Shown here one piece after another: positions 1 through 64,000 of a stretch of 64,000 bases of DNA; within the stretch, counting starts at the first letter, position 1, and the number at the start of each line of letters is the position of its first letter. The notes under the pieces are model-generated. The model saw only the letters and a list, made by a program, of their open reading frames with translations, did no database searches and had not been told where the DNA came from. The position numbers and the translations under genes were made by a program. The DNA is from Sphingobacteriales bacterium (GTDB lineage Bacteria > Bacteroidota > Bacteroidia > Chitinophagales > JADIYW01), in NCBI GenBank assembly GCA_947460245.1, contig CANHGL010000001.1:1-64000 (forward strand), given 5' to 3'.

Positions 1-162
1 AGGGACTTCCCGATATGTATCGGGATAAACTTCTCGTCCCCCACATACGCTGATCGCTCTACCTTTACTTTGTGCGGGTGGAGGGACTTCCCGATATGTA
101 TCGGGATAAACTTCTCGTCCCCCACATACGCTGATCGCTCTACCTTTACTTTGTGCGGGTGG
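1..162 (-). repeat. Two identical 81-bp tandem units derived from the tRNA-Leu 3' end
   Basis: Positions 1-81 and 82-162 are identical base for base. The first bases of a third unit (163-169) merge into the tRNA-Leu gene and then diverge. Read on the minus strand, each unit has a linker of about 32 bases, then a GGGGG arm, a 33-base loop, and CCCTCCACCCGCA, which is the 3' T-stem and acceptor end of the neighbouring tRNA. The normal 7-base T-loop is replaced by a longer one holding a perfect hairpin (TCCCGAT/ATCGGGA). The array touches the window edge, so more copies may lie outside. It lies directly downstream of the tRNA, so it would be in the tRNA's transcript or trailer. Confidence 0.9.
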
Positions 163-233
163 AGGGACTCGAACCCCCATGGTTGCCCGCTAGATCCTAA
201 GTCTAGTGCGTCTACCAATTTCGCCACACCCGC
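154..233 (-). tRNA. tRNA-Leu (anticodon UAG)
   Basis: The minus strand folds as a full cloverleaf. The acceptor stem is GCGGGTG/CACCCGC with discriminator A at 154. The D-arm region resembles known bacterial tRNA-Leu, the anticodon stem is CTAGA/TCTAG with loop CTTAGGA (anticodon TAG), and the T-arm is GGGGG-TTCGAGT-CCCTC. The 3' CCA is not encoded. The variable arm is short for a class II tRNA. A TATCTTTG promoter element lies 11 bases upstream of the 5' end. Its last 16 bases are repeated at 73-88 in the adjacent tandem array. Confidence 0.95.
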
Positions 234-243
234 AAAAGGTGTG

Positions 244-251
244 CAAAGATA
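244..251 (-). promoter_or_regulatory. -7 promoter element of tRNA-Leu
   Basis: On the minus strand this reads TATCTTTG, an exact match to the Bacteroidota -7 consensus TAnnTTTG. It is placed so that transcription would start just before the mature tRNA 5' end at 233. No TTG at the expected -33 spacing was found. Confidence 0.6.
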
Positions 252-363
252 GGAATGTAAGTGAAAAGTAAAAAGACTAGAGCAAAAAAAATAGCAGAAT
301 AGTGGTTAATTGGCTTAAATAAAGATAAACTGCTCAAAAACTAAGCTTATTTGTTAATTAATT

Positions 364-371
364 TATCTTTG
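364..371 (+). promoter_or_regulatory. -7 promoter element of the OmpH-like gene
   Basis: TATCTTTG matches TAnnTTTG and lies about 70 bases before the ATG at 443. The element forms part of the right arm of a 9-bp inverted repeat (AAAGATAAA at 321-329, TTTATCTTT at 362-370). No well-spaced -33 TTTG is visible. Confidence 0.5.
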
Positions 372-442
372 CAGGGTATGGAGAAGTCAGAATATCGCTG
401 GTTGGCCCCCTATAATGTTTCATCTTTCAAAAATTACATCCT

Positions 443-1042
443 ATGAAAAACTTATCCTTAATATTGAATGCTATCCTTTTTGTTCTGGTGGGTGTGCTGT
501 TCTACTTACACTTCCAATCGCCGGGCAAAACGCAACAGACACAGCAGATCTTACAGGCAGACGGTAAAACTATCGCTATACCTCAAATTGCCTACGTAAA
601 TATAGACAGCTTTCAATCTCAATATGAATTTTTTAAGGTAAAACGAGCAGAACTGGAAGCCCGACAAAGCGCCATGGAAAGCGAATTGGGAAGAAGTGTG
701 AGCGCATTTCAGGGTAAAGTCGCCGTCCTACAGCAGAAAGCACAAACTATGACAGAAGAAGAAGGTATGGCAGCACAGCAGCGTTTGATGCAAGAACAAG
801 AAAAGATTGAACAACGCAAGCAAACTTTAGAAGCACAGTTTATGAAGGAAACACAGGACTTCAATATCAAACTACAAGAAATGATGATAGAATATCTCAA
901 GAAATACAATGCGGATGGAAGATTTACTTATATCCTTCCTTATTCACAGGAAACTATAAATCTATTATACGTTAACGAAATGAATAATATCACTGATGAT
1001 GTGGTAAAAGGGATGAACGAAGAGTACAAAAACAAAAAATAA
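443..1042 (+). CDS. OmpH/Skp-family periplasmic chaperone
   Basis: The 199-residue product begins with a lysine and a hydrophobic segment (residues about 4-22) that acts as a signal peptide or membrane anchor. The body is a long charged helix rich in Glu, Gln and Lys (about 60-150), typical of the OmpH/Skp tentacle coiled coil. The family binds unfolded outer-membrane proteins in the periplasm and hands them to the BAM machinery; this role is inferred from family resemblance. The phrase AYVNIDSFQSQYEFFK, just after the anchor, matches the usual OmpH start of the mature domain. The gene stands alone, with its own -7 element and a strong terminator at 1068-1098. Confidence 0.8.
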   Translation: MKNLSLILNAILFVLVGVLFYLHFQSPGKTQQTQQILQADGKTIAIPQIAYVNIDSFQSQYEFFKVKRAELEARQSAMESELGRSVSAFQGKVAVLQQKAQTMTEEEGMAAQQRLMQEQEKIEQRKQTLEAQFMKETQDFNIKLQEMMIEYLKKYNADGRFTYILPYSQETINLLYVNEMNNITDDVVKGMNEEYKNKK

Positions 1043-1067
1043 TACCTCTAAACATACGTGTAGTTAA

Positions 1068-1098
1068 AAGTTCAGGCAAGTCCTGAACTTTTTTTTTT
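1068..1098 (+). terminator. Rho-independent terminator after the OmpH-like gene
   Basis: A perfect 9-bp stem AAGTTCAGG (1068-1076) / CCTGAACTT (1082-1090) with a 5-base loop is followed by an unbroken T-run to 1098. It lies 26 bases after the stop codon and just before the rel/spoT start. Confidence 0.9.
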
Positions 1099-1126
1099 CA
1101 TTAGTAGATTGTATATTGTAGACTCT

Positions 1127-3352
1127 ATGCAGGTGGATACTCAAGCTGAAAAGCAGGCTATTTTAAAAGACTACAGGCAGCTCTTGCGCCTGGTACGCCC
1201 GCACATGCAAAAGGGTGATGAAGACAGAATCAGACATGCCTTTGAATTGGCACTCGATGCCCATAAAGATATGCGCCGGAAGAGTGGCGAACCTTATATC
1301 CATCATCCTTTGGCAGTAGCCAAGATTGTAGCCGGAGAAATTGGCCTTGGTACTACCTCCGTAATCTGTGCCTTACTCCATGACACAGTGGAAGACACCG
1401 AGATGACTTTGGATGATATCAAAAAGGAATTTGGTAATGCCGCTGCCAAAATTATTGACGGGCTTACAAAAATCAGTAAGATATCCCATCAGACAGCATC
1501 CATTCAGGCGGAGAACTACAGAAAGATATTATTAACGCTGAGTGATGATATTCGTGTTATACTGATAAAGATTGCCGATCGTTTGCATAACATGCGAACC
1601 CTCGACGGCATGAGCAGAAAAAATCAATTAAAGATTGCATCGGAAACCATCTACTTATATGCACCACTCTCCCATCGTTTGGGATTGTATTCCATCAAAG
1701 GAGAATTGGAAGATCTTGCGATGAAGTATACCGATACGGATAAATACAAAGAGATTGCTACTGCGCTGGAATCCACTAAAAAAGAAAGAGCAAAATACAT
1801 TAATGATTTCGTAAAGCCTTTACAGGAAGACATGAATAAAGCGGGCTTGAAAGCCAATGTATTTGGTCGTCCTAAATCTATTTCATCTATTTGGAATAAA
1901 ATGAAAAAGAAGCAGGTAGAGTTTGATGATGTATACGATAAGTTTGCTATCCGGGTTATTTTAGATTCTCCATTGGAAAAAGAGAAAGAAGATTGCTGGC
2001 GCGCCTATTCGATTGTTACTGATAAATATTCTCCTCAACCCAACCGAATGCGTGATTGGATTTCCCACCCTAAGGGTAATGGATATGAATCACTGCACAC
2101 TACGGTAATGGGCCCAGGGGGAAAATGGGTAGAAGTACAAATACGTTCTCAAAGAATGGATGAGGTAGCAGAGAAAGGGCTGGCAGCACATTACAAATAC
2201 AAAGAGAATAAATTTAAGTCGCAGAATACCGCAGAGGAAGCTATTGAAAGCTGGTTGATGCAAGTTAGAGAGTTCCTGAAAAATCCTGATTTGAATCCAA
2301 TTGAATTCATCAATGATTTCAAACTTCAACTCTATCAAAAAGAGATTTATATTTTTACGCCAAAAGGAGAATTAAGAATCTTACCATCAGGTGGTACTGC
2401 CTTAGACTTTGCATACTCGATTCATTCGAATATTGGAGACGGCTGTATTGGTGCAAAAGTAAATAACAAACTTGTGCCTATCAGTCATGTCTTAGTTAAC
2501 GGAGATCAGGTAGAAATTATCACCTCACGTAAACAGAGACCAAGTGAAGATTGGCTAAGTATTGTAACGACGTCTCGGGCAAAATCAAAAATCAAGAACT
2601 CCTTACGAGAGGAGAAAAGAAAAATAGCAGAAGATGGAAAGGAAATCCTCGAGAGAAAACTAAATCAGATAAAGGCTAACTATAATAATGATAACATCAA
2701 TGTGCTCACCAATTTCTTTAAAGCACCCAGTTCGATGGATTTATTATATGGAATTGCAAGAGGGAATATCAACTTAAATGAAATAAAACATTTAAAAAAT
2801 ATAGGAGGCAATTTAGAAATTGCAAAAATCGAAAAGAGCATCAGGACAGATGAATTCCAAGAGTTATCTCATAATACTGAGAATACCGAGATCCCTAAAA
2901 ATGCAGAACTTGTTATCTTCGATGAATCCTCTAAATTTCCTTATGAATTTGCCAAGTGTTGCGGAGCTATACCAGGCGATGATGTTGTTGGATTTATTTC
3001 AATTAATGGGGTAATTAAGATTCATAGAACCGGATGTCCGAATGTGATTAATCTAATGTCAAAATACGGATATAGAATTATCAAAACAAGATGGACTGCC
3101 AATACTACTCCTGCCTTCCTTACTACTGTAAAACTCAATGGACTTGATGATATCGGATTAATTAATAAAATGACAAATGTTATTTCCGGCGACATGAAGA
3201 TGAATATGCAATCTATCTCCATTGAATCAAAAGAAGGAATCTTTGAAGGCATTATTAAAGTGTTTGCAAAAGACAATAATCAGGTAACTAAACTCATTCA
3301 CAAGTTGAAAAACCTAGATGGTGTGATATCTGTTATCCGGGAAGAAATCTGA
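1127..3352 (+). CDS. Bifunctional (p)ppGpp synthetase/hydrolase, RelA/SpoT family
   Basis: The 741-residue product makes and degrades the alarmone (p)ppGpp during the stringent response. The domains run in the long-RSH order. An N-terminal HD hydrolase domain has YIHHP and HDTVED, so the metal-binding His-Asp pair is intact. The synthetase domain has GRPKSISSIWNKM and GYESLHTTV. A TGS domain follows (IYIFTPKGELRILPSGGTA), then a Cys-containing region and a C-terminal ACT domain. Because the HD motif is intact I call it bifunctional rather than a RelA-only synthetase. The frame extends upstream to a TTG at 1109, but the ATG at 1127 is the more likely start. It is the only such enzyme seen here. 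Confidence 0.93.
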   Translation: MQVDTQAEKQAILKDYRQLLRLVRPHMQKGDEDRIRHAFELALDAHKDMRRKSGEPYIHHPLAVAKIVAGEIGLGTTSVICALLHDTVEDTEMTLDDIKKEFGNAAAKIIDGLTKISKISHQTASIQAENYRKILLTLSDDIRVILIKIADRLHNMRTLDGMSRKNQLKIASETIYLYAPLSHRLGLYSIKGELEDLAMKYTDTDKYKEIATALESTKKERAKYINDFVKPLQEDMNKAGLKANVFGRPKSISSIWNKMKKKQVEFDDVYDKFAIRVILDSPLEKEKEDCWRAYSIVTDKYSPQPNRMRDWISHPKGNGYESLHTTVMGPGGKWVEVQIRSQRMDEVAEKGLAAHYKYKENKFKSQNTAEEAIESWLMQVREFLKNPDLNPIEFINDFKLQLYQKEIYIFTPKGELRILPSGGTALDFAYSIHSNIGDGCIGAKVNNKLVPISHVLVNGDQVEIITSRKQRPSEDWLSIVTTSRAKSKIKNSLREEKRKIAEDGKEILERKLNQIKANYNNDNINVLTNFFKAPSSMDLLYGIARGNINLNEIKHLKNIGGNLEIAKIEKSIRTDEFQELSHNTENTEIPKNAELVIFDESSKFPYEFAKCCGAIPGDDVVGFISINGVIKIHRTGCPNVINLMSKYGYRIIKTRWTANTTPAFLTTVKLNGLDDIGLINKMTNVISGDMKMNMQSISIESKEGIFEGIIKVFAKDNNQVTKLIHKLKNLDGVISVIREEI

Positions 3353-3405
3353 TAAAATAAATCAAGAAACATCAGTTTCTATATACTTCTTTCTATCTTT
3401 ACACC

Positions 3406-3870
3406 ATGGCTACCGACTCCAAATTACATGCAGAGGTAAAGCATATCTTCACCACTTATCTCGAACACAACAAGCAACGCAAGACGCCTGAGCGATTTTC
3501 TATTCTGGAAGAAATCTATAACCGTGAAGATCATTTTGATGCTGAAGAACTATACCTGCAAATGAAACGCAATTACCATGATGTAAGTCGGGCAACAGTA
3601 TATAATACCCTTGATGTTTTGGTGCAGTGCGAACTCGTTACCAAACACCAGTTTGGACAGAACCATGCGATGTACGAAAAATCATACGGAAACCGTAACC
3701 ATGACCATCTCATTTGTATTGACTGCGGACATGTTTTTGAATTCTGCGATCCACGATTACAGCAAGTGAAGAATTCTGCAGCAGATCTGTTTCGTCAGAG
3801 TATAAAGAATCATTCACTAACCCTTTACGGCAATTGCAATAAAGCAAATTGCGAACATAAAAAAGAATAA
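3406..3870 (+). CDS. Fur-family metal-dependent transcriptional regulator
   Basis: The 154-residue product has an N-terminal winged helix (about 10-85) with the Fur signature [13 protein letters not shown]. The dimerisation/metal domain follows, with [16 protein letters not shown], including the His-x-His and CxxC ligands, and a second Cys pair near the C-terminus (CNKANC). Fur proteins repress metal-uptake or peroxide-defence genes when metal-bound. Which metal or signal applies here cannot be told from sequence; both Fur and PerR-like roles are possible. It follows rel/spoT by 53 bases. A near-match TATCTTTA lies at 3394-3401, too close to the ATG to be a convincing promoter. Confidence 0.88.
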
Positions 3871-3885
3871 GCTAAGTATCCTCCC

Positions 3886-3918
3886 AACAATAATAGGTTT
3901 GAAAGTCTAACTATTGTT
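3886..3918. terminator. Possible weak bidirectional terminator between fur and the FAD protein gene
   Basis: The 50-base gap between convergent genes holds an AT-rich hairpin: AACAATA (3886-3892) with TATTGTT (3912-3918), and an inner TAG/CTA. It lacks a GC-rich stem or a long T-run, so the call is tentative. Confidence 0.3.
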
Positions 3919-3921
3919 TAA

Positions 3922-5295
3922 TTAAATTTCAGTTTCCAATAATAATTTAGACAGCGTATTTGCCTGTGCTCGTATTTCCGGAACGGCTGTGGTTTCAAAT
4001 AGAACGCCTTTCAATCCGCTTCCTATAGTATAAAAATTAGGTAAAATCTGATGTGTTTTATTCAACAATCTCCCATCTGGCAAGACATTATAACCCAACC
4101 CTAATTCATCGGCACAAACCCACTCTTTTGCAAATAAGTTACGCATCAATAATGAATCATCGGGGCCCGGATATATCTGAGGACCAGTGCAATTTATAAT
4201 TTTATGAATTGCAATACTTTTAATCTCCAGGGTTTTTCTATCTCTATAGGTAACTGTAAATCCATCTGTCTCTGGTTTTATAGCAATTAGACGTCCGCTT
4301 AGGATATCCAACTGCTTCTTAGCCCTGAGTATCTGAATGATATCTGCACATATTACAGGTATACGATGTCGGGCCACCGCCCAGGCAGCATTGATATGTC
4401 TGAAAAAACGCTGCTTCTCTTTTAGTGAAAGCGTATTCCATATAGCAGGAATTGATGGTCTAAGTGAATCCAATACAACGCGCCAATCAATAACAGATTT
4501 AATCCCTTTGGTAATATGCTTTCTCACAATAGATAATAGTTTTCCTGCATCTCCCGCAACTAGCATTTCCTCTTTATAATCCGGATATTTTTGATGACGA
4601 CTACCCGGATTATGACTCAGGGGAAGATATCCATTTCGGGAAAGCGCATAAATATTTCCTTTATGCGACTGATGATAGAAATCTAATATCTTATCTACCA
4701 TAGTTAATCCAGTTCCAATAACAAGCACATCATCTGATTTCTTTAAGGTATCATTTAATCCGTTATCCCATGGATTTCTATGGTAGCCAGGACTTAGCGC
4801 ATAGGCCATATTTTCAACCCTGGGATGGGCCGGAAGAAAGTTACCCGGAACCAAAACCACACTATCCGTTAGTATATCATCATGATTGGCTAGTGATAAA
4901 CTATACTGATCACCTACCCTGCTAACATCATTCACTTCCGCAGTAATCAATGCTAAAGTAACTGACTGGTTATTTTGTAAAAAACTATCCAGATTTTCTT
5001 TGATGTATTGACCGTAAATCATTCTGGGAACAAAGTCGTACTCTGCATAAGTATGCCCTTTTTCCTTCAACCATTCATAAAAGCCCCCAGGATTATCCGG
5101 GAATAAGCCCATAGCAATAGCAGGCACATTGAGCAAATGATAAGCCTTATCCGTTGAATAAGCTGTACCCAAACCAAAAGAACCTGATTGCTCTATCCAC
5201 TTTATAGATACGGTATCCTTTTGGGCAATCCTGAGTAAATTCATGACTACCAAGGCCCCGGAGATACCTCCACCTATAATGCTAATCGACTTCAT
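3922..5295 (-). CDS. FAD/NAD(P)-binding protein, HskA/NAD_binding_9-like
   Basis: The 457-residue product starts with a Rossmann dinucleotide-binding fold, SISIIGGGISGALVVMNLL (GxGxxG type), followed by GLGTAYSTDKAYHLLNVPA. That pattern is typical of the FAD-NAD(P)-binding family often found beside siderophore or unknown oxidoreductase genes. A second nucleotide-binding motif, VLVIGTGLTMVDKIL, sits near the middle. The reaction and substrate cannot be named. I chose the ATG at 5295, where the Rossmann strand begins within a few residues; an upstream ATG at 5319 would add eight residues. The gene is monocistronic, convergent with fur and divergent from purA. Confidence 0.7.
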   Translation of the reverse strand: MKSISIIGGGISGALVVMNLLRIAQKDTVSIKWIEQSGSFGLGTAYSTDKAYHLLNVPAIAMGLFPDNPGGFYEWLKEKGHTYAEYDFVPRMIYGQYIKENLDSFLQNNQSVTLALITAEVNDVSRVGDQYSLSLANHDDILTDSVVLVPGNFLPAHPRVENMAYALSPGYHRNPWDNGLNDTLKKSDDVLVIGTGLTMVDKILDFYHQSHKGNIYALSRNGYLPLSHNPGSRHQKYPDYKEEMLVAGDAGKLLSIVRKHITKGIKSVIDWRVVLDSLRPSIPAIWNTLSLKEKQRFFRHINAAWAVARHRIPVICADIIQILRAKKQLDILSGRLIAIKPETDGFTVTYRDRKTLEIKSIAIHKIINCTGPQIYPGPDDSLLMRNLFAKEWVCADELGLGYNVLPDGRLLNKTHQILPNFYTIGSGLKGVLFETTAVPEIRAQANTLSKLLLETEI

Positions 5296-5487
5296 AGAAA
5301 TAATATTTCCCCTATGCATATTGCTCAGGAATGAAAATAGTACACAAGTATACTATTTTTTATACATACCCTATATGGTATATAGATTATGTAATTATAA
5401 AAATCAGAATTAATTTGAACCTACCACTATGCAATACCTTTTAAACAGTGGGGTAGAATTTATCCATATTAATTGTAATTACTGATT

Positions 5488-5495
5488 TAATTTTG
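5488..5495 (+). promoter_or_regulatory. -7 promoter element of purA
   Basis: TAATTTTG matches TAnnTTTG and lies 35 bases before the purA ATG. The 211-base divergent gap also holds ATACC-6-GGTAT (5366-5381), a short inverted repeat of unknown meaning. Confidence 0.5.
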
Positions 5496-5518
5496 CATTT
5501 TCAGAACTTAAATTCTAA

Positions 5519-6796
<1,278 letters not shown>

Positions 6797-6851
6797 TAGT
6801 CGCATGTAGTTTCCGAACAGCAATAGCTCGAAGTAGTGCGCAAATAAAAAG

Positions 6852-8138
6852 ATGAGAGTATTCCATTCATTTCCTGTTGAAGATATAGCAGACTTTAAGA
6901 ACCAGCTATTTTTAATGGCTGCTGAAAGCCATTATTACTGCTGCCTCGACGGCAATAATTATCCGGATTACCCTTACTCCACTTTTGAATCTTTCTTTGC
7001 CATAGAAGCATTGGATGTATGCTCAGTTTCTGAGAACTGCTTAGAGGCTATGACAAACTTTATGAGCTTACATCAAGACTGGATGTTTGGATTTATTAGT
7101 TATGACCTCAAAAATGAAATTGAGCCTCGTTTACAGTCTGCCAACCTCGATGGTATTATAAATCCAATGCTCCATTTTTTTGTTCCGAAGTACCTGATTA
7201 AAATAGAGCAAAACGAAGTGCAGATTGGGATAACAGAGGATAAACACCTTAATGAATTCAGGAAAAAAGTAGAGAAAAAATACCTAACAATCAATACGCT
7301 GCATACTGCACAGGTAGATATTAAGAATCGAATCTCTAAAGAGCAATATAAACGCACTGTAGATGAATTAAAAGCACATATTCAGCGCGGCGATATTTAT
7401 GAAATCAATTTTTGTCAGGAGTTTTATAGTAGGCCAGCCAGCATCGATCCGGTTACTGCATTTCACAAATTAAATCAGAACTCTAAGGCACCATTTACAT
7501 CTTTTTTCAAGAATGACGATAATTTTCTTCTGTGCGCCAGCCCAGAACGATTCCTGAAACGCATCAACAACAAACTTATTAGTCAGCCCATTAAAGGGAC
7601 ACGTAAGCGAAGCGCTATAGAGGAAGAGGATAAATACATAAGAGAAGAATTATATAAAGATGAAAAGGAAAGAAGTGAGAATGTAATGATAGTAGACCTC
7701 GTAAGGAACGACCTATCTAAGATTGCCAAAAAAAATTCTGTAGAAGTGGAAGAGTTATTTGGCATTTACAGTTTCCAACAAGTACATCAGATGATTTCAA
7801 CAATAACCTGCTCTATTGACGATGAAATTTCCTTTGCCACCATTATAAAAGCACTTTTCCCAATGGGGAGCATGACAGGAGCACCAAAGTTATCGGCTAT
7901 GCAATTGATAGAGCAGTATGAGCAAACCCAGCGTGGACTATTTTCTGGAGCATTAGGCTATATTACCCCACAAGGCAATTTTGACTTTAACGTAGTCATC
8001 AGGAGTATCCTTTATAACCAAAAGCAGCACTACCTATCTATACAGACAGGCAGTGCTATCACTATAGAATGTGATCCTGAGAAAGAATATGAAGAATGCC
8101 TACTTAAGGCAAAAGCGATGCTTAGCGCTCTGGAATAA
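6852..8138 (+). CDS. pabB: Aminodeoxychorismate synthase component I
   Basis: The 428-residue product belongs to the chorismate-binding family (TrpE/PabB/MenF). It converts chorismate plus ammonia to 4-amino-4-deoxychorismate for folate synthesis. The motif PIKGTRKR carries Lys248, the nucleophile position that separates PabB (PIKGT) from anthranilate synthase (PIAGT), so PabB is favoured over TrpE. Other family motifs are ENVMIVDLVRNDL and MGSMTGAPKLSAMQLIE near the C-terminus. No pabA or pabC lies beside it. It follows purA by 55 bases. Confidence 0.88.
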   Translation: MRVFHSFPVEDIADFKNQLFLMAAESHYYCCLDGNNYPDYPYSTFESFFAIEALDVCSVSENCLEAMTNFMSLHQDWMFGFISYDLKNEIEPRLQSANLDGIINPMLHFFVPKYLIKIEQNEVQIGITEDKHLNEFRKKVEKKYLTINTLHTAQVDIKNRISKEQYKRTVDELKAHIQRGDIYEINFCQEFYSRPASIDPVTAFHKLNQNSKAPFTSFFKNDDNFLLCASPERFLKRINNKLISQPIKGTRKRSAIEEEDKYIREELYKDEKERSENVMIVDLVRNDLSKIAKKNSVEVEELFGIYSFQQVHQMISTITCSIDDEISFATIIKALFPMGSMTGAPKLSAMQLIEQYEQTQRGLFSGALGYITPQGNFDFNVVIRSILYNQKQHYLSIQTGSAITIECDPEKEYEECLLKAKAMLSALE

Positions 8139-8161
8139 AAAAACCCTCCAAATGCGGAGGG
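8137..8161 (-). terminator. Rho-independent terminator of the SlyD-like gene
   Basis: The stem CCCTCC (8144-8149) / GGAGGG (8156-8161) has a 6-base loop. On the minus strand it is followed by seven T residues (8143-8137), which fits termination of the isomerase gene ending at 8183. Read on the plus strand it may also serve pabB, with a weaker T-tail. Confidence 0.8.
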
Positions 8162-8182
8162 CTGATTTTATCATAAGATATA

Positions 8183-8686
8183 TTAATGCTGATGTCCACC
8201 AGGACCGTGCACATGACCATGTTCCAATTCCTCTTTGGTTGCTGGCCTAACATCAGCGACTGTAACAGAAAAGTTTAGTTCTTTGCCTGCCATAGGATGA
8301 TTAAAATCCATGGTTACAGCCTCATCGGATATTGCACAAACTATACCCTGAAACTGATGACCCTGATCGTCCATCATTGGTAAGACATTACCGACCTTAA
8401 TAGCCTCAAAGTCCACGTTACCATCCTGATCTTTAAAACTATCAATAGGGATATTTGCAATATCCTGCTCATTTCTAACACCATATCCATTTTCTGCGGA
8501 TACTTTAAACTGAACTGCATCACCTATAGTCTTACCAATAAGGTTAGTCTCGAAATCGGCGAGCAACATACCTGAGCCATGAATGTACACCAATGGCTGA
8601 TCAGGCTTGGATTTATCGGCCGTAACTAACTGGCCATCTTTTTCTACTTGAAGTTCGTAGTGAACACTCACTACCATGTCTTTCAT
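8183..8686 (-). CDS. SlyD-like FKBP-type peptidyl-prolyl cis-trans isomerase
   Basis: The 167-residue product has the short-FKBP layout of SlyD. A split FKBP domain comes first (VVSVHYELQVEKDGQL, then PLVYIHGSGMLLADFETNLI), with an inserted flap domain and ALK-like NPMAG equivalent FNHPMAGKELNFSVTV. A His-rich tail, HGHVHGPGGHQH, resembles the SlyD metal-binding tail. The family speeds prolyl isomerisation, works as a chaperone, and can carry nickel or zinc. The start is uncertain: ATG codons exist at 8698 and 8686, and I use the second because it places the first strand as in SlyD. Confidence 0.87.
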   Translation of the reverse strand: MKDMVVSVHYELQVEKDGQLVTADKSKPDQPLVYIHGSGMLLADFETNLIGKTIGDAVQFKVSAENGYGVRNEQDIANIPIDSFKDQDGNVDFEAIKVGNVLPMMDDQGHQFQGIVCAISDEAVTMDFNHPMAGKELNFSVTVADVRPATKEELEHGHVHGPGGHQH

Positions 8687-8900
8687 AACTAATAACATAT
8701 TTTAAATTTTGTGTAAGATAAAATAAATAATAAAGAAATCTGGGATTTGGGAAGATTAATTGAGGATTTAAGGATAACAGCATGCTACTAAATAACTGAT
8801 AATATAAAATTTGCAATGGCGTATTCGTAATTTAAAATTAGAGCTGCTATAGTCTATATATATTTAATATGTGTGTAACAACAGATTAACGTTCAGCCAT

Positions 8901-8908
8901 TAATTTTG
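8901..8908 (+). promoter_or_regulatory. -7 promoter element of the histone-H1-like gene
   Basis: TAATTTTG matches TAnnTTTG exactly and ends 19 bases before the ATG at 8928. The rest of the 8699-8927 gap is AT-rich, and I see no gene or RNA in it. Confidence 0.55.
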
Positions 8909-8927
8909 TGGTACTAAAATAAAAAAT

Positions 8928-9605
8928 ATGAACTCCACAAAGAAATTTCAGGAAGCATTCGATGTTTTATTGAGTGACTTTAATGCTAAAGTTGAAGAGG
9001 TAAAAGATAATCTGCAACACTTGACTAGTGATGTGAAGGTTCAGGTAGAAGGACAGCGGGAAAATCTGCAGGAATACGGAAATAAGATTAAAGGAAGAAT
9101 TAATAAAGTTGTTCCGGTTGATAAAATAAGAGAAGGGTTATTGGCAGAAGCAGAAAATCTTGTAGATGATGCAAAAGTTAAAATTGAAAAATTATTTGAA
9201 TTCATTAACGAACAAGTAAACCAGGGAGACAGAAGTGCGAACAGCGCTGCTGCAAAGTTTACCAGAAGTGCTGAACGAGCAACTGCAAGTATTGAAAAGC
9301 GCGTTAAGAAAACCACCCAAGAATTACAGAAAGATGTAAAGAAGGTAACCAACAAGGTAGATAAGAGCGTAAATAAAGTAGCCAATAAATTAGAAAAGGG
9401 TGTAGAGAAGGCCGCTGAGAAAGTAAAAGCATCTATTGAGAAGGCAGGAGGTAAAGTTACCAAGAAAGCGGCTGCGTCTAAAAAGGCTGCAGCAAAGAAA
9501 ACAGTAACAACTGCAACAAAGAAAACAGCTGTACCAGTTAAGAATACAGCAACAAAGAAAGCACCTGTAAAGAAGCCAGTAGCTAAAAAGAAGGTTTCTA
9601 AATAA
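8928..9605 (+). CDS. Lys/Ala-rich coiled-coil protein with histone-H1-like tail
   Basis: The 225-residue product has no assigned enzyme motif. Residues about 1-90 form a charged amphipathic helix region. Residues about 105-155 contain short degenerate heptad-like repeats of the form KKVTNKVDKSVNKVANKLEK. The last 70 residues are almost only Lys, Ala, Thr, Val and Pro (KKAAAKK-type blocks), as in bacterial histone-H1-like and AlgP-like proteins. The first half also resembles phasin or apolipoprotein-type helical proteins. DNA binding or nucleoid compaction is an inference from composition alone. It has its own promoter element and terminator. Confidence 0.6.
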   Translation: MNSTKKFQEAFDVLLSDFNAKVEEVKDNLQHLTSDVKVQVEGQRENLQEYGNKIKGRINKVVPVDKIREGLLAEAENLVDDAKVKIEKLFEFINEQVNQGDRSANSAAAKFTRSAERATASIEKRVKKTTQELQKDVKKVTNKVDKSVNKVANKLEKGVEKAAEKVKASIEKAGGKVTKKAAASKKAAAKKTVTTATKKTAVPVKNTATKKAPVKKPVAKKKVSK

Positions 9606-9625
9606 TTAAACACCTAGATTTCAAT

Positions 9626-9662
9626 AACAATAATGGCGCGCCTTCGGCGCGCCATTATTGTT
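9626..9662. terminator. Perfect 17-bp hairpin, bidirectional terminator
   Basis: The left arm at 9626-9642 and right arm at 9646-9662 are perfect complements with a 3-base loop. The GC-rich core GGCGCGCC is flanked by AT-rich AACAATAAT/ATTATTGTT. It sits between the convergent histone-like gene and ftsZ, with T-rich flanks inside the stem on both strands, so it probably ends transcription from both sides, including the long dcw operon. Confidence 0.8.
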
Positions 9663-9713
9663 AAGTATCAAAAGCAGCATATAGAAAAGCAAAATCTGCC
9701 AGGAATCTAAAGT

Positions 9714-11330
9714 TTAATCTAAAGTGATGTCTTTCATTGCATTCGGACGGATCTCAATTTTACTTGGATCCTCAGAATTATTATAAATCATGTAATCTGA
9801 AAAATTAGACTGATTGGATGGAACTGAATTATCTAGCTCCATTCCGTAACGTTTATAGGCAGGCTCTTTCTCCAATTCATACAAACTAATGTGGTGTTTT
9901 TGCATGTCTAAAGAAATACGCTTCTTGATAAGATCTCGCTCTAATTGTTGATTATCGGATTCATCAAAAGTTCTTTCAACTTTACTTTCAAATAAAGAAA
10001 ACTGGGATTCGACAGAAGTTACATTATACTGTTGAATATCTTCTTCACCTGTAAAGTGAACTCTAGGCTTATCTACAATTTTTATATCTGCATCTGTATT
10101 CTGGGTAAGGTTGATTTCAAACTCTACCTCATTTGATTTTGGAGCTGCATCCAGCACATTGGAAGTAAATTCATGATCATCCAAATCTGTAGGCAGCTCA
10201 TTATGTTCATACATTTCCATTTCATTAATCTCCGGCTGCACAACAAGTGGCTTGATTGCTTCCTTTGCCTCCACCATATTACTTATTGGTTCATTTGCGG
10301 GAGCCTTAGATTGCAACGAATGAACAACTCTCTCCTCCTGCTGACGAAGCACTGTCTTTCGCTCTCTACTTATCTCTCCAGTCTGGAAACCTGTAGCCAC
10401 TAACGTAATGGCAATATCCTCTCCAAGGGTTTCATCTTTACAAACACCCCAAATAATTTCACAATCAGTTTGGGTTTGAGCTTGAATACAATCTGTAATC
10501 ATATCCAACTCTCGCATTTTAACTCCAGTTCCATAGGTTATATATAATACCACGCCCTTAGCACCATAGATATCAGCATCTTCCAATAAAGGTGAATTCA
10601 TGGCTTCATTAATAGCCACCATAGCCCTATTCTCTCCTGAGCCCTTTCCTATTCCTATTATAGCAACACCACTGTTAGACATTACTCGCTTTACATCGTT
10701 AAAGTCTACATTGATTTTTCCTGGTCTGGTTATAATTTCCGTAATTCCCTTTGCAGCAGTAGTTAAGATATCATCTGCCTTAGAAAATGCGTCGTCGATA
10801 TCTAAATCGGGAAAAATATCATATAGCTTATTATTAGAAACTACGATTAATGCATCTACATTCTCCTTCATATTTTGAATACCTCGCTCAGCCTTATCGC
10901 GTTTTGGCTTTCCTTCATTAGAAAATGGAATAGTTACTATACCTACAGTAAGTATTCCCAATTCTTTAGCAATTTTCGCAACAATGGGTGCAGCACCTGT
11001 TCCTGTTCCACCACCCATACCTGCGGTAACAAAAACCATCTTGGTGTTATTAGACAGATACATCCTGATTTCCTCTTCTGCTTCCAATGCTGCACGACGA
11101 CCTTCTTCAGGATCCGCACCTGCACCCAAGCCCTCGAGTAGGTTAGTACCCAACTGAATTTTCGAAGGAACCGGACTTTTTAATAAGTCCTGCTTATCGG
11201 TATTGCATACTGCAAAATTGACGCCTGGTATTCCCTGGTCGTACATATAATTTACTGCATTACAACCACCACCACCAACACCCAAGACTTTGATGATGGA
11301 ATTGTTTTCACTAAATATTTCAAATTCCAT
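9714..11330 (-). CDS. ftsZ: Cell division protein FtsZ
   Basis: The 538-residue product is the tubulin-like GTPase that forms the division ring. The N-terminal globular part shows GVGGGGCNAVNYM and the tubulin signature GGGTGTGAAPIVAKIA; the T7-type loop region follows. It is longer than the roughly 380-residue E. coli protein because of an acidic linker of about 200 residues. Near the end, PAYKRYGMELD (from residue 490) looks like the conserved C-terminal peptide that binds FtsA, but about 40 more residues follow it. It is the last gene of the dcw operon, 14 bases after ftsA. Confidence 0.97.
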   Translation of the reverse strand: MEFEIFSENNSIIKVLGVGGGGCNAVNYMYDQGIPGVNFAVCNTDKQDLLKSPVPSKIQLGTNLLEGLGAGADPEEGRRAALEAEEEIRMYLSNNTKMVFVTAGMGGGTGTGAAPIVAKIAKELGILTVGIVTIPFSNEGKPKRDKAERGIQNMKENVDALIVVSNNKLYDIFPDLDIDDAFSKADDILTTAAKGITEIITRPGKINVDFNDVKRVMSNSGVAIIGIGKGSGENRAMVAINEAMNSPLLEDADIYGAKGVVLYITYGTGVKMRELDMITDCIQAQTQTDCEIIWGVCKDETLGEDIAITLVATGFQTGEISRERKTVLRQQEERVVHSLQSKAPANEPISNMVEAKEAIKPLVVQPEINEMEMYEHNELPTDLDDHEFTSNVLDAAPKSNEVEFEINLTQNTDADIKIVDKPRVHFTGEEDIQQYNVTSVESQFSLFESKVERTFDESDNQQLERDLIKKRISLDMQKHHISLYELEKEPAYKRYGMELDNSVPSNQSNFSDYMIYNNSEDPSKIEIRPNAMKDITLD

Positions 11331-11344
11331 ATGATATACTTTAC

Positions 11345-12775
11345 TTATTTCTCAAAATCTTTAATATCCTCACCCATCCATTCTGTAATTTTCTTACCCC
11401 AAGAAGACATTAATGAACCAGTCTTCAATTTTGACTTGTGTTCATGGTATGCATAAGGTTGATCAACTTCTTCTTCCGCAGCAAATTCCGGTTTAACTTC
11501 TATCTCCTTTGTTTCTTCTGCTTTAAATGGTTTTTCCAATAATACATTATGCTCCACACTCATTCTCTCTTCATCCATCTGCTTGAATGCTCTAATCAGT
11601 AGCCCTATACCGGTAGCATAAATTGGACTTTCTACTTCCGCCACTTTAGTTGAGGCCAGATGCTCTCTTGGAAATCCGAGTCTTGCACACTGGCCGGTCT
11701 CTAATTCAGTCAGCTGTTGTATGTGTTTCAACTGAGAACCTCCACCGGTTAGAACAATACCACCAATAAGTCTTTTTTCGAAGCCGGATAAGTTGATTTG
11801 GTAGGCCACATGTGCCAGTATTTCCTTAACGCGTGCAGAAATCACTTTCGAAACACTTAATAAGTTTAATTCTTTCTTTCCAGTTTGATTTATCCCCTGG
11901 ATTGAAACATGTTGATTTTTTAAGTCATCTGATATGATGGCACTACCATAATTTTTCTTTAGCACCTCTGCCTGATCTTTTAGAATTTTGAAATCTCTCA
12001 GATCTTCTGTAATGATATTACCTCCAAAAGGAATTACCGCAGTATGGCGAATTACATAACTCTCAAATATGGCTATATCCGTAGTCCCACCACCAATATC
12101 AACCATACATACACCTCCTTCAAGCTCATCCTTACTCAGAACAGCATCCGCAGAAGCTAAAGGCTCTAGTTCTATGCTAGCTACTTCAAGACCGGCAATC
12201 ATTATACAACGCTCAATATTTTGTATGGCTGTTTCAGCACCTGTTATGATATGAAAATTGCCTTCTAAACGAATCCCCATCATACCTATAGGTTCCTGGT
12301 AAATACCCGGTTCATTATCTACAATATATTCTTGTGGAAGTACATGTAATATTCTTTCTCCTGGAGGCAATGCTAGTTTGAACATTTCATTCTTCAACTT
12401 CTGTATATCCTCATAGCTAATCCAGGTATCGTTACTGTTACGTGTTAAGATTCCACGATGCTGTAAACTCTTGATGTGTTGCCCTGCAATGCCAACATGT
12501 ACTTTTTTAAATTTAACGCCGGATTGACGCTCCGCATCCATAACTGCCTTCTTAATAGACTCTACCGTACGTGCGATATTAATCACTACACCGCGTTGCA
12601 CTCCAAAAGACGGACAATTCCCAATTCCGAGAATTTCAATCTTTCCATATTGGTTTCTTCTGCCAACGAGTGCAGCTACTTTTGATGTTCCAATATCTAT
12701 GGCACATACAACGTTTTCAGCCGGGTCAATTAGCATATTTTCCATACCTGAGTTCATTTCATTATTAACTTGCAT
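11345..12775 (-). CDS. ftsA: Cell division protein FtsA
   Basis: The 476-residue product is the actin-like ATPase that ties FtsZ to the membrane. Seen in it are the phosphate-1 motif VCAIDIGTSKVAALVG, the phosphate-2 motif CMVDIGGGTTDIAIFE, and GGIVLTGGGSQLKHI. The end holds a short amphipathic stretch (SSWGKKITEWMGEDI) that may be the membrane-targeting helix. The frame opens at a TTG (12799) overlapping ftsQ; I prefer the ATG at 12775, 11 bases after the ftsQ stop. Adjacency to ftsZ and ftsQ supports the call. Confidence 0.96.
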   Translation of the reverse strand: MQVNNEMNSGMENMLIDPAENVVCAIDIGTSKVAALVGRRNQYGKIEILGIGNCPSFGVQRGVVINIARTVESIKKAVMDAERQSGVKFKKVHVGIAGQHIKSLQHRGILTRNSNDTWISYEDIQKLKNEMFKLALPPGERILHVLPQEYIVDNEPGIYQEPIGMMGIRLEGNFHIITGAETAIQNIERCIMIAGLEVASIELEPLASADAVLSKDELEGGVCMVDIGGGTTDIAIFESYVIRHTAVIPFGGNIITEDLRDFKILKDQAEVLKKNYGSAIISDDLKNQHVSIQGINQTGKKELNLLSVSKVISARVKEILAHVAYQINLSGFEKRLIGGIVLTGGGSQLKHIQQLTELETGQCARLGFPREHLASTKVAEVESPIYATGIGLLIRAFKQMDEERMSVEHNVLLEKPFKAEETKEIEVKPEFAAEEEVDQPYAYHEHKSKLKTGSLMSSWGKKITEWMGEDIKDFEK

Positions 12776-12786
12776 ATTTCTTGTTT

Positions 12787-13551
12787 TTATTTCAAACAAA
12801 CGACTTGATCTTTATACATCATGTTGATAACCTTATAGTAATCCCAACCTATCTTTTTAAGTACATCAAAATAGAAAACGTCGAGGTTTTTTATTTTTTG
12901 TAAAACGTTCTTATCATCACCAAACAATACAATGCTACTACCTAATCGCGGAACCATCTCCAGCATACCATTATCATTAATATTATACTGCCCAATCATC
13001 TTACTCCAAAGCGGATCCTTAACAAGTAATCTTGCCACATTATACGACCTAACTAAGGCAAGGCTACTTATTTTTCTGGTTGAATCACAGACCTCTGAGA
13101 TATTACCGGTAACGATTGGAACCTTTGCCGTAAAGTGATCGCACGTGCTAAACTTTATACCTGTATTATCGACATAGAAGGTTTGGCCTTGAATGTTATA
13201 AACCCTTAATAGTGGCTTTCGCTGTTCAATTTTTATATTCAAATTGCCTTGGTTGTCTGTATAAGCATTAGCACGCTTTACCTGTGGAATACGAGCTATA
13301 AATTTCTCTATCCGACTCAATTCTCTACCCGACAGTAATCTGTTTTTTACATGAAAGGATTCCTCTACGAGATCAGCAATCTGTTTTTTATTAATAAAAA
13401 AATTACCACTCCATTCGTCTATCCCAATTTTAACATGTTTTACCCTGGTCTCATCTCTGTTGATTTTGGCTACTACTAACAAAAAGACAAAGGCGCAAAA
13501 TCCTAACAGCATAGTCAGACGGATTAAAATATTTCTAATGGTTTTATTCAT
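12787..13551 (-). CDS. ftsQ: Cell division protein FtsQ
   Basis: The 254-residue product has a short cytoplasmic N-terminus, one membrane segment (about 11-28, LTMLLGFCAFVFLLVV) and a periplasmic region with POTRA-like features: NFFINKKQIADLVEE, IEKFIARIPQVKRANAYT and the beta domain. FtsQ/DivIB links early and late division proteins in the periplasm through FtsB and FtsL. Sequence conservation is low in this family, so position between murC and ftsA is a large part of the evidence. It overlaps no neighbour and lies 10 bases after murC. Confidence 0.88.
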   Translation of the reverse strand: MNKTIRNILIRLTMLLGFCAFVFLLVVAKINRDETRVKHVKIGIDEWSGNFFINKKQIADLVEESFHVKNRLLSGRELSRIEKFIARIPQVKRANAYTDNQGNLNIKIEQRKPLLRVYNIQGQTFYVDNTGIKFSTCDHFTAKVPIVTGNISEVCDSTRKISSLALVRSYNVARLLVKDPLWSKMIGQYNINDNGMLEMVPRLGSSIVLFGDDKNVLQKIKNLDVFYFDVLKKIGWDYYKVINMMYKDQVVCLK

Positions 13552-13561
13552 TGTAATCTTT

Positions 13562-14932
13562 CTAGCTTTTTATCCTCGATTTTAATAACGTAGCAATCTC
13601 CCCAACCTTAGTATCAATATCTCCGGCACCAACAGTGAGAACAATATCCAGATTTTCCCTACTGCTTAACAGCTCGGTAATCTGCTCTTTTCTAGCCATT
13701 ATTTTATCCGTAATGGTTACAGCATCAAAGATAATTTTACTCGATACACCTTCTATTGGCTCTTCGCGAGCAGGGTAAATATCCAATAAAATAAGGCTGT
13801 CGGAATTAGACAGAGATAATGCAAACTCCTGGCATAGATCTTTTGTTCTGGAAAATAAATGCGGCTGAAAGATTACAGTCAGGCTCCTTCCAGGGTACAA
13901 TTCTTTTATAGAGGAGATGGTAGCATCCAACTCTCTGGGATGATGTGCATAATCATCAATATACACTATACTATTACTACGAACATGTGTTTCAAACCTG
14001 CGCTTTACACCTTTAAAAGAAGCTACGGCCTCTTTTATGGCTACTTCCGAAACACCTGTTTGTAACGCTATAGCAATAGCTCCCAATGCATTCTCGATAT
14101 TATGTCTGCCACCATAATAGGATTTTACACCTGCTAGAACCCCATCAGGATGCTGCACATCAAAAGAATATGCTCCACTTTGAATTTCAAGATTTTTGAT
14201 ATGATAATCTGCTGAAGTATTATCAATGCTGTATTGTAAGTTTCTTACGTTTGTATTCTGTATACTATCATTTACTCTACTATTTCTGATGAGCAAACCT
14301 CCTTCGCGTATTTTATCACAAAACTGTCTGAAGGAATCTTCAATCGCTTCCAGATTGCCATAAACATCAAGATGGTCAGTATCTACAGATGTAATTAGAG
14401 CTATATTGGGCTCTAAGGATAAGAAAGAGCGGTCGAACTCGTCTGCCTCTACTACCGCATAATCTATGCCATCTATAAAATTTGAATTGAAGTTTATACA
14501 AATACCTCCAAGAAATGCAGCGACATCCTTATTGCCTGTTTTCAAGATATGAGCTGTGATAGACGAAACCGATGTCTTTCCATGAGACCCTGCTATACTA
14601 ATATTAAATTTTTCATTAGCAGCCAGCCCTAATACTTGCGCACGTTTAAGTAATGTATAGTTATTCTCTAAGAACCAATTGTACTGTATATGGTCTTTAG
14701 GGATTGCGGGGGTATAAATAATAAGATCAGCCTGCTTATCTAATGTGTCTAAGTTATCCTCATAGGTAATAAAGATACCTTCATCTTCCAACGCAGCAGT
14801 AAGAACAGTTCTCGTTTTATCATACCCCGAAACTGATTTTCCGTGCAGGTAAAAATATCGTGCTAGGGCACTCATGCCAATCCCTCCTATACCTAGAAAA
14901 TAAATCCGTTTTATGTCTTTAAGGTTTATCAT
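13562..14932 (-). CDS. murC: UDP-N-acetylmuramate--L-alanine ligase
   Basis: The 456-residue product adds L-alanine to UDP-MurNAc, using ATP, in the cytoplasm. The Rossmann N-terminus FLGIGGIGMSALARYF is the MurC-specific UDP-binding motif. The Mur ligase P-loop is SIAGSHGKTSVSSITAHIL, and YIDDYAHHPRELDATI marks the third motif. Its length equals the family norm. It lies between murG and ftsQ, as in many dcw clusters. Confidence 0.97.
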   Translation of the reverse strand: MINLKDIKRIYFLGIGGIGMSALARYFYLHGKSVSGYDKTRTVLTAALEDEGIFITYEDNLDTLDKQADLIIYTPAIPKDHIQYNWFLENNYTLLKRAQVLGLAANEKFNISIAGSHGKTSVSSITAHILKTGNKDVAAFLGGICINFNSNFIDGIDYAVVEADEFDRSFLSLEPNIALITSVDTDHLDVYGNLEAIEDSFRQFCDKIREGGLLIRNSRVNDSIQNTNVRNLQYSIDNTSADYHIKNLEIQSGAYSFDVQHPDGVLAGVKSYYGGRHNIENALGAIAIALQTGVSEVAIKEAVASFKGVKRRFETHVRSNSIVYIDDYAHHPRELDATISSIKELYPGRSLTVIFQPHLFSRTKDLCQEFALSLSNSDSLILLDIYPAREEPIEGVSSKIIFDAVTITDKIMARKEQITELLSSRENLDIVLTVGAGDIDTKVGEIATLLKSRIKS

Positions 14933-14952
14933 ACCAATTGCACTAGTGCATA

Positions 14953-16068
14953 TTATTTATTAGTTAGTTCATTAATTATAGCTTCCGAAATTTCACCCGC
15001 TGCATTTGTTTTAGCCAAACTCTTTATTTGAACTCCTAGATGTTGTAGTTTTTCCCGATCTGACGACAATTCCAGTATAGCCTGTCCTAATAATTGTTTT
15101 GCTTCTGCATCCTTCACTAAAACAGCTGCTTCCTTATTGACAAGTGCCATAGCATTTTTCGTCTGATGATCCTCCGAAACATTTGGAGAAGGAATTAAAA
15201 CAACTGGTTTACCTATAATACACAATTCTGAAATCGACAAAGCACCTGCTCTGGATATAATAATATCTGCAGCACTATATGCCCTATTCATGTCTTTAAT
15301 AAACTGATGTATACTAACATCTGCAAGATTCCTGTCCTTAGTGCGCTCCAGGATACCTTCGAAATATATTTTTCCGGTTTGCCATAGCAGCTGATATCCA
15401 GCTTGTATAAACACATCTAAATTTTGCTCTACAGCATCATTAATTGTTCTTGCCCCAAGACTACCTCCAATGATGAGTATAGTCTTCTTATCTTCTTTAA
15501 GATGAAAGAAAGACAGTGCTTCCTTTTTATTCGGCAAGGCGACGCATATATCCTTTCGGACAGGATTTCCGGTGAAGACTATTTTTTCTTTACGAAAAAA
15601 CTGTTCAAGATTATTATAGGCAACAAAAATCTTTTGGGCATATCTTGCTAATATTTTATTAGTAATTCCGGGGTATGAATTCTGCTCCTGGATAAATGTC
15701 TTAATTCCTGATAATGCCGCTACAAATAATACAGGGCCACTGGCATACCCTCCAACTCCAATACAAGCATCCGGCTTAAATTCTTTAATAATTTTAGCAG
15801 CTTGTGTCAGGCTCTTTATTACTTTATAAGGAAATAATAAGTTTTTTAGCGTCAGGCTTCTTTGCAACCCCACAATCTCTAAGCCTTGGATTGCATATCC
15901 TGACTGTGGTACTTTCTCCATCTCCATTCTTCCCTTTGCACCCACAAACAGAATCTCACAATCAGGCATAGCGAGCTTTAAAGCATCGGCAATTGCAATA
16001 GCAGGAAAAATATGACCGCCGGTTCCTCCTCCGGCAATAATAAATCGATATGCTTTATCTGTATTCAT
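14953..16068 (-). CDS. murG: Lipid II synthase, UDP-GlcNAc transferase MurG
   Basis: The 371-residue product moves GlcNAc from UDP-GlcNAc onto lipid I at the inner face of the membrane to make lipid II. It is a GT-B glycosyltransferase. The N-terminal glycine loop is GGTGGHIFPAIAIADAL, a second loop is IIGGSLGARTIND, and the donor-binding region is SRAGALSISELCIIGKPVVL. It is 20 bases from murC and 18 bases after ftsW. Confidence 0.97.
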   Translation of the reverse strand: MNTDKAYRFIIAGGGTGGHIFPAIAIADALKLAMPDCEILFVGAKGRMEMEKVPQSGYAIQGLEIVGLQRSLTLKNLLFPYKVIKSLTQAAKIIKEFKPDACIGVGGYASGPVLFVAALSGIKTFIQEQNSYPGITNKILARYAQKIFVAYNNLEQFFRKEKIVFTGNPVRKDICVALPNKKEALSFFHLKEDKKTILIIGGSLGARTINDAVEQNLDVFIQAGYQLLWQTGKIYFEGILERTKDRNLADVSIHQFIKDMNRAYSAADIIISRAGALSISELCIIGKPVVLIPSPNVSEDHQTKNAMALVNKEAAVLVKDAEAKQLLGQAILELSSDREKLQHLGVQIKSLAKTNAAGEISEAIINELTNK

Positions 16069-16086
16069 TATATCTTTCCTTTAGCT

Positions 16087-17280
16087 TTATGCATCAATTT
16101 CCTCAAGAGCCAACTGACGCTGATTTAACTTAGGACTTTGCTCCGTACGTTCGTCTATATTCCTACTAACACTTAATATTATACCTATAGCAAAAGCATT
16201 AAACCAAATACTTGTACCTCCCCAGCTTATAAATGGTAAAGTAATTCCCGTATTGGGTAGCATATGTACATTTACTGCCATATGAATAACCGCCTGTAAT
16301 ACCATACTCACACCGAGACCGACTGCCATCAATGCCCCAAATGCACGGGGACTCTTTTTAACAAGTACTATTAATCGCCACATAAAAAATAGATAAAGAA
16401 ATAGCACAAAAGCACCTCCGGTTAACCCATACTCTTCTATCAATGTAGCATAGATAAAATCTGAAAATGCATCTGGTAGAAAATTACACTGCGTACTTTT
16501 ACCAGGAGCAATTCTAAATAAACCTCCTTTGGCTATAGCAATGAATGCCTGTTTTTGCTGGTAGAACTCATCAGAATCATAATCGGGTGTCCACCAACTC
16601 TGCACACGACCAAGCCACACATCTGCACGCCCATGATCTGGAAGGACATACCAGGAATATGCGAAGATTATTCCTGCTACCAGCGCACCTCCTCCAAAAA
16701 TTGCAAAGATAAATCTGGCACTTACCCTGCCAATAAACAAGACAACTATACATGTCATAAATAAGATAACCGCAGAGGATAAATTATCTAACATAATAAG
16801 CCCACAGATAAGTACTATAGGTAACATAATGTGTATGATTACTTCCTTTATATCCTTGATAACACCCTGCTTCTTAGATAGCATACGGGATGTATACATG
16901 ATAAGAGCGAGTTTAGCAAAATCTGAAGACTGAAAAGTAAGCCCAATCATAGGTATTCGTACCCATCTACTTGCATCGTTGATTCGAACACCAAAGAATT
17001 TAGTATATAATAGTAAAGGAACAGACAGTATCAACATCATCTGTGCTATACGAGAGAAATAACGATGATCAATACGGTGAACGATATAGGTAATAAATAA
17101 GCCAACACCCAAAATAAAACCATGACGCATCAGATAATACTCTGTGTCACCATGTTCATTCTTGTATGCTAAAGAGCGGGTAGAACTATATACTAACAGT
17201 AATGAGATAGCACTTAATGTGACTAATATGTACCATACGTACTTATCCCCTTTAATATTATTTATAATCCTTCCTAACAT
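16087..17280 (-). CDS. ftsW: FtsW/RodA/SpoVE-family peptidoglycan polymerase
   Basis: The 397-residue polytopic membrane protein has about ten hydrophobic segments. The SEDS signature near the end is LPNTGITLPFISWGGTSI. Other family marks are FQSSDFAKLALIMYTSR and FIYATLIEEYGLTGG. SEDS proteins polymerise glycan strands together with a class B PBP, and a PBP gene lies in the same operon. Position between murD and murG favours FtsW (septal) over RodA (elongation). Confidence 0.94.
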   Translation of the reverse strand: MLGRIINNIKGDKYVWYILVTLSAISLLLVYSSTRSLAYKNEHGDTEYYLMRHGFILGVGLFITYIVHRIDHRYFSRIAQMMLILSVPLLLYTKFFGVRINDASRWVRIPMIGLTFQSSDFAKLALIMYTSRMLSKKQGVIKDIKEVIIHIMLPIVLICGLIMLDNLSSAVILFMTCIVVLFIGRVSARFIFAIFGGGALVAGIIFAYSWYVLPDHGRADVWLGRVQSWWTPDYDSDEFYQQKQAFIAIAKGGLFRIAPGKSTQCNFLPDAFSDFIYATLIEEYGLTGGAFVLFLYLFFMWRLIVLVKKSPRAFGALMAVGLGVSMVLQAVIHMAVNVHMLPNTGITLPFISWGGTSIWFNAFAIGIILSVSRNIDERTEQSPKLNQRQLALEEIDA

Positions 17281-17315
17281 TTTCTCTTTAGCGTTATACG
17301 ATTCTATTATACTTT

Positions 17316-18653
17316 CTATAGATTAAGAACATTACGCTTGAATTGTCTGCCGCGATCTTCATAATTCTCAAACAAATCGAAGCTTGCACAACAAGGAGAC
17401 AACAATACAACATCACCTTTGTCCGTAATATTATATGCTGTTTGAACCGCCTGCTCCATACTGTTGGTATCTACAATATAGCCCACTTCTGAAGCAAAAG
17501 CCTGGTGCAACTTTTCGTTGTCTTTACCAAGGCAAATAATTGCTTTTACTTTTTTACTAACTAGCTCTTTTATGAGAGTGTAGTCATTTCCCTTATCTAC
17601 GCCTCCCAAGATGAGTACGGTTGGCTTATTCATAGACTCTAATGCATACCATGTAGAGTTTACATTAGTTGCTTTTGAATCATTAATAAAATCAACCCCT
17701 TTGATAGATGCAACATACTCCAGACGATGTTCCAAATTCTTAAAATCTTCGAGGCTCTCTCGGATTTTATCATTTCGGACACCGACTAATTTTGCGGAGA
17801 TGGCAGCAGCCATTGAGTTGTAGGAATTGTGCATTCCTTGAATAGAAAGATCACTGATTGGCATAGTAAAGTTGTTTTTATCGATTTGTATAATTATTTG
17901 TTGATTTTCTACATAAGCTCCATAGCTTAGTTTTTCGTAGTAGGTTATAGGTATTTTATTTACGTTTGTATTTGCAATGGGCAAATACTTCATCGTTACA
18001 AGATCATCTGCACAGAAGATGAAATAATCCTGATTGTCTTGATTCTTAGTAATGCTAAATTTTGAATGGATATAATTATCAAAAGAATAATTGTACCTAT
18101 CCAGATGATCTTCAGTTATATTGCACAGCACTGCAATAAATGGCTTAAAGGTTATACAATTATCGAGCTGAAAACTGCTAACCTCCAATACAAAATAAGC
18201 CCTGTCGCCGGCCGCTACTTGTCTGGCAAAAGAAGTACCAATATTACCGCCTAGGCCCACATCCAATCCTGCATTAGACAATATATGATAGATCAACGAA
18301 GTGGTAGTAGTCTTTCCATTTGTTCCTGTGATAGCTATCACTTTCGAAGCTGTAAAACGAAAACCAAATTCTATTTCTGAGATAACAGGAATATTATTCT
18401 CTCTAATTTTTTTTACTATCGGAGCAGTATCCGGTATTCCAGGGCTTTTTATAACAAGTGTTGCTGATAGAATAAGTGCTTCAGAGTGTTGCTCCTCTTC
18501 AAAAGGAACAGCAAGTGCTATGAGTTCATCCTTGTATTCCTTTTTTATTTTATTTAGGTCTGAAACAAATACCTCCATGCCTTGTTTTTGTGCAAGTATG
18601 GCAGCACCAACACCGCTTTCTCCGCTTCCTAATATGACCACTTTCTCTTTCAT
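17316..18653 (-). CDS. murD: UDP-N-acetylmuramoylalanine--D-glutamate ligase
   Basis: The 445-residue product adds D-Glu to UDP-MurNAc-L-Ala. The N-terminus VVILGSGESGVGAAILAQ is the MurD UDP-binding loop. The P-loop is VIAITGTNGKTTTTSLIYHIL, and FINDSKATNVNSTWYALES is the MurD-specific SKATN motif. The C-terminal LLSPCCASFDLFENYEDRG closes the match. It lies between mraY and ftsW. Confidence 0.97.
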   Translation of the reverse strand: MKEKVVILGSGESGVGAAILAQKQGMEVFVSDLNKIKKEYKDELIALAVPFEEEQHSEALILSATLVIKSPGIPDTAPIVKKIRENNIPVISEIEFGFRFTASKVIAITGTNGKTTTTSLIYHILSNAGLDVGLGGNIGTSFARQVAAGDRAYFVLEVSSFQLDNCITFKPFIAVLCNITEDHLDRYNYSFDNYIHSKFSITKNQDNQDYFIFCADDLVTMKYLPIANTNVNKIPITYYEKLSYGAYVENQQIIIQIDKNNFTMPISDLSIQGMHNSYNSMAAAISAKLVGVRNDKIRESLEDFKNLEHRLEYVASIKGVDFINDSKATNVNSTWYALESMNKPTVLILGGVDKGNDYTLIKELVSKKVKAIICLGKDNEKLHQAFASEVGYIVDTNSMEQAVQTAYNITDKGDVVLLSPCCASFDLFENYEDRGRQFKRNVLNL

Positions 18654-18672
18654 TAAACTTTACTGTTTGTGT

Positions 18673-19974
18673 CTATCTTATTTTTAAAGTAACAAAGGAT
18701 ATTACCGCCAGAAGAATACTGATAATCCAGAATCGTATCACAATTTTTGCTTCATGGTATCCCTCTTTTTGATAATGATGATGTAGTGGCGACATCTTAA
18801 AAATGCGCCGACCTTCTCCATATTTCCTTTTTGTATACTTGAAATAACCCACCTGTAAGACAACCGATAGATTTTCTAAAAAGAAAATACCACACAGTAC
18901 AGGAATCAATAATTCTTTTCGAACAATTAATGAAACCGTAGCAATAACACCTCCCAGCATAAGGCTACCAGTATCACCCATGAATACCGTTGCGGGAAAA
19001 GCATTATACCACAAGAACCCTATTGTTGCACCAATTAATGCTGCGCAAACAATCACTACTTCTTCAGAGTTCGGTATATAGAGAACATTGAGGTAATCCG
19101 CAAGCTTTACGTTACCCGATATATAAGCAAATATGGCCAAAGTAATAAGTACTATAACGGATACACCGGCTGCTAAACCATCTATACCATCTGTTAAATT
19201 TGCAGCGTTTGAAACAGCGGAGATTATAAAAATGACAAATGGTATAAAGAATACCCATCCCCATTTTTGATAGTTATTGGTAAACGGCTTCAAGAAATAA
19301 GAATAATCCAACAAATTATCTTTAAAAAAAGGCACATTAGTCTTTAGTGCTTTAGTTTCATGCGACAAGAATTCATCACCCACCTGAATACCTTTGGATT
19401 CATACATTAAATGACCAGAAGAGACTACCTGCTCAGGTTTATCCCAATCAATACCGCCTTGTTTATCTATCTTATAGATAAATACATTATCAAAATCACG
19501 AATTTTTACAGAAGGGTGAAAGTACAGTACACAACCAACTATTAATCCAAGAACTACTTGTGCCAGAATTTTAAACTTACCACGTAATCCTTCCTTATCT
19601 TTTTTAAATACTTTGATGTAGTCATCTAAAAATCCGATAGCACCCATCCAAAGTGTAGATACCAGAAGTAAGATTACATACACATTGTCTAAACGTGCGA
19701 ATAATAATGTCGGTATAACTATAGCTGCGATGATAATGATGCCACCCATAGTTGGGGTACCTTTCTTTTCTACTTGTCCATGCAATCCAAGATCACGAAC
19801 AGATTCACCTATCTGCATTTTTTGCAACCATCGTATAATTCGTTTCCCTATAAGCATAGATATCACTAAGGATAAAATGATAGACATAGATGCTCTGAAG
19901 GAAATATATTGAAACAATCTTGACCAAGTGATGTCAGAATGTTCTTGAAGATATTTAGAAAGATAGTATAACAT
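18673..19974 (-). CDS. mraY: Phospho-N-acetylmuramoyl-pentapeptide transferase
   Basis: The 433-residue polytopic membrane enzyme makes lipid I from UDP-MurNAc-pentapeptide and undecaprenyl phosphate. Diagnostic are [32 protein letters not shown] with the DDY catalytic pair, [12 protein letters not shown], and the cytoplasmic [17 protein letters not shown]. It is about 70 residues longer than E. coli MraY; the extra part is a hydrophilic block at about residues 150-230. The start codon overlaps the murE stop by one base (TAATG), suggesting translational coupling. Confidence 0.96.
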
Positions 19975-21440
19975 TACTTGTTTAATTCTTTAAATGATTC
20001 CTGCAATATTGCCTTATCATCAAAGGGGTATTTTATATTATTGATTTCCTGATATTTTTCGTGTCCTTTTCCTGCTAATAGGATAATATCACTCTCCTTG
20101 GCAAGATTACAGGCTATTCGTATAGCCTCTCTTCTATCTGTTACCGACATAACCTTGTTGAAATTATGTGCAGCTACCCCAACCTTCATCTCCTTTATTA
20201 TCTCTTCCGGAACCTCATTGCGTGGGTTATCGGAGGTTAAAATTACTTTTGTAGAAAGTTCTGAAGCGATATGTGCCATTTCCGACCGTTTTGCCTTATC
20301 CCTATTACCACCGCATCCAACTATCGTTATAATTTGCTCATTATGTGTTCTGATTTCATTGATGGTATCCAATACATTCTTCAAGGCGTCTGGAGTATGT
20401 GCGTAATCAACAATACCTATAATCTTTTTTTCAGGAGATAGCTGACAATCAAATCTGCCTTCTGCACCTTTTAATGTTGATATAGCGCTTAAGGCCTCCT
20501 CTTTTTCCATCCCTAAAAGAATACAAGTAGCATATATAGCAAGTAGGTTATACGCATTGAACCTCCCTACCATTTGCAGATGAACTTCTGTATGTTCACA
20601 TTGTACTACTAAACCAGAAAAGGCATTCTCAAGAATTTTAAAGCGAAAATCCGCGAGAGTTTTCAGAGCATAGGTATATTTTGTAGCTTTTGTATTTTGT
20701 AGCATCACCTCCCCTCTCTTATCATCGATATTGGTTATTGCAAAGGCGTTGGAAGAAAGCTGGTCAAAAAATTTCTTCTTTGCATAGATATAATCCTGAA
20801 AAGTCTTATGATAATCCAGGTGATCATGGGTAATATTGGTGAAAATTGCTCCCTTGAAATCTAGACCAAGTATTCTGTCCTGATCCGCTGCATGTGAGCT
20901 TACCTCCATAAATACATATTCACAACCAGCATCTAGCATACTGCTTAGCAACTCATTAATCGAAATAGGATCAGGAGTCGTATGCGTAGACTCAAGCTCT
21001 TCATTATTTATTTTATTGACTATAGTAGATAATAAACCTGCATTGTATCCTTTTTGAATATAAATCTGATGCAATAAAGTAGCTATAGAAGTTTTCCCAT
21101 TAGTTCCGGTAACTCCAATTAGCTGAAGATGCCTGGAAGGATGATTAAAGAAATTAGCTGCTAACAGTGCAGATGTCTTTCTTGCATCACTAACTACTAC
21201 GTAGGTTATATCAGGATGAAGAAAAAGAGGCAAATCTTCACAAACAATAGCTGCAGCACCTTGTTCTATTACTTTTGGAATGAAGACATGACCATCAACA
21301 GCATTTCCTTTTATCGCAAAAAATAAATCACCAGAAGTAATTTCTCTGGAATCTATTTGCAATGCCTTAATAGACATTTCTATATTGCCGATAATCTTTA
21401 TTATCTGCACTCCTTCTAATATGTCATTTAGTTTCTTCAT
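19974..21440 (-). CDS. murE: UDP-MurNAc-tripeptide synthetase, meso-diaminopimelate-adding
   Basis: The 488-residue product adds the third residue of the wall peptide. The P-loop is [19 protein letters not shown], preceded by the usual substrate-binding N-domain ([17 protein letters not shown]). [12 protein letters not shown] near residue 404 carries DNPR, the signature for meso-diaminopimelate rather than lysine. That tells us the wall type. Its stop codon overlaps the mraY start by one base. Confidence 0.96.
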
Positions 21441-21473
21441 TTACGGATGCAATGCATCTTCCTATTTATATAT

Positions 21474-23576
21474 TTATCTCAATACTAACTGAATAATACT
21501 CCCTTTAATTGATTCACTTCCCGGTACAATCGACTGTCCTATTACTTTTCCTTTACCTGAGAAGAGTACTTTTAATCCTTTGTTCTCGAGTAGATAAATT
21601 GCATCATCTACCAACATCCCTTTTACATTTGGAACTCGATCTTCCTGTTCTTTAAGCATACCTACTCCTACTTTATTAGAACTAAGTGTTTGCATAAAAG
21701 CATATTCATATTGCTGAGGAAAATCAAATTTTATTTTAAATCGCTTATCAATCTCTCCAATAGCGTTTTTATCAGATACTACTAATGGCAGGGGCTTATT
21801 AGCCAGCATTGAGTCTTTATTTATTGCCACATTAGATTTAATATTAGAGGTTATAATTTTATCTGCCATAGTTTTAAATACAGGAGCAGATACGGCTCCA
21901 CCTGTTGTAAATAAGCCTTGTGGACCTCCTATAACTACTATGCAAGAATATAATGGTGCGTCTGCAGGAAAAAAGCCAACAAAAGAAGAGAGATTAGCTC
22001 CAGAGTAACCCATACTGCCGGAATTCATTTCTGCAGTTCCCGTCTTACCTGCTATGCGATAATGAGGTGAAAAAATCTTACGGGCAGTTCCATTTGGATC
22101 TTCTATTACACGCAACATAATTTCTTTTGCCATTTTTGCTGCTTCCTCTTTACATATCCTATATCCACTATTATCTGACGGCTTATATTCGCGAATTATA
22201 TTTCCATTATCTACTACACGTTGGATAATGTAAGGCTTAACACGTAGTCCATTATTGGCTATAGCATTATAGAAGGTCAGAATTTGAAGAGGAGTAAATT
22301 TAACTTCGTATCCATGGGCAATCCATGGCAGAGATGTAAAACTCCATTTTTCAGGTTTATATACAGTAGGTAAGGCCTCACCTTTCAAATCAATGTTTGT
22401 TTTTCGGGTTAATCCAAACTGACTGATTTTATCATAAAATTTTTGACGGTTGGAGTTATATCGTTGTGTAACCCATTTTGCTATAGCTACATTGGAAGAA
22501 ATAGCAAAAGCTTTACCCGGGGTGAGAAAAGTATATTGTGTGTTATGTCCGTCATCCGTAAGAGGTGTTCCACCAAAATCGGCGCTGGCGTGATTGGAAT
22601 TAATAGAATCGGTAAGCTTTAAATAGCCATCATCAAATAGTGCAAGATAGGCTGCAGCCTTAAAAACAGAACCAGGCTCATTGCTTAGTGCTAACGCATA
22701 ATTATAATTTTCAGAATAAGAACTATCTGCAGTTCTACCCAAATTAGCTATCGCTTTTATAGCACCCGTTTTCACTTCCATCAGTACAGCACAACCAAAA
22801 GCAGCACGATAGTCAGTTACCGCTTGCATCAAGGTAGACTCTGTAATGTCTTGTAATCCTAAATCAATAGTAGTGATTATATCATAACCATTTCTCGGTT
22901 CAATCTGCCCGGTACTGTTGATAGGAATCCATTCTCCCCCTGCAATTTTCTGTTTAAGTATTTTCCCTTTAACTCCACTCAATAAAGAATCTGCAGCTTC
23001 CTCTATGCCTATATCCTTTGCATTCTGACGAATTAATCCAATAGTGCGCTTTGCTAAATTACCATACGGGTTTGTTCTCTCCTGGTGGGTTTCTATAATA
23101 AGACCACTCTTAAATCTTCTTTCTCTCAGTAAAGGCCATTGTTTTATTTCCTTAAGCAGACTATAATCTGCACGACTACATAATAAGAAGTATCGTTTTC
23201 TGGTATTTCTTGCTTTTATTAATTGCTGTTTATACCCTTGGATAGAATTCAAATTAAATTTTTGCCACATAAAAAAAGCAAGAGAGTCTACACTCTTTGC
23301 AAACAGGTCATTGCTCATTGCTTTGGATGCAAAGTCAATATGCAATTCAAAATATGGAACGGAAGTAGCCAGTAGTTTATCATCTGCAGAATATATGTTT
23401 CCACGTTCCGCAGGAATAGCGAATATAGAGGTAGTGAGACTATCAGATAAAGCTTTCCAGTTTTTCTGTTTATCTGTCTGAATATTATATACATTGGCAA
23501 GGACGGCAAAGCCAAATACAACGCATAGTGCACCAATGAAGTAGATTCGAAATAATATGTTCGTTTTTATATTCAT
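21474..23576 (-). CDS. ftsI: Class B penicillin-binding protein (FtsI/SpoVD type) with PASTA domain
   Basis: The 700-residue product has a short cytoplasmic tip and one membrane segment (about 8-29), a PBP dimerisation domain, and a transpeptidase domain. The three catalytic motifs are intact: SVFK (Ser303 to Lys306), SSN (360-362) and KTGT (511-514). A C-terminal PASTA domain (about 645-700) starts at RVPNVKGMLVDDAIYLLE. It crosslinks septal wall peptides and is the expected partner of FtsW. The PASTA domain makes it SpoVD/PBP2x-like in layout, unlike E. coli FtsI. Confidence 0.94.
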   Translation of the reverse strand: MNIKTNILFRIYFIGALCVVFGFAVLANVYNIQTDKQKNWKALSDSLTTSIFAIPAERGNIYSADDKLLATSVPYFELHIDFASKAMSNDLFAKSVDSLAFFMWQKFNLNSIQGYKQQLIKARNTRKRYFLLCSRADYSLLKEIKQWPLLRERRFKSGLIIETHQERTNPYGNLAKRTIGLIRQNAKDIGIEEAADSLLSGVKGKILKQKIAGGEWIPINSTGQIEPRNGYDIITTIDLGLQDITESTLMQAVTDYRAAFGCAVLMEVKTGAIKAIANLGRTADSSYSENYNYALALSNEPGSVFKAAAYLALFDDGYLKLTDSINSNHASADFGGTPLTDDGHNTQYTFLTPGKAFAISSNVAIAKWVTQRYNSNRQKFYDKISQFGLTRKTNIDLKGEALPTVYKPEKWSFTSLPWIAHGYEVKFTPLQILTFYNAIANNGLRVKPYIIQRVVDNGNIIREYKPSDNSGYRICKEEAAKMAKEIMLRVIEDPNGTARKIFSPHYRIAGKTGTAEMNSGSMGYSGANLSSFVGFFPADAPLYSCIVVIGGPQGLFTTGGAVSAPVFKTMADKIITSNIKSNVAINKDSMLANKPLPLVVSDKNAIGEIDKRFKIKFDFPQQYEYAFMQTLSSNKVGVGMLKEQEDRVPNVKGMLVDDAIYLLENKGLKVLFSGKGKVIGQSIVPGSESIKGSIIQLVLR

Positions 23577-23590
23577 TGCCTTAGACGCGA

Positions 23591-24001
23591 CTAATCTTTT
23601 TTATTATTGGTATTGTTTTGAATGAAATGATTTTTGGAAACTGAAATTTTCTTAGGTGGCTCTTGCAATGCTTTTAATCCATAAGGCTCCAGTATTTTTT
23701 GCAACTCCGATTGTTTACTCTTCTGATTCATGTCTGCTTTTATAGCAATATGTTCCCAACGCAGCAACTTTATAGTTTCTTGCTTCTTTGAAATATTCCG
23801 ATTAAATCGAACGGCAAGATGCGTGTTGAAAATTTCAAGTACTCCGATACCTACAATTGCCAGAACAAATAGGAAATTATGTATTACCTGAGCATAAGAG
23901 ATGAACTCATGAACGCCAAAGAAATGGAGCAGACCTTCAATCACACGTCGGGAGCGACTTTGTGAATGATTAATATCTGTATGTAATACCTCTTCTGTCA
24001 T
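23591..24001 (-). CDS. ftsL: FtsL-like division protein
   Basis: The 136-residue product has a cytoplasmic N-terminus of about 40 residues, one membrane helix (NFLFVLAIVGIGVLEIF, about 43-59) and an extracytoplasmic coiled coil of about 50 residues (NISKKQETIKLLRWEHIAIK onward). This layout, together with its place between rsmH and the PBP gene, marks it as the FtsL-like member of the FtsQBL complex. Sequence identity within this family is always low, so position carries most of the weight. Confidence 0.82.
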   Translation of the reverse strand: MTEEVLHTDINHSQSRSRRVIEGLLHFFGVHEFISYAQVIHNFLFVLAIVGIGVLEIFNTHLAVRFNRNISKKQETIKLLRWEHIAIKADMNQKSKQSELQKILEPYGLKALQEPPKKISVSKNHFIQNNTNNKKD

Positions 24002-24021
24002 ATAATAGACAATGCTTGTGT

Positions 24022-24915
24022 TTATATTTTCTCTGCTATTCTCAACTTTGCACTTCTCGATCTTGGATTATGCTTCAACTCTTGCTGGCTTGCCTCAATT
24101 GGCTTTTTGGTAATTGCCTTTAGATGATGCTCAAAATTTCCAAATACATCTTTATCGGGTTCACCTTCAAACACGCCGCTCTTCATAAAATTTTTCACTA
24201 ATCGATCTTCTAAAGAATGGTAACTCATCACCACTAGTCTTCCCTCATCCTGTAAAACATCTTCACTCTGTATAAGAAATTCTTTGATACCATTGAGTTC
24301 ATCGTTAACCTCAATCCGAATAGCCTGAAATACCTGCGCCAAATATTTTACTTCAATTCCTTTAGAGACAGATTTACAGATTTCTACTAAATCCTTAGTC
24401 GTATTGATGGGCTGTATTGCTCTTTGTTCAATAATCTTATTCGCTAAAGTCTTGGCATTTTGTACTTCTCCATAAAATCCCAGTATATGCTGAAGTTGCT
24501 CTGCAGAGTAGGTGTTTACGATATCCTTAGCAGAAACAATTTGACGCCTATCCATACGCATATCCAGAGGAGCATCAAACCGAGTTGCAAATCCTCGGGA
24601 TGGTTCATCTATTTGGTAGGAGGAAATACCAAAGTCAGCTAAGATGCCATTTACGCGAGTTACTCCGTGCAATTTTAAAAATCGTTTTAGATATCTGTAA
24701 TTTGCCTGTATCAATACAAAGCGAGCATCATCCGGCACATTACGCTTTGCATCTTCATCAACATCAAATGCAAAAAGTTTTCCTTTACTTCCTAGCTGCT
24801 CTAAAATTTTTGCGGAATGACCTCCGCCTCCAAATGTTACATCCACATAGACCCCCTCTTTATTTATGTTTAATGCTTCTATGCATTCTTTAAGCATTAC
24901 GGGGATATGGTACAT
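24022..24915 (-). CDS. rsmH: 16S rRNA (cytosine-1402-N4)-methyltransferase
   Basis: The 297-residue product methylates C1402 in the ribosomal P site. It shows the MraW/RsmH pattern: YHIPVMLKECIEALNI at the start, the SAM loop YVDVTFGGGGHSAKILEQL, ILADFGISSYQIDEPSRGF, and the C-terminal NPRSRSAKLRIAEKI. It is the second gene of the dcw operon, 24 bases after mraZ, as in most bacteria. Confidence 0.97.
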   Translation of the reverse strand: MYHIPVMLKECIEALNINKEGVYVDVTFGGGGHSAKILEQLGSKGKLFAFDVDEDAKRNVPDDARFVLIQANYRYLKRFLKLHGVTRVNGILADFGISSYQIDEPSRGFATRFDAPLDMRMDRRQIVSAKDIVNTYSAEQLQHILGFYGEVQNAKTLANKIIEQRAIQPINTTKDLVEICKSVSKGIEVKYLAQVFQAIRIEVNDELNGIKEFLIQSEDVLQDEGRLVVMSYHSLEDRLVKNFMKSGVFEGEPDKDVFGNFEHHLKAITKKPIEASQQELKHNPRSRSAKLRIAEKI

Positions 24916-24939
24916 TTTCTTTTCTCTACTTTTTAAGAA

Positions 24940-25395
24940 CTATTTATTGCCGCTCAATTTGGCCCAAATATCATCTGCCATTTGTGCGAAATTCTCCGGC
25001 TCTTTAACATTGCTGTAATAAGTTTCACTGCTCCATATTTCTATTACATCATGGAAAGCGAGGATTACAACTTCATCTTTGACATTAACCGCTTCTATTA
25101 ATCGCTTAGGGATTAATACCCGATCATTAGCATCCAGCTCAATCTGGGTAGCTGCCTGATAGAAAAACCTTAAAAATTCTCTCTCTTTTGATTGGAAATA
25201 GCTCAACTTATTGAGCTCCTGGGTAATAGAATTCCATTGATGAATAGGATAAAGGCGCAGACAATTATCCAATCCTTTATTAAGTACATATTTAGTTCGG
25301 GTATCCTCCGGAATCTGACGCAAAAGGTCGGTCGGCAAGCGCAAACGGCCTTTACCGTCTACTTTTACTTCATATTGACCTGTTAATGCGTGCAT
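24940..25395 (-). CDS. mraZ: Transcriptional regulator MraZ
   Basis: The 151-residue product has two SpoVT-AbrB-like swapped-hairpin domains: LTGQYEVKVDGKGRLRLPTDL at the start and IELDANDRVLIPKRLIEAVNV in the second half. MraZ binds repeated short boxes upstream of its own operon and controls dcw expression. The open frame runs upstream to 25458, but that extension contains the promoter and operator, so the ATG at 25395 (giving MHALTGQYEV) is the start. It heads the 13-gene operon ending with ftsZ. Confidence 0.95.
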   Translation of the reverse strand: MHALTGQYEVKVDGKGRLRLPTDLLRQIPEDTRTKYVLNKGLDNCLRLYPIHQWNSITQELNKLSYFQSKEREFLRFFYQAATQIELDANDRVLIPKRLIEAVNVKDEVVILAFHDVIEIWSSETYYSNVKEPENFAQMADDIWAKLSGNK

Positions 25396-25415
25396 GTTTA
25401 TTAAAATCTGATGAA

Positions 25416-25423
25416 CAAAAATA
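25416..25423 (-). promoter_or_regulatory. -7 promoter element of mraZ / the dcw operon
   Basis: The minus strand reads TATTTTTG, a match to TAnnTTTG, 20 bases before the mraZ ATG. The MraZ-like boxes at 25444-25467 lie just upstream, over the expected -33 area. A TTTG is present at 25438-25441, though the 14-base spacing is shorter than usual. Confidence 0.6.
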
Positions 25424-25443
25424 GAATAAAAGTGACACAAATT

Positions 25444-25467
25444 CCCACTTTCTACCACTTTTTACCA
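25444..25467 (-). promoter_or_regulatory. Probable MraZ operator: three TGGK boxes at 10-bp period
   Basis: On the minus strand TGGT, TGGT and TGGG start at 25467, 25457 and 25447. They are exactly 10 bases apart and share the context AAAGTGG before the second and third. Known MraZ sites are tandem TGGGN boxes on a 10-bp period in E. coli and AAAGTGK repeats in mycoplasmas, so the match is in sequence, spacing and position. Autoregulation of the dcw operon is inferred. Confidence 0.75.
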
Positions 25468-25470
25468 TTG

Positions 25471-25630
25471 ATAATCATGTTGATAACTCAAATTCTGTGT
25501 ATATCTCAAAAGAATCTGTGAATTAGATGTTGAAAACTATTACACACCCCAATAATGACTGGTAATGCACGTACACATAGCATTATGCACTATGTGGAAA
25601 ATAAATAGCTAAATAATTGGAATAGGGCAC
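25471..25630. other. Remaining mraZ upstream region with DnaA-box-like and TNATGCAC sites
   Basis: No gene is visible here. TTATCAACA (minus strand, 25478-25486) and TTTTCCACA (minus strand, 25593-25601) each differ from the DnaA box TTATCCACA by one base. TTATGCACT lies on the plus strand at 25583-25591. TAATGCAC (25563-25570) and TTATGCAC (25583-25590) are 20 bases apart. ACATAG/CTATGT also form an inverted repeat around the second one. Function is unknown. Confidence 0.3.
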
Positions 25631-25657
25631 AAAAAAAGCCGGAAAAAATCCGGCTTT
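25631..25657 (-). terminator. Rho-independent terminator of the DEAD-box helicase gene
   Basis: A 9-bp stem AAAGCCGGA (25635-25643) / TCCGGCTTT (25649-25657) has a 5-base loop. On the minus strand it is followed by a T-run down to 25631. It lies 19 bases after the helicase stop. Confidence 0.9.
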
Positions 25658-25676
25658 ATATTTTTAATTTTTAAAA

Positions 25677-27374
25677 TTATCTGTCATCCCGTTCTCTGGC
25701 ACGCTCTACCATTGGCTTACCTGCCCCTTTATTTCTCTTAAAAACGGCTAGAATTTGCTCTGCATCATCACTACGTGTGGCAAAGAAGGAGAAATTGTCT
25801 AGTATTTTGATGTCATCAATCCTTCTTGGATCTACTCCAGCGTCTGCTTTTAAGATATCTAATAACTGGCGGGGAGTCATTCCATCTGCACGGCCTTTAG
25901 CAAAAAACAAACGAGTAGAAGAGGTAGAAGAACGCCTTCTTCCGGCTTCCCTTCCTCCGCTGTCTCTTCTATCTCTATCACCACTATCACTATGTCTTTC
26001 GAAACCACCTCTTCTGTCTCCACTGCGCTCATATCTGTTCGTGAATTCTTCTTTCACTACTTCCTTGATTTGTTTATACGTCTTAGGATTTAATTCATCT
26101 TTAGCAAAATGTTTAATCAAGGCAGCTACTATCACTGCAGGATCTGCATCACCTAAAAGCTCTGACGCTAATTGGGTATATTCTCCATAATGCTCTGTAC
26201 CAATTATGGTCTCTACATGTTCTACCAATCTACGCTTCTTGATCATCACCATATCTTCTGCACTTGGCAATTTACCTTTCTTCATCTTTGCCTTCACCAG
26301 CCTTTCTACAAACTGCAACTTTCTTCTTTCTGATGGGGAGATAATTGCAATTGCCTTACCCAGTTTCCCGGCCCGACCAGTTCTGCCAATACGGTGTACA
26401 TAACTCTCTGAATCCTGAGGTAATCCATAATTAATTACGTGTGTAAGATCTTGTATATCTATCCCTCTTGCAGCAACATCTGTTGCCACTAAAACCCCGT
26501 ATTTATTGGACTTAAACTGCTTAACAACTTTTTCCCTTAAGTTCTGCTGGATATCTCCATGCAGTGCATCTGTGCTGTAGCCTTTGTCATTTAGGTGATT
26601 AGCTATTTCTATTACTTCTGCTTTTGTATTGCAAAAGATAATTCCATAAAAATCTTCTTCAACATCCAGCACACGACACAATGCGTCAAATTTATCTCTG
26701 TCTGGAACTTCAAAATAAGATTGATCGATATTGATATTGGTAACTTCTTGTTTTTTGATCTGTACCATATCAAACTTACCCATATATCGTTTTGCCAAGG
26801 ATAATATTCTATCCGGCATGGTAGCAGAGAATAACAACATTCTCCTCTCCGGGCTACAAGATTTTAATATCAACTCTATATCCTCAATAAAGCCCATATT
26901 CAACATCTCATCTGCCTCATCCAACACCACAAACTTTACTTCATCGAGAATTAGTTTTTTACGTTCAATCAAATCAATTACACGACCAGGCGTTCCAACC
27001 ACTACGTGCGTACCTTTTTCCAAGTCACGCATCTGTGAACTTATAGGAGCACCACCATAAACTGTAGTAATCCAGATTTTTTTTGACCCTTTGAAGCTTT
27101 TAATTTCTTCGGCTGTTTGTATGGCCAACTCTCGTGTCGGAGCCAAAACAAGTGCCTGAATACTTCTCTGATTAGGATCAAATCGCTCAAGTATTGGCAA
27201 GCCGAAGGCTGCCGTTTTACCTGTTCCAGTCTGTGCCTGACCCACAATATCAAGGTTTCCCTTTAACAAGAGAGGAATGGTCTGTTCCTGAATAGGTGTG
27301 GGAGCGTTAAATCCCTTTTTTTCTAATGCGAGTAAAATTTCTTCACTTAACCCCAATGCTCTAAATCCTTCCAT
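25677..27374 (-). CDS. DEAD-box ATP-dependent RNA helicase with DbpA-type RNA-binding domain
   Basis: The 565-residue product has all core helicase motifs: Q motif (FNAPTPIQEQTIPLLL), motif I AQTGTGKTAAF, Ia PTRELA, Ib TPGR, II VLDEADEM, III SAT, V VATDVAARGIDI and VI HRIGRTGRAG. A basic Arg/Gly/Ser-rich linker follows (about 440-490). The C-terminal domain, RLFFAKGRADGMTPRQLLDI onward, is of the DbpA RNA-binding type. The layout fits DeaD/CsdA-like helicases that help ribosome assembly or mRNA decay, especially in the cold. It has a well-formed promoter (27403-27433) and its own terminator. Confidence 0.93.
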   Translation of the reverse strand: MEGFRALGLSEEILLALEKKGFNAPTPIQEQTIPLLLKGNLDIVGQAQTGTGKTAAFGLPILERFDPNQRSIQALVLAPTRELAIQTAEEIKSFKGSKKIWITTVYGGAPISSQMRDLEKGTHVVVGTPGRVIDLIERKKLILDEVKFVVLDEADEMLNMGFIEDIELILKSCSPERRMLLFSATMPDRILSLAKRYMGKFDMVQIKKQEVTNINIDQSYFEVPDRDKFDALCRVLDVEEDFYGIIFCNTKAEVIEIANHLNDKGYSTDALHGDIQQNLREKVVKQFKSNKYGVLVATDVAARGIDIQDLTHVINYGLPQDSESYVHRIGRTGRAGKLGKAIAIISPSERRKLQFVERLVKAKMKKGKLPSAEDMVMIKKRRLVEHVETIIGTEHYGEYTQLASELLGDADPAVIVAALIKHFAKDELNPKTYKQIKEVVKEEFTNRYERSGDRRGGFERHSDSGDRDRRDSGGREAGRRRSSTSSTRLFFAKGRADGMTPRQLLDILKADAGVDPRRIDDIKILDNFSFFATRSDDAEQILAVFKRNKGAGKPMVERARERDDR

Positions 27375-27402
27375 AAAAAGTAAAATTATTAAAATTGAAG
27401 TG

Positions 27403-27433
27403 CAAATATACGCTGATTATGTGAATGTTACAA
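27403..27433 (-). promoter_or_regulatory. Promoter of the DEAD-box helicase gene
   Basis: The minus strand has TTG (27433-27431), then 20 bases, then TATATTTG (27410-27403). This fits both the Bacteroidota -33 and -7 elements at normal spacing. It is the best complete promoter seen in the window; the leader to the ATG at 27374 would be only about 20 bases. Confidence 0.7.
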
Positions 27434-27468
27434 TTTCCAAGGAGTAAATCGTATTGCTATTGAGTTAA

Positions 27469-28164
27469 TTAAAGCAGGTTATTCGCTCTAAAGCTAAAAT
27501 ATTTGTCGTGGGCAATGATAATATGATCCAATATCTCAATTTCCAATAATTTACCTCCATCATATGCTTTTTTAGTAAGTTGCTTATCACTTTCGCTTGG
27601 TGTTAAATTTCCAGATGGATGATTATGACATAATATTATCCCCGATGCAAGTGCTTTAATGGCAATATTGAAAATGATTTTCATATCTGCAACCGTACCG
27701 CTAACGCCTCCGCTACTGATTTTATGTTTAGATATAAACTTACCATTTCTGTTTAAACAGATTATCCAAAATTCTTCATGAAATAAATCTGAAAGGATGG
27801 GAGACAAAATATCAAAAACATCTTTATCTGAAACCACCTTCTTGGCTGGCTTTACTGTTGTCTGTGATCTCCTTCTGCCAAGTTCAAGAGCCGCTGTAAT
27901 ACAAACAGCCTTTACTTCTCCTATGCCTTTAAATAATTTAAAGTCGGGGATAGAACACTTACTTAGCTCTACTAAATCATTATTAACGGAAGCCAGAATT
28001 TGTTTGGATAAGTCTAAAGCTGACAAGGATGAAGATCCCGAACCTATAACAATTGCTAGTAGTTCAGCATCCGTTAGCGTGTGCTTTCCTTTTTCATTCA
28101 ACTTCTCCCTAGGCCGATCTTCCTCTGCCCAAAACCGGATAGCAAGTTTATGGTCATTCAACAT
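27469..28164 (-). CDS. radC: RadC-family JAB/MPN-domain protein
   Basis: The 231-residue product matches the RadC family. A helix-hairpin-helix-like N-terminal part comes first (LTDAELLAIVIGSGSSSLSA, then FKGIGEVKAVCITAALELG), followed by a JAMM domain whose metal motif is complete: LCHNHPSGNLTPSESDKQLT (His-x-His and downstream Asp). Although named a DNA repair protein, its true activity is unsettled; a metalloprotease-like or nuclease role has been suggested. It lies downstream of rpsT, behind a terminator. Confidence 0.92.
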   Translation of the reverse strand: MLNDHKLAIRFWAEEDRPREKLNEKGKHTLTDAELLAIVIGSGSSSLSALDLSKQILASVNNDLVELSKCSIPDFKLFKGIGEVKAVCITAALELGRRRSQTTVKPAKKVVSDKDVFDILSPILSDLFHEEFWIICLNRNGKFISKHKISSGGVSGTVADMKIIFNIAIKALASGIILCHNHPSGNLTPSESDKQLTKKAYDGGKLLEIEILDHIIIAHDKYFSFRANNLL

Positions 28165-28167
28165 AAA

Positions 28168-28199
28168 TTAAAAATGGTGTACCCTTTAGATACACCATT
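28168..28199 (-). terminator. Rho-independent terminator of rpsT
   Basis: The stem AATGGTGTA (28173-28181) / TACACCATT (28191-28199) has a 9-base loop and a T-rich tail on the minus strand. It lies 26 bases after the rpsT stop and just before the radC start. Confidence 0.8.
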
Positions 28200-28224
28200 C
28201 AGTATTTTTCCATAAAAACTGTGC

Positions 28225-28485
28225 TTATTTAGATTTCAACACATTAAGGTGTTTCATCACATCAGACTTCAAGTGGCTTGCCTTGTTTTTATGTATCTGA
28301 TTTCTTTTAGCCATTTTGTCCACCATAGCTACTACTAAAGGCATAGATTTTTCTGCCTCAGACTTATCTGATAATCCTAAGAATTTTCTAAGCGCATTTC
28401 GAGTAGTTTTACCATAATAACGGTTTTCTAATCTCTTCTTAGCTGATTGTCTGATTCTTTTTTTCGCCGATTTGTGATGTGCCAT
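28225..28485 (-). CDS. rpsT: 30S ribosomal protein S20
   Basis: The 86-residue, highly basic product starts MAHHKSAKKRIRQSAKKRLE, the S20 signature, and ends with a helix containing HKNKASHLKSDVM. S20 binds 16S rRNA early in 30S assembly. Length and start agree with the family. It has its own -7 element and terminator and is divergent from sucA. Confidence 0.97.
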   Translation of the reverse strand: MAHHKSAKKRIRQSAKKRLENRYYGKTTRNALRKFLGLSDKSEAEKSMPLVVAMVDKMAKRNQIHKNKASHLKSDVMKHLNVLKSK

Positions 28486-28504
28486 TTATTTTAAATTGAG
28501 TTTG

Positions 28505-28512
28505 CAAAGATA
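28505..28512 (-). promoter_or_regulatory. -7 promoter element of rpsT
   Basis: The minus strand reads TATCTTTG, matching TAnnTTTG exactly, 19 bases before the rpsT ATG. No -33 TTG is found at the expected distance. I did not find an exact TAnnTTTG for sucA in the rest of this divergent gap. Confidence 0.55.
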
Positions 28513-28662
28513 ATCAAACGATTATAATAAAAAAGTGAATTTTGGGTTATTTGTAAACTTTTCTATTAATTTGTTCATTAAGTATCTGTAAACTAACACA
28601 GTTAGTTACCGTTTTTTTGCCTAAAACTCCGATATTCGCAAACTGATTAATATTTACTTAAT

Positions 28663-31410
28663 ATGGACGATTTATCTATTCTATCAAATGCTCACCCTAG
28701 TTATATAGATTCCTTATATGAAGATTACCTAAAAGATCCCAACTCTGTGGACCAGGAATGGAGAAAGTTTTTTGCAGGGTTTGATTTTGCGTTTAAATTC
28801 GGAAAACATAAAACAACTACAAAGGCAGGATCCTCTGAGATTGAAGGACAAGTTTCACCGAAAGAGTTCAGGGTTCTAAAGCTAATAAGCGGCTATCGAA
28901 ATAAAGGTCATCTCATCGCCAATACCAATCCTATCCGGCCAAGAAGAGACAGGCACGCTGATTTGGGAATAGAATACTTCGGATTGGATGCGTCAGATTT
29001 AGACGTAGCGTTTTATGCAGGCAATGAAATAGGAATAGGAAAGGCCACTTTGCGGTCTATTATAGAAAGATTACAACAAATATATTGTGAAACTATTGGC
29101 TGGGAATATAACTATGTTCTCAATAAAGATGAGCGCGCTTGGTTGCGTGACAAAATAGAACAAATATCTACTTCCTATAAACATCCTATAGAAAAGAAAA
29201 AGAGAATTCTTAAGAAACTCAATGACTCTGCTGTTTATGAAAAGTTTCTGGGTACAAAATATATCGGACAGAAAAGATTCTCGCTGGAAGGTGGTGAATC
29301 TCTAATCCCAGCACTCGATGCCATTATTAATGTTTCTGCAAATAATGGAGTGCAGGAAGTTGTGATTGGTATGGCACACCGAGGCAGATTAAATGTATTG
29401 GCAAATATTGTTGGTAAAACATACGAAGAAATATTCTCTGAATTTGAAGGCATCGCGCCAGACGACTTATCTTCCGGAACAGGAGATGTAAAGTACCATC
29501 TGGGATACACCTCTCAATACGAGACTATGGACAACAAGGAAGTATATCTGAAGTTACTTCCGAATCCATCTCACCTCGAAGCGATAAATCCTGTAGTTCA
29601 AGGTTTTTGCCGAGCAAAAGCAGATGCTATCTATAATGCTGATTACGATAAAATACTATCAATTATTATTCATGGAGATGCTGCTGTTGCAGGACAAGGT
29701 ATTGTATATGAAGTATTGCAAATGGAAAGTCTACCGGGTTATACAGTAGGCGGAACACTGCATTTTGTCATTAATAATCAGATTGGGTTTACCACAGATT
29801 TTGATGATGCAAGATCTTCAAATTATAGTACATCTATAGCTGCTACAGTTCAGGCACCTGTCTTTCATGTAAATGGCGATGATGTAGAGAGTGTTGCATT
29901 GGTTTCTGAAATAGCTGCTGAATACCGTCAGAAATTCAATAAAGATATATTTATTGATATGGTTTGCTATAGAAAGTGGGGACACAATGAAGGTGATGAC
30001 CCTCACTATACTCAGCCTAAGATGTACAACCTTATAAAGGACCACATGAGTGTTCGGGATTTGTATCAAAAGAAATTATATGATGCCGGAGTTGCAGAAG
30101 CAGAATTTGCAAAAAAGATGGAAGAAGAATTCTGGCAAGAATTGCAAGCGCGTCTAAATGATTACAAACAACAACCAAAGAAATATAAGCCACAATCTAC
30201 AGAACTAGCCTGGAGCGCTCTAAGACCTGCCACACAGCAGGATTTCGAATCGTCTCCGGAAACAAAGATTTCTAAGGAGAATCTAGTGAAGATTATTAAG
30301 GCTATTGTGAAAGTACCGGAGGGGTTCACCCCGTTGAAAAAAATTCAGCAGTATCTTGAGCAACGTCGCATATTAATGCGAGAGAATCAGACTGTAGACT
30401 GGGCAGCAGCTGAGCTAATAGCCTATGGATCCATTCTCTTAGATGGACATGATGTTCGTTTGAGCGGAGAGGATGTAAAACGTGGCACCTTCTCGCATCG
30501 TCATGCCTGCCTTTATGATGAGCTTACAGGATCAGAATATAACCGCCTAAGTGAAATTGATGAAGAAGGAAAACAAGGGAAATTTTCTATCTATAACTCC
30601 TTATTATCAGAATATGGCGTGCTTGGATTTGAATTTGGATATTCTATGCCGAGCCCTAATCCTCTAACAATCTGGGAAGCTCAATTTGGAGACTTTGATA
30701 ATGGTGCGCAGATTATCATAGACCAGTTTATCGCATCCAGTGAAACTAAATGGAACAGAAATTCAGGCTTGGTGATGTTATTACCACATGGACATGAGGG
30801 AGCTGGACCGGAACATAGTTCTGCAAGACTAGAACGATTTCTACAGTTATGCGGAGAACTCAATATGGTAATTACCAATATCACCACTCCTGCGAATTTC
30901 TTTCATGCTATTCGTAGACAGATGGCATGGCCGTTCAGAAAGCCGCTAATTAATATGGCTCCTAAATCATTGTTGAGACACCCAAAATGTGTTGATAATA
31001 TTAGTGAGCTCTATGAGGGAAAATTCAGAGAAGTTATTGATGATAACAATACGCTAGAAGCAAGCCATGTAAAGAAAGTTTTACTTTGTTCAGGTAAAAT
31101 TTATTATGATTTATTAGCCAAAAAAGAAGCCACCAATAGAACAGATGTTGCCATAGTGAGAGTTGAACAACTTTATCCAGTTGCGGAGAAACAACTGGAT
31201 GCCATCATAAAGAAATACACTAAGGCAATATTCCATTGGGTACAGGAAGAACCAATCAACATGGGTAGCTGGACATTCTTAATGTTAAACTATAACAAGG
31301 CAAAGTATATCCAATGTATTGCAAGACCTCAGGCGGCATCTCCGGCTACGGGATTCAGTAAGTTACATGAGAAGGATCAAAAAGCATTGGTAGAAATTGC
31401 ATTTAGTTGA
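28663..31410 (+). CDS. sucA: 2-oxoglutarate dehydrogenase E1 component
   Basis: The 915-residue thiamine-diphosphate enzyme decarboxylates 2-oxoglutarate in the TCA cycle. The N-terminus has the small E1o domain (SNAHPSYIDSLYEDYLKDP). Diagnostic core motifs are GMAHRGRLNVLAN, IHGDAAVAGQGIVYEVLQM, the TPP-linked VCYRKWGHNEGDDP and LPHGHEGAGPEHSSARLERF. Its length fits the family. sucB and lpd follow on the same strand, completing the OGDH complex. A 99-base gap separates it from sucB. Confidence 0.97.
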   Translation: MDDLSILSNAHPSYIDSLYEDYLKDPNSVDQEWRKFFAGFDFAFKFGKHKTTTKAGSSEIEGQVSPKEFRVLKLISGYRNKGHLIANTNPIRPRRDRHADLGIEYFGLDASDLDVAFYAGNEIGIGKATLRSIIERLQQIYCETIGWEYNYVLNKDERAWLRDKIEQISTSYKHPIEKKKRILKKLNDSAVYEKFLGTKYIGQKRFSLEGGESLIPALDAIINVSANNGVQEVVIGMAHRGRLNVLANIVGKTYEEIFSEFEGIAPDDLSSGTGDVKYHLGYTSQYETMDNKEVYLKLLPNPSHLEAINPVVQGFCRAKADAIYNADYDKILSIIIHGDAAVAGQGIVYEVLQMESLPGYTVGGTLHFVINNQIGFTTDFDDARSSNYSTSIAATVQAPVFHVNGDDVESVALVSEIAAEYRQKFNKDIFIDMVCYRKWGHNEGDDPHYTQPKMYNLIKDHMSVRDLYQKKLYDAGVAEAEFAKKMEEEFWQELQARLNDYKQQPKKYKPQSTELAWSALRPATQQDFESSPETKISKENLVKIIKAIVKVPEGFTPLKKIQQYLEQRRILMRENQTVDWAAAELIAYGSILLDGHDVRLSGEDVKRGTFSHRHACLYDELTGSEYNRLSEIDEEGKQGKFSIYNSLLSEYGVLGFEFGYSMPSPNPLTIWEAQFGDFDNGAQIIIDQFIASSETKWNRNSGLVMLLPHGHEGAGPEHSSARLERFLQLCGELNMVITNITTPANFFHAIRRQMAWPFRKPLINMAPKSLLRHPKCVDNISELYEGKFREVIDDNNTLEASHVKKVLLCSGKIYYDLLAKKEATNRTDVAIVRVEQLYPVAEKQLDAIIKKYTKAIFHWVQEEPINMGSWTFLMLNYNKAKYIQCIARPQAASPATGFSKLHEKDQKALVEIAFS

Positions 31411-31509
31411 GCTCTTACTAATAAGTTAATGTAATAGTTATGAGGATTATTAATCAGCTGCGAATAAATAATAACTAATTTGAAGATAAAATTTTAACTA
31501 AGACAATAT

Positions 31510-32769
31510 ATGAGCAAAATAGAAGTAAAAGTGCCGGCAATTGGAGAAAGTGTTACAGAGGTGACTTTAGCATCCTGGCTGGTAAAAGATGGTGATTATG
31601 TTAAGATAGACCAAGCTTTGGCAGAATTCGAATCTGATAAAGCAACCTTTGAATTGCCTGCAGAATTTGCAGGCAAAATATCACTATCTGCTAGTGAAGG
31701 TGATGATATAAAAATCGGAAGTGTTGTTGCCTACATTGACACCGATGTAGTAGCTCCCACTGAAGCAACTAAGGAAGAACCCAAAAAGGAAAGTTTACAG
31801 CCTATAGCTACTGCTCCAAAAGAAGAAGTAAAACCTGTTGCAACTCAGACAGCCACAACAGCTTCTTATGCCAATGGCACTCCTTCTCCTTCTGCTAAAA
31901 AAATCCTGGACGAAAAAGGTATCGAGACTAAAGAAGTATCCGGCACAGGTGTAAGCGGAAGAATTACCAAGGAAGATGCCCTCAAGGCAACACCGACTTC
32001 CAGTAGCACAACTGCCACATCAATATCTAAAGGAAACTTCTCCCGAGGAGAACGGGTAGAAAAAATGACAAGGTTGAGGAAAACCATCTCTAAACGATTA
32101 GTGGCGGTTAAAAATGAGACAGCAATGCTCACCACTTTTAACGAAGTGGATATGACAAGAATTAATGAAATCAGAAGTCAGTATAAAAAAGCCTTCGAAG
32201 AAAAAAAAGGAATAGGTCTAGGCTTTATGTCTTTCTTTACAAAAGCATGTACCCTTGCACTTCAACAGTTCCCGGCTATTAATGCCTACGTCGATGATGA
32301 AAATATTATTTATCATGACTTTATAGATATCTCCATAGCAGTTTCTACACCAAAAGGATTAGTAGTGCCTGTAATCAGAAATACAGAGAGCCTTTCTTTT
32401 GCTGAAATAGAAAAAGAAGTAAAACGTTTGGCATTACTGGGCCGTGATGGTGCGCTTACTATGGAGGATATGGAAGGCGGTACATTTACTATTACAAATG
32501 GAGGTGTGTTTGGCTCGCTTATGTCAACCCCTATCATCAATCAGCCGCAATCTGCTATACTTGGAATGCATAAAATACAAGACCGTCCAATGGCTATCAA
32601 TGGAAAAGTAGAGATACGCCCTATGATGTATCTGGCAATGAGCTACGACCATAGAATTGTAGATGGCAAAGAAAGTGTTGGATTTTTGGTAGCGGTAAAA
32701 GACTATCTGGAAAATCCTGAAAAGATATTAGTAGGTGTAGATCCAGTGAAAGCACTTTTAGAAATTTAA
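31510..32769 (+). CDS. sucB: 2-oxoglutarate dehydrogenase E2, dihydrolipoyl succinyltransferase
   Basis: The 419-residue product has one lipoyl domain (about 1-75) with the lipoylated Lys in [13 protein letters not shown]. An Ala/Pro/Thr/Lys-rich linker follows, then an E3-binding domain ([20 protein letters not shown]) and a catalytic core ending in the active-site motif [16 protein letters not shown]. It passes succinyl groups to CoA. It is downstream of sucA and 17 bases before lpd. Confidence 0.96.
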
Positions 32770-32786
32770 TCGCTAGAAAATAAGAC

Positions 32787-34190
32787 ATGGAAAAATACGA
32801 TGTAACTATTATAGGAAGTGGCCCCGGAGGATACGTAGCTGCTATCCGATGTGCTCAACTAGGCATGAAAACTGCTGTGATTGAAAAATACAACTCGCTG
32901 GGAGGAACCTGTTTGAATGTAGGCTGTATCCCCTCTAAAGCATTGTTGGATTCTTCCGAACATTATCATAATGCGATTCATAATTTCAAAGAGCACGGCA
33001 TTGAAATCTCTGAAGCCAACATCAACTTCACACAGATGATTGAGCGTAAAACAAAGGTAATTGACCAAACTGTTGCAGGTATAGATTTTCTGATGAAAAA
33101 AAATAAGATTACAGTTTATCAGGGGCATGGATCTTTTATTTCTCCTATAATGCTTTCTATTAAAAAGACAGATGGGACAGAAGAACAAATCGAATCTACC
33201 AAGATCATTATAGCAACTGGCTCTAAACCCGCCATGCTGCCATCTATAGCCATTGATAAAAAAAGAATCATCACCTCCACAGAGGCATTATCCTTGCCTG
33301 AATTACCTAAAACTATGGTGATTATTGGCGGTGGAGTAATAGGCTTAGAACTAGGCTCCGTTTATCAACGACTTGGGACAGAAGTTTCAGTAATTGAATA
33401 TATGGATAAAATCATCCCAACAATGGATGACGATATGGGTAAAGAGTTACAACGTAGCCTAAAAAAATTGGGTATCAAATTCTATCTCTCTCATAAAGTA
33501 ACCGGAGCTATAAATAATGGTGACAATGTTACAGTATCTGCTCTTGATAAAAAGGAGCAGGAAATAAAATTAGATGCTGAATATTGTTTAGTAGCTATTG
33601 GAAGAAAAGCTTATACCGAAAATCTAGGTTTGGACAAAATTGGTATTAAAACAACAGAACGCGGACAAATAGAAGTAAATGACCACCTACAAACTTCCGC
33701 AGAAAATATCTATGCAGTTGGTGATGTTGTGCGAGGAGCAATGCTTGCTCACAAAGCCAGTGAAGAAGGTGTGCTGGTAGCAGAATATATCGCAGGACAA
33801 AAACCACATATAAATTATAATCTGATTCCGGGAGTTGTATATACCTGGCCAGAAGTTGCTTCAGTCGGATACACAGAAACTCAACTCAAGGAAAAAGGTA
33901 TTGCTTACAAAGTAGGTTCATTCCCTATGCGTGCTTTAGGAAGAGCAAGAGCAAGCATGGATATTGATGGCTTAGTAAAAGTATTGGCAGATAAAGAGAC
34001 AGATGAAATTCTGGGCGTGCATATGATTGGTGCCCGTGCAGCAGATTTGATTGCTGAAGCAGTTGTAGCCATGGAGTTCCGTGCCAGCGCAGAAGACATT
34101 GGAAGAATAAGTCATGCACATCCAACGTATACGGAAGCATTAAAAGAAGCGGCACTAGCGGCTACAGACAATAGAGCATTACACGTATAG
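32787..34190 (+). CDS. lpd: Dihydrolipoyl dehydrogenase (E3)
   Basis: The 467-residue flavoprotein reoxidises the lipoyl arm with NAD+. It shows the FAD loop IIGSGPGGYVAAIRCAQLG, the redox disulfide GGTCLNVGCIPSK, the NAD loop VIIGGGVIGLELGSVY, a second FAD site (NIYAVGDVVRGAMLAHKASE) and the C-terminal His-Glu pair HAHPTYTEALKEA. It is probably shared with other 2-oxoacid dehydrogenases if they exist in the genome. It closes the sucAB-lpd operon and is followed at once by the GC-rich palindromic repeats. Confidence 0.97.
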   Translation: MEKYDVTIIGSGPGGYVAAIRCAQLGMKTAVIEKYNSLGGTCLNVGCIPSKALLDSSEHYHNAIHNFKEHGIEISEANINFTQMIERKTKVIDQTVAGIDFLMKKNKITVYQGHGSFISPIMLSIKKTDGTEEQIESTKIIIATGSKPAMLPSIAIDKKRIITSTEALSLPELPKTMVIIGGGVIGLELGSVYQRLGTEVSVIEYMDKIIPTMDDDMGKELQRSLKKLGIKFYLSHKVTGAINNGDNVTVSALDKKEQEIKLDAEYCLVAIGRKAYTENLGLDKIGIKTTERGQIEVNDHLQTSAENIYAVGDVVRGAMLAHKASEEGVLVAEYIAGQKPHINYNLIPGVVYTWPEVASVGYTETQLKEKGIAYKVGSFPMRALGRARASMDIDGLVKVLADKETDEILGVHMIGARAADLIAEAVVAMEFRASAEDIGRISHAHPTYTEALKEAALAATDNRALHV

Positions 34191-34193
34191 TTT

Positions 34194-34252
34194 CATCCCC
34201 CTGGCCCCCTTGAATAAGGGGGAAAGCAGAAGTCTCCCCCTTATTAAGGTGG
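34194..34252. repeat. Degenerate GC-rich palindromic repeat, copy 1
   Basis: It starts CATCCCCCTGGCCCCCTTGA and forms an imperfect hairpin: CCCCCTTGAATAAGGGGGA pairs with TCCCCCTTATTAAGGTGG. The arms are separated by AAGCAGAAGTC, which is almost the same as the centre of copy 2. The outer right arm is missing. It begins four bases after the lpd stop and may act as its terminator. Confidence 0.75.
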
Positions 34253-34292
34253 AAGCTATAAGCATAACCATCTTACTTGGAATGAGAAAGTT

Positions 34293-34364
34293 CATCCCCC
34301 CTGTATCCCCCTTGAAAAGGGGGAAGGCAGAAGTCTCCCCCTTTTCAAGGGGGTTGGGGGGATG
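34293..34364. repeat. GC-rich palindromic repeat, copy 2 (complete)
   Basis: A 72-base nested palindrome. The outer arms are CATCCCCCC (34293-34301) and GGGGGGATG (34356-34364). The inner arms CCCCCTTGAAAAGGGGGA and TCCCCCTTTTCAAGGGGG flank the centre AGGCAGAAGTC. The inner arms are also self-complementary, so several folds are possible. It has the look of a small non-coding dispersed repeat (REP/MITE-like), lying between the convergent lpd and lipoprotein genes. Confidence 0.85.
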
Positions 34365-34368
34365 TAAT

Positions 34369-35598
34369 CTACTTTATCCTAATCGGAGCAAATAAACCGG
34401 TAAACCACGTCTTCACAACAAATAAAGCTGATGGTGCACAATCCTGATGATTTTGTGTTCCCATATCTACCAACTCACAATTTGCACCTTTGGATCGGAA
34501 TACAGAATCTGCATATACAGAGTTGCTATAGAATACATTATCATCACCGGTACAGTGATATAGTTTCATAGGTGTTGTTGGCGTCCAATCATCCACCAAA
34601 TCAAATCCCTTTGCCGCAATACGAATGGGATGGTATGGATCATTACGGATGGCTTCACGGACAGAATCAATCACAATCGAACTGATATAATAAGGGAACT
34701 GTGAATTAGCATAGCCTGAAGAATTGTACCCATTAATTACAGCAGGAATTCTTTGATCGTAAGGAGACTTAAAAATAGCACTGTAAGAAGAATACACAGG
34801 GAAAGTATTAAATAGACTTACCGCCAAATAAGGTAAATAAAATGGATTAGGATAAAAAACAGAATCGAGCATAACATCAAACTGAGAGGTTCTACTTAAC
34901 GCATATGGACCTGCCATCGGTGCAGATGCTGTGAGCTTAAACTCTTCTCTGTTTTCTAATTCTAACTGGCGTTGTGCAGACATGGTAGCATGGCCACCTT
35001 GAGAATATCCAAAGAGAAATACCTGTTCATTAAGCTGAACGATGCTTGTCTGTTTAACTAATTTTCTTGCCGCGCGTAAAATATCTCGCACAGAGTTGGC
35101 CTCTTCTCTTGGATTCAGATATAAGTGTAATCCTTCGCCAACACCAAGTCCTAAATAATCCGGTACGCATGCAACAACACCATCACCGCTGGCCAAAGCC
35201 GCATTCAAGACATACTCTCCACCTCTTCCGAAAGACGGCACTTCATTCTTGGCTAATGCAGTACCATGCTGGTAACTGGTTAACGGGACGGCAAAGCTAT
35301 CTATTAAAGGAATAAATACTAATCCACTTGCTAAAACTGTATCATCATCTTTATTCAATGATTTATAAGTTATATAGTATTCATATACTTTATGTTTTAA
35401 CTCCAGTATGGAGGCAAATTGAGATGGCAGTAAATTTCTTATTTCATCTGGAGTTATAGAATCCTTTCTCTCTATACTCACAATATCACCTAATGCACCT
35501 GAGTATTCATAGGGAGCATTATATGATTGGATTTGGCTCTCTTTTTTACAAGAGAAAATAACTATACTAAACAGAATAATAAGGAGATTCTTTTTCAT
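34369..35598 (-). CDS. Secreted lipoprotein, alpha/beta-hydrolase (secretory-lipase-like)
   Basis: The 409-residue product has a lipoprotein signal (KKNLLIILFSIVIFSC, lipid-bearing Cys17). The body is an alpha/beta-hydrolase with nucleophile elbow GYSQGG (Ser199), a likely acid in CTGDDNVF (Asp352/353) and His384 in TQNHQDC. The pattern HGTALAKNEVPS, with VVACVPDYLGLG ahead of the elbow, resembles secretory lipases and cell-surface esterases. The substrate is unknown. It has its own promoter element and is monocistronic, convergent with lpd. Confidence 0.75.
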   Translation of the reverse strand: MKKNLLIILFSIVIFSCKKESQIQSYNAPYEYSGALGDIVSIERKDSITPDEIRNLLPSQFASILELKHKVYEYYITYKSLNKDDDTVLASGLVFIPLIDSFAVPLTSYQHGTALAKNEVPSFGRGGEYVLNAALASGDGVVACVPDYLGLGVGEGLHLYLNPREEANSVRDILRAARKLVKQTSIVQLNEQVFLFGYSQGGHATMSAQRQLELENREEFKLTASAPMAGPYALSRTSQFDVMLDSVFYPNPFYLPYLAVSLFNTFPVYSSYSAIFKSPYDQRIPAVINGYNSSGYANSQFPYYISSIVIDSVREAIRNDPYHPIRIAAKGFDLVDDWTPTTPMKLYHCTGDDNVFYSNSVYADSVFRSKGANCELVDMGTQNHQDCAPSALFVVKTWFTGLFAPIRIK

Positions 35599-35617
35599 TT
35601 ATAGAAAATTAGATGTA

Positions 35618-35625
35618 CAAAATTA
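35618..35625 (-). promoter_or_regulatory. -7 promoter element of the lipoprotein hydrolase gene
   Basis: The minus strand reads TAATTTTG, matching TAnnTTTG, 19 bases before the ATG. A TTG at 35644-35642 lies 16 bases further upstream, slightly closer than usual. Confidence 0.5.
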
Positions 35626-35656
35626 GAAATGACTGATGCTACAAGATAAGACGAAA

Positions 35657-36709
35657 TTATCTGAATTTAGCATTAATAGCGTCTAGTTTTTCCTGGCCTG
35701 GACACAAAGCAGACTGAGGGAGTAGATTGAGGGGTGTATCTGAAGTTTCCAGAAGCTCATGGAGATCTTTACTAGACTCATCAACATACAGTAACCCTGT
35801 AAGTATTTTATTTTTCTTGTGTGCCTCCTGAAGGGCATTCATCGTTGAAACTTTATCTTCCGGATTCCATGCTTGAGAAAGCTTGTGCAACTGCAACCAA
35901 GAACCGTCATGCATTTTCACCAACTTGGTTTCATCCTGATCGTAAGCAGTCGTAATTTCTTCCATAGGCGGAACATAATCTAATGTGGCGGTAGCATGCA
36001 CATGCTCCCGAACATAATCATACGACTTTGTAGAACCTACATTATTATTAAACGTTACACAAGGCGACAAGACATTAATTAATGCAAAACCGGGATGCGA
36101 CATAGCTGCTTGTATTAGCGGAACCAGTTGCGCTTTATCTCCACTGAAGCTCTGTGCTACAAAGGTTGCTCCTAACTCTAATGCCAGGGCACAGAGATCA
36201 ATACCTTCAAACATATTGATATTGCCCTGCTTATTTTTTGATCCAACATCTGCAGTAGCAGAGTCCTGACCTTTAGTTAACCCATAACATCCATTATTCA
36301 TCACGATGTAGGTCATATTGAGGTTTCTTCGAATTACGTGAACGAATTGCCCCATACCAATGGAAGCGGTATCACCATCACCGGAAACACCCAAGTAAAT
36401 AAGCTCTTTATTAGCTAAGTTGGCACCTGTAGCCACAGAAGGCATTCGCCCGTGCACAGAGTTGAACCCATGAGAATTACTCAGGAAGTAAGCAGGTGTT
36501 TTAGAGGAACATCCTATCCCAGATAGCTTAGCCACTTTATGTGGCTCTATATTCATTTCCCAACAGGCTTCTACAATAGCAGCACCGATGGAATCGTGCC
36601 CACATCCTGCACATAATGTAGTTAGAGAACCTTCATATTCCTTCCTGGTATACCCGAGTTTATTCTTTGGCAATGCCGGGTGTGCAAATTTAGGTCTTGT
36701 ATAACTCAT
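35657..36709 (-). CDS. korB: 2-oxoacid:ferredoxin oxidoreductase, beta subunit
   Basis: The 350-residue product is the thiamine-diphosphate subunit of a 2-oxoglutarate (or related) ferredoxin oxidoreductase. The iron-sulfur cysteines appear in TTLCAGCGHDSIG, GIGCSSKTP and LSPCVTFNN, and the TPP motif is GVSGDGDTASIGMGQ, followed by MNNGCYGLTKGQ. It overlaps korA by four bases (ATGA), suggesting coupled translation. The preferred 2-oxoacid is not proven by sequence; 2-oxoglutarate is the usual call for this pair. Confidence 0.92.
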   Translation of the reverse strand: MSYTRPKFAHPALPKNKLGYTRKEYEGSLTTLCAGCGHDSIGAAIVEACWEMNIEPHKVAKLSGIGCSSKTPAYFLSNSHGFNSVHGRMPSVATGANLANKELIYLGVSGDGDTASIGMGQFVHVIRRNLNMTYIVMNNGCYGLTKGQDSATADVGSKNKQGNINMFEGIDLCALALELGATFVAQSFSGDKAQLVPLIQAAMSHPGFALINVLSPCVTFNNNVGSTKSYDYVREHVHATATLDYVPPMEEITTAYDQDETKLVKMHDGSWLQLHKLSQAWNPEDKVSTMNALQEAHKKNKILTGLLYVDESSKDLHELLETSDTPLNLLPQSALCPGQEKLDAINAKFR

Positions 36710-38538
36710 ATTACCACTCCTTCTTTTAATACTGGTTGAACACCAAGCGCTGATAAAATAGTTGTTGCAATGAAATTCGCAGTGATGGGAGTACCGTCGT
36801 AATTCAGTACTTTTTTTAGTTTTTTAGGATCTATCTCCAACTCATTCACCAACAAAGAACGCATCTGGGCATCTCTATTTTGCTCTATGACAAATACTTG
36901 ATCATGGGCTTCAATGAAATCATTTACAGAACTACTAAAAGGAAAAGCTTTAATCTGTAAAGCGTCTATCTCCAATCCCTGCTCTCTAAGGATATCCATA
37001 GCCTCTTCTGCAGCATATGTGGAAGTTCCAAAAAATACCATAGCATACTTGCTCTTATTTTCAGATGAATAGAAGCGTGGAGCAGGCACCATAGATTTTG
37101 CAGTTTCAAACTTCTTCGTTAAACGATCTACTATCCTCACATAAGTGGGAGAATCTTCTGTATAGACGGCATACTCATCATGGGAGGAGCCCCTCGTAAA
37201 AAAGGAACCCTTAGTAGGATGTGTAGCAGGAATAGTTCGATATGGGATACCATCATCATCGGTATCAAGATAACGACCAAACTTTGTCATTCCTTGTAAA
37301 TCTTCTGCAGTTAGCACCTTGCCTTTTTGATATTTTCTATCTTCTGGAAATACCAGAGGAGAAGAGATATAATCATTCATACCCAAGTCAAGATCAGACA
37401 ATACCATCACCGGGGTTTGCAATTGATCAGCAAGATCAAAAGCATCTAGCATCATCTCAAAACATTCTGCAGGTGTAGCAGGCAGCAATAAAATATGTTT
37501 AGTATCGCCATGTGATGCATAAGCCGCCAATAATAAATCGGACTGCTGCGTACGAGTAGGCATACCCGTTGATGGCCCTGAGCGCTGAACATCGACTAAT
37601 ACTACCGGTAATTCTGAAAAATAAGCCAAGCCAAGAAATTCATTCATTAAAGATAAACCCGGACCGCTTGTAGCCGTAAAAGAACGCGCACCATTCCAGT
37701 TAGCACCAATGGCCATACCCAGTGCCGATAATTCATCTTCTGCTTGTACCACTGCAAAATTCCTCTTACCATTAGCATCTATTCTTAGCTTCTCGGCATA
37801 CTTCTCATAGGCCTCTACCAAAGAAGTTGAGGGGGTAATTGGATACCAGGAAGCCACGGTTGCCCCGGCATATACCGCGCCAATACCTGCCGCAGTATTT
37901 CCATTGATAAGTATCTTGTCTTTTAATAAGTCTCTTCTCTCTACTTGTAAATCCAAAGGATACTTAAAGTTTTGCATTACATAATCTACTCCTAATTGAA
38001 GTGCATTAATATTGGGTGCAATTAGTTTTTCTTTTCCTTTAAACTGATCCTGTACCAACCCTTCTAATACGCCAAATTCTATATTCAATAGCGTTGACAA
38101 AGCGCCAACATAAATGATATTTTTGAAAAGCTGACGCTGACGAGGATCGGTATATTCCTTATTGCAAATTTCTGTAAAAGGAATACCTATATAATGAATA
38201 TCCTCCCGGATAAAATCAGCATGTAACACTTTGGTACTATCGTACATAAAGTATCCTCCGACGCTCACACTTTTTATATCCTGCAGCATACTCTGAGGAT
38301 TCATACACACCATCATATCAATTCCCTCTTTCCTCCCGAGGTAACCTTTCTCACTTATGCGTACGTCATACCATGTTGGCAAGCCTTGTATATTTGAAGG
38401 AAATATATTCTTTGGTGTAACAGGTATCCCCATCCTGAAAATCGCTTTGGCAAACATATGATTTGCACTGGCAGAACCGGTTCCATTGACATTCGCAAAG
38501 CGAACTACAAAGTTATTGAGCTTACTATTTAATGACAT
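36706..38538 (-). CDS. korA: 2-oxoacid:ferredoxin oxidoreductase, fused gamma-alpha subunit
   Basis: In the 610-residue product the gamma domain comes first (about 1-190: NNFVVRFANVNGTGSASANH onward). The alpha (pyrimidine-binding) domain follows, starting with LINGNTAAGIGAVYAGATVA and WYPITPSTSLVEAYEKYA. The motif FTATSGPGLSLMNEFLGLAY is typical. The fusion is common in two-gene KorAB systems. It lies between the GltD-like gene (10-base overlap) and korB (4-base overlap), so the three form one operon. Confidence 0.92.
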   Translation of the reverse strand: MSLNSKLNNFVVRFANVNGTGSASANHMFAKAIFRMGIPVTPKNIFPSNIQGLPTWYDVRISEKGYLGRKEGIDMMVCMNPQSMLQDIKSVSVGGYFMYDSTKVLHADFIREDIHYIGIPFTEICNKEYTDPRQRQLFKNIIYVGALSTLLNIEFGVLEGLVQDQFKGKEKLIAPNINALQLGVDYVMQNFKYPLDLQVERRDLLKDKILINGNTAAGIGAVYAGATVASWYPITPSTSLVEAYEKYAEKLRIDANGKRNFAVVQAEDELSALGMAIGANWNGARSFTATSGPGLSLMNEFLGLAYFSELPVVLVDVQRSGPSTGMPTRTQQSDLLLAAYASHGDTKHILLLPATPAECFEMMLDAFDLADQLQTPVMVLSDLDLGMNDYISSPLVFPEDRKYQKGKVLTAEDLQGMTKFGRYLDTDDDGIPYRTIPATHPTKGSFFTRGSSHDEYAVYTEDSPTYVRIVDRLTKKFETAKSMVPAPRFYSSENKSKYAMVFFGTSTYAAEEAMDILREQGLEIDALQIKAFPFSSSVNDFIEAHDQVFVIEQNRDAQMRSLLVNELEIDPKKLKKVLNYDGTPITANFIATTILSALGVQPVLKEGVVI

Positions 38539-40313
38539 GCCCCTGCTTTAGTAGTATTATATAAAAACTTCTGCATATCCCATGCCGATGTTGGACAACG
38601 CTCCGCACATAAGCCACAATGCAAACAAACATCTTCATCTTTTACCATCACTCTGCCTGTTTGTAATATATCTGAAACCATTATAGACTGTTCTTTATTA
38701 TGCGCAGGCACTATAAGACGCTCCCGCAATTCTTCCTCTTCTGCATTGGCAGTAAACGTAATACAATTCGTTGGACAGATATCCATACATGCATCACACT
38801 CTATACATTTACTCTCAAAGAATACCGTTTGAGCATCACAATTTAGACAGCGTTCTGCCTCCTTGAATGCAACCGGTAAACTGAAACCCAATTCGACTTC
38901 TTTCTTTCGGTCTGTTAAGGTCAGCGCCTTTTCTGCCTGAGGAACAATAAATCTTTCATCATTAGATACCATGCTATCATAAGCCCACTCATGGATACCC
39001 ATTTTAGTGCTATAAAGATTAGTAAAAGGAGCAGGACGATTATTGATATTTTTTTTCGAACAGAATAAATCGATTGAGATGGCAGCCTGATGCCCTTGAG
39101 CCACAGCAGTAATTACATTCTTTGGCCCCAAAGCAGAATCTCCGCCAAAAAATACATTTGGAATACCGGATACAAAGGTGGTTTTATCCACCACCGGCAC
39201 CTCCCACTTATCGAATTCAATTCCAAGATCTCGCTCTATCCATGGAAAACTATTTTCTTGTCCGATAGCAATCAATACATCATCTGCTTCAAAAAATATT
39301 TCTGGCTCTCCTGTAGGCTGTAATGATCTCTTACCCTGTTCATCATAGACTGCATGCACTTTTTCGAAATTCATCCCTATAAGTTTTCCATCCTCTACCA
39401 CAAAGCTTTTAGGTACATGATTATCTATGATTGGAATATCTTCGTGGATTGCATCTTCCTTTTCCCATGGGCTTGCCTTCATTTCTTCAAAAGGGCTTCT
39501 AACAATTACCTTAACATCTTTCCCACCTAGCCTGCGTGAAGTTCTGCAACAATCCATAGCTGTATTTCCACCACCAAGCACAATCACTTTCTCTCCAATT
39601 TTATGCGTATGCTCAAAAGCAACACTTGCCAGCCATTCGATACCAATATGAATATTTGCAGCACCATCCCATCTTCCCTGAAGATCTTTCAAATCTCTAC
39701 CACGAGGAGCACCCGTACCCACAAAGACGGCATCGTACCCCTTCGATAAAACTTCTCTAAGACTAGATACATAATTATTAAAATGAGTGTGTATCCCTAA
39801 ATCTAAAATCTGATTCACCTCTCCATCCAAAACTTCTGCCGGTAGACGAAAAGATGGAATCTGACTTCTCATCATACCACCGCCTTTAGACTGATCGTCA
39901 AAGAGGTGTATTTCATATCCTATAACTGATAAATCACGCGCAACGGTTAATGAAGAAGGCCCGGCTCCAATCAACGCTATTTTTTTACCATTCTTTTTTT
40001 CTGGCGCCTTAGGCAATAATGATTTGATATCCCCCTTGTTGTCAGCTGCCACACGTTTTAACCGACAAATAGCCACCGGTTCTTCATTTTCTAAACGTCC
40101 TCGACGACAAGCAGGCTCACATGGGCGATCGCAAGTACGACCCAATATACCTGGAAATACATTGGACTCCCAATTTACCATATAGGCTGCAGCATATTTC
40201 TCTGCAGCTATCAGTCGTATATATTCAGGAACAGGAGTATGCGCCGGACATGCATACTGACAGTCGACGACTTTATGGAAATATTCCGGATCTTTTATAT
40301 TAGTAGGTTCCAA
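38529..40313 (-). CDS. GltD-like FAD/iron-sulfur NAD(P)H oxidoreductase with C-terminal ferredoxin domain, KorAB partner
   Basis: The 594-residue product has an N-terminal Fer4_20-type cluster region (CQYACPAHTPVPEYIRL, CDRPCEPACRRG) like the glutamate synthase small subunit. An FAD site (ALIGAGPSSLTVARDLSVIG) and an NAD(P) site (IVLGGGNTAMDCCRTSRRLG) follow. A C-terminal two-[4Fe-4S] domain (CIECDACMDICP; CLHCGLCAERCP) completes it. It probably moves electrons between ferredoxin-linked KorAB and NAD(P). No ATG is available: the only in-frame start before the conserved Cys motifs is TTG at 40313, with a stop codon four codons upstream. It overlaps korA by 10 bases. Confidence 0.88.
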   Translation of the reverse strand: MEPTNIKDPEYFHKVVDCQYACPAHTPVPEYIRLIAAEKYAAAYMVNWESNVFPGILGRTCDRPCEPACRRGRLENEEPVAICRLKRVAADNKGDIKSLLPKAPEKKNGKKIALIGAGPSSLTVARDLSVIGYEIHLFDDQSKGGGMMRSQIPSFRLPAEVLDGEVNQILDLGIHTHFNNYVSSLREVLSKGYDAVFVGTGAPRGRDLKDLQGRWDGAANIHIGIEWLASVAFEHTHKIGEKVIVLGGGNTAMDCCRTSRRLGGKDVKVIVRSPFEEMKASPWEKEDAIHEDIPIIDNHVPKSFVVEDGKLIGMNFEKVHAVYDEQGKRSLQPTGEPEIFFEADDVLIAIGQENSFPWIERDLGIEFDKWEVPVVDKTTFVSGIPNVFFGGDSALGPKNVITAVAQGHQAAISIDLFCSKKNINNRPAPFTNLYSTKMGIHEWAYDSMVSNDERFIVPQAEKALTLTDRKKEVELGFSLPVAFKEAERCLNCDAQTVFFESKCIECDACMDICPTNCITFTANAEEEELRERLIVPAHNKEQSIMVSDILQTGRVMVKDEDVCLHCGLCAERCPTSAWDMQKFLYNTTKAGACH

Positions 40314-40461
40314 ATAATCTAATTAAGTACTAAATTGAAAAACATCTATACCAACGACATCGTTATTAACTATTAAATTTATAAAGATTTCGGTAATGAT
40401 ACTATATTAATCCGTTTTTTTTAAAGACAGAGGGTATGCATGTATTTTAGACTATTTTACG

Positions 40462-41604
40462 CTAATATAAAGGTAGTGTAGGATCTACTTCCTGAACATA
40501 AGCAATAATACCTCCTTCTAAATTATAGAGATTATCAAACCCCTTTAATTGCAGTTGCTGTATGGCCCTAGCGCTTCGCCCACCCATTTTGCAATGCACT
40601 ATCACAATTTTATCTCTTGCTATCTGATCAAGACAGTCATTTAATATATCTAAAGGTAAATGCATACCTCCGATACGCACAAGATCGTACTCCCATTTTT
40701 CTCGTACATCGATTAATTGAAAATCTTCCTTATTAGTAATTTTATCTCTGAGCTGCTGCACAGTTATAGCCCTGACAATATCTACCTCTTTTTTTTCTAC
40801 CATATCACAAAACTGCTCATAGTCTATTAAGCTATTAATTTCAGGATGCTCACCTGTCAATGGGTTAAAGGGGTCTTTAGTTATCTGAAAAGTTTGTGCA
40901 GAAGCATTCAAGGCATCAAATCTGAATAATCGGCCACTTAAAGGTTCACCAATATCCGTAATGATTTTAATGACTTCATTGGCCTGCATACTCCCTATAA
41001 TACCGGGCAATACACCCAATACTCCACCCTCTGCACAATTAAGCACAGTAGCCGGTGCCGGAGGAGTAGGATACAAGTCGCGGTAATTCGGTCCTTGCTT
41101 ATAGTTAAATACAGAAACCTGTCCTTCAAAACGAAGCACAGAGGCATACACATTTGGTATGTTTGCAAATACACTGGCATCGTTTACTAAATAACGTGTT
41201 ACAAAATTATCACTACCGTCTACTACTACCTCATACTGCTGAAATATTTCCAACGCATTCAAACTCGATAATCTTTCCTCATGAATAATAAAGTTTACAT
41301 GAGGATTTAAATCAAGTAGCTTTTCTTTTGCTACTATGGCTTTAGACTTTCCTAAATCTTTTATGCCAAATAGAATTTGACGCTGCAGATTACTCACATC
41401 AACTACGTCAAAATCTACAATTCCAATTGTACCAACGCCTGCAGCCGCCAGATATAATAATACCGGACTTCCAAGGCCGCCAGCACCAACTACTAATACT
41501 TTAGCTGACTTTAGTTTTTTTTGATTTTCGATAGTAAATTCAGGAATAGCAATATGCCTCGAGTATCGTACTAGCTCTTCTGCGCTTAAATAGACCTCTT
41601 CCAT
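40462..41604 (-). CDS. moeB: MoeB/ThiF-type adenylyltransferase fused to rhodanese
   Basis: The 380-residue product has an E1-like domain (about 1-250) with VLVVGAGGLGSPVLLYLAAA, the DVVDVSNLQRQILF stretch and a conserved Cys in NCAEGGVLGVLPG. A C-terminal rhodanese domain (about 275-380) has the catalytic Cys in VHCKMGGRSARA. Such MoeB/MOCS3-like proteins activate a ubiquitin-like sulfur carrier for molybdopterin, thiamine or tRNA thiolation and load it with sulfur. The CxxC zinc pairs of E. coli MoeB are absent. The sulfur carrier itself is not nearby. It is the last gene of the mrp operon, 38 bases after pyrF. Confidence 0.88.
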   Translation of the reverse strand: MEEVYLSAEELVRYSRHIAIPEFTIENQKKLKSAKVLVVGAGGLGSPVLLYLAAAGVGTIGIVDFDVVDVSNLQRQILFGIKDLGKSKAIVAKEKLLDLNPHVNFIIHEERLSSLNALEIFQQYEVVVDGSDNFVTRYLVNDASVFANIPNVYASVLRFEGQVSVFNYKQGPNYRDLYPTPPAPATVLNCAEGGVLGVLPGIIGSMQANEVIKIITDIGEPLSGRLFRFDALNASAQTFQITKDPFNPLTGEHPEINSLIDYEQFCDMVEKKEVDIVRAITVQQLRDKITNKEDFQLIDVREKWEYDLVRIGGMHLPLDILNDCLDQIARDKIVIVHCKMGGRSARAIQQLQLKGFDNLYNLEGGIIAYVQEVDPTLPLY

Positions 41605-41642
41605 ATTGTTACTCTTTAAAAATTTTGAAACTGCAAGGGAAA

Positions 41643-42443
41643 TTAGATATATAGCCTCATTATCTTTCTTAACGAAAGAGCTTCTTCGCGTGCTTTCTCT
41701 GCAAAATCTTTTTCTGGTGACGCATAAATAATACTTCTGGTAGCATTCACCATAAGTCCTACATCATTATTGCATCCAAACTGAGACAGTTTATGTAAAT
41801 CGCCACCTTGAGCCCCTACCCCAGGAACCAGGAAGAAATGATTCGGACAGAACTCACGAATATCTCTAAATACTTCTTCGTGAGTAGCTCCAATAACAAA
41901 CATCATATTTTCAGGCGAGCCATATTGCATGCATTTTTCGATAACATGCTGATAAATTGGCTTTTTGTTCGATTTCAAAAATTGAAAATCCTTTGAACCT
42001 TGGTTAGAGGTAAGTCCTAATACAATTACCCATTTATTTTTTATTTCCAGAAAAGGCTTTATGGAATCCTCGCCCATATATGGTGCCACCGTAATTGCAT
42101 CAAAATCCATATTCTCCAGAAATGCCTTTGCATACATGTTGGAGGTATTCCCGATATCACCGCGCTTTGCATCTGCCAACTTAAAGATACCAGATGGAAT
42201 ATGTGCTATTGTCTTTTCTAGCGTCTGCCATCCTTTTGAACCATAGAGCTCATAAAACGCAATATTAGGTTTATATGCCACACATAAATCATGCGTAGCA
42301 TCAATAATCTGTTTGTTAAATTCTAAAATGGGGTTTTTATACTTTAAAAGATGTCTGGGTATTTTTGTGATGTCTGAATCCAGGCCAATACACAAATAAC
42401 TCTTTTTCTTTTTTATATGCTGAATAATCTGTTTACGTGTCAT
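41643..42443 (-). CDS. pyrF: Orotidine 5'-phosphate decarboxylase, type 2
   Basis: The 266-residue product catalyses the last step of UMP synthesis. The catalytic motif LADAKRGDIGNTS contains the Lys-Asp pair. Near the start, YLCIGLDSDITKIP and YKPNIAFYE match the group 2 enzyme. The phosphate-binding end is FLVPGVGAQGGD. Length fits type 2 (about 270 residues), longer than the E. coli type. It lies between the NifU-like gene and moeB, an unusual setting for a pyrimidine gene. Confidence 0.95.
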   Translation of the reverse strand: MTRKQIIQHIKKKKSYLCIGLDSDITKIPRHLLKYKNPILEFNKQIIDATHDLCVAYKPNIAFYELYGSKGWQTLEKTIAHIPSGIFKLADAKRGDIGNTSNMYAKAFLENMDFDAITVAPYMGEDSIKPFLEIKNKWVIVLGLTSNQGSKDFQFLKSNKKPIYQHVIEKCMQYGSPENMMFVIGATHEEVFRDIREFCPNHFFLVPGVGAQGGDLHKLSQFGCNNDVGLMVNATRSIIYASPEKDFAEKAREEALSLRKIMRLYI

Positions 42444-42456
42444 TTAGGAATACGTT

Positions 42457-42711
42457 TTAATTAACAGCCTCTACCGATTTGATTTCAGGTACAAAGTTTT
42501 TAATGGTACTCTCCACGCCTGCTGCCATTGTAGATGCACTCATCTTACAACCATCACAGTTTCCTTTTAACTTTACTTTTGCAATGAAATCATCCGTAAT
42601 CTCTATCAACTCAATATCACCACCATCTGATTGCAGAAAGGGACGAATATTATTGAGTGCATTCTCGACTCTCTCCAATAATTGTAATTTGTCTTTTTGC
42701 TTACTCATCAT
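42457..42711 (-). CDS. NifU C-terminal-domain (Nfu-type) iron-sulfur protein
   Basis: The 84-residue product is a stand-alone Nfu domain: VENALNNIRPFLQSDGGDIE followed by KGNCDGCKMSASTMAAGVE, with the CxxC that holds a [4Fe-4S] cluster between two monomers. It acts as an iron-sulfur carrier. Its ATG overlaps the mrp stop by one base (TAATG), followed by a second ATG at 42708. Coupling to mrp, another iron-sulfur carrier, fits the function. Confidence 0.9.
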   Translation of the reverse strand: MMSKQKDKLQLLERVENALNNIRPFLQSDGGDIELIEITDDFIAKVKLKGNCDGCKMSASTMAAGVESTIKNFVPEIKSVEAVN

Positions 42712-43802
42712 TATGAATTTACAGTATTAGTATTCAACTTCGCATTTTGTACAGCAATTTGCTGGGCAACATTTTGCGCTAGGAGTTCAAATGCTTTTGC
42801 TCCAGTTGTAGCTAACTGCAAAGCGATAGGTTTACCCAAATCACCGCCTTCACGGACATCCTGCTCTATAGTAAGTTCAGCTAAAAACGGCACATCAAAT
42901 TGTTGCGCCAAAAGCCTTCCTCCGCCCTTTCCAAATATATAATATCTTTTATCCGGCAACTCCGGTGGTGAGAAATACGACATATTCTCTACCACGCCAA
43001 GAACCGGAACGTTTACAGACTCCAGTTGGTAAAAAGCAAGTGCCTTACGCGCATCTGCCAAAGCCACCTCTTGAGGGGTAGTAACTACTACAGCTCCTGT
43101 AACAGGCACCATCTGAGCTATGGTTAAATGAATATCTCCGGTTCCGGGAGGAAGATCCAACACCAGATAATCCAGATCTTCCCACAACACATCGGTGATG
43201 ATTTGTCTTAGTGCAGAAGTAGCCATGGGGCCTCGCCAAGCGACAGGCTGTTTATCCTGAATCAAAAATCCGATAGACATCACCTGCATGCCAAGGTAAT
43301 CCACCGGTACAATTTTATTTTTTTCGTCCACCTTACGAATAGTTGGGCGAGCATCCTGCAATCCTAACATAGTAGGAATAGAGGGGCCATAAATATCGGC
43401 ATCCAATAATCCCACCTTTGCCCCCGAACGGAGTAATGCTAACGCCAGATTTACTGCAGTTGTAGACTTCCCCACACCGCCCTTGCCTGATGCAACGGTA
43501 ATTATATTTTTAACTGTAGGCAATACTTCCGATTTGATATCTCTTAAAGTAGTCACCTTAGAAGAAAATTCTATTTCCACTTTTACTTCATTGGAGACCA
43601 GTTGTGCAATAGCATTTCTGCAATCTGTCTCTAACTTTTCCTTCATAGGACAAGCTGGCGTAGTAAGTTCGATAGTAAATTTGATAAGCTCCTCCGTGAA
43701 AGTGAGATCCTTTATCATATTAAGGCTTATTAAATCCTTTTTAAAATCAGGATCTTCTATCTGTGATAATGCTTGGACTATTTGTTGTTCTGTAAATACC
43801 AT
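42711..43802 (-). CDS. Mrp/ApbC-type iron-sulfur carrier ATPase
   Basis: The 363-residue product has an N-terminal MIP18/DUF59 domain (about 1-85: ALSQIEDPDFKKDLISLNMI) and a P-loop NTPase domain with the deviant Walker A TVASGKGGVGKSTTAVNLAL. LVLDLPPGTGDIHLT and FGKGGGRLLAQQF follow. Family members bind and deliver [4Fe-4S] clusters. The conserved CxxC of ApbC is not evident, so cluster binding may differ. A -7 element is upstream at 43810. Confidence 0.92.
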   Translation of the reverse strand: MVFTEQQIVQALSQIEDPDFKKDLISLNMIKDLTFTEELIKFTIELTTPACPMKEKLETDCRNAIAQLVSNEVKVEIEFSSKVTTLRDIKSEVLPTVKNIITVASGKGGVGKSTTAVNLALALLRSGAKVGLLDADIYGPSIPTMLGLQDARPTIRKVDEKNKIVPVDYLGMQVMSIGFLIQDKQPVAWRGPMATSALRQIITDVLWEDLDYLVLDLPPGTGDIHLTIAQMVPVTGAVVVTTPQEVALADARKALAFYQLESVNVPVLGVVENMSYFSPPELPDKRYYIFGKGGGRLLAQQFDVPFLAELTIEQDVREGGDLGKPIALQLATTGAKAFELLAQNVAQQIAVQNAKLNTNTVNS

Positions 43803-43809
43803 TGAATTA

Positions 43810-43817
43810 CAAAATTA
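43810..43817 (-). promoter_or_regulatory. -7 promoter element of the mrp-nfu-pyrF-moeB operon
   Basis: The minus strand reads TAATTTTG, matching TAnnTTTG, only 7 bases before the mrp ATG, so the leader would be very short. No -33 TTG was found at normal spacing. Confidence 0.4.
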
Positions 43818-43862
43818 GCAAATGGAGGATAGATAAACGTATTTTATACTGTAAATAAATAG

Positions 43863-44633
43863 CTAATTGTCGCCAAAGAAAGGAAAGATTGCAGGCGTTG
43901 TTTTTACGTAAGCCTCATATTCCGGATGGCGTTCATATTTCTTCTCCAGTAAAGGCACACCAGATACTTTAGTCAATAGTCCCGTCATCAGCAGCGGACT
44001 TATCAAACTAATAAGTGACGATAAATGTTCTTGTAAATTCACAGACATCAGCCAAATGCCCCACCATACCAATAGTTCGCCAAAATAGTTCGGATGTCTA
44101 CTTAGTTTCCACAATCCGTAACGCATAACCTTCCCCTTATTTTCTGAATTTTTCTTAAACCGATAGAGTTGATAGTCTGCGATGGCCTCATAGAAGAACC
44201 CAATACCCCAGAGGAGTACCCCGATATAGTTTAGAGCATTAAGGGAAACTAACAAAAGATTGCCGTGTATAACTGGCAAAGCAACAAAGAACATAATGAG
44301 CCCTTGTAATATAAATACTTGAAAAAATGCCCCAAGCAGCGGATGGCTGCCCCAAGCTTTTCTGAAGTTACGGTATCTCCAATCCTCGCCTTTGCCGAAA
44401 TTTCTAACGAAAATATAAGACGACAAGCGGACACCCCATAGCAAAACGGCTACATTCAGCATAGTGAAAGATGCGTACTGAAAGAATATAAACCAAAGTA
44501 CAATACACACAAAGCCCAGGCCCCAAAACACATCTACTATGCTATTATTCTTCAAGTATTGAGCAATAAAGAAAACTGCTACCATACTTATAAAAATAAT
44601 TTCAAGTACAGATTTATAGATTTGTACATTCAT
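43863..44633 (-). CDS. DUF1295 / steroid-5-alpha-reductase-like membrane protein
   Basis: The 256-residue polytopic protein has about six hydrophobic segments. The family mark is LSRHPNYFGELLVWWGIWL near the C-terminus, preceded by EAIADYQLYRFKK. This matches DUF1295, related to steroid 5-alpha reductases and isoprenylcysteine methyltransferases (ICMT-like fold). No substrate can be given. It stands between mrp and the M23 gene, on the same strand as both. Confidence 0.85.
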   Translation of the reverse strand: MNVQIYKSVLEIIFISMVAVFFIAQYLKNNSIVDVFWGLGFVCIVLWFIFFQYASFTMLNVAVLLWGVRLSSYIFVRNFGKGEDWRYRNFRKAWGSHPLLGAFFQVFILQGLIMFFVALPVIHGNLLLVSLNALNYIGVLLWGIGFFYEAIADYQLYRFKKNSENKGKVMRYGLWKLSRHPNYFGELLVWWGIWLMSVNLQEHLSSLISLISPLLMTGLLTKVSGVPLLEKKYERHPEYEAYVKTTPAIFPFFGDN

Positions 44634-44678
44634 AACATGTACAAGTTACATTTTTTAATTTTATTTAGAACGATAGAT

Positions 44679-46040
44679 CTAACGTAGATGTATGGCATCC
44701 AGCGCATTCTTTACAGAAGCAAAATGCCTCATATAGCTTTCGATATGGGACTTGGATATTTGCTTGAGCACATTTAACTTTTCCCGTAATGGATCTACCT
44801 GCACCCCTCTCTTCCAGAAACGATAACAAACATGTGGCCCCGTAGCCAGACCAGTTGAGCCGACATAACCAATTACCTGTCCCTTGCTCACACGTACTCC
44901 ATTACGTATCCCTTTTGCAAAACGACACATATGAAGATATTGTGTTTCATATATTTTGTCGTGGCGAATTTTCACATAATTACCGTTATTCTGTGTAAAC
45001 TGTGCAACCTCCACTATACCGCTGGCAGTTGCAATAACAGGAGCACCTTTAGGTGCGGCAAAGTCTGTACCCAAATGTGCCTTTTCTACTTGAAGTAAAG
45101 GATGGAAACGATGCAAGTTATATCTAGAGACGATATTACCTCCCTTCTGCAAGGGTGATTTCAGGAAAGCTGTTTTAAAATATTTACCATCAGCATCCAC
45201 ATACTGGTAGCTACTATCGTCTTTAAGGAAATAATCTAATGCATAAATTTTCCTCTTCTTTGTTTTTATACACAATGCCTTTACCTGACCATAATCTAGA
45301 AACTGCCCATTAATGCTAAGTTGATTATAAATAAACTGCAGCGTATCTCCTCTACGAAGTTTATTTAAACTGATTTTCCCACCTAACGAATTACTTAATT
45401 TCTCAATCAGCTTATGATCCAGATGGTGTTCTTTAAAAGTTTTATAGATCGACTTTTGGATTTTAGCAGCAAATCGAATTTGAACAGTATCAATATTCTT
45501 TTCATAATAAGCAATCTGAATTGGATGAAAGAATACAGAATTAGAAGTTGATTGCTTTCTCTTCTTTTTACTCATTTTTGTTTGCCGTGTAACCACTGCT
45601 GGCACTAAGGAGGTATCAGTACAGTTAGCAATTACATACTCATACTCTGAAATCTTAAAAACAAGATATTGCAACTGAGAGGTAGAGTCCGTTTCTTTGG
45701 AGATTGTAAAGTATTTCTGTCTATTTCTTATATCCGAAAAATCATAGTATTCTTTACTGTCTTCCAGAAATTGCCTGTATTGATGCTTATCAAGTTTATT
45801 TACCTTGAATATTTTCTGGAGATTATCTCTTCTGGAGAATTCTTTTTCTTTAACATAGAGCCCATCCATGTCAATATCCAAGAAAGTATTTGATTTTTTA
45901 GACGCACAAGTCTTATCTATTGACAGTGAATCAATACTTGACAATACAGCATTTTTCCTCCCTAACCTTACTTTCTTTGACTCATTACAAGCAAATATAA
46001 AGAGCAGTGAGAAAATAAAAATAGCAAACTGTTTAAGCAT
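44679..46040 (-). CDS. M23-family metallopeptidase lipoprotein with HxC zinc motif
   Basis: The 453-residue product has a lipoprotein signal (FIFSLLFIFAC, Cys18), a long N-terminal region with an OapA/LysM-like strand pattern (about 190-290) and a LytM/M23 domain (about 310-420). The zinc ligands His322 and Asp326 (HLGTDFA) and His370 (QYLHM) are present. The usual final HxH is GPHVCYRF, with His403 and Cys405. A Cys could still bind zinc; alternatively the protein is a non-catalytic activator of amidases. It probably acts on peptidoglycan in the periplasm. Confidence 0.88.
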   Translation of the reverse strand: MLKQFAIFIFSLLFIFACNESKKVRLGRKNAVLSSIDSLSIDKTCASKKSNTFLDIDMDGLYVKEKEFSRRDNLQKIFKVNKLDKHQYRQFLEDSKEYYDFSDIRNRQKYFTISKETDSTSQLQYLVFKISEYEYVIANCTDTSLVPAVVTRQTKMSKKKRKQSTSNSVFFHPIQIAYYEKNIDTVQIRFAAKIQKSIYKTFKEHHLDHKLIEKLSNSLGGKISLNKLRRGDTLQFIYNQLSINGQFLDYGQVKALCIKTKKRKIYALDYFLKDDSSYQYVDADGKYFKTAFLKSPLQKGGNIVSRYNLHRFHPLLQVEKAHLGTDFAAPKGAPVIATASGIVEVAQFTQNNGNYVKIRHDKIYETQYLHMCRFAKGIRNGVRVSKGQVIGYVGSTGLATGPHVCYRFWKRGVQVDPLREKLNVLKQISKSHIESYMRHFASVKNALDAIHLR

Positions 46041-46165
46041 GGTTAACAGAAATTAAACTAATACGATAAATGTTTTTACTATCGGCTATACGATATAGAT
46101 AAAGATAGAGAAATCTACTTGTACTGCAAGTTCAAGTTAGAATTTTAGAATAATCTTAACAAATA

Positions 46166-47305
46166 CTACGGAATCATAAAGATTAAGACCGGAATAATCA
46201 ACAATACTCTGATTGCCTCTGCCAATCTTACCCAAGATTTTTGCTCAAACAATGCTCCAATATTTATTACGGAAAATGCTATAAATAATAGTGCTACTAA
46301 TTTTTGAGCACCTGAGAAGACTTGTTGGCTGAATTCACTTCCTACTCCAAACATAAAAAAAGAGGTAAAGGCAACCAGAATGATAAATTGAAGAATAATA
46401 TAAATATGTATCGCTCCAGAACTATCCGCATCATATAAACTCCTATGCACATCCACATCTTTAGCAGAAATCGGGCCCCCTAAATATTGAGGACGCCATC
46501 CCGGCGGACTTATCAGTACCAGAAAAAAATCTCGTATGCTACGCACATGAGTTAATTGCCTTACAACCCATTCATAGTAATTTATATTTGCAAGGATAAC
46601 ATTCCAGCTATTTAATGGAGATGTAACACCATAGTGCACTGGCTCTTCTTCCTGCTGAAAGGTTCCAAATAAACGATCAAAAATAATGAGTGACCCTCCG
46701 TGATTCTTATCTATATATTTTGGATTTACCCCATGATGAACTCGGTGGTGTGATGGCGTATTGAAAACATATTCAAACCACGATGGCATTCTGTTAATTA
46801 ACTTGGTGTGAATCCAAAACTGATAAAGTGTTTGTATAGATGCTATTGTTACAAATAAAACAGGAGAAAAACCAATCCATGCCAATGGAAGGTAAAACCA
46901 AAAAGAGATAAACATTTGAGTGGAAGATTGGCGCAATGCTACCGTTAAATTATATTCTTCGCTTTGATGATGCACGGCATGCCCACCCCAGAACATACTT
47001 ACATCATGGGACAGGCGATGAAACCAATAGTAGAAAAAATCGACACCAATAAATAATACAATCCAGACATACCACTTGTTAGGGATATCCCGGAAAACTC
47101 TGTGATGATCATAGATCCAAATATAAACACCTACTGTAATTGCCTTTGTAAAAACACCCACTACCTGTGAAAGAATTCCGGAATTTAAATTAGCTACAGC
47201 ATCATTTAATCTGTAATAATTTGTTTTCCTGAGTTTATTAATTAATAACTCTATGGCTATAGAAATAAAAAAAATTGGGAAGGAAAGTGTGATAAGGCTA
47301 ATCAT
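46166..47305 (-). CDS. Sterol desaturase / fatty acid hydroxylase superfamily protein
   Basis: The 379-residue membrane protein has three His clusters of the di-iron hydroxylase family: HRLSH (96-100), HAVHH (109-113) and HHRVHH (186-191). It has hydrophobic segments at both ends. Members hydroxylate or desaturate lipids, sterols, carotenoids or alkylglycerols at the membrane using oxygen. The substrate here is unknown. The C-terminal third (about 290-379) is an extra hydrophobic region. The 125-base gap to the M23 gene shows nothing clear. Confidence 0.88.
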   Translation of the reverse strand: MISLITLSFPIFFISIAIELLINKLRKTNYYRLNDAVANLNSGILSQVVGVFTKAITVGVYIWIYDHHRVFRDIPNKWYVWIVLFIGVDFFYYWFHRLSHDVSMFWGGHAVHHQSEEYNLTVALRQSSTQMFISFWFYLPLAWIGFSPVLFVTIASIQTLYQFWIHTKLINRMPSWFEYVFNTPSHHRVHHGVNPKYIDKNHGGSLIIFDRLFGTFQQEEEPVHYGVTSPLNSWNVILANINYYEWVVRQLTHVRSIRDFFLVLISPPGWRPQYLGGPISAKDVDVHRSLYDADSSGAIHIYIILQFIILVAFTSFFMFGVGSEFSQQVFSGAQKLVALLFIAFSVINIGALFEQKSWVRLAEAIRVLLIIPVLIFMIP

Positions 47306-47342
47306 AGTAAAACGATATATACTGTCAATTTACCCTCAAACA

Positions 47343-47660
47343 TCATTTCTCTTCAGGCATAAAGACATAAAGATCCTCGCTATCCTTTTTCATCCAATAG
47401 TTTTCGCGCGCATATTTTTCCATCTGATCTATTCCGGAAAAGAGTTGCGCTCTATCTTGTTTAACCTTTACAATCTCTTTGGTGTAGTAGTCTTCCTCTT
47501 TATTTAATTCATGCAACTGCATGGCTAGCTTAATCTGAGAAGATATTGTATTTTGATTAAAAAAGAGAAGATAAATAAAGTATGCCAGAAAGAGCAAAAC
47601 AAACTTACTCCTCAGCGGTGCCGGAATTTTTGCTTTTAATTTAGGATCCACTATCTGCAT
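47343..47660 (-). CDS. FtsB/DivIC-like septum formation initiator
   Basis: The 105-residue product has a short cytoplasmic tip, one membrane helix (FVLLFLAYFIYLLFF) and a coiled coil (LHELNKEEDYYTKEIVKVKQ) ending in EKYARENYWMKKDSEDLYVF, the conserved FtsB/DivIC tail. It is the third partner of the FtsQ and FtsL proteins encoded in the dcw cluster. The frame opens at a TTG (47687); the ATG at 47660 is the likely start. It follows eno, a pairing common in bacteria. Confidence 0.88.
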   Translation of the reverse strand: MQIVDPKLKAKIPAPLRSKFVLLFLAYFIYLLFFNQNTISSQIKLAMQLHELNKEEDYYTKEIVKVKQDRAQLFSGIDQMEKYARENYWMKKDSEDLYVFMPEEK

Positions 47661-47771
47661 AAAATAAAAGTAAGAAGTAAAAGTCAATAAGCAAAATCAA
47701 ATACGCCCATCAAGTTCGAATGCATGAAACAAACAAAGCCAAATAGCTATTTCATCCTAACCGAATACGCA

Positions 47772-49064
<1,293 letters not shown>

Positions 49065-49080
49065 TTAAGAATTATTTAGA

Positions 49081-49833
49081 TTATATGCGACCGACATATA
49101 AACTCGTTTCATAAGCAAAAGTAATAATTCCATTTCGTTTGTGGGAATTGAAAAGCACCTCAATAGCATTTTTTAAAGGAGGAAAATCAGGGGAGTCTTC
49201 ATTAGGCATATAGGAAGAAGAGACTACCCTTCCAATTAAGCCCTCTAAATCAAAGTACTGCGCGTAAGGGAAGACCCACTTCTTAAAAGGATAAGGGGAA
49301 TAGAACTGAGTAATCATCTCCTCAGAAATATTGCGGTGTGTTACGAGCTGATAGTCTGTCGAAAACTCCTGAATGAGCATTTCATAATCTTGCTGGAAAG
49401 GATCTGAAGCACTACGGTCATTAAATAAAATGACCAGATGCGCCCCATTGGCAGCGATACGCTGAAATTCTCTCTTAGTTTCAGAAGGGCTAAACCAATG
49501 AAAAGCCTGTGCACAAACAATTACATCTACTGACCCCTCTTTAAGCCCTGTATGTTCTGAGCTTCCATGTACACTAATAAAGTTGTTATATTCCCTCAAT
49601 AACCCCTCAGAAGCCTTACGCATAGGTTCATTAGGCTCCACGCCATACACTGTATTTCCATGCTCCAGTAGCAACTGAGCAGAAATACCTGTTCCGCTCC
49701 CAATATCAGCCACCACATCATCGGACATTAATCCTATCTCCAATTGCAGGGTAGAGATTACAGCATCCGGATATGCTGGACGGTATTTTATATACTGCTC
49801 TACACGGTCGGAGAAACGGTTCTTTGAATCCAT
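49081..49833 (-). CDS. Class I SAM-dependent methyltransferase
   Basis: The 250-residue product has motif I VVADIGSGTGISAQLLLEHG, acidic loop VYGVEPNEPMRKASEG, and VDVIVCAQAFHWFSPSETKR. The HWF pattern is typical of methyltransferase type 11 proteins of unknown or small-molecule substrate. The frame opens at a TTG at 49890, but the ATG at 49833 gives the usual MDSKNRFSDRVEQY start. It is divergent from the acyl-CoA dehydrogenase. Confidence 0.85.
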   Translation of the reverse strand: MDSKNRFSDRVEQYIKYRPAYPDAVISTLQLEIGLMSDDVVADIGSGTGISAQLLLEHGNTVYGVEPNEPMRKASEGLLREYNNFISVHGSSEHTGLKEGSVDVIVCAQAFHWFSPSETKREFQRIAANGAHLVILFNDRSASDPFQQDYEMLIQEFSTDYQLVTHRNISEEMITQFYSPYPFKKWVFPYAQYFDLEGLIGRVVSSSYMPNEDSPDFPPLKNAIEVLFNSHKRNGIITFAYETSLYVGRI

Positions 49834-49989
49834 AGACTTAAAATTAACGCTATTTTTAGAGATTTGACAGGCAGGTTTAAAGCAAAACAATTACCCGTAT
49901 AGGCTGTTAGATAGTCTGTGAGATAATTCAATTCGATTTGATGATTTTTTCTTGACACGTCGCAACGGATTATTTTACTATTTTATCTT

Positions 49990-49997
49990 TATTTTTG
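49990..49997 (+). promoter_or_regulatory. -7 promoter element of the acyl-CoA dehydrogenase gene
   Basis: TATTTTTG matches TAnnTTTG, 16 bases before the ATG at 50014. No TTTG lies at the normal -33 distance. Confidence 0.5.
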
Positions 49998-50013
49998 ATT
50001 AAACACTTCAACT

Positions 50014-51222
50014 ATGTATGCTGCTATAAAAATTAAGCGAACTATCTATAATACCGAGGAACATGAAATGCTTCGGAAAACCATGCAGCAATTCATTGAG
50101 AAAGAAATAGCCCCATACCATGCACAGTGGGAAGAAGACGGAATGGTAAGCAGAGAAGTTTGGAAAAAAGCCGGTGAGATGGGCCTGTTGTGTTTGGATG
50201 TAGCTACTGAATATGGTGGTTCCGGGCTCGACTTTTCATTCAATGCACTTATTACTGAAGAAATGTCGAGGGCAGGATATACTGGCCCCGGATTTTTTCT
50301 GCATTCTGATATCGTTGTTCCCTACATCATAGACCATGGAACTGATGAACAGAAAAAATACTGGTTGCCTAGAATGTGTTCCGGTGAAGTAATCACTGCG
50401 ATTGGCATGACAGAACCAGGATGTGGAAGTGATCTTCAAGCACTCAAAACAAATGCAGTGGATATGGGTGACCACTATTTACTAAACGGACAGAAAACAT
50501 TCATTACTAACGGTTATATGAGCGATATGGCTATTATTGCCGCACGTACTTTTGTAAACGATAAAGATAATGGGATAAGTCTGTTTATAGTGGAAGCTAC
50601 CCGTGAAGGATTTTCAAAAGGGAAACCCTTCAAGAAGGTGGGTATGAAAGCGCAGGATACTTGTGAACTATTTTTTGATAATGTAATATTACCCAAAGAG
50701 AATTTATTGGGCGAGGCAGGAAAAGGATTTATTTACATGATGCAAAAACTGGGAAGAGAAAGATTATCTGTAGCATTAATGGGTATAGGCGGCGCTGAAG
50801 GTGCATTGGAAAATACTATACAATATACCCTTAGCAGAACTGCTTTCAAGCAGCCGATTGCTGCATTCCAGAATACCCAATTTAAATTTGCAGAATTAGC
50901 CACACAATTACAGATCCATCAGACTTTCTGCGACCGATGCGTGGAATTATTTTTAGCTGATGAACTTACTGCTGAGACAGCTTCTATGGCAAAATATTCC
51001 TGTACGGATTTACACCAGCAAGTAGTGGATGAATGCATGCAACTACATGGAGGCTATGGATATATATGGGAGTACTATATTGCGCGTGCTTATGCAGACA
51101 ACCGTGTAGCAAGAATCTATGCCGGTACCAATGAGATTATGAAACTGCTAATCTCCCGTGGGCTTTTAAAGGAATTATATGAGGCACAGAAGAAGCAGAA
51201 AGCTCAGGCAGCCAGCGTATAA
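50014..51222 (+). CDS. Acyl-CoA dehydrogenase
   Basis: The 402-residue flavoprotein oxidises acyl-CoA thioesters to enoyl-CoA. The FAD and substrate regions are seen in ITAIGMTEPGCGSDLQALKT, LNGQKTFITNGYMSDMAII and QLHGGYGYIWEYYIARAYAD. The C-terminal IYAGTNEIMK lacks the Glu of YEGT in medium-chain enzymes. The Glu in GRERLSVA is the likely base, as in long-chain and isovaleryl-CoA types. Acyl chain preference is unknown. It is monocistronic. Confidence 0.93.
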   Translation: MYAAIKIKRTIYNTEEHEMLRKTMQQFIEKEIAPYHAQWEEDGMVSREVWKKAGEMGLLCLDVATEYGGSGLDFSFNALITEEMSRAGYTGPGFFLHSDIVVPYIIDHGTDEQKKYWLPRMCSGEVITAIGMTEPGCGSDLQALKTNAVDMGDHYLLNGQKTFITNGYMSDMAIIAARTFVNDKDNGISLFIVEATREGFSKGKPFKKVGMKAQDTCELFFDNVILPKENLLGEAGKGFIYMMQKLGRERLSVALMGIGGAEGALENTIQYTLSRTAFKQPIAAFQNTQFKFAELATQLQIHQTFCDRCVELFLADELTAETASMAKYSCTDLHQQVVDECMQLHGGYGYIWEYYIARAYADNRVARIYAGTNEIMKLLISRGLLKELYEAQKKQKAQAASV

Positions 51223-51366
51223 TGATTACGCTGATAGAAAATAAAATCTAACTGTTCCCAGATTGAGGTGCTTGGAAGAAAGACTTGAGTTTATGTGCTC
51301 GTCAACACAATTTTTTTCCAATATAATTAGCTAATAATTGTAAGACTAAGATTGATGACTAATCGT

Positions 51367-52455
51367 CTACCCCAATAACTTCATAAAATCATCGAATAAA
51401 TACCTGCTGTCATGAGGACCTGGGGCAGCTTCTGGGTGGTATTGTACTGAAAACGCTTTTTTACCTATAATCTCCAGGCCTTCTACAGAATTATCATTCA
51501 GGTTGATGTGTGTAAGCACCGCTTTATCCGATTGCTTAAGCGCCTCCATATCCACCGCAAAACCATGGTTTTGCGTAGTAACCTCACATTTCCCTGTTTT
51601 TAGATTTTTAACTGGATGATTACCCCCACGGTGACCATGGTGTAATTTATACGTAGGTATACCTACAGCACGAGCCAATAATTGATTTCCCAAACAAATT
51701 CCGAATAATGGCTTATCCGCTGAAAGTATCTGCTTTACTGTATCAACAGCATAATCCATGGCTGCAGGGTCGCCAGGACCGTTAGAAATAAAATAGCCAT
51801 CGGCACCAAACTGCTCCAATTCTTTGAAAGTAGTATGTGCAGGAAATACTTTCACATAACAATCTCTTTCTGTAAAATTACGCAAGATATTTTTCTTTAT
51901 ACCGAAGTCGAGAGCGGCAATCTTATATTTTGCATGCGCATCGCCTACCGTATATTCTGCTTTCGTTGTAACCTTTGAAGAGAGTTCAAGTCCTTCCATA
52001 GCGGGCACTTTTTTCAGTTCATTTTTCAAGAAATCCAGATCTGTATGTTCAGAAGATACAATTGCATTCATAGCACCCTTCTCCCTCACATGACGAACGA
52101 TAGCACGAGTATCTACACCTGTTATTCCTACTAGATTATTTTGTATGAAGTAATCCTCTATAGAGCTATCAGCCTGTTTTCTGGAAAAGCTATTAGCGTA
52201 TTCTCTACATATGAGTCCGGCAATACGAATCTGGTCAGATTCTTCTTCCTGATCTTTGATGCCATAATTTCCAACATGAACATTGGTCGACACTAACAAC
52301 TGACCGGAATAACTAGGATCTGTAAATAGCTCCTGATATCCAGTCATAGAAGTATTAAAGCAGATTTCACCGGTAGCAGTACCTATCTTACCGCAAGAAA
52401 ATCCTGTAAAATGAGTTCCGTCTTCGAGTAGTAATATGGCTGTTGTATTTTGCAT
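51367..52455 (-). CDS. carA: Carbamoyl-phosphate synthase small subunit
   Basis: The 362-residue glutaminase subunit feeds ammonia to CarB for pyrimidine and arginine synthesis. The N-domain starts TAILLLEDGTHFTGFSCG. The class I amidotransferase triad is in FGICLGNQLLARAVG (Cys) and FSVQYHPEAAPGPHDS (His, Glu). Length is normal. carB is not next to it. It follows rplQ at a distance, behind a terminator. Confidence 0.97.
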   Translation of the reverse strand: MQNTTAILLLEDGTHFTGFSCGKIGTATGEICFNTSMTGYQELFTDPSYSGQLLVSTNVHVGNYGIKDQEEESDQIRIAGLICREYANSFSRKQADSSIEDYFIQNNLVGITGVDTRAIVRHVREKGAMNAIVSSEHTDLDFLKNELKKVPAMEGLELSSKVTTKAEYTVGDAHAKYKIAALDFGIKKNILRNFTERDCYVKVFPAHTTFKELEQFGADGYFISNGPGDPAAMDYAVDTVKQILSADKPLFGICLGNQLLARAVGIPTYKLHHGHRGGNHPVKNLKTGKCEVTTQNHGFAVDMEALKQSDKAVLTHINLNDNSVEGLEIIGKKAFSVQYHPEAAPGPHDSRYLFDDFMKLLG

Positions 52456-52474
52456 ATCATTTTTTTATTCTTTA

Positions 52475-52497
52475 TTACTTTTTGAGCCAAAAAGTAA
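52475..52497. repeat. Inverted repeat in the 313-base gap between rplQ and carA
   Basis: TTACTTTTTG (52475-52484) and CAAAAAGTAA (52488-52497) are perfect inverted arms with a 3-base spacer, followed by ACCAAAAAGCTTTTTC. The motif looks like a short dispersed repeat. The rest of the gap (52456-52768) is AT-rich; I see no ORF, RNA gene or TAnnTTTG element for carA, only the rplQ terminator at 52716-52745. Confidence 0.5.
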
Positions 52498-52715
52498 CCA
52501 AAAAGCTTTTTCTAAAAAAAAGGCAATTTGCATCTCCTTTCACTCGAAGCAAGCGCTGATAAAATGAATGCAAATGCTTATTACCATACTTCATTCATTT
52601 TACAGCTATTGCTGTGTCTTTCGAAAATCTAAACCTTTTGCGGCTTAGTGCATTGATGATAGTTTATATATACAAAATATTCCAATCTTCAATGTTTATC
52701 ATTTCTCAAAAATAA

Positions 52716-52745
52716 AAAAGGATAGCTAAAAAATGCTATCCTTTT
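52716..52745 (-). terminator. Rho-independent terminator of the ribosomal protein operon (after rplQ)
   Basis: The 11-bp stem AAAAGGATAGC (52716-52726) / GCTATCCTTTT (52735-52745) has an 8-base loop and a T-rich tail on the minus strand. It lies 23 bases after the rplQ stop and ends the whole supercluster. Confidence 0.88.
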
Positions 52746-52768
52746 GTATATGTTGAAAAAATCATGAA

Positions 52769-53317
52769 TTACTCTTCAGTTTTCTCCTCACTTTGTGTTG
52801 CTTCTGGCTCAGCTGCCGGTGCCTCTTGAGCAGCGGACACTTCCTCAGCTTTTACATCTTCTACAACTGCTACATCTTCAGCCTTTTTCTTAGCAGCACC
52901 AGAACGACGTGTCTTTTTCTTAGACTCCTCTGATTTCGCTGTCTTGGTTTGATATGTTTCATTGAAATCTACCAACTCAATCATAGCCATTTCAGCTGCA
53001 TCCCCTAAACGTGTACCCAATCTAACAATTCTAGTATATCCACCCGGTCTTTCACCTACTTTTGCCGCAATCACCTCAAATAATTCCTGTGTTGCAAATT
53101 TATCTTGTAAGTAACTGAACACATCCCTACGAGAATGAGTAGTATTGGTCTTAGCTTTAGTAATTAAAGGCTCTACATATCCTCTTAATTCTTTTGCTTT
53201 TGCTACCGTTGTCTCAATTCTTTTATGCATGAACAATGCAGAAGACAAGTTCTTCAGCAAAGCGGCTCTGTGTCCGTATTTTCTGCCTAAGTGATTTATT
53301 TTATTTCCGTGTCTCAT
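52769..53317 (-). CDS. rplQ: 50S ribosomal protein L17
   Basis: The 182-residue product has a typical L17 core ([20 protein letters not shown], then [19 protein letters not shown] and [20 protein letters not shown]) of about 125 residues. After it comes an extra tail of about 55 residues rich in Lys, then in Glu and Ala, with low complexity. L17 lies near the peptide exit tunnel. It is the last gene of the alpha operon, behind rpoA. Confidence 0.96.
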
Positions 53318-53378
53318 TTCTTAATAGTATTGAGTAATACGTAGTGAGCAATATTTACCCGCTACTTAACTTTATTAA

Positions 53379-54374
53379 TTAGTCTTCTAATTTATATTTC
53401 GATAAGTCCATGCCAAAGTGCATACCCTTCTCAATAATCAATTCTTCAATTTCCACTAACGATTTACGTCCGAAGTTTCTGAACTTCAACAACTCATTTG
53501 TATCATACTGGACCAATTCAGATAGAGAATTGATTTTAGCTGCCTTCAAACAGTTGTATGCACGTACTGAAAGATCTAAATCCTCTAATGGAGTTTTAAG
53601 AATCTTACGCATATGCAAGATGTGCTCATCTACTACCTCTTCCTGTCCTTTTTCTTCAGAATCAAAAGTTATATTTTCATCAGACACCAACATTAAGTGC
53701 TGAATCAAAATCTTAGCAGCTTCCTTAACGGCATCTTCTGGATGAATAGTACCATCAGTTTTTACATCGATGATTAGCTTTTCAAAGTCTGTACGCTGCT
53801 CAACACGTGTATTCTCAATCTTATAACGCACATTCTTTATAGGTGTGTAGATAGAATCTACCGGTATTAGTCCAAGAATAGAACTGTCTACATAGTGCTC
53901 TTCAGCAGCGACATAGCCTCTACCTTTTCCAATAGAAATTTCCAATTCTATCTGAACATTCTTTTCCATGTTACAAATCACTAAATCAGGATTAGTTACC
54001 GCAAATACATTAGTATGTGCTTCAATATCTCCTGCAGTGAATTGCTCTTTATTTTTTAGAGATATGTAGATTTTTTCGAAACCTGCGTCTACATCTTGTA
54101 ATACTCTTTTTAAGCGCACTTGCTTGATATTCAAAACTATTTCGGTAACATCTTCAATAACGCCCTTGATAGTAGAAAATTCGTGATTTATACCTGCTAT
54201 TTTTATAGAGGTAATTGCATACCCTTCCAAAGAAGATAGTAGTACTCTACGAAGAGCATTTCCTATGGTATTTCCGAAACCAGGCTCCAGTGGAGCAAAT
54301 TCAAATGTACCCTCGAAATCAGTTGCTTTCTGTAAAAGAATTTTGTCGGGTTTTTGAAAAGATAATATTGCCAT
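53379..54374 (-). CDS. rpoA: RNA polymerase alpha subunit
   Basis: The 331-residue product has the N-terminal assembly domain ([20 protein letters not shown]) and the C-terminal DNA/activator-binding domain ([36 protein letters not shown]). Full length, between rpsD and rplQ, as in the bacterial alpha operon. Confidence 0.98.
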
Positions 54375-54437
54375 GTTTTAATATTTATTTTTTAAAGTTG
54401 AATACTGAATGATTTGAAACCATTCTCTTCAAAAAAA

Positions 54438-55046
54438 TTATTTAGAATATAACTCGACGATCAATTGTTCCTTAATGTTTTCAGGAATTTGATCTCTATT
54501 TGGAATCTCCAAATATTTACCTTCCAGCTTTTCGGAATTAAATTCCAACCATCCGTATTTTTTAACTCTTGCTGCCTTCAAAGTATCCTGAACTATTTCG
54601 ATGTTTTTGGACTTCTCACGGATACTGATTACATCTCCCACTTTTACAGTAAAAGAAGGAATATTAACAATTCTTCCGTTTACAGTAACGTGTTTGTGAT
54701 TTACCAACTGACGAGCAGCGCTTCTTGTTGGTGCAAAACCCAAACGATAGCAAGTATTATCTAAACGTTGCTCTAGCAAACGTAATAAGTTTTCCCCTGT
54801 TACACCATGTTTTCTAGCTGCTTCTTCAAATGTCTTATAGAACTGACGCTCTAAAACGCCGTACGTGTATTTAGCTTTTTGCTTTTCTTTCAATTGAACA
54901 GCATATTCTGACTGAGTAGAACGTTTTCTAGAGTTACCATGCTGACCTGGAGCATATTTTCTCTTTTCAAATGCCTTATCATATCCAAAGATTGCCTCTC
55001 CGAATGATCTTGATTTTTTAGTACGTGGTCCTGTATATCTTGCCAT
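54438..55046 (-). CDS. rpsD: 30S ribosomal protein S4
   Basis: The 202-residue product starts [20 protein letters not shown] and has the S4 RNA-binding domain ([40 protein letters not shown]). S4 starts 30S assembly and in many bacteria represses its own operon. The N-terminal Cys-rich zinc motif is absent, the C-minus type. It sits between rpsK and rpoA. Confidence 0.97.
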
Positions 55047-55064
55047 TGTTATTACTTCTAAAAA

Positions 55065-55457
55065 TTAAACTCTTCTTTTCTTAGGTGGACGACAGCCATT
55101 GTGTGGCAATGGTGTTACATCGCGTATTACAGTTACTTCAATACCTGCATTTCCGATAGTACGGATAGCAGATTCTCTGCCACCACCAGGTCCTTTAACA
55201 AATACTTCTACTCTTCTCAAACCAGCATCATAAGCTTTTTGTCCAGCATCCTGAGCAGCCATTTGAGCGGCATAAGGAGTACTTTTCTTGGAACCTCTGA
55301 ATCCACACTTTCCGGCACTACTCCAGGAAATCACCTGACCAGCCTTATTTGTATAAGAGATAATGATATTGTTGAAAGTTGCTTTGATGTAAGTGTAGCC
55401 TTCTGCTTCCACCTTCACCACTCTTTTCTTTACTGTCTTTTTAGTTGCTGTTGCCAT
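55065..55457 (-). CDS. rpsK: 30S ribosomal protein S11
   Basis: The 130-residue product shows the S11 signature: [58 protein letters not shown] and the end [18 protein letters not shown]. It binds the 16S platform. It has a basic N-terminal extension. It lies 19 bases after rpsM. Confidence 0.98.
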
Positions 55458-55476
55458 GGTATGCTTCAGTTATTTA

Positions 55477-55854
55477 CTATTTAGTTACTTTTTTCTTTCC
55501 TGCTACTGTCTTACGTTTACCCTTACGTGTACGAGCATTACGCTTAGTACTTTGTCCACGAACTGGTAATCCTTTACGATGACGGATACCTCTGTAAGAG
55601 CCTATATCCATCAAACGTTTGATATTGAGCTGGACTTCTGAACGAAGCGCTCCTTCTACCTTTACTTCTGCATTGATTGCATTACGTATAGCAGTTGCTT
55701 CATCATCATTCCACTCATGAACTTTCTTGCTAGGATCAACACCTGCAGTCTCTAAGATGTGCATTGCTGTTGATCTGCCGATTCCATAGATGTAGGTAAG
55801 GCCTATGCAGCCTCTTTTATTCTTTGGAAGATCTATACCTGAAATTCTAGCCAT
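55477..55854 (-). CDS. rpsM: 30S ribosomal protein S13
   Basis: The 125-residue product starts [20 protein letters not shown], has the helix-two-turn-helix [19 protein letters not shown], and ends in the basic tail [21 protein letters not shown]13 contacts the P-site tRNA and the subunit bridge. It lies 4 bases after rpmJ. Confidence 0.98.
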
Positions 55855-55858
55855 TGTA

Positions 55859-55975
55859 TTATCCTTGTCTTTGTTTAAATTTTGGATTCTTCTTGTTTAC
55901 CACATACACTCTGCCCTTTCTGCGTACGATGATGCAGTCTTCACTTCTTTTCTTTACAGATGCTTTTACTTTCAT
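55859..55975 (-). CDS. rpmJ: 50S ribosomal protein L36
   Basis: This 38-residue gene reads [14 protein letters not shown], then [20 protein letters not shown] and QRQG. The RRKGRVYV core and the KQRQG end are the L36 signature. Only one Cys is present; the other Cys and His zinc ligands of the zinc-ribbon form are replaced, so this is a C-minus L36. It lies between infA and rpsM, as in most bacteria. It is too short for a 60-residue ORF cutoff. Confidence 0.95.
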
Positions 55976-55993
55976 CTCAATTGTTCGTTTAAA

Positions 55994-56212
55994 TTATTTA
56001 TATCTAAATGTTATTCTTCCCCTGGAGAGATCATACGGAGAAATTTCAACTGCGACCTTGTCGCCCGGCAGGATTCGTATGTAATGCATACGCATTTTGC
56101 CGGATATTGTAGCTAAAATTTCATGGCCGTTTTCTAGTTTAACGCGAAACATCGCGTTAGATAAGGCTTCCGTGATCGTACCATCTAATTTTATTAAATC
56201 TGTCTTACCCAT
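55994..56212 (-). CDS. infA: Translation initiation factor IF-1
   Basis: The 72-residue S1/OB-fold protein matches IF-1 in length and sequence: [40 protein letters not shown] and [15 protein letters not shown]. It binds the A site during initiation. It lies between map and rpmJ. Confidence 0.97.
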
Positions 56213-56241
56213 AATTTTTAGGACTGCGAAGATCGGAAATT

Positions 56242-57042
56242 TTATCTGAAATCCTTAATATATTCCGATTTTTTTATAGCCTCGAATATTAAATTATGGT
56301 CACTAAGTATGTCAGCCTTCTGCTTTTGTACTGCTACCGTATGCTCAAAATGGGCAGATGGCTTACCATCTTTGGTTACTACCGTCCATTTATCCGACAA
56401 ATGACGCACTTGATGGGTGCCCATATTAATCATCGGTTCTATGGCAATAACTAATCCTTCTTGTAGCATAGGTCCCTTCCCGCGCTTTCCATAATTAGGC
56501 ACATCCGGCTCTTCATGAAGATTTCTGCCTATGCCATGTCCGATAAGATCGCGAACTACCCCATAATGATGGTCTATTTCACAATATTTTTGGATGGCAA
56601 AGCTGATATCCCCGATTCTATTACCCACAACAGCCATTTCAATACCCAAAAAAAGAGAATTGAAAGTAACTTTTAACAATTTCCTTACCTCCTCAGGGAT
56701 TTCTCCAATCGGAAAGGTAAATGCAGAATCCCCATAGAATCCATCTTTACATACCCCACAGTCTACAGAGAGGACATCGCCTTCCCGAATCTCTCGACCA
56801 GAAGGAAAACCATGTACCACTTGTTCGTTAACAGAGATGCATAATGTATAAGGAAATCCGCGGTAGCCCTTAAAAGCAGGGGTGGCATCATTATCCCGTA
56901 TAAATTGCTCCGCAATTTCGTCCAGTTTAGATGTCTTTACACCCGGCTTTATAAACTCTACCAGTGTTGCATGTGTCTGGCTGACTAACAAAGAACTCTT
57001 TCGTATATATTCAATTTCTTCAGGAGTTTTATAATGTATCAT
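56242..57042 (-). CDS. map: Methionine aminopeptidase, type I
   Basis: The 266-residue metalloenzyme removes the initiator Met. Metal ligands appear in [20 protein letters not shown] (two Asp), [19 protein letters not shown] (His) and [10 protein letters not shown] (Glu), with a last Glu in AHFEHTVAV. It starts [19 protein letters not shown], a normal type I start. It lies 14 bases after secY in the spc operon. Confidence 0.97.
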
Positions 57043-57056
57043 TGCTCCCTTAAAAA

Positions 57057-58388
57057 TTAAAAATCTGTTGATGCCACATTTCTGCCTCTAATCTTCGCCC
57101 CTGATTTAGTAAGCCCATCATAATGACGACTCAATAAATGAGAGTTGATTTGCTGCATGGTATCTAAAACTACAGACACCAAAATTAATAGAGAGGTGCC
57201 TCCAAAGAAATAAGCAAACTGACTATTTACGCCTAACATCTTGGCAAAAGCAGGCATAATAGCAATAAACCCTAAGAATATAGAACCCGGAAGGGTGATT
57301 CTTGATAATACCGAGTCAATATACTCCGCAGTATTAGCACCAGGTTTAACACCAGGCACAAATCCATTATTCCTCTTAAGATCATCCGACATCTGTACGG
57401 GATTCATAATTAGGGCTGTATAAAAATAAGTAAACAGCACCACCATTAGGAACATTATGATGTTATAAGGCAGTGACGTAAAATCTGTTATCTGTCTTAG
57501 GAAACCTGATGCTGAACTATCCGGGAATAGCTGTGCAATAGTACCAGGAATAAAAAGGAATGCTTGTGCAAATATAATCGGCATTACACCAGCAATATTT
57601 ACTTTAAGCGGTAAAAAACCTCTTCTCTGAGCATAGGCACTATTCCCTCCAGACATTTGTTTAGCATAACTCAAAGGCACCTTACGAATTGCCTGAATTA
57701 ACATAATGGTACTAATAACCACACCAGCTAAAACAGCTAACTCCAATACTAGCATCAAAATACCGCTACCTGTTACAGCCCTTGATTTTGCTTCTGCCCA
57801 AAAAGAACCTGGTAAGCGCGAAATAATGTTAGACATTATAATTAACGATGTACCATTACCTAAACCTCTCTCCTGAATCTGCTCACCTAACCACATTACA
57901 AAAATTGTACCTGCTATGAGGATAATCATCGTAGATAGAGAGAACAGGGCCGTAGAAATTGATGGGGAAACTATATTCTGGGCGTATAAAAATTTCACAT
58001 AAGCAAATCCTTGCAAAGCAGTTACCAATACGGTACCATAGCGTGTATACTGTGTGATTTTCTTTCTTCCACTCTCACCTTCTTTTTGCAACTTCTGAAA
58101 ATAAGGCACTGCGAGCGTTAAAAGCTGCATCACAATGGAGGTAGAGATATAAGGCATTATACCTAATGCAAAAACGGATGCTTTTGTAAAGGCTCCACCT
58201 GCAAATAAATCAAAAATCTGAAAAATACCTTTAGTAGACGCATCCGAAATCTTCGTTGGATCCACTCCAGGCAATACTACAAAACATCCCAGACGATAAA
58301 TGAAAATAAGACCTAGGGTTAGGAAGATCCTTTTCCTTAAGTCCTCAATGCTGAAGATATTTTTAAATGTCTCAAAAAATTGTTTCAT
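57057..58388 (-). CDS. secY: Preprotein translocase subunit SecY
   Basis: The 443-residue protein has ten membrane segments and forms the protein-conducting channel. Diagnostic are FVVLPGVDPTKI near the first helix, the plug region GGAFTKASVFALGIMPYIS, RGLGNGTSLIIMSNIISRLP, and the C-terminal SRHYDGL. It lies between rplO and map. Confidence 0.98.
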   Translation of the reverse strand: MKQFFETFKNIFSIEDLRKRIFLTLGLIFIYRLGCFVVLPGVDPTKISDASTKGIFQIFDLFAGGAFTKASVFALGIMPYISTSIVMQLLTLAVPYFQKLQKEGESGRKKITQYTRYGTVLVTALQGFAYVKFLYAQNIVSPSISTALFSLSTMIILIAGTIFVMWLGEQIQERGLGNGTSLIIMSNIISRLPGSFWAEAKSRAVTGSGILMLVLELAVLAGVVISTIMLIQAIRKVPLSYAKQMSGGNSAYAQRRGFLPLKVNIAGVMPIIFAQAFLFIPGTIAQLFPDSSASGFLRQITDFTSLPYNIIMFLMVVLFTYFYTALIMNPVQMSDDLKRNNGFVPGVKPGANTAEYIDSVLSRITLPGSIFLGFIAIMPAFAKMLGVNSQFAYFFGGTSLLILVSVVLDTMQQINSHLLSRHYDGLTKSGAKIRGRNVASTDF

Positions 58389-58443
58389 CCTTTAATTATT
58401 TTTTCGAGAAAGAAGGAATTTTACTCAAAAAATGATTTTATAA

Positions 58444-58899
58444 TTAAGCTATTACCGTAGCAGATCCTTTACTACTTTCAATAGCTGCTTTTGCTTTATC
58501 ACTGAATGCGTGTGCAGACACCTTCAAAGCACTTTTTAATTCACCGTTCGCTAAAACCTTAACTTTGTCACTAGACTTAATTAATTTAAGTGTTCTGTAA
58601 GTCTCAAAGTTAAATTCTGTAAGATTATTTTTTTCTGCCAATGACTGCAATTCAGCTAGATTAATAGTTCTGAATTCTACCCTTGTTGGATTCTTAAATC
58701 CTCGTTTAGGTATACGACGTTGCAATGGCATCTGTCCACCTTCAAAACCTCTCTTTGATTTGTAACCAGAGCGAGACTTTGCTCCTTTGTGACCTCTACC
58801 GGCTGTACCACCTGATCCTGACCCTTGTCCACGGGCAATACGCTTGCGACCCTTAACGGCGCCTTTTGCTGGTCTTAAATTATTTAAACTGATGCTCAT
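58444..58899 (-). CDS. rplO: 50S ribosomal protein L15
   Basis: The 151-residue product starts with [20 protein letters not shown] and has the Gly/Arg-rich loop [20 protein letters not shown], then [20 protein letters not shown]. These are the L15 marks; L15 supports central 50S folding. It lies one base past the end of rpmD and 55 bases before secY. Confidence 0.97.
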
Positions 58900-58900
58900 C

Positions 58901-59080
58901 TTAGATATTTTCTAACGTTACCAAATGTTTTACTTTAGCTACCATTCCCATTACCTGAGGGGTAGCTTCTTTTTCAACGCTTCTGTTTAGCTTTTGGATA
59001 CCCAAAGCCTTGATGGTGTCTTTCTGACGCTGACTTCTGTCGATTGTACTCTTAACCAGAGTAATTTTTATTCTAGCCAT
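58901..59080 (-). CDS. rpmD: 50S ribosomal protein L30
   Basis: The 59-residue gene reads [20 protein letters not shown], then [20 protein letters not shown], then [19 protein letters not shown]. The LVKSTI start, the TIKALGI helix and the MVAKVKHLV strand are the L30 signature. It is just below a 60-residue ORF cutoff. It lies between rpsE and rplO, its standard place. Confidence 0.96.
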
Positions 59081-59086
59081 AATGTT

Positions 59087-59608
59087 TTAGCCGTTAAATA
59101 CTTTTGATAGTTTAATTCCTCTGTCTTTAGCAACACGGAATGGATCTCTTAATAATGTTAGCGCACGAATAGTTGCTTTAACAACGTTATGTGGATTTGC
59201 AGAACCTAAAGATTTTGCCAATACATCATGAACACCAGCACTTTCGAATACTGCACGCATAGAACCTCCGGCAATTACACCCGTACCTACAGAAGCAGGT
59301 TTGATAAGTACTTTTGCACCATCAAATTCTGCCAACTGGTCGTGAGGGATAGTACCTTTTAAGATAGGAACTTTCACCAGATTTTTCTTAGCGTCATCAA
59401 TACCTTTAGCTATAGCCTCCTGTACCTCACGCGCTTTACCTAAGCCGTGACCTACAGTTCCATTACCATCGCCAACAACTACTAGTGCAGAGAAGCTGAA
59501 TGTACGTCCACCTTTCGTAACCTTAGCTACACGTTGGATGCCTACAACCTTCTCTTTCAACTCCAGTTCGGCTGCTGCTCTAATTTTAGTTTCTTTTACT
59601 TTTGACAT
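59087..59608 (-). CDS. rpsE: 30S ribosomal protein S5
   Basis: The 173-residue product has the double-stranded RNA-binding N-domain ([40 protein letters not shown]) and the C-domain ([20 protein letters not shown]). S5 supports decoding accuracy. It lies 57 bases after rplR. Confidence 0.98.
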
Positions 59609-59665
59609 ATTATTTATCGCTTTTTTATAAGTTGGGTACTTATTGTCGACCCTGCTTAATTTTAA

Positions 59666-60007
59666 TTAGAATTGTAATCCGTTTTCTCTCGCAGCATCTG
59701 CCAGAGCCTTAACTCTGCCATGGTATAAAAATCCATTTCTATCGAACACTACATTAGTAATATTTGCAGCCTTTGCTTTTTCTGCTATAGCTGTTCCTAC
59801 TGCTTTTGCTTTCTCTGTTTTTGTACCTGTAGCCTTAAGAGAAGAAACAGAAACTACTGTCTTGCGCGTTACGTCATCAATGATTTGAGCGTAGATTTCG
59901 CTGTTACTTCTGAATACACACAACCTAGGACGCGTTTCTGTGCCACTCAGTTTTCTACGTATTCTGAATTTTATTTTCTCCCTTCTGGATAATTTCGTTA
60001 CTGCCAT
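59666..60007 (-). CDS. rplR: 50S ribosomal protein L18
   Basis: The 113-residue 5S-rRNA-binding protein shows [40 protein letters not shown] and the end [20 protein letters not shown]. Length and order (rplF-rplR-rpsE) are standard. Confidence 0.97.
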
Positions 60008-60075
60008 GACAATAATTTTTATTTTTTTCTATGATTTAGACTAACTGCTATACTTTTCAGCACTATTAAATATTA

Positions 60076-60633
60076 CTATTTTTTACCTGCTGATTTTCCT
60101 GCCTTCTTACGCAATATCTCCTCAGTATATTTAATACCCTTACCCTTATACGGCTCAGGCTTTCTTAAGCTTCTGATTTTTGCAGCTACTTGTCCCACTA
60201 ATTGCTTATCGTTACTTTCCAAAATGATACGCGGTGGCTGACCTTTTTCAGATGCTGTTGTTAGCGTAATTTCTGAAGGCAGCAACACATACACTGGGTG
60301 AGAGTACCCAATAGACAATTCTAATAATTGACCTTGGTTGCTGGCACGGAAACCCACACCCACTACATCTAATACTTTCTTGTAACCTTCACTTGCACCT
60401 ACTACCATGTTATTGATTAATGATCTGTAAAGACCATGTAATGCTTTATGACGTTTCTGTTCGGTTGGTCGTTCAAGAATGACTTTTCCATCTTCTATTT
60501 TCACAATGATATCTCTGTCTATCTTCTCAGACAGGGTACCTTTAGGGCCTTTCACCGTTACAACGTTGTTATCTGCAACGTTAATTTCGATTTTAGCCGG
60601 TATTGTTATTGGTAATTTTCCTACGCGTGACAT
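60076..60633 (-). CDS. rplF: 50S ribosomal protein L6
   Basis: The 185-residue product has two repeated L6 folds: MSRVGKLPITIPAKIEINVA at the start and the C-terminal signature PEPYKGKGIKYTEEILRKKA. L6 sits near the sarcin-ricin loop. It is 10 bases downstream of rpsH. Confidence 0.98.
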   Translation of the reverse strand: MSRVGKLPITIPAKIEINVADNNVVTVKGPKGTLSEKIDRDIIVKIEDGKVILERPTEQKRHKALHGLYRSLINNMVVGASEGYKKVLDVVGVGFRASNQGQLLELSIGYSHPVYVLLPSEITLTTASEKGQPPRIILESNDKQLVGQVAAKIRSLRKPEPYKGKGIKYTEEILRKKAGKSAGKK

Positions 60634-60643
60634 GTCTATATTT

Positions 60644-61042
60644 TTATGATACTATGCAAATAATTTCCCCACCCACTTTCATGTTCTTAGCTTGCTTATC
60701 TGTTAAGATACCTTTAGAAGTAGATAAGATAGCTATACCTAAACCATTCTTAACTCTTGGAATACCTGCCAAATGCGCATATCGACGCAGACCTGGTTTA
60801 GAGATTCTTACGAGTTCTCGGATAGCCGGTTCTTTCGTTTCAGGATTGTATTTAAGTGCAATCTTGATTGTTCCCTGAGGGCCATCTTCTTCGAATTTGA
60901 ATTTAAGGATGTAACCGTTGTCATGCAGAATTTCGGTTAATTTCTTTTTCATGTTAGAAGCAGGAATATCTACGATAGTGTGCCCAGCGAGCTGTGCATT
61001 TCTGATTCTTGTTAGAAAATCTGCTATTGGATCTGTAACCAT
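60644..61042 (-). CDS. rpsH: 30S ribosomal protein S8
   Basis: The 132-residue product starts [20 protein letters not shown] and ends with [20 protein letters not shown], the S8 signature. S8 binds helix 21 of 16S rRNA and in E. coli represses the spc operon; a matching mRNA site was not identified here. A 97-base gap separates it from rpsN. Confidence 0.98.
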
Positions 61043-61139
61043 TTTTGTTTTTTGTTTAGATCGCTTAGATGTGAGACTTAAACCGATGTCAGCTCAGTTT
61101 CCCACCTTCACTTTATTTTTAAACCATTTATTATCTCTA

Positions 61140-61409
61140 TTACCAGCTTGCTTTTGAAAGTCCAGGTATCAAACCATAACTAGCCAAGTCTCTGAATTGT
61201 ATTCTCGATAAACCGAAGAACCCAATGTACCCACGAGGTCGTCCCGTTAGTTTACATCTGTTTCTGTAACGAACAGGAGAAGCATTTTTTGGAAGTTTAT
61301 CCAATGCAGTCCAGTCGCCGGCTTTTTTAAGTTGCTCGCGCTTTGCCTTATGCTTGTTAATTAATTTAAGACGCTTTGCATCGCGTGCTTTCATTGATTC
61401 TTTTGCCAT
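61140..61409 (-). CDS. rpsN: 30S ribosomal protein S14, zinc-independent type
   Basis: The 89-residue product is the long form: [20 protein letters not shown], then [20 protein letters not shown] and [20 protein letters not shown]. The CxxC zinc pairs of the short form are absent (one Cys only). It lies between rplE and rpsH. Confidence 0.97.
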
Positions 61410-61412
61410 GTT

Positions 61413-61964
61413 TTATTTTTTCTTGAATGGTAAACCAATTTCTTTTAATAATGAATGTGCTTCGTCATCAGTTATCGCAGATGTCACGAAAGTGATATCC
61501 ATACCACTAATACGAGATATCTTATCGATGTCAATTTCAGGGAAGATGATATGCTCTGTTATACCCAAAGTATAATTTCCTCTTCCGTCAAATGACTTAT
61601 CATTGATTCCTTTGAAGTCGCGAACCTGTGGTAACGCAACGGCCATCAAACGCTCTAAAAACTCATACATTCTCTCCCCACGTAAGGTAACTCGTACGCC
61701 GATAGGCAAGTCTTCTCTTAGTTTGAAGTTAGATATAGCCTTTTTAGATTTTGTAGATACTGCTTTCTGTCCTGAAATTCTTGAAATTTCATCAACTGCA
61801 TTATCTATCAGTTTCTTGTCCCCAACGGCAGCACCTACGCCTTGATTAATTACAATCTTGACCAGCTTTGGCACTTGCATTACAGATTTGTAGCTGTACT
61901 TTGCCATTAATGCAGGAACAACTTCCGCTGTGTATTTTTTCTTTAATGTAGGAATGTAACTCAT
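61413..61964 (-). CDS. rplE: 50S ribosomal protein L5
   Basis: The 183-residue 5S-rRNA-binding protein shows [40 protein letters not shown] and [20 protein letters not shown]. It overlaps the rplX stop by four bases (ATGA), pointing to coupled translation, and ends 3 bases before rpsN. Confidence 0.98.
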
Positions 61965-62299
61965 TTTATAACCTCCCCTGTTGTTTTAGCTATTCTAACA
62001 ATTTTACCATCTTCCACTTTTCTACCTACGCGTGTAGCGTTTCCGCCCACAGACAATTTAAGGTTTGAAATATGGATAGGTGCTTCTTTTTTAACTATTC
62101 CACCCTTTTGCTCTTGAGCATTAGGTTTTGTATGACGTGAAACGATTCGAACTCCTTGCACGATCGCTTTGTTTTCTGCAGGCAAAACTTCTAGAACCAC
62201 ACCGCTCTTACCACGATCTTCTCCAGCAATAACGATAACGGTATCCCCTTTCTTTATTTTTAGTTTTGGCGCAAAACGTTTTTCTGTTGGTCTGCTCAT
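61961..62299 (-). CDS. rplX: 50S ribosomal protein L24
   Basis: The 112-residue product carries the KOW motif [20 protein letters not shown] and the L24 stretch [20 protein letters not shown]. It starts 50S assembly. It overlaps rplE by four bases and follows rplN by one base. Confidence 0.97.
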
Positions 62300-62300
62300 A

Positions 62301-62669
62301 TTATAATACTTCTGGTGCTAATGAAATAATTTTCATAAAATCCTTATCCCGAAGCTCTCTTGCAACCGGGCCGAAGATACGCGTACCTCTAGGCTCATCC
62401 TGATTATTTAACAACACAACTGCATTGTCATCAAAACGAATATATGTACCGTCCTTACGTTTGATTTCTTTCTTTACGCGAACAACTACCGCTTTAGATA
62501 CCTGTTTCTTCTTTACGTTTCCACCTGGCATTGCCTCCTTAACAGATACCACAATTTTATCGCCAATAGACGCATATCTTGCTCTGGTACCTTTTAATAC
62601 TCTGATGCAAAGTACTTCCTTAGCACCGCTGTTATCAGCTACTTTTAATCTTGATTCTTGTTGTACCAT
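62301..62669 (-). CDS. rplN: 50S ribosomal protein L14
   Basis: The 122-residue product is a near-perfect L14: [40 protein letters not shown] and the end [19 protein letters not shown]. It lies at the subunit interface. Length is exactly that of the family. Confidence 0.98.
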
Positions 62670-62670
62670 G

Positions 62671-62949
62671 TTATTTAGCCTTTTCTACTATTTCTAATAA
62701 TCTCCATCTCTTAGTTGCACTCAACGGACGTGTTTCCATGATCTTCACGGTATCGCCGATGTTACATTCATTCTTCTCATCATGTGCATGGAACTTCTTC
62801 GTTTTCTTTAAGAACTTGCCATACTTTGGATGTTTTAACTTACGAACAACCGATACTGTGATGGTCTTCTCCATTTTATTAGAAGTTACCACACCAATTC
62901 TGGTTTTCCTTAGTTTTCTGTCTGCTGTTAATTCTAACTCCGTTGTCAT
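62671..62949 (-). CDS. rpsQ: 30S ribosomal protein S17
   Basis: The 92-residue OB-fold protein shows [40 protein letters not shown] and [20 protein letters not shown]. The frame can open at a GTG at 62955; the ATG at 62949 (MTTELEL) is the more likely start. One base separates its stop from rplN. Confidence 0.97.
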
Positions 62950-62959
62950 CTGCACTGAA

Positions 62960-63169
62960 TTATGCTTGTTTAGTTAATTGTCTTTTCTTCAATTCTGTCT
63001 GGATACGTGCAATGTGTCTTTTCGTTTCCTTTAATACATTGGTATTTTCCAGTGGTGTAACCGCGTGGTTGAAACGCAATTTAGTGAGTTTCATCTTAGT
63101 TGCTGACAATTCATTGTTCAGCTCTTCTGTACTCCATCCTGCTATTTCGCTATATACTATTGTTCCCAT
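62960..63169 (-). CDS. rpmC: 50S ribosomal protein L29
   Basis: The 69-residue helical protein has the L29 pattern: [40 protein letters not shown] and [18 protein letters not shown]. It lies at the exit tunnel. It is in its standard place between rplP and rpsQ. Confidence 0.96.
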
Positions 63170-63179
63170 TAGTTTTATT

Positions 63180-63605
63180 TTAAATCGTTGCGTCGTAATC
63201 TCTTCTGATAATAAATTTGGTAAGTACCGGTAATTTCTGAGCGGCTAACTTTAAAGACTCTTCAGCAATCTGCTTGGAAACGCCTTCAACCTCGAACAAG
63301 ATACGACCCGGCTTAACTACAGCTACCCAATGATCCAATGCACCTTTTCCTTTACCCATACGAACCTCAGCAGGCTTCTTGGTAATTGGCTTATCCGGGA
63401 AGATATTAATCCAAACCTTTCCTTCACGTTTCATATGTCTGGTTAAAGCAATACGTGCAGCTTCTATCTGACGATCCGTTACCCATGCTTCGTCTAATGA
63501 CTTCAATCCAAATGAACCAAATGATAGCTGCGAACCTCTGTGCGCAACGCCTTTCGACTTCATTTTATGGACTCTTCTAAATTTTACTCTTTTCGGTTGT
63601 AACAT
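63180..63605 (-). CDS. rplP: 50S ribosomal protein L16
   Basis: The 141-residue product starts [20 protein letters not shown] and shows [20 protein letters not shown] and [20 protein letters not shown], the L16 signature. It helps to place A-site tRNA. It lies 23 bases after rpsC. Confidence 0.98.
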
Positions 63606-63628
63606 GACACCTTAATTATACTTGTTTA

Positions 63629-64000
63629 TTATTTTCTTTTAGTACCTCTAGCTTCAGTTCTTTCGCCTCTTGGTTTTCCCGCTCCTCCGCGTTTGTCACC
63701 TGGTCCACCACCTCTTCTGTCATCTCTTCTATCTCCGCGTCTTTCCTGTCCTCCCTTCTTGCTAGCTTCATCCATACCAATATTTGGAGATAAATCGCGT
63801 TTTGTGAATACTTCACCTTTACAGATCCATACCTTAACACCTATCTTACCGTAAATAGTTTCTGCTTCCTTCCAAGCGTAATCAATATCTGCACGGAAAG
63901 TATGCAATGGTGTACGTCCTTCTTTGTACTCCTCGCTTCGTGCCATTTCCGCTCCACCTAGACGACCTGAACATTTAATTTTAATCCCTTCAACTCCCAT
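63629..64000 (-). CDS. rpsC: 30S ribosomal protein S3 (C-terminal part, cut by window edge)
   Basis: The visible 123 residues are the C-terminal half of S3: [40 protein letters not shown] and [16 protein letters not shown]. The N-terminal KH-domain part lies beyond base 64000. After the conserved core comes a tail of about 50 residues, very rich in Arg, Gly and Asp/Glu, longer than in E. coli. A second overlapping frame here is a by-product of this biased tail. Confidence 0.96.

Follow-up and report, generated by a model that had tools for sequence, protein, structure and literature searches.

Palindrome-marked tRNA-end repeats beside tRNA-Leu(UAG) probably derive from a tRNA-seated GIY-YIG homing-type mobile element of Bacteroidota

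Here we report that a short tandem array directly downstream of tRNA-Leu(UAG), in the draft genome of a Sphingobacteriales bacterium, probably consists of nuclease-less, non-autonomous copies of a homing-type mobile element that sits at tRNA genes and encodes a GIY-YIG nuclease. The element class itself is well supported; the array is placed in it by comparison with equivalent units at other tRNA genes. Genes for tRNA are classic targets of mobile DNA, most of the invaders known so far being large islands or introns. The elements described here are about 70-480 bp long, occur at many kinds of tRNA in a very common gut and environmental phylum, leave the tRNA intact and carry recurrent palindromic scars. 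With them it can be tested how a minimal nuclease distinguishes between its target and its own copy, and they may help to account for the small GIY-YIG ORFs, incomplete tRNAs and breaks in assemblies near Bacteroidota tRNA genes.

The window, by which we mean the whole stretch of 64,000 nucleotides analysed (G000:C1:1-64000), opens contig C1, which is 265 kb long and one of the 85 contigs of the draft, and the number of units counted in the array is a lower bound. A sequence-only reading of this DNA had proposed two identical 81-bp units. The identity at period 81 is perfect over bases 1-169, forming an exact tandem repeat directly 3' of the tRNA on the minus strand, but only one unit is complete, the second being represented by 71 of its 81 bases (71-1), as the contig begins partway through it. 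Each unit is composed of a spacer, a hairpin and an exact copy of the tRNA tail (Table 1). The same reading had measured GGGGG, a 33-base loop and CCCTCC, with a loop 26 bases longer than a T-loop, and both measures were right. The hairpin that it described, TCCCGATACATATCGGGA (TCCCGAT-acat-ATCGGGA), is indeed perfect, with arms of 7 bp. Folded as a single strand, the unit reproduces a long T-arm-like hairpin of -26.6 kcal/mol (z = -3.1). The hairpin is no chance occurrence: the pattern TCCCGA-N2-10-TCGGGA is confined to these two sites in the 64-kb window and is found in none of 100 shuffles.

Table 1. Coordinates of tRNA-Leu(UAG) and of the adjoining array in the window
Feature	Position	Strand	Basis
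tRNA-Leu(UAG), intact; sequence same as in repeat-less relatives	153..233	-	ARAGORN, Rfam RF00005 60.6 bits, comparison with L002-L006
17-nt tRNA 3' tail re-used in each unit, AGTCCCTCCACCCGCAC	153..169	-	exact string match
Unit 1 spacer, no ORF	107..152	-	ORF list, sequence comparison
GTGGGGGACGAGAAG, look-alike of T-arm 5' strand, pairs with copied tail	111..125	-	sequence and fold
Unit 1 palindrome TCCCGAT-acat-ATCGGGA, at T-loop position	89..106	-	palindrome search
Unit 1 copy of tRNA 3' tail	72..88	-	string match
Unit 2 spacer, identical to unit 1; T-arm look-alike at 30-44	26..71	-	period-81 identity
Unit 2 palindrome	8..25	-	palindrome search
Unit 2 copied tail, start only, cut by contig end	1..7	-	window = contig start

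Ordinary duplication of a tRNA gene was rejected, since ARAGORN and Rfam each detect a single tRNA and no second full-length foldable one; Rfam has no match outside the tRNA. Integron attC sites and CRISPR were weighed from the layout alone (palindromes, 81-bp period) and set aside.

The same site was compared in relatives. A sister species (G002) carries one diverged unit at tRNA-Leu(UAG) (L002), with the hairpin TCCCGACACTTCGGGA; this unit and the window unit have the start GAGAAGTTTATCCCGA in common, while loop and spacer differ. Five other relatives (G001, G004, G005, G006 and G007) possess tRNA-Leu(UAG) without the unit, and in G001, G004, G005 and G007 the empty-site tRNA is followed by another sequence and then by a trigger-factor-like ORF. 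Across 13 family genomes GAGAAGTTTATCCCGA is found exactly only at tRNA-Leu(UAG), and its two one-mismatch matches both lie in unrelated sequence. Because the site is filled in G002 and empty in five relatives, and GAGAAGTTTATCCCGA is exact nowhere else, the window unit is a site-linked feature, recently gained or lost, and no product of assembly. A random spread of the hairpin with no link to tRNA genes, a prospect raised by the sequence-only reading, was searched for and not seen. A dispersed REP-type palindrome was rejected on the same distribution, together with the lack of any other TCCCGA palindrome in the 64 kb.

An assembly artefact at a contig end would be in keeping with an array that the contig edge truncates. 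Such an origin is nevertheless extremely improbable: the independent diverged copy lies within a contig of G002 and excludes an artefact for the unit itself, and arrays occur inside contigs of other genomes, which limits the uncertainty to copy number. The trigger-factor-like protein that adjoins tRNA-Leu(UAG) in G002 and G004 was sought in G000 to locate the far side of the array; it has no match there, though the assembly is rated complete, and the array was left unclosed. Just after tRNA-Leu(UAG), the empty-site relatives have an inverted-repeat sequence of another kind in common (AATGTTGTCATTCTGAACG...CAACATT; L003, L004, L005 and L006). Within the genus, empty and filled alleles are seen at orthologous sites of three tRNA genes: tRNA-Leu(UAG), tRNA-Asn and tRNA-Val.

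Equivalent copies exist at many other tRNAs, many of them with a nuclease gene, and the earlier suggestions of a small mobile repeat and of something other than an ordinary tRNA duplication pointed in the right direction. In G000, 30 tRNA loci were scanned for tail copies with hairpins. At tRNA-Leu-CAA there are at least three units with tail copy and hairpin, each with its own terminator, and the contig breaks in the array. The tail copy with hairpin at tRNA-Val belongs to a unit that contains a GIY-YIG ORF, and contig C59 starts with GIY-YIG units of tRNA-Asp type, an assignment resting on comparison of their tail CGTCCGGACCGC with tRNA-Asp of relatives. Equivalents at Lys and Arg are less exact, and an upstream copy at tRNA-Met is less clear. 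In the genus, GIY-YIG ORFs stand between the intact tRNA and a palindrome-interrupted tail at Val, Ser, Asn, Arg and Lys. Two further contigs of G000 break inside tRNA-end arrays (L066, the end of C42, at Leu-CAA; L082, the start of C59, of tRNA-Asp type), which suggests that assemblies break because of such arrays.

To survey the phylum, a profile was built from 11 tRNA-linked GIY-YIG ORFs of the genus, and it matched in 95 of 148 Bacteroidota genomes. A same-strand tRNA is present at 94 of the 109 loci found with this profile, a proportion that is no unbiased rate of association because the profile was itself built from tRNA-linked ORFs. At 76 of the 109 loci the end of the adjoining tRNA is partially copied; a reversed-end control gave 1 match, which we take to be an N artefact of the same kind as those removed from the copies. 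The full element consists, in order, of an intact tRNA, often a terminator, a GIY-YIG ORF (Pfam PF01541; 62-127 aa, median 84) and an incomplete repeat of that tRNA in which a palindrome interrupts one loop. The mirror (5') form starts with the partial copy, and the ORF then precedes the intact tRNA. Between tail copies, full elements hold only the GIY-YIG ORF in the stretches inspected. An island with integrase and att site was rejected, as there is neither an integrase nor a cargo-sized insert and the 81-bp units have no ORF.

Leaving out rows with false copies at single tRNAs, the survey lists 105 distinct copies, 71 of the 3' end and 34 of the 5' end of a tRNA. Break points of 3'-end copies cluster 16-18 nt (T-loop) and about 31 nt from the tRNA 3' end, and those of 5'-end copies cluster as far from the 5' end as the D-loop and the anticodon lie. 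The window copy departs from its tRNA 17 nt from the 3' end, inside the main peak. A palindrome is usually found at the break point, with mean stems of 6.1 and 6.7 compared to 4.0 in shuffles, and the palindromes comprise 34 different 6-nt arms, all still perfectly paired. At the tRNA-Val site the changes are two-sided (TTCCGAT..ATCGGAA versus TCCCGAT..ATCGGGA). The repeat had been supposed to target T-arms. This describes the window, where the palindrome occupies the T-loop, but is too narrow in general because the site varies by element (T-loop, anticodon or D-loop) and mirror forms copy the 5' end.

These copies also bear on whether the array is a functional RNA, a mimic or decoy of tRNA ends for RNase P/Z, the CCA-adding enzyme or tRNA-cutting nucleases. 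The extended T-arm-like fold and the position downstream of a tRNA gene speak for such a role, which the sequence-only reading had raised for an RNase or the CCA enzyme; we consider it very unlikely. The 34 copies of the 5' end are without the 3' end, both the tRNA part copied and the palindrome position vary (5' half or 3' half; D-, anticodon or T-loop), and the recurrent partner is the ORF of a DNA nuclease. Moreover, several units come after a terminator, Rfam matches nothing but the tRNA, and relatives without the unit show it to be dispensable.

Units without an ORF, about 70-200 bp in length, are common and often tandem, with sizes of 85 bp at L164 and L127 and 96 bp at L133. At L175 and L139 they stand beside full units, with the same palindrome and ORF remnants, resembling MITE-like non-autonomous derivatives in that internally deleted copies retain the element ends. 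The tRNA-Asn of G002 (L245) has four ORF-less units of 96-97 bp upstream and one ORF-bearing unit downstream, with nearly the same palindrome replacing the same ten tRNA bases (CATCTGACTG). Judged by these likenesses, the 81-bp units of the window appear to fit the ORF-less class. Their derivation is argued by analogy because no GIY-YIG ORF is found at tRNA-Leu(UAG) in G000 or the genus and the window spacer contains no recognisable ORF remnant.

The catalytic residues of the nuclease are essentially invariant, Y17, G19, R28 and H32 being present in 68 of 68 ORFs and E64 in 67 of 68. Full elements thus carry an intact GIY-YIG catalytic domain, which the ORF-less window unit does not. The nearest solved structures in the PDB are UPF0213 and SLX1, the latter annotated as structure-specific. 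No family was found for the ORF in NCBIfam or PHROGs, and no phage, plasmid or viral-contig relative; phage or plasmid cargo was rejected for want of such a match, and a defence system for want of any match in PADLOC. On a tree of 68 ORFs (86 columns, many forks unresolved), target isotype requires 25 changes versus 43.5 when shuffled (0/300), host family 40 versus 48.1, and insertion class, which is clustered, 24 versus 32.8. Nuclease phylogeny therefore tracks the target tRNA much more than the host family. Taken together, the tRNA-following tree, the invariant residues and the empty and filled sites form a pattern that would be expected of site-specific elements moving between hosts.

The comparisons above establish the architecture, the tRNA specificity, the pattern of mobility, the ORF-less forms with ORF remnants and the tandem amplification; beyond these we propose the following mechanism. 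The nuclease would cut at or near a tRNA loop, and repair of the cut would copy the element in. The palindrome, whose role we infer, would destroy the target in the spare tRNA copy and so prevent re-cutting. Recombination between the repeated tRNA ends, perhaps stimulated by the nuclease, would then expand a unit into an array, with one intact tRNA staying at the array end. At tRNA-Leu(UAG) the ORF would have been lost, only the palindrome-marked tail and spacer being repeated. For the recombination step there is a precedent in the phage GIY-YIG enzyme SegB, which causes a tRNA-segB segment to be amplified in tandem through recombination (PMC13096335). The broader view, that these very small elements form an apparently undescribed, phylum-wide class specific to tRNA genes, in which the palindrome of the spare partial copy separates self from target and a GIY-YIG protein of median 84 aa drives both spread from one tRNA allele to another and the growth of tandem arrays, with nuclease-less units such as those of the window being shed, stands in our judgement about evenly balanced.

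The palindrome interrupts the spare copy, and the intact tRNA-Leu(UAG) is unchanged relative to empty-site relatives; thus some feature beyond the sequence of the tRNA would have to protect it from self-cleavage. One alternative concerns the role of the hairpin only and leaves the element class unchanged: the palindrome may be the substrate of the nuclease or the end of the element. An SLX1-like, structure-specific enzyme would then cleave the cruciform of the spare copy, and the released ends, which are homologous to the tRNA halves, would drive integration and the growth of arrays, much as in REP/BIME with RAYT. Sparing of the intact tRNA would be accounted for, the nearest structures include structure-specific SLX1 beside UPF0213, arm sequences vary while perfect pairing is kept (with the two-sided changes at tRNA-Val), and another GIY-YIG subfamily of the genus is flanked by REP-like palindromes. 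We regard this alternative as possible but rather doubtful, as one small enzyme would need two unlike reactions and the position in a tRNA loop is predicted directly by the model of target interruption.

A further reading invokes no element at all, only simple slippage or unequal crossing-over next to the tRNA. It has a counterpart in the tandem repeats at E. coli tyrT (rtT RNA), which re-use a tRNA 3' end; those repeats are not known to involve a nuclease, an inserted hairpin or mirror-image forms. Identical 81-bp units are consistent with such an origin, and recombination alone can yield tail copies, but as a full explanation it is very unlikely, leaving unaccounted for the palindrome at the break point, the recurrence at many tRNA kinds, the 5' mirror forms and the nuclease ORFs. 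As the step of amplification, slippage or unequal crossing-over is possible.

Compared with known systems, the elements can be filed with the free-standing homing endonucleases, as a variant for which we found no description in the literature searched (preprints and most subscription journals were outside its scope). With the SegB-type enzymes of phages (PMC13096335) they share the GIY-YIG domain, a place adjoining tRNA genes and tandem amplification of a tRNA segment, and they parallel the SegB-driven amplification recently shown there. Unlike SegB of T4-like phages, the Bacteroidota elements have an ORF of median 84 aa, reside in bacterial chromosomes, contain a palindrome-interrupted partial tRNA and are specific to one kind of tRNA. 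Islands that integrate at tRNA genes through a tyrosine integrase, with att in the tRNA 3' end, likewise duplicate the tRNA end and restore an intact tRNA, whereas the Bacteroidota units measure about 70-480 bp, lack an integrase ORF, bear a palindrome in the copy and include 5'-end forms. REP/BIME/REPIN sequences with RAYT are similar in tying short palindromes to a small nuclease and in having non-autonomous copies; here the palindrome forms part of a tRNA copy instead of being dispersed, and the nuclease is GIY-YIG, not Y1. A second GIY-YIG subfamily of the genus (g1; L072, L074, L077, L081, L086, L091, L099 and L100) is located away from tRNAs, and most of its members have REP-like repeats at their flanks, GTCATTCCCTTGTAAAAGGGAATCTC for example. 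The subfamily resembles RAYT/REP with a GIY-YIG protein in the place of RAYT.
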